Shown in pieces: positions 1 to 26,488 of a DNA stretch of 26,488 bases. The position numbers were made by a program, and so were the translations under genes. Each line of letters begins with the position of its first letter. Position 1 is the first letter of the stretch. The stretch spans positions 1 through 26,488 of IMG/VR virus record IMGVR_UViG_3300042355_001001, one strand, 5' to 3'. This DNA is from a virus. The notes below the pieces were generated by a model. It was given only the letters and a program-made list of their open reading frames with translations, was not told the DNA's origin and did no database searches.

Positions 1-2
1 GC

Positions 3-638
3 ATCCAGGCCCGCCAGGTGCGTGAACAACTGGCAAGCCTTGGCATCAATGCCGAAATCTTCACCCGCGCCGACTTCCGCCGCCTAGTGGAAGGCACCGA
101 TGTCAGCAACGAGCAAGGCCGCCAGCGGCTGTCGCAACTGCTGACGCTGGCCGACGCGTTCGCGCCCGTGGGCAGGTTCCTGGAGGCGAATGGCGGAAGC
201 CTGGAAACGGTGGCCAACATGGCGCCGGCCATCGCTGATCTACGTGGAATGCTCGACGTGCAGGCGCCAATGGGCAACACCCTGGCCAACCTCAACACCC
301 TGGCGAACATGGCGCCGGCCATCGCTGATCTACGTGGAATGCTCGACGTGCAGGCGCCAATGGGCAACACCCTGGCCAACCTCAACACCCTGGCCAACAT
401 GGCGCCCACCACGGGCGCGGTGCAGGAGATCCTGGGCGGCACCAGCATGGAAGGCCTGGGCGCGCTGACCGATGCCACCACGGCCGGCACCAATGCCACG
501 GTGAGCACGCTGGAACGCCTGATCTCCCGCGTGGGCGAGCTGGAAACCGCGCTGGTCAAGGCGCTGGACAAAAACGCCCGAGCAATGGGCGATGCGCTGG
601 CCTACGAAGGCCCGCAAACCGGCTTCTCGGACGGCTGA
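3..638 (+). CDS. Tail tape-measure protein, C-terminal part (5' truncated by window)
   Basis: The reading frame is open to the window's left edge and ends with TGA at 636-638, so only the last ~212 codons are visible; the GTG at 18 is an internal valine. The visible part has the low-complexity, Ala/Leu/Asn-rich helical composition of tape-measure C-termini, with a final coiled-coil-like segment rich in Leu and Glu. It directly precedes tail-tip genes, which is where a tape measure sits in siphoviruses; such proteins set tail length and line the tail tube. A 30-residue unit beginning NMAPAIADLRGM occurs twice in perfect tandem and starts a third time. No catalytic motif is visible. Assignment rests on context and composition; another long tail protein is possible. 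Confidence 0.6.
   Translation: MQARQVREQLASLGINAEIFTRADFRRLVEGTDVSNEQGRQRLSQLLTLADAFAPVGRFLEANGGSLETVANMAPAIADLRGMLDVQAPMGNTLANLNTLANMAPAIADLRGMLDVQAPMGNTLANLNTLANMAPTTGAVQEILGGTSMEGLGALTDATTAGTNATVSTLERLISRVGELETALVKALDKNARAMGDALAYEGPQTGFSDG
211..390 (+). repeat. In-frame 90-bp tandem duplication inside the tape-measure gene
   Basis: Bases 211-300 and 301-390 are identical except at one position (215 C versus 305 G, synonymous). A third copy begins at 391 and diverges after about 16 bases. The 90-bp period equals 30 codons, so the frame is kept. Near-perfect nucleotide identity means the duplication is recent or kept uniform by recombination; a collapsed or expanded assembly repeat is the alternative. 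Confidence 0.95.
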
Positions 639-647
639 GCGCGCACC

Positions 648-2120
648 ATGCCCATCTCAGACGCCCAATACACCGCCTGGCTGCGTGCCGATAACCAGCG
701 CCGCGTGGTGCTGGTGGAGGCCGAAGCCTACAGCGCCGGCGCCGTGGTCACGCGCTACATGAGCACCCACGGCTTCATCAGCACGCCCACGGATTCCCCC
801 GCCAGCACCGGTTACGACGACATCGTGCTCGATGTGCCCTGGGTGCGCAGCCAGCTTGCCGAAGCCTTCCGCGGCCGCAGCCTCATCGGCTACGGCGACA
901 TCGACATCGACAACAGCAGCGGCGTGCGTGACGCCTGGCTGACGGACGCCTGGGACGGCCGGCCCGTGCGCCTGTACCTGGGTGACCCCGCTTGGCCCAA
1001 GAGTGACTTCCGCCAAGTCTTCAGCGGCACGCTGGAGGACATCCAGGCCCGCGACAGCGCCACGCTCACCCTGCGCATGCGTGACCGCCAGGCCCTGCTG
1101 AACGTGCCGGCCTGCACCACGCTCATCGGCGGCACAGACACCAACAAAGACCGCCGCCGCCCCATCTGCTACGGCGAGTGCAAGAACGTGGCGCCCCGGC
1201 TCATTGACGCGGGCGCGCGCCGCTACGCCGTGCACGATGGCGCCATCCATGCCATTGACGCGGTCTACGTCAACGGCAGCGCCACAGGCGGCTACACGGC
1301 AGACCTGGCCAACGGCACCATCACCCTCACGGGCGCGCTCACCGGCACCATCACCGCCGACGTTCGCGGCAGCAAGACCGGCGGCACCTACGTGACCACC
1401 GCGGCCGATGTGATGCAGCGCCTGGTCACAGAGCGCACCGCGCTGACCAGCGGGGACATTGACACCGCCAGCGTCAGCGCCATGAACACCGCCATCGGCG
1501 CCACCGTGGGCCTGTACGTGGACAACGACACCACCACCGTGCTGCAGGCGCTGGACACCCTGCTCACCGGCCTGGGCGGCTTCTACACCGTTGACCGCGC
1601 CGGCAAGCTCAGCGTCGGCCAGTTCCGCGCCCCCGCCGCGCCGGCCGCGCTCAGCTTGGATGCCGATGACGTGGAGGAAAACAGCGTGCAGCTCGTGCGC
1701 CGCATCCTGCCGGCCAAGAGCGTGCGCCTGGGGTATGCCCGGTTTTGGAACACCAGCACCAGCGGCGCCGTCACCCTGACTGAAGCCCAGCGCGAGCGCC
1801 TTCAGACGCCGCACCTCGTGGCCAAAGCCACCAACACCCTGACGGGCCATCTGCTGGCCATCGACGAAGACCTGCAGCCCACCGCCCTGCTGGACGCCAC
1901 CGCCACCGCCACCGAGGCCACGCGCCAGGCCGCCCTCTACAACACCCTGCGCTACGTCTACCGCCTGGCCGGCTTCACCGCCGCGCAGCAGGTCAAGCTG
2001 GGTGACGTGGTGGCCCTGAACCTCGGGCGCTTCGGCCTGAACAACGGCACCCTGGCCCGCGTGGTGGGCCTGCGCGAAAGCCTCACCGGCGGCCGCATCG
2101 AACTTGAGGTCTTCGTCTGA
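648..2120 (+). CDS. Tail-tip / baseplate hub-like structural protein
   Basis: A 490-residue protein begins at ATG 648, nine bases after the tape-measure stop, and its TGA overlaps the next ATG (TGATG at 2118-2122). The N-terminal ~150 residues look like a beta-rich structural domain. A central segment near residues 160-205 carries RPICYGECKNVAPRLID followed by a Tyr/His-Asp-Gly turn, and the C-terminus has a GDVVALNLGRFG stretch followed by beta-strand-like sequence. These features resemble tail-tip proteins encoded just after the tape measure in siphoviruses and gene-transfer-agent-like tails. There is no signal peptide or enzyme motif. It probably forms part of the distal tail complex that carries the fibre. 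The family assignment is by resemblance, not by a decisive motif. Confidence 0.5.
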   Translation: MPISDAQYTAWLRADNQRRVVLVEAEAYSAGAVVTRYMSTHGFISTPTDSPASTGYDDIVLDVPWVRSQLAEAFRGRSLIGYGDIDIDNSSGVRDAWLTDAWDGRPVRLYLGDPAWPKSDFRQVFSGTLEDIQARDSATLTLRMRDRQALLNVPACTTLIGGTDTNKDRRRPICYGECKNVAPRLIDAGARRYAVHDGAIHAIDAVYVNGSATGGYTADLANGTITLTGALTGTITADVRGSKTGGTYVTTAADVMQRLVTERTALTSGDIDTASVSAMNTAIGATVGLYVDNDTTTVLQALDTLLTGLGGFYTVDRAGKLSVGQFRAPAAPAALSLDADDVEENSVQLVRRILPAKSVRLGYARFWNTSTSGAVTLTEAQRERLQTPHLVAKATNTLTGHLLAIDEDLQPTALLDATATATEATRQAALYNTLRYVYRLAGFTAAQQVKLGDVVALNLGRFGLNNGTLARVVGLRESLTGGRIELEVFV

Positions 2121-2956
2121 TGCCCAACCTGCGCGTCATCTCCACCAACGACGTGGACGCCGCCACGCTCACCAGCGGTGACTTCACCGCCAGCCTGCCC
2201 GTGGGCAACCTGCAGCTCGAAGGCCGCGCGCGCGTGGCCCGCACCACCAACGCCACGGGCACGAAAACCATCAACGGCAACTTCGCCGGCAGCACCCTGT
2301 GCAGCGCCCTGGTGCTGTACGGCCACAACCTCACCGGCGCGGCCACCTGGCGCCTGCGCCTGTACGCCGGCGCCAACCAGACGGGCACCGTGGTGTATGA
2401 CAGCACCACGCTCACGCCGCTCACCTCCATCGGCTGGGGCAGTTTCGCCTGGGGCGTGGCGCCCTGGGGTAATGGCGTGTTCAATAACTGGCAGCAGCCG
2501 TTCTACACCTTGTGGTTCACAGGGGTCTTCGCCCTGAGCTTCCGCCTGGAACTGGCCGACCCCTTGAACCCCGCCGGCTACCTGCAGGCCAGCCGCCTCA
2601 TCATCGGCCGCTACCTCACGCCCGCCTTCAATGCCGAATACGGCCTGAGCCTGGCGTGGGACACCAACAGCGAACAGCGCCGCACCCTGGGCGGCAGCGT
2701 GCGCACAGACCGCCGCGCCAGCTTCCGGCGCCTGTCGTTTGACCTGGGCCTGCTGGACATCAGCGAGCGCGCCCTGTGGCTAGACCTGGCCCGCGTCAAC
2801 GGCCTGCACCGCGAGATTTTCGTGAGCGTCTACCCCGAAGCCGGCGCCGACCTGGAGCGTGACCACAGCATGCTCGGCAAGTTCGCCCAGGCCGCGCCCA
2901 ACACCCTGCAGGTACCGAACCGGTGGGCTCAGAAATTTGAATTCATCGAGGTTTGA
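2120..2956 (+). CDS. Tail-tip associated structural protein, unknown family
   Basis: A 278-residue protein is translationally coupled to the upstream tail-tip gene through TGATG. It is rich in Thr, Asn, Trp and Leu, with alternating polar and hydrophobic residues typical of beta-sandwich tail proteins. A Gly/Trp-rich centre (GWGSFAWGVAPWG, about residues 108-120) could be a surface loop. It ends with aromatic FEFIEV. It sits between the tail hub-like gene and the receptor-binding fibre, so it may connect the two. No enzyme motif or transmembrane segment is seen. I do not recognise a named family with confidence. Confidence 0.55.
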   Translation: MPNLRVISTNDVDAATLTSGDFTASLPVGNLQLEGRARVARTTNATGTKTINGNFAGSTLCSALVLYGHNLTGAATWRLRLYAGANQTGTVVYDSTTLTPLTSIGWGSFAWGVAPWGNGVFNNWQQPFYTLWFTGVFALSFRLELADPLNPAGYLQASRLIIGRYLTPAFNAEYGLSLAWDTNSEQRRTLGGSVRTDRRASFRRLSFDLGLLDISERALWLDLARVNGLHREIFVSVYPEAGADLERDHSMLGKFAQAAPNTLQVPNRWAQKFEFIEV

Positions 2957-2968
2957 ACGGAGCAAGCC

Positions 2969-4066
2969 ATGTCATTTGATTTGTCACCATATAACGTCAC
3001 GCTAGGCGGCTTCGACTACCCGGTGAAATACTCGCAACTCCTGACCTACGTGCAGGATGGTCTGAACAACTTGGCGGGGTTCAAGAATCGAATCATCAAC
3101 GGCAAGATGGATATTGCGCAGCGGGGGACGAGTTTCGCGGCGGTGGGAGCGGGCACATATACGCTTGACAGATGGCGCTTTTCAAGCAACGCGACTTCCG
3201 CCGTTATCACTGTTTCTCAGCAATCTGACGTTCCGAGCAGCAACGAGTTTCAGAACAGCTTGCGGTTGGCTGTGACAACCGCTGACACAACCATTGCATC
3301 AACCGATCAAGTCAACATTCAGCAACGCATTGAGGGCTACAACGTCCGCGACTTGATTGGCCGCACTTTCACGTTGTCATTTCAGGTCCGCTCCTCCAAA
3401 ACCGGAACGCACTGCGTGTATTTGCAGAACGACGCGCAGGATCGAAGCTATGTGGCCGAATACACAGTCAGTGCCGCCAATACCTGGGAGAAGAAATCAG
3501 TAACAATCAGTGGAGGACTGATTACAGCAGGGACTTGGAACTGGACGACCGGCACGGGGTTGCTCGTTGGATGGACTCTGGCAGCCGGCTCAAGTCTGCA
3601 AACCACCGCAGGCGCATGGCAGACCGGAACCCTCCTTGCCACCTCCGCCCAAGTCAACTGCCTCGACACCATCGGAAATATCTTCGCCATCACAGGCGTT
3701 CAGATTGAACGTGGCGCGGTGGACACGCCGTTTGAGCATCGGCCTTATGGAGCTGAGTTGGCGTTGTGTCAAAGGTATTACCAGCTGCTGAACGGTTTTG
3801 TGGGCACTTGCATCAACGCAACATCGGTACTGGTTGGCTCTGTTTTTCAGGTGGCTATGCGTTCTGCGCCGACTCCAGGGGCAACCGCTGTGTTGGCGGT
3901 TACTGACAGCGCCAATTCATTTACGCAAAGCTCCATCAGTGTTTCTTTTAGCGGAACGTCAACCGGGGGCCGTTTTACGCTTGCAAACTTCACTGGCCTG
4001 ACTTCGTTAAGACCTGTCATTGATAATGGGACAGCAGGTCAAATCACGCTGAATTCGGAGTTGTGA
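2969..4066 (+). CDS. Receptor-binding tail fibre with carbohydrate-binding-like domain
   Basis: A 365-residue protein starts at ATG 2969 behind a GGAG ribosome site. Residues about 40-70 carry [17 protein letters not shown] and a following YTLDRW. This is the hallmark opening of the jelly-roll domain found in phage fibre tips. Around residues 250-275 it has [19 protein letters not shown] followed by LCQRYYQ, the standard end of that domain. The last ~90 residues are a variable Ser/Thr-rich tip likely to contact the receptor. The gene is visibly less GC-rich than its neighbours, with many A/T-ending codons. This suggests recent exchange of the host-range determinant. It probably attaches to the tail tip encoded upstream. 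Confidence 0.8.
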
Positions 4067-4067
4067 T

Positions 4068-4355
4068 ATGTATAAGTTGACCAACGATCAAAATGTGCGC
4101 CGGTTGTCAGACGGGTTGTTCATTCCGACAACAGACCCAGCCAACACCGACTCGCAGGCCTACCAAACCTGGCTCGCCGCAGGCAACACCCCCCAACCCG
4201 CCGACCCCCCACCCGCCACTGACTACAGCGCTCTGCGCCGCGCCGCCTACGCCGCCGAATCCGACCCCATCTATTTCATGTGGCAGCGAGGCGAGGCAAC
4301 GCAGCAGCAGTGGCTAAACAAGATCGCCGAGATCAAGGCCCGGTGGCCGGCATGA
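4068..4355 (+). CDS. Small fibre-associated protein / putative fibre assembly chaperone
   Basis: A 95-residue protein starts one base after the fibre stop, with GGAG eight bases upstream. The N-terminus ([27 protein letters not shown]) and a central [15 protein letters not shown] followed by a Pro-rich linker are characteristic of small proteins encoded directly after phage fibres. The C-terminal half ([19 protein letters not shown]) recurs in such proteins and resembles fibre-assembly or fibre-tip accessory domains. The first third has lower GC like the fibre, while the rest returns to phage-typical GC, as if the exchange boundary falls inside this gene. Role inferred from position and motif resemblance. 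Confidence 0.6.
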
Positions 4356-4693
4356 CCAGCCTTCTGCTCTACCTCGCCACCGCCCTGGGCATCACCTACG
4401 CCCTGTACGTCTTCTACGCGGCCGTGATGAACATCAAGCGCGTGCGTGCCATGGGCAAGCTCACCCCCCTGGGCTACGCCTTCGGCTACCCCACGCTGCT
4501 GCTCGGCTACACGCTCGACGTGCTGTGCAACGTCTTCGTCATGACCATCGTGTTCCTCGAACTCCCGCGCGAAACCACCGTCACCGCCAGGATGAAACGC
4601 CACAACCGCAGCAGCACCGGCTGGCGCCTGTCCGTGGTGCGCTTCTTCGAGCCCCTGCTCGACCCGCTGGACCCCAGCGGCGACCACATCTGA
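4352..4693 (+). CDS. Small membrane protein of the lysis cassette
   Basis: ATG 4352 overlaps the previous stop as ATGA, so I choose it over an upstream in-frame start at 4280; the product is 113 residues. An N-terminal hydrophobic segment (about residues 2-23, [22 protein letters not shown]) and a second (about 38-68, [20 protein letters not shown] followed by [11 protein letters not shown]) predict two membrane helices. The basic C-terminus ([19 protein letters not shown]) should lie in the cytoplasm. Position directly before the endolysin suggests a lysis accessory or holin-like role. This is inference, because a clear 3-TM holin follows the endolysin. Confidence 0.6.
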
Positions 4694-4708
4694 CGCGCAG
4701 GCCACCGC

Positions 4709-5185
4709 ATGAACTTCGACACCGCCTTCGCTTTGCTCTTGAACCACGAGGGCGACTTCTCTGACCACGCCGCAGACCCCGGCGGCAAAACCCGCCTCGG
4801 CATCACCGAAGCCGTCGCCCGCCAGGCCGGCTACACGGGCGACATGCGCGCCCTGCCGGTGGAGCTGGCCAAGCGCATCTACCTGGACAGCTACTGGCGC
4901 CCCGTGCGCGCTGATGACCTGCCGCCCGGCGTGCGCTACATCGTCTTCGACGGCGCCGTCAACAGCGGCCCCGCGCAATCGGCCCTGTGGCTGCAGCGGG
5001 CGCTGGGCGTCACAGCCGATGGCGTCATCGGCCCCCGGACCCTGGCCGCCGCCTACGCAAAAGACGCGCAGCAGCTCAAGACCGCCATCCTCGCCCAGCG
5101 CCTGCGCTTCATGACCAGCCTGACCAACTGGCCCGCCTTCAGCCGAGGCTGGGCCCGCCGCATTGCCGATTTGATGGAGGCCTGA
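4709..5185 (+). CDS. Endolysin, GH108-type N-acetylmuramidase
   Basis: A 158-residue enzyme whose N-terminus carries NHEGDFSD (Glu14 is the expected catalytic acid) followed by DPGGKTRLGIT at about residues 23-33, the signature of glycoside hydrolase family 108. The C-terminal half, VRYIVFDGAVNSGP, then WLQRALGV and ADGVIGPRTL, matches the peptidoglycan-binding domain that accompanies GH108. It would cleave the glycan backbone of murein at the end of the lytic cycle. There is no signal peptide, so release depends on a holin, and holin-like genes flank it on both sides. Length is normal for the family. Confidence 0.9.
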   Translation: MNFDTAFALLLNHEGDFSDHAADPGGKTRLGITEAVARQAGYTGDMRALPVELAKRIYLDSYWRPVRADDLPPGVRYIVFDGAVNSGPAQSALWLQRALGVTADGVIGPRTLAAAYAKDAQQLKTAILAQRLRFMTSLTNWPAFSRGWARRIADLMEA

Positions 5186-5188
5186 CCC

Positions 5189-5755
5189 ATGGCTGACTTC
5201 GACTGGAAAAGCTTGGTCGCCACGGTGGCGCCCACGCTGGCCACGGCGCTCGGCGGTCCGCTGGCCGGGATGGCCACGAAAGCTATTGCCACAGCCGTGC
5301 TGGGCCGCGACGAAGCCACCGAGGCCGAACTGGCGCAGGCCCTGGCCGGCGCAACACCCGACCAGCTCCTGGCGCTGAAGAAGGCCGAGGCCGACTTCGC
5401 CGTGCGGATGAAAGAGCTGGACCTTGACCTGGAGAAGCTGGCCGGCCAGAACGCCGCCGACGTCAACAAGACCATGCAGGCCGAGGCAGCCTCAGAGCAC
5501 TGGCCCACCTACTCCTGGCGCCCCGCCATCGGCTACGCCGTGGCCTTGGCCGTGGTGCTGTCGGTCCTCACCGTGTTCCTCGCCTACGGCGCCGTCATCC
5601 TCTACGGCCGCGCCGAGGGCCTGCAGCACCTGCCAGGCATCCTGGCGGCAGTGGCCGGCATCATCGGCGTGGTGTCCCCCATCCTCGGCATCGCGTCCTG
5701 GTTCAGAGGCCGAATGCAGGCCGACCCGAACATCCCGACGGTCAATCGGGGTTGA
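5189..5755 (+). CDS. 3-TM holin
   Basis: A 188-residue protein begins at ATG 5189, with a strong GGAGG inside the end of the endolysin gene. The N-terminal half is Ala-rich and helical (about residues 1-100). It is followed by WRPAIGYAVALAVVLSVLT, a second hydrophobic stretch, and a third around LPGILAAVAGIIGVVSPILGI. This arrangement, with a Trp-Arg-Pro before the first helix, matches the three-helix holin family also seen in gene-transfer-agent release cassettes. It would permeabilise the inner membrane to release the endolysin. It is the last gene before the integrase region. Confidence 0.8.
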   Translation: MADFDWKSLVATVAPTLATALGGPLAGMATKAIATAVLGRDEATEAELAQALAGATPDQLLALKKAEADFAVRMKELDLDLEKLAGQNAADVNKTMQAEAASEHWPTYSWRPAIGYAVALAVVLSVLTVFLAYGAVILYGRAEGLQHLPGILAAVAGIIGVVSPILGIASWFRGRMQADPNIPTVNRG

Positions 5756-5973
5756 GTTCTCCGGCCCGCTGGGGGCGTGAGTGCTACCGGAAGTGCTACC
5801 GGGCGGCGCCGCTACAAGGTGATTCCCTCCATTGAACTACGGCGGGAACCCCCAAGCCTACCACGCTCTCACCTGTAGAAACTTCCCGCAAACACCCCCC
5901 ACAATCACCCGCTTTCACTGCCCGAGTGCTACCGTTTGCATCCGGTAGCACTTCGGCGAATCAAGGGGCGGGC
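5756..5973 (+). other. Gene-free region with repeats: candidate attP and int control region
   Basis: Between the holin stop and the integrase start there is no convincing reading frame. The motif AGTGCTACCG occurs directly at 5780-5789, 5792-5801 and 5925-5934 and inverted at 5943-5952. Repeats placed like this beside a tyrosine integrase are typical of arm-type binding sites of an attachment site. On the minus strand 5846-5822 resembles the first part of a tRNA gene (a TA GTTC AATGG D-arm), a common core for integration. The integrase ends convergent with the early operon with only 11 bases between, so this is the only place near int with room for attP. Inferred, not proven. Confidence 0.45.
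5925..5952 (+). repeat. Perfect 10-bp inverted repeat just before int
   Basis: AGTGCTACCG (5925-5934) and its exact complement CGGTAGCACT (5943-5952) are separated by eight bases and end 21 bases before the chosen GTG start of the integrase. The same decamer occurs twice more at 5780-5801. It may be an integrase or directionality-factor site, an operator, or a hairpin over the int leader. Confidence 0.9.
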
Positions 5974-7023
5974 GTGGCGAGCATCATCGAGGTGAAGGGC
6001 AAGTGGCGGGCGCAGGTTCGGCGTCGGGGGCAGCCATCCTACACGCGCACGTTCACCACCAAGGCGGCGGCTGAGCGCTGGGCGCGGCAGCTTGAGGCGG
6101 ACATCGACCGCCAGCGCGACGGCAGCATGCCGGCCGGGCCGGTGGCGGGGGCGGCGTCGGGGCGGGTGGTGCTGGTGGCTGACCTCATCCAGGCCTACCG
6201 GGACTTGCGCGACCAGGCGCGGCCGATCTCTGATGCCTCCACCGAGCACTACACGCTCAAGCACCTGGCGCACCACCTGGGCGCGCGTGATGCGCTGCGG
6301 CTCACCGCGCAGGATCTGGTGGGCTACTGCTCAGCGCGTCGGGACGACGGCGCCGGGCCATACACCTGCAACATGGACATCGGCAAGCTGGGCACGGTGC
6401 TGCGCTACGCGGCCCTGGCCCGCAAGGTGACGCTGCCCGATGTGGTGGGCCAGGCCCGCCCGCTGCTGTCGCACCTGGGGCTGATTGGCGGGGGCGGCAA
6501 GCGCGAGCGCCGGCCCACTGAGGACGAGCTGCAGCGCCTGGTGGCCTACCTGCACGCGCAACACGGGCCGGTGTATGCCGATGTGGTGCGCTTCGCCGTG
6601 CTGACGGCCATGCGCCGCGGTGAAATCGTGCGCCTACGCTGGGCCGATGTAGACGCCACCAAGCGCCTGGTGCTGGTGCGCGACCGCAAGCACCCCCGGC
6701 GCAAGCTGGGCAACGACGAGTGGATCCCGCTCCTGGGCGACGCCTGGCCCCTGCTACAGCGCCAGCCCCGCGGCGACGGCGAGCTGATCTTCCCGCTGCA
6801 CGAGCAGACGCTGAGCAAGTATTTCCGCTGGGCCTGCCAGGCGCTGGCCATCCCGGATCTGCACTTTCACGATCTGCGGCACGACGGCACTTCGCGCCTG
6901 TTCGAGCAGGGCTATGCGGTGCAGCAGGTGGCGCTGGTGACGGGGCACAAGGACTGGCGGCACTTGAGGAGGTACACGAATCTCAGGCCGGAGGATTTGC
7001 ATCGAGATGAGGAAGGGCAGTAG
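5974..7023 (+). CDS. int: Tyrosine site-specific recombinase (phage integrase)
   Basis: The GTG at 5974 gives the usual integrase opening (V/M)ASIIEVKGKWRAQVRRRG, an arm-binding domain of about 50 residues; an upstream in-frame start at 5926 would run through the inverted repeat and is less likely. A SAM-like core-binding domain spans about residues 65-165. The catalytic domain has TAMRRGE (Arg214), HFHDLRH (His299, Arg302), GHKDW (His325) and the nucleophile Tyr334 in RRYTNL. All the expected catalytic residues are present, in a 349-residue protein of normal length. It would integrate the phage by recombining attP with a host site and, with an excisionase, reverse this. It is convergent with the leftward operon. 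Confidence 0.93.
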   Translation: MASIIEVKGKWRAQVRRRGQPSYTRTFTTKAAAERWARQLEADIDRQRDGSMPAGPVAGAASGRVVLVADLIQAYRDLRDQARPISDASTEHYTLKHLAHHLGARDALRLTAQDLVGYCSARRDDGAGPYTCNMDIGKLGTVLRYAALARKVTLPDVVGQARPLLSHLGLIGGGGKRERRPTEDELQRLVAYLHAQHGPVYADVVRFAVLTAMRRGEIVRLRWADVDATKRLVLVRDRKHPRRKLGNDEWIPLLGDAWPLLQRQPRGDGELIFPLHEQTLSKYFRWACQALAIPDLHFHDLRHDGTSRLFEQGYAVQQVALVTGHKDWRHLRRYTNLRPEDLHRDEEGQ

Positions 7024-7034
7024 GCGGGCTATCT

Positions 7035-7310
7035 TCAGTTGGTCGTCAGCCAAGATGCGTACTCGATTTCCGCGTCGGTCGGTTTCAGCGCAGCTTCGAT
7101 CCACTTGCGCGCCCGTGGCTCAAACTCGGACCAGTCAGCTTTCGCGTGCTCCATCTTGTTGCGCATCGGGCCTTGCTTGCAGCACAACGAGCCGTAGGTG
7201 TCGCGCTCGTCAATGAACGCCCTGCGCAGCTTGACCATCGCTGCGTCAACATTGAGAGGCAACGACAGGAACGTGTGGTTGTCTCTCATGTACCAAATCT
7301 TCATGGTCAT
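7035..7310 (-). CDS. Hypothetical early protein, last gene of leftward operon
   Basis: A 91-residue product starts at 7310 behind GGAGG with a six-base spacer. It is a mixed-charge soluble protein with conserved-looking aromatic residues (MKIWYMRDNHTFLSLP near the start, WSEFEPRARKWIEAAL near residues 61-76) and no membrane segment or known motif. It ends 11 bases from the convergent integrase stop, so the two transcripts must meet here, and no obvious terminator is visible between them. I do not recognise the family. Confidence 0.6.
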   Translation of the reverse strand: MTMKIWYMRDNHTFLSLPLNVDAAMVKLRRAFIDERDTYGSLCCKQGPMRNKMEHAKADWSEFEPRARKWIEAALKPTDAEIEYASWLTTN

Positions 7311-7340
7311 CAGTTGCCTCCGAGCATGGCGCCGCAGGCG

Positions 7341-7655
7341 TCAGAACACGCGGGCGCGGACGATGCCCAGCCGCGCAAGGTCAGGCGCGGAAAGCAAGTA
7401 TTCCTCGCCGGCTTGCAGGTGGTCGCCGATGAACACGAGTTCGCGCGTGGCGTTGTCGTGCTGGTCCAGCTTGGCCTGCATCTGCTGCTTCGGGTCTTGG
7501 CCGCTGTAGCCCTGCGACGCGTTGCTCGGGATGCCGTCCAGTGCCTGCACCTTCTCGGCGTAGAACGCCGCGCGCTGGCGGTGGAAGTCGGCTTGCTTGA
7601 TGCACAGCTCGCGCAGCTCGGCGGCTTTCACCGTCACCTTCAGTCCTTCGATCAT
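7341..7655 (-). CDS. Hypothetical early protein, helical
   Basis: The ATG at 7655 is preceded by AGAGGA with a six-base spacer, so I prefer it to the upstream in-frame ATG at 7679; the product is 104 residues. It is predicted mostly helical (MIEGLKVTVKAAELRELC onward), with FHRQRAAFYAEKV near residues 24-36. A second acidic helix carries the motif RELVFIGDHLQAGEEYLL near residues 71-88. It has no known catalytic motif. Such small helical proteins are common in phage early operons; the function is unknown. Confidence 0.6.
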   Translation of the reverse strand: MIEGLKVTVKAAELRELCIKQADFHRQRAAFYAEKVQALDGIPSNASQGYSGQDPKQQMQAKLDQHDNATRELVFIGDHLQAGEEYLLSAPDLARLGIVRARVF

Positions 7656-7703
7656 GTTCAGTCCTCTGTGTGCCGTCATCGTGGGGTGACGGCGACCCCC
7701 TCA

Positions 7704-7961
7704 TCATGGCCGTCGGGGTGGCGGCTTCAATCGTTGCGCCGCTTGCTCGATCGGCCTCTCAGGCAGCGGCATCCAGTGCGTGACTTGGTGAATGTTGAAG
7801 CGGCCTTGATCGCAGTCCCACTCGATCCCGTGGCGTGTCCTGAGGCAACGTGAGATGTCATGGCATCCCCGGCTGGGCATGATGATGTTTCGCCGCCAAA
7901 CCAGTACGGGCTTGCTGTCTGGTGGAATCTCGTGCGTGGGGTCGATCCAGTGCGAGTCCAT
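7704..7961 (-). CDS. DUF551-like small protein
   Basis: The ATG at 7961 shares its A with the upstream gene's TGA (TGATG), giving 85 residues; a longer start would add a Gly-run overlapping that gene. The pattern HWIDPTHEIPPDSKPVLVWRR at the start, and VTHWMPLPERP near residue 60, match DUF551 proteins: a Trp-Ile near the N-terminus, a central VLVW strand, and a closing WMPLP. DUF551 proteins are common in phage accessory regions and have no established role. Coupling places it with the HTH gene upstream. Confidence 0.7.
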   Translation of the reverse strand: MDSHWIDPTHEIPPDSKPVLVWRRNIIMPSRGCHDISRCLRTRHGIEWDCDQGRFNIHQVTHWMPLPERPIEQAAQRLKPPPRRP

Positions 7962-8188
7962 CACGCCCCCACCACCGCCGCTTCGCGGCACTGTTCGAGG
8001 TAGGCGTCCACGTCCTGGAAGTCGGCCCAGCGTTTGCCGTGGGCGCGGTAGGTGGCGATGGGGAAGGTGCCGTCGCTGATCTGGTTGTTGATGGTGGCGC
8101 GGCTGATCTTCAGCACGGCGGCCAGCTCGTCAACGCTCAAGCGCGGGCCGTAGCGTTCGAGCAGCGCGGCTTGGGTGAGTAGGCTCAT
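7961..8188 (-). CDS. Excisionase-like helix-turn-helix DNA-binding protein
   Basis: A 75-residue protein starting at ATG 8188 behind AGGAG. Residues about 17-44 (LSVDELAAVLKISRATINNQ followed by ISDGTFPI) form a winged helix-turn-helix of the kind found in AlpA/Xis-like excisionases, followed by a basic wing (AHGKRWADFQ) and a DVDAYLEQC helix. It lies in the same half of the phage as int, so it may be the recombination directionality factor. It could instead be a small transcription regulator. Confidence 0.65.
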   Translation of the reverse strand: MSLLTQAALLERYGPRLSVDELAAVLKISRATINNQISDGTFPIATYRAHGKRWADFQDVDAYLEQCREAAVVGA

Positions 8189-8222
8189 GGGTGGGCTCCT
8201 GGTGGGGGAGTCGGTCAGTCAG

Positions 8223-8531
8223 TCAGTGGATGCCGTGGTGCTGCTCAGTAGCCCGCACCAGCGCCAGGCCGCTGTGGGCGCGGGCCAGGGCGCGGGCTTT
8301 GACGTCGGCCATGCGCTGCTGGCGCAGGTGCAGGGGCTCCCAGCCGTCGCGCTGGAAGAGTTCGTGCTGGGCGGGCTTGAGTTCCAGGTACCGATACCAG
8401 CCCTGGCCCTTGACCAGCTTGCGCCAGGCGGCGGGCAGCTGCGGGTCGTCCGTGGTGGTGCGCAGCGCCTCGGCCTGGCGCTGCAGCTCGGCGATCTGGT
8501 GCTCGATGTGGGTGAGGGTCACTTGATCCAT
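8223..8531 (-). CDS. Hypothetical coiled-coil early protein
   Basis: The ATG at 8531 follows GGGGGA and lies inside the last codons of the 42-residue membrane protein gene; a TTG at 8546 is an alternative. The 102-residue product opens with a helical heptad-like segment (MDQVTLTHIEHQIAELQRQAEAL in outline). It continues with GQGWYRYLELKPAQHELFQRDGWEPL, a Trp-rich stretch around residues 48-70. There is no known motif. The overlap implies translational coupling. Function unknown. Confidence 0.6.
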   Translation of the reverse strand: MDQVTLTHIEHQIAELQRQAEALRTTTDDPQLPAAWRKLVKGQGWYRYLELKPAQHELFQRDGWEPLHLRQQRMADVKARALARAHSGLALVRATEQHHGIH

Positions 8532-8647
8532 GCCCAGATCCCCCAAATTGCAACCGCCAGCATGGCGACCAGGCCGACGATGGCCAGCACTACCAGCAGG
8601 CGGCCGAAAAGCTCCAGGCCGCTGCCGTCATCCGGGTTGTCTCTCAC
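8519..8647 (-). CDS. 42-residue single-span membrane protein
   Basis: A small frame starts with GTG at 8647, overlapping the upstream stop as GTGA, and ends with TGA at 8521-8519. An acidic, polar N-terminus (VRDNPDDGSGLELFGR) is followed by one uninterrupted hydrophobic helix (LLVVLAIVGLVAMLAVAIWGIWAW) and a C-terminal IK. The stop/start overlaps on both sides argue that it is translated. It is probably an inner-membrane micropeptide; candidate roles are superinfection exclusion or modulation of a host membrane protein. That role is conjecture. Confidence 0.6.
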   Translation of the reverse strand: MRDNPDDGSGLELFGRLLVVLAIVGLVAMLAVAIWGIWAWIK

Positions 8648-9015
8648 TTCAAGGCTCCTTCGTCGTCTTCAGGTAGTTCAAACCGCGTCACGCCCTGGCG
8701 CTTGACGAACTGGCGGTGGCTGTAGCCGTAGTTCTCTTCGGGGCAGTGTTGGGCGGCGTTGATGTGCCAGGCGCACAGGGTGTCCCAGGCGCCGGTGGCG
8801 GGGATGCCGGGCCGCTCGGGGCGGGGGCCGATGCGCAGGCGGTCGCCTACGTCCAAGCAGGGCGTGGGCAAGATCCAGCCCTTGGTGTGGCTCGTCCAGC
8901 GCCATTCGGGGTTGATGCCGCGGCGGCGCAGCACCTGGTGCAGGCGCTCCAGCACCGGCCGCTGGCGTGAGGGCTCGCGGCGGGGGACTAGGGTTAGGGT
9001 GAGCTGGGTGCTCAT
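8644..9015 (-). CDS. Hypothetical early protein
   Basis: A 123-residue protein starts at ATG 9015, overlapping the upstream stop by ATGA. The basic N-terminus (VPRREPSRQRPVLERLHQVLRRRGINPEWRW in outline) suggests nucleic-acid contact. Next come a DVGDRLRIGPRP strand, a Trp/Cys/His-containing centre (AWDTLCAWHINAAQHCPEEN) and an acidic tail. The Cys/His residues are not in a clear zinc-binding spacing. No family recognised; its position inside an uninterrupted operon supports it as a real gene. Confidence 0.6.
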   Translation of the reverse strand: MSTQLTLTLVPRREPSRQRPVLERLHQVLRRRGINPEWRWTSHTKGWILPTPCLDVGDRLRIGPRPERPGIPATGAWDTLCAWHINAAQHCPEENYGYSHRQFVKRQGVTRFELPEDDEGALK

Positions 9016-9293
9016 GCGGGCCCCTTCGCCCGTGCAATGGCGGCGCGGGCTTCATCCTCCATCGCCGCATCAACGTATTCGTCTAGAGACTCCATTGCAT
9101 ACAGGCTCAACTCAGGCGTGATGCAGTCTGATCTGTCGGCGTCGCGGATAAACCGATACCGTTCTGCATCCACCCGAAGCCGCTCGACCTCGGCATAAAG
9201 GCGTCGCAGTTCTGATGCGACCTCTTTGTCCCACGGGTTGCTGAACTTATCCAGCGAATCAGCCATCCGCAGGGCAGTAGGTTGTGTGGTCAT
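9012..9293 (-). CDS. Hypothetical phage early protein with helical motif
   Basis: ATG 9293 overlaps the methyltransferase stop as ATGA; the 93-residue product would be lost in the longer upstream frame, which merely shadows the methyltransferase. A long helix (VASELRRLYAEVERLRVDAER) followed by YRFIRD, around residues 25-50, is a sequence type that recurs in small proteins of many phage early operons. The C-terminus is acidic then Ala-rich. No enzyme motif. Codon use is slightly less GC-rich than that of its neighbours. Function unknown. Confidence 0.65.
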   Translation of the reverse strand: MTTQPTALRMADSLDKFSNPWDKEVASELRRLYAEVERLRVDAERYRFIRDADRSDCITPELSLYAMESLDEYVDAAMEDEARAAIARAKGPA

Positions 9294-10597
9294 GCCGCCT
9301 CTCTCCTCTCCATCAACTCCACAAAGTTCGCGCGCACCAGCGCCTCGGCCATGGGTGGGCAGACGCTGTTGCCGATCATTCGCACCTGGGCGTGCTTGGG
9401 CAGGGGGCGGCCCAGGTGTGGGGCGTCGAGCAGGTAGCTCTCGGCGAAGCCCTGGGCGCGCGCCAGCTCGCGGGGCTGCAGCATGCGCAGCCCGATATCC
9501 ACGATGCGGTACTGCTCGCCGGCCACGGTCACCAGGCCCATGCGGTCTTTGGTGGGCAGGGTGTGCATGGGTTCGTCCAGGCCGGCCCACTGGCCGCCGC
9601 TGCCGTAGAACTTCACCAGAAACGCGGCCACCAGGCTGTGATGGTCCACGCTGGTGACGGTGCCGATCGGCATGCGCAGGTCACTGCCCACCACGCCGGT
9701 GTAGTGCTTGGCCAGGAAGGCTGACACGAGGCAATGCTCGGCCTTGCTGGTGATGGTGCTCAGCGGCTCATGCACGCTGCGCACCTTGCCGGCGTCGCCG
9801 TGGCCGGTGTGGCCGATGCGGACGATGAAGGGCTCAGCGGCCTCGATGACGAAGCGGCGCAGGCCTTCGGCCACGCGGCGCAGGGTGGCGTCGGCCAGCG
9901 GGCGGGGGCGGTTGAAGATGCTGGGGCAGGGCAGGCTCCAGTCGATGCACTGCGCAGCGGTGCGCCAGGGCTGGGGCCGGCCGGGGCCGTGCGTGGGGGT
10001 GGGCCACACGATGGGCTGGCCATCGCGCCGGGCCACCAGGAACAGGCGCTTGCGGCTGGTGGGGGCGCCGTAGTCGCAGGCGCGCAGCTCGCGCCACTGC
10101 ACGGCGTAGCCCAGGCGCTGCAGGGCGTTGACGAAGGCGCGGAACTCGCGGCCCTTGTGGCGCGGGCAGGGTCGGCCGTCCTGCGTGAGCGGGCCCCAGG
10201 TGGTGAACTCTTCCACGTTTTCCAGGCAGATGAGGCGCGGCTGCACGGTGGCCGCATAGCGCACCGCCACCCAGGCCAGCCCGCGGATCTTCTTCTCCAC
10301 GGGCTTGCCGCCCTTGGCCTTGCTGAAGTGCTTGCAATCCGGGCTGAACCACGCCAGCCCCACGGGCCGGCCGTCGCAGACTTCGCGGGGGTTCACATCC
10401 CACACGCTTTCGCACAGGTGGCGCGTTTGCGGGTGGTTGGCCTGGTGCATGGCCACGGCCTCGGGGTCGTGGTTGATGGCGATGTCCACCGGCCGGCCAA
10501 TGGCCCGCTCGATGCCCGATGAGGCCCCGCCGCCGCCGGCGAAGTTGTCGACCACCAGCTCGTGGTGCAGGGGGAGGGTGAATTGGGGGGTGAGCAT
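9290..10597 (-). CDS. C5-cytosine DNA methyltransferase
   Basis: A 435-residue protein with all main C5-methyltransferase motifs. These are motif I DNFAGGGGAS (residues about 17-26, S-adenosylmethionine binding), motif IV SPDC with catalytic Cys88, motif VI ENV at 126-128, motif VIII TSRKRLFLV at about 180-188, and motif X GNSVCPPMAEAL near residue 408. The variable region between VIII and X would set the target sequence. The PPC of classical enzymes is SPDC here. It has no adjacent restriction endonuclease, so it is an orphan, probably protecting phage DNA from host restriction or marking it. It starts by TGATG coupling to the gene upstream. Confidence 0.92.
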   Translation of the reverse strand: MLTPQFTLPLHHELVVDNFAGGGGASSGIERAIGRPVDIAINHDPEAVAMHQANHPQTRHLCESVWDVNPREVCDGRPVGLAWFSPDCKHFSKAKGGKPVEKKIRGLAWVAVRYAATVQPRLICLENVEEFTTWGPLTQDGRPCPRHKGREFRAFVNALQRLGYAVQWRELRACDYGAPTSRKRLFLVARRDGQPIVWPTPTHGPGRPQPWRTAAQCIDWSLPCPSIFNRPRPLADATLRRVAEGLRRFVIEAAEPFIVRIGHTGHGDAGKVRSVHEPLSTITSKAEHCLVSAFLAKHYTGVVGSDLRMPIGTVTSVDHHSLVAAFLVKFYGSGGQWAGLDEPMHTLPTKDRMGLVTVAGEQYRIVDIGLRMLQPRELARAQGFAESYLLDAPHLGRPLPKHAQVRMIGNSVCPPMAEALVRANFVELMERREAA

Positions 10598-10866
10598 CAG
10601 ATGGCATCCCCCTCCAACGCCTCAGTCAACAACTCCCTGATGCTCACCAACTGATGCCTCGTCTCCACCAGCTCCCCCAGCGTCTGCCCGTACACGCTGA
10701 GGTGCCGGTCAATCGCCGCGCCCTGTTCCTCCAGCAGCGCCGCAGCGCGCACCAGGGTGGCCAGATCCTTGGCCGTGACTTGGTGGCCGCGGTGCGCCAC
10801 GATGCGCAGGCGCTGGGCCAGGGTGGTGGCGGCGGCTCGGTGGGGGCTGGGCTTGAGGGTGCTCAT
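10597..10866 (-). CDS. Hypothetical helical early protein
   Basis: An 89-residue protein begins at ATG 10866, overlapping the HNH-like gene's stop as ATGA, and its own stop shares a base with the methyltransferase start. It is Ala/Leu-rich and helical, with LAQRLRIVAHRGHQVTAKDL at about residues 17-36 and a long helix through AAALLEEQGAAIDRHL. A larger overlapping frame is a shadow of its neighbours. No membrane segment or catalytic motif is seen. Coupling suggests co-expression with the methyltransferase, but no link in function is shown. Confidence 0.6.
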   Translation of the reverse strand: MSTLKPSPHRAAATTLAQRLRIVAHRGHQVTAKDLATLVRAAALLEEQGAAIDRHLSVYGQTLGELVETRHQLVSIRELLTEALEGDAI

Positions 10867-11450
10867 GCGGCCCTCCGATCGGCATCGGGCCGCCACGTGA
10901 AGACGCTGGCCTGCGCCAGGTGCGGGGTGTGCACCGCGCCCGTCTTGCGCACGCTCCACACGGCGAACTGGCTCAGGTTGAGTTCCTTGGCCAGCGCGTA
11001 GGTGGTGGCGTCGCTGGCCAGGATGCGCGCGCGCACCTCGGGCGTAACCTTGCGGCCGCGCTTGTCCCACATCGCCCGGCTGGCCTTGCGCTTGCTCAGC
11101 AGGCCCTTGACCTTGCCGCTCTTGGTCAGGTAGCTGCCGTGGGCGTGACGGTCGCCCGATTGGCAGTGGGCGGGGTTCACGCAGTCGGCCGATGTGCAGC
11201 ACAGGCGCGCATAGGCCACGTGCCCGGCCGGCAGATCACGCCCGCGCGCCAGCAGCAGGGCGGCGCGGCGCCCGCGCATGATGTGGCCGGGCCTGGGCAG
11301 GGCGGGGTGCGTGACGTGCACCTTGGGCACGCCGTCACACTTGCTCAGGCGCCAGTGCCAGCAGCCGGTGTCGTCGTCCACCACGCAGCGCAGGCGCAGG
11401 TCGTCCAGATCGCGGATGCCGCCCAGATACGTTCCGTGCTTGTGGGCCAT
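10863..11450 (-). CDS. HNH-endonuclease-like protein with C-terminal HTH
   Basis: The start is ATG 11450 (TGATG with the upstream stop; GTG 11453 is equally possible), giving 195 residues. The N-terminus has GCWHW (about residues 29-33) and a later CxxxDCVNPAHC (about 85-96). These are the opening and the Cys-x-Asn-Pro-x-His core of HNH proteins that accompany phage packaging or homing. The usual first His of the core, normally just before the first Cys, appears to be replaced (AYARLCC), so nuclease activity is uncertain. Residues about 135-170 (VTPEVRARILASDATTYALA then LSQFAVWSVRK) form a helix-turn-helix like those of homing nucleases. Confidence 0.6.
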   Translation of the reverse strand: MAHKHGTYLGGIRDLDDLRLRCVVDDDTGCWHWRLSKCDGVPKVHVTHPALPRPGHIMRGRRAALLLARGRDLPAGHVAYARLCCTSADCVNPAHCQSGDRHAHGSYLTKSGKVKGLLSKRKASRAMWDKRGRKVTPEVRARILASDATTYALAKELNLSQFAVWSVRKTGAVHTPHLAQASVFTWRPDADRRAA

Positions 11451-11947
11451 CACGCGGGTTCCTGCTGCAGGGGTTGCACCACGCGCGCGGTGGGCTCAGC
11501 CCCGGCCAGGGCGCGGCGCACGCGGTGCTGCACGGCTTCACCGGCCGCGAAGCGCTCGGCCTGGGTGATGCCGCTCATCAGCTCCACCCAGCCGGCGCGC
11601 AGGGCGTGCAGGGCGGCCAGTTCACTGGCGCGCGCAGCACGCACGCCGGTGGCGCGTTGCCGGTCCAGGATGGCTTCGCAGGCGTCTTGCGCGGCCTGCA
11701 CGATGCGCCCCGGGTCATGCGCCTTGCGCATGCGCACCAGCTCTTCCACCAGGTTGACCGCATCGAAAATCTCGCGCCAGTGCGCCTGGCTGGCCTGGCC
11801 CCGGGCCACGGCGCGCACGGCGTCGTCAATGGTCAGGGCCCACAGGGTCTGGTCATCCCGGCTGAGCCAGGCCACGCCCTGGATGGCCACCAGGTGGGCC
11901 GTGGGGTTGATGCCGCGGGGGCGGTATTTGCTGCGCTTGCGGGTCAT
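11450..11947 (-). CDS. Conserved hypothetical phage protein
   Basis: A 165-residue protein starts at ATG 11947, overlapping the kinase stop as ATGA. The basic N-terminus (MTRKRSKYRPRGINPTAHL) and the following WLSRDDQTLWALTIDDAVRA are typical of a family of unknown function frequent in proteobacterial phages. The rest is helical, with many Arg and Ala. No membrane segment or enzymatic motif is seen. Unknown role; the basic start would allow DNA or RNA contact. Confidence 0.65.
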   Translation of the reverse strand: MTRKRSKYRPRGINPTAHLVAIQGVAWLSRDDQTLWALTIDDAVRAVARGQASQAHWREIFDAVNLVEELVRMRKAHDPGRIVQAAQDACEAILDRQRATGVRAARASELAALHALRAGWVELMSGITQAERFAAGEAVQHRVRRALAGAEPTARVVQPLQQEPA

Positions 11948-12621
11948 ATGTAGGCAGCCGGGTCTGGCGCGCGCAGGCTCATCGGCTCACGCTCGCCGAT
12001 GCACCACGTGGCCATGGCGCCGTCCAGCATGCCGTGCAGGCCGGCGAAGTGCTCGCCGTGGTTGTGCAGGTCAACGTCAGCGTGCAGGTCCATGACCTGC
12101 GCCTCGCTGACGTGGGGGCGAACGGCGCCGGCCTGGCGGCGGTGCAGGCGGATGACCTTGCCGCCGATCAGGTGGATCCAGTCGGCCTCGTTCGGGAAGC
12201 GGCAGTCGCTGACCACAATTCGGTCATGCACGGGCGTGGCCAGCGCAGCAGGCGTGCCGCGCAAAGACAGGTCAGGCCCCGGCAGCCCCAGGCGCAGGGC
12301 CATGTGCCGCACCCAGATGTTCCGGTGCAGGCTGCGGCCACACTCCGTGCCCAGGGTCTGCATCAGCGCGCGGGCGCTGATGCCCAGGCCGGGGATGCGC
12401 GCCTCTTTGGAGGCTCGCTCGGTGAGCCAGCGGTGGTCAATGCCGGCTTCTTCCAGCATCAGCAGGGCCATGCTGCGGATGGGGTCTGCGAAGCTGGCCT
12501 GCACGAAGCCGTAGCGCTCCACCAGGTACGCCGCGGCGGTGTCTTTGCCTGCACCGGCGTGGCCGGCGATGCCGATGACGATCGGGTCGGCCAGCGGGTG
12601 GATGTGGTGGGCTTGGGTCAT
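11944..12621 (-). CDS. Deoxynucleoside monophosphate kinase
   Basis: A 225-residue protein with a P-loop GHAGAGKDT (residues 20-28) directly after a beta strand (PIVIGIAG). It is followed by FADPIRSMALLML, RIPGLGISARALMQTLGTE and RNIWVRHMA, which match phage dNMP kinases. Later, VVSDCRFPNEADWI (about residues 152-165) is the second conserved block. The enzyme phosphorylates deoxynucleoside monophosphates for phage DNA synthesis, in the cytoplasm. It would supply precursors for the replication genes on the other arm. Starts by ATGA overlap with the gene upstream. Confidence 0.88.
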   Translation of the reverse strand: MTQAHHIHPLADPIVIGIAGHAGAGKDTAAAYLVERYGFVQASFADPIRSMALLMLEEAGIDHRWLTERASKEARIPGLGISARALMQTLGTECGRSLHRNIWVRHMALRLGLPGPDLSLRGTPAALATPVHDRIVVSDCRFPNEADWIHLIGGKVIRLHRRQAGAVRPHVSEAQVMDLHADVDLHNHGEHFAGLHGMLDGAMATWCIGEREPMSLRAPDPAAYI

Positions 12622-12989
12622 GGGGTGGTGGGTTCGGGGGTTGTGGGGCGCAGGCTTTCGAAGCGCACGACATCGCGCATGGGCGTCACCACGTTGACGG
12701 CCTCCAGGCCGCGCACGTTCAGGCTGTTGGCCCGGGCGCAGTAGGTGATGGCCTCGCCTGCCAGGCTGACAAGCGCATCGCGCACCAGTTCCCGCCGCAC
12801 CTCAGCGGCGCGGCGCTCGCCGGCTTCGCCGTGGCCACACCACAGCACGCCCGTGATGAACGGCGCACCCGGGCGCACCTGGCGCATCTGCACGGTGACC
12901 ACCACATGCGCAGGCTGGTCAGCCTCGGGCACGGTAGAGAGCCCGTGATACGTGCCGGCCACGGTGCCGGTGAGGTAGACGGAACTCAT
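12618..12989 (-). CDS. Hypothetical early protein, beta-rich N-terminus
   Basis: A 123-residue protein starts at ATG 12989, overlapping the upstream stop by ATGA. The opening SSVYLTGTVAGTYHGLST and HVVVTVQMRQ suggest an antiparallel beta domain, loosely like a single-strand-binding OB fold. A helix follows (ERRAAEVRRELVRDALVSLAG in outline), then EAVNVVTPMRDVVRFESL. No catalytic motif and no membrane segment. The OB-fold comparison is weak. It is placed just before the nucleotide kinase in transcription order, so a DNA-metabolism role is plausible but not shown. Confidence 0.55.
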   Translation of the reverse strand: MSSVYLTGTVAGTYHGLSTVPEADQPAHVVVTVQMRQVRPGAPFITGVLWCGHGEAGERRAAEVRRELVRDALVSLAGEAITYCARANSLNVRGLEAVNVVTPMRDVVRFESLRPTTPEPTTP

Positions 12990-13198
12990 GACACCGCCAC
13001 TCCCACCGCAATCACCGCCCCCGCCAGAACGATGGCCAGGAACGCCTGACCAGCCAGGCGCAGGATGCTTCGATCCAGCGCCTGCTCACACGATTGAGGG
13101 CACGGGCAGGCCGCGCGGCCCTGCTGGCAGGGGCCGGTGCAGCCGCCGAAGTGGGGCAGGATGGTCGGCTCGGTGCCGTCTTGGTAGTGGCGCTCCAT
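12986..13198 (-). CDS. Cys-rich single-span membrane protein
   Basis: The ATG at 13198 shares a base with the upstream TGA (TGATG); an in-frame GTG at 13210 is possible. The 70-residue product has a Cys-rich segment CTGPCQQGRAACPCPQSCE (about residues 20-38), then one membrane helix near the C-terminus (LAGQAFLAIVLAGAVIAVGV). Small phage proteins with this CQQGRxACPxPxxC pattern plus a helix recur in proteobacterial phages. Four to six Cys could bind a metal. Function unknown. Confidence 0.65.
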   Translation of the reverse strand: MERHYQDGTEPTILPHFGGCTGPCQQGRAACPCPQSCEQALDRSILRLAGQAFLAIVLAGAVIAVGVAVS

Positions 13199-13380
13199 CA
13201 CGCGCTCCACCAGTGCGCCAGGGCCAGCGCCAGGGCGATGCCGATGGCGCTGGCCAGGAGGACGGAGCCCACGCTGTCCATGCGACGGCTGCTGCGCTCG
13301 ATGGCGTAGGCGTGGCGGGCGTCAGCCGGGAAGGCTTCGGCCAGCGTGCGGGGGAACTTGCGGACGGTGGGGGCGCTCAC
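13198..13380 (-). CDS. 60-residue single-span membrane protein
   Basis: GTG 13380 overlaps the upstream stop as GTGA. The first ~33 residues are soluble and basic (VRKFPRTLAEAFPADARHAY), followed by one hydrophobic helix (VGSVLLASAIGIALALALAHWW) at the C-terminus. This is a tail-anchored layout. It is coupled to genes on both sides. Its role is unknown; it forms a pair with the Cys-rich membrane protein that follows. Confidence 0.6.
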   Translation of the reverse strand: MSAPTVRKFPRTLAEAFPADARHAYAIERSSRRMDSVGSVLLASAIGIALALALAHWWSA

Positions 13381-13517
13381 AGCAGCGCCTCCCCAACAGA
13401 GGCCAGGGCGCGGGCGAAGCCGGTGGTGCGCTGGTGGCGCGCGGTGTGGCGGGTGTGCTCGGCCGCGTCAGCGGCCAGGGCTGCGGCCAGGGCCGCCAGG
13501 CTGGTGTGCAGGTCCAT
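13377..13517 (-). CDS. 46-residue first gene of the leftward operon
   Basis: ATG 13517 follows GAGG with a five-base spacer and the frame ends with TGA at 13379-13377, overlapping the next GTG. The product is Ala/His-rich: a helical MDLHTSLAALAAALAADAAE, then HTRHTARHQRTTGFARALA. It is the first frame downstream of the leftward promoter and keeps the operon's overlap pattern, which supports translation. It has no membrane segment or known motif. A longer overlapping frame at 13322-13522 is a shadow rich in Pro, Arg and Trp. Confidence 0.5.
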   Translation of the reverse strand: MDLHTSLAALAAALAADAAEHTRHTARHQRTTGFARALASVGEALL

Positions 13518-13565
13518 CGCATCCTCGGCCCCCGGCATTGCCGTTGTCTTGGGGCGTGGATGCGG

Positions 13566-13595
13566 ACTTTAGGACAGACGAAACTGTGAAGTCAA
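13566..13595 (-). promoter_or_regulatory. Leftward early promoter with operator-like element
   Basis: On the minus strand, TTGACT (13595-13590) is followed after 18 bases by TAAAGT (13571-13566), a plausible -35/-10 pair 48 bases before the first leftward start at 13517. The downstream half belongs to the element TTCG-N6-CTAAAGT (13582-13566), which recurs before the repressor gene and the cro-like gene in the same orientation to transcription. It is likely the switch operator. Confidence 0.6.
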
Positions 13596-13602
13596 TAGCC
13601 TA

Positions 13603-13620
13603 CTCGAAAGTTTTTTCGAG
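13603..13620 (+). repeat. Inverted repeat upstream of leftward promoter
   Basis: CTCGAAA (13603-13609) and TTTCGAG (13614-13620) are exact complements with a four-base centre. It lies directly upstream of the leftward -35. It may be a further operator or an activator site. The rest of 13621-13745 up to the repressor stop shows no gene. Confidence 0.75.
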
Positions 13621-13745
13621 TGCGGATACGCAACACAGCTGCGAAGCGACGAAAGGGGGGTGGCAATCTGCCCCGCCCCTTGGTGCAGGCTTGTAACTTT
13701 TGGCCTATTGGCCGGCCGGGCGCGGCTTGAAAAGATAGACGCGGG

Positions 13746-14219
13746 CTAGACCGCGTGGCTCGGCCCTGTCTTTGCTTCTGGCAAGCGCACGCGCAGCAGG
13801 CTCAAGATGGGCTCGATGTAGCTGACATCCCCGCCGGACATGGCGCAGGCCCGCAGCAAGCTGCCCAGCCCTTCGCGACGCTCAGGCTCGGGCACCTTGG
13901 CAAGTTCTTCGCACAGGGCCTCCAGCGCCACGCGCAGGGCCGGCCTGGGCATGTGGAAGGGCAGGGGGGCCACCGGCTCGCGCGTCACCAGTCCCTCGCG
14001 CCCGTTGTCGTGCGGCAGGTCCATCCAGCCGGCAGGCTTGCCCGCTGCACGCTCAATCATGCGGGCCGATCTCTCGTGGATTCCGTTCTCGGGCGACTTC
14101 CATTGAGTGATCTGCGCCTGTCCGCGGCCAATCCGCTTGGCCAAGTCAACCTGCCGACCGTTGAACACGTCGGCAATGATCAACAGCAGGTTCTGGCGGC
14201 GCAGGTCATTGAGGTTCAT
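13746..14219 (-). CDS. Phage repressor (CI-like, no peptidase domain)
   Basis: A 157-residue protein transcribed away from the cro-like gene. Residues about 3-50 (LNDLRRQNLLLIIADVFNGR, DLAKRIGRGQAQITQWKSPE) form a Cro/CI-type helix-turn-helix. The rest is helical, with PHDNGREGLVTREP as a linker and C-terminal helices (ALCEELAKVPEPERREGLGSLLRA). There is no Ser/Lys peptidase signature, so it is probably not inactivated by RecA-stimulated self-cleavage like lambda CI. Induction may instead rely on an antirepressor or on the Cro-like protein. No strong ribosome site precedes ATG 14219; the operator-like element ends six bases before it. Confidence 0.75.
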   Translation of the reverse strand: MNLNDLRRQNLLLIIADVFNGRQVDLAKRIGRGQAQITQWKSPENGIHERSARMIERAAGKPAGWMDLPHDNGREGLVTREPVAPLPFHMPRPALRVALEALCEELAKVPEPERREGLGSLLRACAMSGGDVSYIEPILSLLRVRLPEAKTGPSHAV

Positions 14220-14225
14220 CGCTGC

Positions 14226-14246
14226 ACTTTAGGCAGAGCGAATATA
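14226..14246 (-). promoter_or_regulatory. Repressor promoter with operator-like element
   Basis: On the minus strand TATATT (14246-14241) is a good -10 candidate. Directly downstream TTCG-N6-CTAAAGT (14242-14226) ends six bases before ATG 14219. No Shine-Dalgarno sequence fits between, so the transcript may be nearly leaderless or poorly translated. Bound repressor would block its own transcription here. Confidence 0.5.
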
Positions 14247-14254
14247 GAGGGGGC

Positions 14255-14283
14255 TTGCTTTTTTGTTTCGACCTTACTAAAGT
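14255..14283 (+). promoter_or_regulatory. Rightward promoter with operator-like element
   Basis: TTGCTT (14255-14260) and TAAAGT (14278-14283) are 17 bases apart. The element TTCG-N6-CTAAAGT (14267-14283) overlaps the -10 and ends eight bases before ATG 14292. No ribosome site is seen, so the cro-like mRNA may be leaderless. The promoter hexamers are weak; the element's conservation is the stronger evidence. Confidence 0.5.
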
Positions 14284-14291
14284 CCGCCCCC

Positions 14292-14570
14292 ATGAACCAC
14301 TCGGCACTCATTGACCAGCTCGGCGGCGTTTCAGCCGTGGCCCGCATGACGGGCGTCAGCGCCCCCACGGCCCACGCCTACCGCCAGCGCGGCATCCCCG
14401 CAGAACGCTGCCCCGCCATCGAGCGCGCCACCCAGGGCGCCGTGGCCGTGGAAACCCTGCGCTCTGACGTGCAGTGGAGCCGGATCCCCGATCCCGCCTG
14501 GCCCCACCCGGCCGGCCGGCCTGTCATTGACGTGGCGCGGCCTGTGGCTGCGGTGAAGGAAGCCGCTTGA
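14292..14570 (+). CDS. Cro-like repressor, YdaS family
   Basis: A 92-residue protein starts at ATG 14292, directly after the rightward operator-like element; the longer upstream frame would run backwards through the repressor gene. Residues about 8-40 (DQLGGVSAVARMTGVSAPTA then YRQRGIPAERC) form the helix-turn-helix of YdaS-type Cro proteins, with the typical AIERATQGAVAVE that follows. It would compete with the repressor for the shared operators and turn down early transcription in the lytic cycle. It is the first gene of the rightward operon and is followed by a structured leader. Confidence 0.85.
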   Translation: MNHSALIDQLGGVSAVARMTGVSAPTAHAYRQRGIPAERCPAIERATQGAVAVETLRSDVQWSRIPDPAWPHPAGRPVIDVARPVAAVKEAA

Positions 14571-14808
14571 CATTCAAACCCTCGGACGGTGGCCCCCGTG
14601 CAGTGCCAAGCCACCGACCCTTTGCGCCAGGCTGGCCGGCCGTGATGCCGGCTGCTGGCTGTTGTGCACGCCCGGCCGTCCCTCCTGCGGCCCACCAGGC
14701 GGCCGGCTGGCGGCGCGTTTTTTCTTCCCCCAACTTCGGCAACGACCATGCCCGCCATGGTGCGCGCCTGGCACGGGCCGGTGCTGAGCAAACGCAAGGA
14801 CGAATCTG
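14571..14808 (+). ncRNA. Structured leader, possible C4-type antisense RNA
   Basis: No convincing gene lies here; the open frames are Pro/Arg/Ala-rich and overlap each other. CACCGACCC (14612-14620) can pair with GGGCCGGTG (14775-14783, one mismatch), and GCCAGGC (14626-14632) with GCCTGGC (14766-14772). They form a colinear long-range duplex ending just before the ribosome site AAGGA (14796-14800) of the next gene. CCTTTGCG (14619-14626) could instead pair with CGCAAGG (14793-14799) over that site. Between the arms are GC hairpins and a T6 run at 14719-14724. Two segments complementary to a downstream translation-initiation region, between cro and rep genes, fit the logic of phage P1/P7 C4 RNA. 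Not proven. Confidence 0.35.
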
Positions 14809-15099
14809 ATGGCAGGCCAGCGAGTGAGCACCCAGGCCGCAGGCGGCCGCGCCGCACCCACCGGGCGCAAGGTGGTGCAGTTCGAGGCGCGGATCGGCAA
14901 CCTCTACCTCACCCGCATGGGCCGCGTGTGCAAGCTGCTGCGCATCGAGCCGCCCACGTCCGATCGGCCGGATTGCCTCCTCGGCTTCGGGTACGTGGAT
15001 GACCACAACCGCGTGCTGCGCATCGGGCCGTCGATCGACGGGTTCGACATGCACGAACGCATCGCCAGCCGGTTGCTGACGAGGGTGGGGGCGGCGTGA
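14809..15099 (+). CDS. Hypothetical protein upstream of primase-helicase
   Basis: A 96-residue protein starts at ATG 14809 with AAGGA eight bases upstream, at the end of the structured leader, and its stop overlaps the primase-helicase start as GTGA. The middle is beta-rich (VVQFEARIGNLYLTRMGRVC then LLRIEPP), followed by CLLGFGYVDDHNRVLRIG and a HERIASRLL helix. No enzyme motif or membrane segment. If the leader works like C4, this would be the controlled gene; it is not recognisably an antirepressor or a cell-division inhibitor. Coupling to the replication protein suggests a replication-linked role. Confidence 0.65.
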   Translation: MAGQRVSTQAAGGRAAPTGRKVVQFEARIGNLYLTRMGRVCKLLRIEPPTSDRPDCLLGFGYVDDHNRVLRIGPSIDGFDMHERIASRLLTRVGAA

Positions 15100-17504
15100 A
15101 CGCGCAGGACGTGGACCACATGCTGGAAAACATGCCGGCGCAGATGCGCGCCCTTCGCCAGTGGCTGGTGTGGAGGTTTGAAACCTTCGAGGGCGACAAG
15201 AAGCCGCGCAAGGTGCCCTACTACACCAACGGCCGCAAGCGCAGGGGAGAGCAGGGCAGCGATGAAGACCGCCACCTGCTGGCTGCTTTTGATGTCGCCT
15301 GCGACCTGGTGGCGCGTGGCCAGTATGACGGCATCGGCTTTGCGTTCCTTCCGGGCGACGGGTTGATCGGCATCGACATTGACGGCGCCATTGACCCCGA
15401 CACGGGCGAGGTGTCTGAGCGCTGCCTGCAGATCATCCGCGACTGCGCCTCCTACACCGAATACAGCCCCAGCGGGCGCGGCGTGCACATCATCGTGGCT
15501 GGCCAGACGCAGACCTTCAAGGACAACGAGATCGGCGTGGAGGTGTTCTGCGGCCGGCAGTTCTTCACCTGCACCGGCAAGCGCTGGCCCGACACGCCTG
15601 ACGATGTGCAGCCCATTGCCGATGAGGTGCTGCAGGCCCTGCGCAAGCTGGTGAAACCTGAGCGCGCACCCCATGCGGGCCCGCCCCGGCCCATGGCCGC
15701 GCAAGCCGGCCCGCAAGACCTGGCCCTGCGCCTGGAATCCGCCCTGCTGAGCCTGCACCCTGACATGCCCCACGACGACTGGGTGCAGATTGGCATGGCC
15801 ATCAAGGCCGCGCTGGGCGATGGCGGCCTGCGCGTGTGGGACTACTGGAGCAGCCGCGGCACCAAGTACCCCGGCAGTGAGTACCTGGCCCGCAAGTGGC
15901 AGAGCTTCCGCGGCACGGGCGTGACCGAGGCCACCGTGTTCAAACTGGCCATGGACGCCGGATGGCGCCCACCGCGCCCGCCCAAGCCCGCGGCGCCCGC
16001 AGCGCGTGCCCCAGCACCGCCGCCCACAGGGCCGATGGACGCGCCCGATCTGCAGGACGACGGCCCCGAGCTGGACGAAGCTGACCTGGGCGACGACACC
16101 ACGTCCACCCCTTCCACTGGCTCCGCGCCGGGTGGAAGGCGCAAGCCCCGCAACAACCTGCCGCCCGCGCTGGATGCCCTGCTGTTGCGCAACACCGAGG
16201 GCGGGGTGGCCGATTGCCGTGAGAACGTGTTTCTGGTGCTGAAGCACCACCCCGAGCTGGCCGGCCTGGTGGGCTTCGACGAGTTCGCCCACCGGGTGCT
16301 GAAGCTGCGCACCACGCCCTGGGGCTCAGAAGCGGGCGAGTGGAGCACAGACGACGACTACAGCCTGGGCTACTGGCTGGCCACGCAGTTGCGCTTGAGG
16401 GTGCGGGCTGAGGCCACGCTGATGGCAGGCGTGGCCATGGCTGCGAGTGACAACAAGTTCCATCCGGTGCGTGAGTACCTGGACAACCTGCCTGCCTGGG
16501 ACGGCATCGAGCGCCTGCCCTTTTGGCTCAGCGAGTGCCTGGGCGCCAATGAAACCACCTACACACGCATGGTGGGCCCGTGGTTCGTGATGAACCTGGT
16601 GCGCCGCATCCGTGAGCCGGGATGCCAGGCCGACTACATGATCGTGCTGGAGGGCAAGCAAGGAAAGCGCAAGTCCACCAGTCTGCGCACGCTGGTGGCG
16701 CGCGACGAGTGGTTTGCAGACACGCCCATCCGCATCGGCGACAAGGACGCCTTGCTCAACCTGGCCGGGAAGTGGCTGTACGAGATTGCCGAGCTGGACA
16801 GCTTCAGCCGCGCCGAAATCACGGCCGTGAAGCAGTACCTCACCAGCCGCATTGACCGGGTGCGCGAGCCCTTCGCCCGCCGCCCGACCGACCGCGCGCG
16901 CAGCTGTTGCTTCGCTGGCACCACCAACCAGGACGAATACAGCAAGGACAGCACCGGCGCCCGGCGCCTGTGGCCTGTGGCCTGCGACGGCGAGATCAAG
17001 CTGGACAAGCTGGCCGCTGACCGCGACCAGATGTTCGCCGAGGCCATTGCCAACCTGGCCAGCGCCGACCCTGAAAAGCGCCGCTGCTGGCCCACGCGGG
17101 ACGAGGAAGAAAAGTACCTTGTGCCCGAGCAGGAACGGCGCGAGATCGGCGACCCCTGGTACGAGCGCATTGCAAGCTGGATCGATTCCCGCGCGAAGTT
17201 CAACAGCGAGCGCGTGGACGAGGTGGCCGACATGGACTCCTTCACCACTCAGGAGATCCTGACCTACTGCCTGGGCGTGCCGATCGACCGTATTGACGGC
17301 GCCCGGCAGATGAGCACACGCGTGGGCATTGCCATGCACAAGCTGGGCTGGCTGAAGCAGCGTGACGCCACGGGCGCCAGGCTGTGGCGCTACATCAGGC
17401 CGAAGGCGAAGCCCGAGGCGAAGGACGAGAACGGTCTGGTGGGTGGTCCCGCCAGCGAGCCGCAGGCCGGTGGTCCGGCCGAGGAAACGCTCGATGAGTT
17501 CTGA
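15096..17504 (+). CDS. Phage primase-helicase: PrimPol domain fused to VapE-type ATPase
   Basis: An 802-residue protein starts at GTG 15096. The N-terminus is a primase-polymerase domain: GIGFAFLPGDGLIGIDIDGA (DxD metal ligands at about Asp94/Asp96), SGRGVHI (126-132) and GVEVFCGRQFFTCTG (147-161). A PriCT-like helical domain follows (about 205-290, HDDWVQIGMAIKAALGD), then a Pro/Asp-rich linker (291-345). The C-terminal VapE-type superfamily 3-like helicase has a P-loop GKQGKRKST (520-528), Walker B WLYEIAELD (560-568), GTTNQ (608-612) and STGARRLW (619-626). The last Gly of the P-loop is Arg, as in some phage relatives. It should initiate and unwind phage replication, probably at the repeats just downstream. 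Confidence 0.9.
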   Translation: MNAQDVDHMLENMPAQMRALRQWLVWRFETFEGDKKPRKVPYYTNGRKRRGEQGSDEDRHLLAAFDVACDLVARGQYDGIGFAFLPGDGLIGIDIDGAIDPDTGEVSERCLQIIRDCASYTEYSPSGRGVHIIVAGQTQTFKDNEIGVEVFCGRQFFTCTGKRWPDTPDDVQPIADEVLQALRKLVKPERAPHAGPPRPMAAQAGPQDLALRLESALLSLHPDMPHDDWVQIGMAIKAALGDGGLRVWDYWSSRGTKYPGSEYLARKWQSFRGTGVTEATVFKLAMDAGWRPPRPPKPAAPAARAPAPPPTGPMDAPDLQDDGPELDEADLGDDTTSTPSTGSAPGGRRKPRNNLPPALDALLLRNTEGGVADCRENVFLVLKHHPELAGLVGFDEFAHRVLKLRTTPWGSEAGEWSTDDDYSLGYWLATQLRLRVRAEATLMAGVAMAASDNKFHPVREYLDNLPAWDGIERLPFWLSECLGANETTYTRMVGPWFVMNLVRRIREPGCQADYMIVLEGKQGKRKSTSLRTLVARDEWFADTPIRIGDKDALLNLAGKWLYEIAELDSFSRAEITAVKQYLTSRIDRVREPFARRPTDRARSCCFAGTTNQDEYSKDSTGARRLWPVACDGEIKLDKLAADRDQMFAEAIANLASADPEKRRCWPTRDEEEKYLVPEQERREIGDPWYERIASWIDSRAKFNSERVDEVADMDSFTTQEILTYCLGVPIDRIDGARQMSTRVGIAMHKLGWLKQRDATGARLWRYIRPKAKPEAKDENGLVGGPASEPQAGGPAEETLDEF

Positions 17505-17508
17505 CATC

Positions 17509-17725
17509 CGTCCAACCTCCGTCCAACCTCCGTCCAACCTTCCGCAGAGGTTGGACGGCAGGTTTTCCGAGGGGAAAGTGCCGCCGTCCAACCCCGTCCA
17601 ACCTCCCTCACGTGCAGGCGCGTGTGTGGGCGCAGGCGGGGGCGTGCGGACGCCCGCCCGCCCGCCCGCACACACACCGGCGCGCACACGAGAAAAGGGG
17701 TTGGACGAGGTTGGACGGTTGGACG
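17509..17725 (+). repeat. CGTCCAACC repeat cluster: candidate replication origin
   Basis: The 9-mer CGTCCAACC occurs five times forward (starting 17509, 17520, 17531, 17585, 17595) and four times inverted (17549-17557, 17699-17707, 17709-17717, 17717-17725). The first three are exactly 11 bp apart, about one helical turn. Between the two blocks, 17615-17690 holds a very GC-rich imperfect inverted repeat (GTGTGTG near 17622 with CACACAC near 17669, and GGGCGT 17640-17645 with ACGCCC 17650-17655). The placement directly after the primase-helicase is what is expected of iterons at a phage origin. The function is inferred; the repeats themselves are plain. Confidence 0.7.
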
Positions 17726-17784
17726 GCCATAAGGCCAAGGCTGATGCTGCAGGGCATGCCAAGGGGAAGTCACTCAGGGACACC

Positions 17785-18006
17785 ATGCCCCAGACAGCAG
17801 AGCTGGTGGACTGGCTGCGGCAAGAGTTCGGCAAGGAAGCGGCAGACCGCATCGTGCTGCAGGGCAAGAGCGCAGCAGGCGGCTTCTACGCCGCAGAGGT
17901 TGCTGCTGACGGCACCCTCAAGCAATTCGGCAAGACCCGCAGCAGTGCAGCAGCCCAGGTGCTGGCAGACGGCACGCTCGGGTGGGCCAAGGGAGCAAAG
18001 CAATGA
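17785..18006 (+). CDS. Hypothetical 73-residue protein
   Basis: I choose ATG 17785 (upstream CAGGGACACC). The frame extends to ATG 17494, which overlaps the primase-helicase stop, but that extension only translates the repeat cluster into low-complexity Pro/Arg sequence. The predicted protein opens with a helix (MPQTAELVDWLRQEFGKEAA), followed by beta-like FYAAEVAADGTLKQFGKT and a C-terminal ADGTLGWAKG. No known motif. Position after the candidate origin and before the next gene (ATGA overlap) supports expression with the replication genes. The longer start cannot be excluded. Confidence 0.6.
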   Translation: MPQTAELVDWLRQEFGKEAADRIVLQGKSAAGGFYAAEVAADGTLKQFGKTRSSAAAQVLADGTLGWAKGAKQ

Positions 18007-18863
18007 GGATCACCCTCGAATCCAACATCGCCCAGGTGCGGGCCCAGGTGGCGCAGTTCTCAGACCGCCGCTTCAAAGCGGCCATGGCCACGGCCCTGAC
18101 GCGCACGGCGGTGCAGGTGCGCGCAGGCGTCCAGGCCGAGCTGCCCCGCGTGCTGGACCGGCCGACGCCCTACACGCTCAGGCAACTGCGCTACGTGGGT
18201 GCATCGGCTGACCGGCTGGCTGCAGCCGTGGGCTTCAACGTGGTGAGCGTCACCGATGAACGCGGCGCGCGCATCGGCTTCCGTGACCTTGGCCCGGGTG
18301 AGACGCCGGCTGGGAAGTACCTGCAGTTCCAAGCTGATGGCGGCCAACGGGCGCTCAAGCGCTTCGAGCGCGCACTGCAGCTCGTGGGCGTGCTTCCTTC
18401 AGGCTGGGTGACGGTGCCCGGTCAAAGAGCGAAGGTGGACAACTTCGGAAACCAGAGCGTGGGAGAGCTGCGCCAGATCCTGAGCTTCTTCGATGCTGCT
18501 GAGTTGGTGGCAGGCAGCCGACAGAACATGGGGCCGCTTGGCCGTGAAAAGCGCCTGAAGGGCACGCGCAAGAAGGCCGGCTTCGAATACTTCGTGGTGC
18601 GCCCCGGCGAGCGCAGAACCTTCGTGCGGCAAGGTGGCGGCACAGGCACGCACCGTGCGCAGCCCGGCATCTACCGCCGCACCAACTTCGCGCTCGGTTC
18701 AAGGATCGAGCCCGTTGTGATCTTCGTGCGCGGCGCCACCTACCGCCGCCGCTTCGACTTCGACGGCCTGGCCAAGCGCCTGGCCGACCAGACGCTGCCG
18801 GGCGAAGTGCAGCGGGCCGTGAACGAAAGCCTGGCGCGTCTGTCGGCCAGGTCAGGCGCATGA
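18003..18863 (+). CDS. Conserved phage protein, possibly minor tail Z-like
   Basis: A 286-residue protein starts at ATG 18003, overlapping the previous stop as ATGA. Its N-terminus (MRITLESNIAQVRAQVAQFS, AMATALTRTAVQVRAG) and RPTPYTLRQLRYVGA are typical of a family widespread in temperate phages and sometimes linked to minor tail protein Z or gp10-type tail-completion proteins. Later come TPAGKYLQFQADGG and a C-terminal FVRGATYRRRFDFDGLA. No enzyme motif is visible. It lies just before the candidate cos site, so it would be near the right end of the linear genome rather than with other tail genes. Function uncertain. Confidence 0.65.
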   Translation: MRITLESNIAQVRAQVAQFSDRRFKAAMATALTRTAVQVRAGVQAELPRVLDRPTPYTLRQLRYVGASADRLAAAVGFNVVSVTDERGARIGFRDLGPGETPAGKYLQFQADGGQRALKRFERALQLVGVLPSGWVTVPGQRAKVDNFGNQSVGELRQILSFFDAAELVAGSRQNMGPLGREKRLKGTRKKAGFEYFVVRPGERRTFVRQGGGTGTHRAQPGIYRRTNFALGSRIEPVVIFVRGATYRRRFDFDGLAKRLADQTLPGEVQRAVNESLARLSARSGA

Positions 18864-18889
18864 CCAGCCACCGCCCACCCCCCCGGTTC

Positions 18890-18970
18890 GGGTCCTCCCT
18901 GGCACCTGCCAGCGCGGGTAATTCGGACCCCGCGTTTTCGCTAGTTGGTCCGCTGCGGACTTTGTACGCC
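18890..18970 (+). other. Candidate cos (packaging) site
   Basis: The 120-base gap between the last early/late-arm gene and TerS has no gene. It contains a dyad CGCGGGT (18913-18919) / ACCCCGCG (18927-18934) and, right after it, CGCGTTTTCGCTAG (18931-18944). This resembles the CGCGGGTTTTCGCTA on the right side of the lambda cos nick. The position immediately upstream of a Nu1-like TerS and a GpA-type TerL is where cos sites lie. No nick position can be read directly. Confidence 0.45.
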
Positions 18971-18983
18971 TAGGGGTTCGCTG

Positions 18984-19517
18984 ATGCCTGTCGGTACGGT
19001 CCAGCTCATCACCCAGGCCGAATATGCCCGGCGTCGCGGGTGCACCGAGGGCGCCGTGCGGCGCGCGGTGCGCGATGGGCGCATCAGCCTCATCAACGGG
19101 AAGATCGACCCCGTGGCCGCTGACGCCCAGTGGGCGCGCAACACCCGCGTGCGCGCCGGCAGCCGGGCCACGGATGACGTGAACCTCAGCGGCAGCGGCA
19201 GCACGGGCGGCACCGCTGGCGGTGACGATGACGACGAAGACAGCGCCTCCGGCTACTGGAAGAGCCGCGCCAGGCGCGAGCGCGCCGAGGCCGAGCTGGC
19301 CGAGCTCAAGCTGGCCGAGCTGCAGGGCCAGCTCGTGCGCGCCGATGACTGGGCTGCCGCCCTGGCCAAGCGCGCCGCCGCCTTCCGCGAAGGCCTGCTG
19401 CAGATCCCCGCCCGCCTGTCGGCCCAGCTTGCTGCGGAGTCTGACCAGGCGCGCATCCATGCCCTGCTCGAAGACGAACTGCGCCAGGTGATGTCGCAGC
19501 TCACCGCGGCCACCTGA
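18984..19517 (+). CDS. Terminase small subunit, Nu1-like
   Basis: ATG 18984 after AGGGG gives 177 residues; earlier in-frame starts would run into the candidate cos. Residues about 9-34 (ITQAEYARRRGCTEGAVRRA then VRDGRI) form the winged helix-turn-helix that recognises cos in Nu1 proteins. A Gly/Asp-rich linker (about 65-85) and a charged helix (YWKSRARRERAEAELAELKL) follow, then helices for oligomerisation and TerL binding. It directs the terminase to phage DNA. Next in order comes a methyltransferase instead of the large subunit. Confidence 0.8.
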   Translation: MPVGTVQLITQAEYARRRGCTEGAVRRAVRDGRISLINGKIDPVAADAQWARNTRVRAGSRATDDVNLSGSGSTGGTAGGDDDDEDSASGYWKSRARRERAEAELAELKLAELQGQLVRADDWAAALAKRAAAFREGLLQIPARLSAQLAAESDQARIHALLEDELRQVMSQLTAAT

Positions 19518-19537
19518 CGAACTGAATCGGAGATGGA

Positions 19538-20212
19538 ATGCCGGAAAAAGTGGTCATAGGGAACGCGGAACTGTGGCACGGAGACTGCCGCGAGGTGCTG
19601 CCGCTGCTGCCTGCGCACGATCTTCTGTGTACCGACCCGCCATATGGCATTGGGCAAGACGGCGGCGCCCAGCGCACACGCGGCAGCAAACGCACGAACG
19701 GTGACAAGCTGGGATGGGACAACGAGCGCCCACCCGCTTGGCTGTTCGGTCTGATGATTGAGAAGACCCCTGCAGCCGTGATTTGGGGAGGGAACTACTT
19801 TGCGGACATGCTGCCGGCCAGCATGGGTTGGCTGTATTGGGAAAAGCGCATGGGCGGCGATTTCGCCGATGGAGAACTGGCGTGGACGAGCATGCACCGT
19901 GCTCTGAGGCAGTTCAGCTACTACAAGAAGAACCCCGGCGACGAGCACCCTACACAGAAGCCGGTTGAGCTCATGCGCTGGTGCGTGAGCTTTGTGCCCG
20001 CTGCGCAAACGGTGCTCGACCCATTTATGGGCAGCGGGACAACCGGCGTAGCGTGCGCGCAGCTTGGCAAGGCGTTCACCGGCATCGAGCGCGAGCGCAA
20101 GTATTTCGACATCGCCTGCGAGCGCATAGCCCGCGCCCAGGCCCAGGGCACGCTTCTGCCGCCCGAGCCCGCGCAAGCCCCAAAGCAGCACGGCCTAGCG
20201 CTTGAAACCTGA
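19538..20212 (+). CDS. Beta-class DNA adenine-N6 / cytosine-N4 methyltransferase
   Basis: ATG 19538 follows GGAG. The 224-residue protein has motif IV TDPPYGIG (DPPY at 33-36, catalytic) near the N-terminus. Further along are VIWGGNYFAD, HPTQKP (137-142) and motif I DPFMGSGTTG (161-170, S-adenosylmethionine binding), then GIERERKYFDIACERI. Catalytic motif before binding motif defines the beta class. It is an orphan, with no restriction endonuclease nearby. The gene has more A/T codons than the terminase genes around it, so it may be a late insertion. DPPY does not settle adenine versus cytosine-N4. Confidence 0.9.
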   Translation: MPEKVVIGNAELWHGDCREVLPLLPAHDLLCTDPPYGIGQDGGAQRTRGSKRTNGDKLGWDNERPPAWLFGLMIEKTPAAVIWGGNYFADMLPASMGWLYWEKRMGGDFADGELAWTSMHRALRQFSYYKKNPGDEHPTQKPVELMRWCVSFVPAAQTVLDPFMGSGTTGVACAQLGKAFTGIERERKYFDIACERIARAQAQGTLLPPEPAQAPKQHGLALET

Positions 20213-20215
20213 CGA

Positions 20216-22387
20216 ATGGGCGCCCGCGACCTCCCGCACCAGCTCGTTGACGCGCAGCAGCGCGTCGATGAGATCCTGCGCGAGTTCGCGGCCATGCCGG
20301 CGCGCATCGGCGTCTCCACCTGGTCCGAACGCTCCATCATCCTCAGCGCCAAAGACAGCGCCGAGCCCGGCCCCTACCGCGCCGCGCGCACGCCCTACGC
20401 CAGCGAGCCGATGGACTGCCTCAGCCAGCACAGCACCGTGGAAGAGGTGGTGCTGATGTGGGGCGCGCAGACCGGCAAGACCCGCATCGGCTCCAACTGG
20501 CTGGGCTACCTGGTGGACACCAACCCCGGGCCGGTGATGATCGTGCAGCCCACCATCGACATGGCCAAGCGCTACAGCCGCCAGCGCCTGGCGCCCATGA
20601 TCGAGGAAAGCCCCGCGCTGCGCCGCAAGGTGCGCGAGAACCGCAGCCGGGATGACGCCAACACCACCCTGCTCAAAGAGTTCGCCGGCGGCTTCATGGC
20701 CGTGGCCGGCGCCAACAGCGCCGCGGGCCTGCGCTCCATGCCCGTGCGCGACTTGTTCCTGGACGAAATCGACGGCTACCCGCTGGACGTCGATGGCGAG
20801 GGTGACCCCATCAAGCTGGCCGAAGCCCGCCAGTCCACCTTCAGCCGCCGCAAGCGCCTGCTCACCAGCACGCCCACCACCAAAGACTTCAGCCGCATCG
20901 AGGGCCGCTACCTCGCCAGCGACCGCGCCCGCTACCACGTACCGTGCCCGCACTGCCAGGAGCTGCAGCCGCTGGACTGGGGCACCGACAAGCCCCACGG
21001 CCTGAAGTGGGACCGCGACTCTGAAGGCCGCGCGCTGCCCGACACCGTGCGCTACGTCTGCCGCGCCTGCGGCGCCGAGATCCGCGAGCACCACAAGCCC
21101 GCCATGCTGGCCGGTGGCCGCTGGGTGGCTGAGAACCCCGGCGCCGCCGCCGGCCGCGTGCGCGGCTTCCAGCTCAGCAGCCTCTACAGCCCGCTGGGCT
21201 GGCTGAGCTGGGCCACGCTGGTGACGGAGTGGGAAACCGCCATCGCCGCCAGCCGCACGGGTGACATCAGCCTGCTGCGCGTGTTCGTCAACACCCGCCT
21301 GGCCGAAACCTTCGAGGAACAAGGCGACCGCGCCGACGAGCACGCCCTGCGCAAGCGCGCCACCGATGTGCCCCTGCGCCAGGTGCAGTGGGGCCACTTC
21401 GTGCTGACCATGGGCGTGGACACCCAGGGCGACCGCATCGAGGCCTACCTCTGGGCCTGGGGCCGCGGCATGCAGCGCCAACTGGTGGACCGCGCCGTCT
21501 TCTACGGCGACCCCGGCCAGGCCGAAAGCGAACCCGGCAGCGTGTGGGCCCGCCTCACCGAGTACCGCCGCACCCCCGTGCTGCACGCCAGCGGCCGGCC
21601 CGTGCCCATCATCGCCACCATGATCGACTCGGGCGGCCACCACACCCAGGCCGTCTACGCCTACGCCCGCGCCCACCAGCACGCGCACGTGTACGCCGTC
21701 AAGGGCCAAAGCCAGGCCGGCAAGGCCATCCTGGGCAAGCCCTCGGATGTGGACGTGAACTGGCGCGGCAACAAGATCAAGGGCGGCGTCAAGCTCTGGC
21801 CCATCGGCACCGACACCGCCAAGGCCGAAATCTACGGCCGCCTGCGCACCGAGCAGCCCGGCCCCGGCTACGTGCTCCTGAGCCGCCTGCTGCCGCCCGA
21901 GGTCTTCGAGCAGCTCACCGCCGAGCGCCTGGTCACCAAATACGTCAAAGGCCGCCCGCGCCTGGAGTGGGTCAAGCCCAACGGCCGCCGCAACGAAGCG
22001 CTCGACTGCGCCGTCTACGCCCTGGCCGGCGCCCACTTCGCCGGCATCGACCGCTGGAAAGAGGGCGACTGGCTCAAGTGGCAGAACCGCGTGGAAGAGC
22101 GCAGCCTGTTCGACGAAGCGCTAGCCGCGCCCGCGCCCCAGGCCGGCCCTGCGCCCATGTCAGCCGCGCCGCAGCCTGCGCCCGCCCAGGCCGGGCCGAC
22201 TGCGCCCCAGGCCGTGCCCACCGCCCCCCAGGCCGTGCCCACCGCCGCTCCCCTGGCGCCAGACCCCGCACCCGCCCCACCAGCCCCCGCCCCCAGCCAG
22301 CCCACGCCGCCCACGCCCGCCGCTCCACCCGAGCCCGCCCCGCCACCCCCTGCGCCGCCGCCCAGGCGCCCCACCCGCGACTGGTAA
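20216..22387 (+). CDS. Terminase large subunit, GpA family
   Basis: A 723-residue packaging motor. N-terminal ATPase: Walker A-like MWGAQTGKT (81-89) and Walker B DLFLDEID (179-186), with a TSTPTT motif at 218-223. A zinc ribbon CPHC (244-247) / CRAC (282-285) follows. The C-terminal nuclease begins at MGVDTQGDRIEAYLW (Asp402) and continues through MIDSGGHHTQAVYAYA. It is about 80 residues longer than usual for the family because of a Pro/Ala-rich tail (about 635-723), which includes two 21-bp tandem units encoding APQAVPT. It cuts cos and pumps DNA into the prohead with TerS. Four bases separate it from the methyltransferase; no ribosome site is obvious. Confidence 0.93.
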   Translation: MGARDLPHQLVDAQQRVDEILREFAAMPARIGVSTWSERSIILSAKDSAEPGPYRAARTPYASEPMDCLSQHSTVEEVVLMWGAQTGKTRIGSNWLGYLVDTNPGPVMIVQPTIDMAKRYSRQRLAPMIEESPALRRKVRENRSRDDANTTLLKEFAGGFMAVAGANSAAGLRSMPVRDLFLDEIDGYPLDVDGEGDPIKLAEARQSTFSRRKRLLTSTPTTKDFSRIEGRYLASDRARYHVPCPHCQELQPLDWGTDKPHGLKWDRDSEGRALPDTVRYVCRACGAEIREHHKPAMLAGGRWVAENPGAAAGRVRGFQLSSLYSPLGWLSWATLVTEWETAIAASRTGDISLLRVFVNTRLAETFEEQGDRADEHALRKRATDVPLRQVQWGHFVLTMGVDTQGDRIEAYLWAWGRGMQRQLVDRAVFYGDPGQAESEPGSVWARLTEYRRTPVLHASGRPVPIIATMIDSGGHHTQAVYAYARAHQHAHVYAVKGQSQAGKAILGKPSDVDVNWRGNKIKGGVKLWPIGTDTAKAEIYGRLRTEQPGPGYVLLSRLLPPEVFEQLTAERLVTKYVKGRPRLEWVKPNGRRNEALDCAVYALAGAHFAGIDRWKEGDWLKWQNRVEERSLFDEALAAPAPQAGPAPMSAAPQPAPAQAGPTAPQAVPTAPQAVPTAAPLAPDPAPAPPAPAPSQPTPPTPAAPPEPAPPPPAPPPRRPTRDW

Positions 22388-22391
22388 CCCC

Positions 22392-22814
22392 ATGCCCAAA
22401 CCCGCCGCCCCCGCCCAGGCCCACCACCAGGCCCAGGCCGACGCCACCGCCCTGGCCGACCCCCCGCCCCGCAAGCCCGCTCCCGCGCCAGCCAAACCCC
22501 CAACCCCGCCCGCGCAGGAAGCTGACCTGGTGGACCGCATCTTCGAGTTCCTGCGCGAAGACCCGCGCCTCACCGTGCTGGAGCCGCAGGCCCTGCAGCA
22601 GCTCAAGGCCGCCGTGCGCGCTGAGTTCCGGGGGGAGGAGTGCTACATCGCCAGCCGCCCCGCCAGCGCCCGGCAAGAACTGGTCAGCCAGGTGCTCTCC
22701 ATGTTCAACGGCCGCAACGCCACCGAAGTGGCCCGGGCCCTGAGCATCGGCCGCGCCACCGTGTACCGCGTGCTCAAGCAATCCAGCCGCCGCAGCGTGG
22801 CCCCGCCGGCCTGA
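22392..22814 (+). CDS. Mor-like helix-turn-helix regulator
   Basis: A 140-residue protein starts at ATG 22392, five bases after TerL. The first ~45 residues are Pro/Ala-rich like the end of TerL. From about residue 45 (LVDRIFEFLREDP, LKAAVRAEFRGEECYIAS) to the end, it resembles Mor/C-type activators of Mu-like phages. Its C-terminal helix-turn-helix is FNGRNATEVARALSIGRATV followed by YRVLK. Such genes sit beside terminase in several phages. It may regulate the head genes by binding the GTCTCA repeats downstream; that link is inferred from proximity. Confidence 0.65.
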   Translation: MPKPAAPAQAHHQAQADATALADPPPRKPAPAPAKPPTPPAQEADLVDRIFEFLREDPRLTVLEPQALQQLKAAVRAEFRGEECYIASRPASARQELVSQVLSMFNGRNATEVARALSIGRATVYRVLKQSSRRSVAPPA

Positions 22815-22832
22815 ACAGGCAGGGCAGGGCGC

Positions 22833-22890
22833 CCGCTTGTCTCAGCCGCTCGTCTCACCCGCTTGTCTCAGTTTTCCTGGAAATGAGACA
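22833..22890 (+). repeat. Three 13-bp-spaced direct repeats plus a hairpin
   Basis: CCGCTTGTCTCA (22833-22844), CCGCTCGTCTCA (22846-22857) and CCGCTTGTCTCA (22859-22870) are spaced exactly 13 bp apart. TGTCTCA (22864-22870) is the exact complement of TGAGACA (22884-22890), and inside them TTTCC pairs with GGAAA, so the segment can form a hairpin. It lies between the Mor-like gene and the gpW-like gene and may be a regulator site, a terminator or a packaging-related element. Confidence 0.85.
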
Positions 22891-22976
22891 CCGCCCCGGC
22901 TACCGTCAGCGCATCCCGCAAGAAGCCATCCAGCCCGCGCCCTGGCGCGCAACGAGCACACCATGTAACACCGCCC

Positions 22977-23195
22977 ATGAGCTTCACCACATCAGACCTG
23001 AACGCCGTTGACACAGCCATCGCCACGGGCGAGCTCACGGTCGAAGTCAATGGCCGGCGCATCACCTACCGCAGCATGGCTGACCTGGAACGCGCCCGCA
23101 CCCTCATCAAGGGCGAGCTGGCCGCCGTCTCGCCCCAGGCCTCCAACCGGCGCGGCAGTTACCGCGTCCAGTTCGCCACCCTGCGCGGCGAATAA
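22977..23195 (+). CDS. Head-tail joining protein, gpW-like
   Basis: A 72-residue protein starts at ATG 22977. The pattern DLNAVDTAIATGELTVEVNG then RRITYRSMADLERARTLI is the gpW family: a helix, a beta hairpin with conserved Tyr/Ser, and a second helix. In lambda, gpW sits below the portal and closes the DNA-filled head so a tail can join. The gene sits between terminase and portal, as in lambda. The length is normal. Confidence 0.85.
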   Translation: MSFTTSDLNAVDTAIATGELTVEVNGRRITYRSMADLERARTLIKGELAAVSPQASNRRGSYRVQFATLRGE

Positions 23196-23210
23196 GGCCC
23201 CGGCACCACC

Positions 23211-25076
23211 ATGGCAGGCAACATCCTCGACAGGCTCATCGCCGCGGTGGCGCCCAGCGCGGGCCTCAAGCGCATCCGTGACCGTGAGCGCCTGCGCGCC
23301 TATGAAGGGGCCAGCCCGCGTGACGGCTGGCGCCCCCGCCGTTCCGGCGCCAGTGCCAACACCGACCACACCGGCGACGCCACCACCCTGCGCGTGCGCG
23401 CCCGCAGCCTGGTGCAAAACGTGCCCTATGTGGCCCGCGGCCTGGAAAGCCTGGTGGCCAACATCGTGGGCACCGGTATCACGCCGCGCAGCCTGTCCAG
23501 CCGCGCCTCCGACATTGACGCCCTCTGGGCCGAATGGGCCCGCGTGGCCGATGCCGATGGCCGGCTCGACATCTACGGCATCCAGGCCGCCGCCTACCGC
23601 GCCATGGAGCAAGACGGCGAAGTGCTCATCCGCCTGCGCACCCGCCGCGCCGAAGACGGCCTGCCCGTGCCCCTGCAGCTCCAGGTGCTGGAGATTGACT
23701 GGCTTGACAGCAGCAAGACCGGCACGCGCGAAGGCGCCCCTGGCGGCACGATCGTCAACGGCATCGAATACGACGCCCTGGGCAAGGTCACCGCCTACTG
23801 GCTGTTCGACCAGCACCCCGGTGAACTCGTCACCGGCCGGCGCCAGCGCTCCGCCAGTTACCCGGTGCCCGCCTCCAGCATCATCCACCTCTTCAACCCG
23901 GCGCGGCCGGGGCAGGGCCGGGGCTTCACCCGCCTGGCGCCCGTCATCGCCCGCGTGCGTGACTTGCAGCTCTACGAAGACGCCGAGCTGCAGCGCAAGA
24001 ACCTGGAAACCCGCCTGGCCGTGCTGGCCAGCACAGACCCCAAAGACCTGGCCTTTGACCCGTCGCCAGACGCCGCCACCGTGCAAGCCAGCGGCGAGCT
24101 CGGCACCCTGTCAAGCGGCAGCATCACCCAGGTGCCCCCGGGCATGAACCTCACCGTGGTGGAGCCCAAGGCCGCGCCCGGCTACGTGGACTACCTGCGC
24201 TTCAACCTGCACCTGGTGGCCGCCGGCATGGGCGTCACCTACGAAATGCTCACGGGCGATGTCAGCCAGGTCAACTTCAGCAGCGCGCGCGTCGCCCTGC
24301 TCGAGTTCCGCCGCGGCGCTGAGCAGACGCAGTGGCTCACCCTCATCCCGCGCCTGTGCGTGCCCATCTGGCGCGCCTTCATTGACGCCGCCGTCCTGGC
24401 CGGCAAGCTGCGCCAGGCCGACTACCGGGCCGACTGGTCTACCCCAAAGTGGGATTACGTCAACCCCGAGCAAGACGTCAAGGCTGACCTGGCCGAAATC
24501 AGCGGCGGCCTCTCCACCATCAGCGAAAAGCTGCGCCGCCGCGGCTACAAGCCCGAGCTCGTCTTCGCCGAGCTGCGCACAGACTTCGAGCGCCTGCGCA
24601 GCGATGGCACGCTGGACCTGCTGCTGCAACTGCAAACCGGCCAACCGGCTGCCAGCGCAGACCCAGCCTCCACCCCGCAAGGCACCGCCCGCGAAGCCAT
24701 CGGCGGCCTCACGCGCATTGCCGAGGCCGCGCTGGTGCAGCGCCAGGCAGACGCCACACACGCCCCCGCCCGCGAGCCCCAGCGCATTGACGTGCGCGTG
24801 GAGCAACCCGCCAGCCAGGTCACCGTGCACGCCCCCATCACCCTGCAGCCACAGGCCGTGGAGGTGCGCAACGAGATCACCACGCCCGAGCCCCAGGTGC
24901 ACATCGAGGCCGTGATGCCCGAAGCCCGCGCCCAGGCCCCGGCCGTCACCGTCATCAACCAGGTCGAGCCCGCCGCCGTCACCGTGGTGGACAGCCACCC
25001 CACGCGCAGCGTGCAGACCGTGGAGCGTGACGAAAACGACGAGATCACCCGCACCGTTACCACCTTTGAGCGCTGA
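23211..25076 (+). CDS. Portal protein, lambda family
   Basis: A 621-residue protein starts at ATG 23211. Key blocks are RARSLVQNVPYVARGLESLV and ANIVGTGITP (about 62-91), the EQDGEVLIRLRTRR block (about 131-144), and LQVLEIDWLDSSKTG. Further on are GRGFTRLAPVIARVRDLQLY and GVTYEMLTGDVSQVNFSSAR, the standard lambda-type portal signature. The last ~140 residues are a Val/Gln/Pro-rich extension of alternating hydrophobic strands (VEQPASQVTVHAPITL and similar) ending in RDENDEITRTVTTFER. It is probably an internal or surface appendage. It forms the 12-fold ring through which DNA enters and leaves. No protease or capsid gene follows directly. Confidence 0.93.
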   Translation: MAGNILDRLIAAVAPSAGLKRIRDRERLRAYEGASPRDGWRPRRSGASANTDHTGDATTLRVRARSLVQNVPYVARGLESLVANIVGTGITPRSLSSRASDIDALWAEWARVADADGRLDIYGIQAAAYRAMEQDGEVLIRLRTRRAEDGLPVPLQLQVLEIDWLDSSKTGTREGAPGGTIVNGIEYDALGKVTAYWLFDQHPGELVTGRRQRSASYPVPASSIIHLFNPARPGQGRGFTRLAPVIARVRDLQLYEDAELQRKNLETRLAVLASTDPKDLAFDPSPDAATVQASGELGTLSSGSITQVPPGMNLTVVEPKAAPGYVDYLRFNLHLVAAGMGVTYEMLTGDVSQVNFSSARVALLEFRRGAEQTQWLTLIPRLCVPIWRAFIDAAVLAGKLRQADYRADWSTPKWDYVNPEQDVKADLAEISGGLSTISEKLRRRGYKPELVFAELRTDFERLRSDGTLDLLLQLQTGQPAASADPASTPQGTAREAIGGLTRIAEAALVQRQADATHAPAREPQRIDVRVEQPASQVTVHAPITLQPQAVEVRNEITTPEPQVHIEAVMPEARAQAPAVTVINQVEPAAVTVVDSHPTRSVQTVERDENDEITRTVTTFER

Positions 25077-25084
25077 GGCCGCCC

Positions 25085-25336
25085 ATGAACCTGAAAGAGC
25101 ACGTCGCCCAGCAAACCGTGGACGCCACCGTGGCCAGCGCCGCCAGCAAGACTACGTACACCGGCGCCAGCGTCACGCTCGGTGGCTGGCTGGTCAGCTC
25201 AGAGGCCGCAGTGCTGGCCGGCATCGTGCTCGGCCTGGCCGGCTTCGTGGTGAACCTGTATTTCCGCTCCCGCGCAGATGCGCGCGAAGAAGCCGAGCAC
25301 CGGGCCCGCATGCGGGCGCTGCAAGAAACCACCTGA
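25085..25336 (+). CDS. Second holin-like small membrane protein
   Basis: An 83-residue protein starts at ATG 25085. A polar N-terminus (MNLKEHVAQQTVDATVASAA) is followed by a Gly-rich stretch, one strong membrane helix (AAVLAGIVLGLAGFVVNLYF) and a highly charged tail (RSRADAREEAEHRARM). This layout matches small phage holins encoded away from the endolysin in some phages. It sits between the portal and structural genes, while a 3-TM holin lies beside the endolysin, so it may be an antiholin, a second holin, or unrelated to lysis. Confidence 0.6.
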   Translation: MNLKEHVAQQTVDATVASAASKTTYTGASVTLGGWLVSSEAAVLAGIVLGLAGFVVNLYFRSRADAREEAEHRARMRALQETT

Positions 25337-25348
25337 AAGGCCTGAACC

Positions 25349-25789
25349 ATGTCCATGACCAACGCCGCCGAGGCGGCACTCCTCGACCTCCTGTTCCTCA
25401 ACGTCGATTGGGCCGACATCGGCGACGCTGCCGGCCTGCAGAACTCCGCTACAGCAGGCTCGTTCTACATCAGCCTGCACACGGCTGACCCTGGTGAGGC
25501 GGGCACGCAGAGCACCAGCGAGGTGGCCTACACCGGCTACGCCCGCGTGGCGGTGGCGCGCACGGCCGGTGGCTTCACGCGCACCGGGTCTACCGTGGCC
25601 AACACCGCCCTGGTGCAGTTCCCCCAGGCCACGGGCGGCACCGCCACGGCCACGCACTTCGGCATCGGCACAGACAGCACGGGCGCCGGCAACCTGCTGC
25701 TGAAGGGCGCGCTGAACAGCAGCCTGTCCATCTCCAACGGCATCCAGCCGCAGTTCGCAGCCGGCGCACTGACCGCCACGGTGGACTGA
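25349..25789 (+). CDS. Phage structural protein, unknown family
   Basis: A 146-residue protein starts at ATG 25349 with AAAGG upstream. The sequence FYISLHTADPGEAGTQSTSE followed by YTGYARVAVARTAGGF, then VQFPQATGGTATATHFGIG, recurs in small structural proteins of siphoviruses, usually near head or tail genes. It is beta-rich, Thr/Gly/Ala-rich and has no membrane segment. It might be a decoration or tail-associated protein. The exact role is not known to me. Confidence 0.6.
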   Translation: MSMTNAAEAALLDLLFLNVDWADIGDAAGLQNSATAGSFYISLHTADPGEAGTQSTSEVAYTGYARVAVARTAGGFTRTGSTVANTALVQFPQATGGTATATHFGIGTDSTGAGNLLLKGALNSSLSISNGIQPQFAAGALTATVD

Positions 25790-25790
25790 T

Positions 25791-25937
25791 GTGGTGTACC
25801 GCTGCGCCCACTGCCGTGAGCTGCTGACGCTGACAGACACCGAGCTGTCTCAGTGCTCAGAGCACGCCGACGGGGGCGTGGAGTGGTCGCCCGACGAGGT
25901 GGAATGGATACCGCTGGAGAACCCTGATGCCGTTTAG
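25791..25937 (+). CDS. Small Cys/His protein, possible zinc finger
   Basis: A 48-codon frame starts at GTG 25791, one base after the previous stop, and ends with TAG at 25935-25937, overlapping the next gene's start by 11 bases. The product has YRCAHCREL near the N-terminus and QCSEHADGG further on: a CxxC pair and a later Cys/His, which could bind zinc. The rest is acidic (SPDEVEWIPLENPD). The tight packing favours translation. The ribosome site is weak, so confidence is moderate. Confidence 0.45.
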   Translation: MVYRCAHCRELLTLTDTELSQCSEHADGGVEWSPDEVEWIPLENPDAV

Positions 25938-26488
25938 GTCCGTTGCCGAGGTGGCAGATGCCGTCGAGCAAGGGCGGCATCACATCCAGCATTTCATCCG
26001 CACATCGGTTTACGGTGGTTTCGGGACCAACGCGTTGGGTGATTTCAGCGTCGGCACCGGCATCCCGTCCTACAACGCATACCTCGGCTTGGCGCTGGAG
26101 GCCACGCAACTCATCGGCCAGCGAAACAACAGCATCTATGTCGGCCCTGGCATCAGCACGGAGCGGTATCTGCTCAGCATGTCGTTGACGCATGGCGGCT
26201 CGGGGGGCTTTCTGGCCTCGGTCTACTTTCTCGATTACCTGCTGTTTTACCCGTACATCGACCTGGACAACACCGACCAGCAAGACTTGACCAACGATGT
26301 GACCTTGCCGCGATACACAGACGGCGAGGGTGTGCGGATGCTGATGATGATGCAAACGCCTGGAACAAGCACTGCCACGAACATCACCATCAACTACACC
26401 AACCAAGACGGCGTTGCCAAGACCATCACCACAGCGTACAGAGCCTCGGGCGGCATTGGTGTCATTGGACCCAACATGATCAGCACCT
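25927..26488 (+). CDS. Phage structural protein, 3' truncated by window
   Basis: A frame starts at ATG 25927 and stays open to the window end (187 codons). The product begins MPFRSVAEVADAVEQGRHHI and is rich in Tyr, Gly and Thr. It contains LSMSLTHGGSGGFLASVYFL, then DYLLFYPYIDLDNTDQQDL and a Thr/Asn-rich beta segment. Its codons are less GC-rich than those of the neighbouring genes. The composition and position among head/tail genes suggest a virion component. I do not recognise the family and the C-terminus is unseen. Confidence 0.6.
   Translation, partial: MPFRSVAEVADAVEQGRHHIQHFIRTSVYGGFGTNALGDFSVGTGIPSYNAYLGLALEATQLIGQRNNSIYVGPGISTERYLLSMSLTHGGSGGFLASVYFLDYLLFYPYIDLDNTDQQDLTNDVTLPRYTDGEGVRMLMMMQTPGTSTATNITINYTNQDGVAKTITTAYRASGGIGVIGPNMIST

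Follow-up and report, generated by a model that had tools for sequence, protein, structure and literature searches.

A two-sided iteron array directly 3' of vapE as a probable replication origin of a temperate phage

Results

The window, by which we mean the whole 26,488-base stretch of viral DNA analysed here, an IMG/VR record, belongs to a temperate phage, as it carries genes for an integrase, the small and large terminase subunits (TerS and TerL), a portal and a minor tail protein. Tail genes at 1-7023 continue into the integrase gene (5926-7023), the first in the ordered series int, rep, terminase, portal. This gene order resembles that of a non-integrated circular or virion genome, and the record breaks off within the head module, so that part of the phage is missing. 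Two DNA methyltransferases, of the C5-cytosine type and the N6/N4 type, are encoded at 9290-10597 (minus strand) and 19538-20212 (plus strand), the N6/N4-type gene sitting between those for TerS and TerL; both enzymes possibly serve as protection against host restriction.

The gene at 15096-17504 (plus strand) encodes a VapE-type primase-helicase of 802 amino acids, which we propose as the origin-binding initiator. Its product consists of an AEP-like primase part with PriCT_2, a VapE (SaPI Rep-like) helicase and a C-terminal winged helix (Pfam PF05272, 2e-66; PF08707, 1e-15), and the helicase part matches PDB 7pds, entitled 'Similar to D. nodosus vapE', by sequence (7e-35). An AlphaFold2 model of residues 360-802, built on an alignment of 58 relatives, has a mean pLDDT of 90 and ends in a winged-helix domain, predicted at codons 715-767 (17238-17396, plus strand) with a pLDDT of about 90-95. 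Compared with 7pds ('PriRep1 with dsDNA'), the model scores Z 33.3; the match covers 397 residues, spans model residues 1-410 and takes in the C-terminal domain. The second-best structural family is that of phage NrS-1 (Z 15). Judged from this model, the closest solved relative of the helicase and C-terminal domain is the SaPI replication initiator 7pds, and the protein joins the two parts that mark such an initiator, namely a SaPI Rep/VapE helicase (PF05272) and a C-terminal DNA-binding domain in the form of the predicted winged helix.

Directly 3' of this gene lie nine exact copies of CGTCCAACC, five on the plus strand (starting at 17509, 17520, 17531, 17585 and 17595) and four on the minus strand (17549, 17699, 17709 and 17717), all within the 217 bp from 17509 to 17725. 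The first copy begins 5 bp beyond the stop codon of vapE, and the array stops short of position 17785, where a 73-residue gene (17785-18006, plus strand) starts; this gene lies outside the proposed origin, and its ATG is kept in close relatives. The recount agrees with an earlier note on this DNA, which had described five forward and four inverted copies of the 9-mer behind the primase-helicase gene, three of them exactly 11 bp apart (those at 17509, 17520 and 17531). A search of the whole window found no exact copy outside the array; with up to one mismatch there were 13 copies window-wide against 8.2 expected, and the four one-mismatch copies outside the array represent no excess over chance, so that the 9-mer is not common elsewhere; a common 9-mer was what the note had named as grounds for rejection. 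The copies run in the order +++-++ on the left and three minus copies on the right of a centre of about 95 bp (17604-17698). The left iterons at 17509-17557 (three plus copies and the minus copy at 17549) are near-invariant in six relatives, and both the inner left pair (17585-17603, plus strand) and the right iterons (17699-17725, minus strand) point towards the centre. GC skew in the window, which the note had suggested computing, does not switch clearly where the array lies, and a search of Rfam gave no match.

A reading frame (17362-18006) is open across the array, yet it is not conserved, being interrupted in close relatives by indels of 1, 2, 5 and 7 nt. Over five close relatives, 79 of the 80 columns within iterons show no variation, compared with 16 of 43 columns in the outer spacers. 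As the iterons are kept while the frame is broken, it is the DNA and not the protein that is conserved, as the earlier note had surmised, and the codon-level constraint that would have spoken against it was not found in the array-crossing frame.

The arrangement recurs widely beside vapE. In a DNA-pattern scan for the repeat over viral contigs, run blind to genes, arrays lay mostly directly 3' of vapE wherever the flank sufficed; matches with two copies in a single orientation and no vapE are probably chance. For the converse test, VapE loci were chosen by protein similarity alone (the genome scan used a closer alignment, since an alignment of 26 VapE sequences was too diverse), and an array was defined as at least five copies of one 8-mer within 500 bp at the vapE 3' end. 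Such an array was present at 41 of 63 non-redundant loci and in none of 181 control windows (0/63 in-gene, 0/60 further downstream and 0/58 upstream). About a third of the loci, mostly distant relatives, had no array of at least five exact 8-mers in the region examined. At L149, L150, L157, L207, L217 and L220 vapE is followed by no detectable exact-8-mer array, and the origins there may have degenerate iterons or a different location. Cultured phages also carry arrays, with differing iterons: Pseudomonas U5 (CTGTCCC), Marinobacter PS3 (GGGGTGA), Paenibacillus Bob (CTGCAACA), Staphylococcus tp310-2 (ATGCAACA), Enterococcus phiFL4A (GTATCCA), Corynebacterium Dina (TTGTCCC), Streptococcus IPP50 (ATCGGTAG) and the Hamiltonella phage APSE-1 (GGTTGTTA). 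By the exact-8-mer measure there was none in VarioGold, Bacteroides SJC01 or Xanthomonas Xaf18, and the 8-mer count in Acidovorax Aval was no higher than in its own controls. In Staphylococcus phage QT1 (L212, MK450538), the depositors annotated repeat_region features at 3259-3302, 3403-3419 and 3601-3617 after the primase gene, with no function given.

Position, mixed orientation and spacing recur in phages of several phyla, and the layout stays while the iteron sequence shifts by lineage (GTTGGAC, GTTAGGA, GTATGGA, GTGACGC, TGCAACA and others). The innermost copies are inverted around the centre in 64 of 76 arrays, with a median centre of 94.5 bp; copies in the same orientation are mostly 8-11 bp apart (mode 9 bp), and the order seen in the window recurs, mirrored in labelling, even with a different iteron. 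The conserved spacing that the earlier note had asked of related phages is therefore present. The genes after the array vary, from antiterminator, HNH and P27 TerS, through a minor-tail-like protein followed by TerS, to VRR-NUC and a DEAD helicase; only clusters of downstream genes other than cluster 0 were counted here, that largest cluster having held translations of the array itself.

The iteron sequence appears to follow the helicase and its C-terminal domain. Loci with GTTGGAC arrays share the VapE helicase but differ in the primase joined to it, of which there are three types (AEP/PriCT_2, CHC2 zinc and Toprim_3); this indicates that the iteron goes with the helicase-C-terminal part. Across 76 loci, iteron similarity correlates at 0.63 with identity of the C-terminal domain, at 0.56 with that of the helicase and at 0.23 with that of the primase; given helicase identity, the partial correlation is 0.37 for the C-terminal domain (reached in 0 of 500 permutations) and -0.05 for the primase. 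Within the GTTAGGA/GTATGGA family, a single wing residue separates the iteron classes in 23 of 23 cases, Tyr occurring with GGT[T,A/G]GGA (9/9) and Phe, His or Ser with the [A/G,T]GGA class (14/14); it is the top column of the whole helicase-C-terminal region, a score equalled in 2 of 300 label shuffles. On a tree built from helicase columns only, residue and class each changed six times and all six independent pairs were concordant; the three pairs on well-supported branches cannot by themselves reach significance. Thirteen contigs fetched later, about seven of them distinct, all fit the rule; two of these held-out scans used peptide patterns containing the wing residue, which biases the residue found and not its pairing with the iteron. 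The rule is established only within the GTTAGGA/GTATGGA family; in the family of the window the equivalent residue, Leu763 (17382-17384, plus strand), occupies a variable position (L/E/D/V). These comparisons provide strong indirect evidence that the winged helix would be the part that reads the iterons.

The central element contains a GC-rich imperfect hairpin at about 17610-17695, and the inverted repeat described in the earlier note is thus present, with a DNA fold modestly above shuffles (z -2.2). As the distinctive property of the centre the hairpin was rejected, since folding in relatives (mean z -1.5 against -0.4 in controls) is a far weaker signal than alternation of purines and pyrimidines. 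Of 59 centres in relatives, 41 have an alternating run of 15 nt or more and 29 have one of 20 nt or more; among 5229 controls, which are equal-length windows from the same loci and mostly coding, the corresponding numbers are 12 and 2. The runs reach 53 nt and consist of GC, CG, AC, CA and some TA steps; in the window the alternation is interrupted, and its longest run is only 11. Negatively supercoiled DNA can switch to Z-DNA or extrude cruciforms at alternating purine-pyrimidine tracts. In the window the centre is not AT-rich (GC 0.77 against 0.67 in the region), and in only 31 of 76 relatives does the GC of the centre fall under that of the region. Several alphaproteobacterial and Gram-positive members have no alternating tract, which marks it as a lineage feature. 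In four Acetobacteraceae/Rhodospirillales and related VapE loci (L151, L159, L164 and L166), with GTGACGC or CTGACGCA iterons in the same layout, the centres are non-alternating and often purine-rich, a different kind of central element. In two further centres (L029 and L053), a GATCATGAGTCGCT hairpin is accompanied by about 20 nt of (CG)n.

Discussion

The recurrence of position, orientation and spacing, the co-variation of iterons with the C-terminal domain and the SaPI initiator as closest solved relative together support the reading that the array is very probably the cis-acting replication origin of this temperate phage, its VapE primase-helicase being predicted to bind the AGGTTGGACGG iterons through the C-terminal winged helix. 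The suggestion of the earlier note, a phage origin recognized by the helicase encoded upstream, is thereby the best-supported one. By homology, the winged helix of this phage would bind the AGGTTGGACGG iterons, and a pair of hexamers would probably be loaded, head to head, at the two convergent groups of sites. The centre of about 95 bp may then be opened, with replication departing from it both ways, and the fused N-terminal primase would make the primers that start synthesis.

Other functions for the array have to be weighed. Because TerS and TerL are encoded downstream in the window, the former about 1.2 kb away, the repeats might be a packaging site (pac or cos) for the small subunit; however, the array stays with vapE while the genes that follow change, terminase modules at some loci giving way at others to VRR-NUC and a DEAD helicase with no terminase nearby, and the iterons co-vary with the VapE C-terminal domain, all of which makes packaging very unlikely. 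A somewhat better, although still small, chance attaches to an operator array through which a phage regulator, or VapE itself, would control the genes downstream of vapE and not replication. Repeated sites between two co-directional genes would suit an operator, and autoregulation may coexist with origin binding, but outside the array the window has no exact site, the regulatory region included, the layout and central element recur beside unrelated downstream genes, and the closest solved homologue is an origin-type SaPI helicase. That the repeats are low-complexity coding sequence, or neutral tandem repeats produced by slippage, is scarcely credible: a frame does run through the array and GC-rich repeats are prone to slip, but the iterons are invariant where indels break that frame, slippage does not yield copies of alternating orientation, and the arrays recur over many lineages while being absent from every control window.

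Taking the array as an origin, we can speculate further, and with some doubt, that many proteobacterial VapE phages share a distinct class of origin. In this class, a supercoil-sensitive alternating purine-pyrimidine tract, able to form Z-DNA or cruciforms, might replace the AT-rich melting region and be kept as a property and not as a sequence, between two convergent iteron arrays whose sequence would depend on a small number of residues in the winged helix of VapE. The alternating centre raises the testable question of what lets origins of this kind open when they lack an AT-rich element. The natural variation of the wing also offers a ready specificity experiment (Tyr versus Phe/His/Ser, with GGT[TR]GGA versus GGT[RT]GGA), for instance a GTTAGGA phage (Tyr) against a GTATGGA phage (Phe) on the duplexes GGTTAGGAA and GGTATGGAA.

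For a large group of temperate phages that are usually annotated only with 'virulence-associated protein E', the analysis supplies a probable origin location and initiator, together with a means of recognition, inverted iteron arrays 3' of vapE. Literature searches on the repeat sequence returned unrelated primer-like matches only, and those on VapE with iterons and on Z-DNA phage origins nothing relevant, most subscription papers lying outside the coverage. In this partial literature we found no paper describing a PICI-type origin in VapE phages, and novelty is accordingly not proven.

Among known systems, origins of the lambda O type have their iterons within the O gene, next to an AT-rich stretch, and O is not a helicase. 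The phage array has in common with them iterons near an initiator gene, but its copies are of mixed orientation and follow the stop codon, in contrast to the one-orientation, in-gene iterons of lambda. In phage P4, the alpha protein is a primase-helicase initiator that acts on short iterons in both orientations, at ori and at a separate crr. The latter arrangement sets P4 apart, whereas by description (it is mentioned in PMC6092414) the type of initiator and the short two-orientation iterons are alike. The SCCmec protein Cch2 with its putative origin (PMC7581432) is similar in that the helicase loads itself and binds, through its C-terminal domain, direct repeats lying just behind its own gene, but this helicase belongs to the D5/Primase_Cterm family, and there are three 5-nt iterons and no convergent arrays.

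The closest likeness is to the PICI/SaPI origins of SaPIbov1, SaPI5 and EcCICFT073 (PMC6092414), which lie directly 3' of the Pri-Rep gene, have two sets of iterons around a central region, use an initiator that has the VapE/SaPI Rep fold and binds DNA through a C-terminal domain, and vary in iteron sequence from element to element. A cloned pri-rep-ori of the E. coli PICI EcCICFT073 replicates, and replication is lost without rep (PMC6092414). The switch of orientation around the centre, which the earlier note took to be unusual, is in fact the published PICI layout. Two differences stand out: the carrier here is no helper-dependent satellite but a temperate phage, whose genes include those for an integrase, the large terminase subunit, a portal and a minor tail protein, and where the centre described for PICI origins is AT-rich (PMC6092414), the one here is GC-rich and hairpin-like and in many relatives alternates between purines and pyrimidines. 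The array would therefore work like a PICI/SaPI-type origin, yet is not classed as a PICI origin. This runs against the 2018 statement that the layout is unique to PICIs (PMC6092414) and suggests that satellites and phages have a replicon in common.
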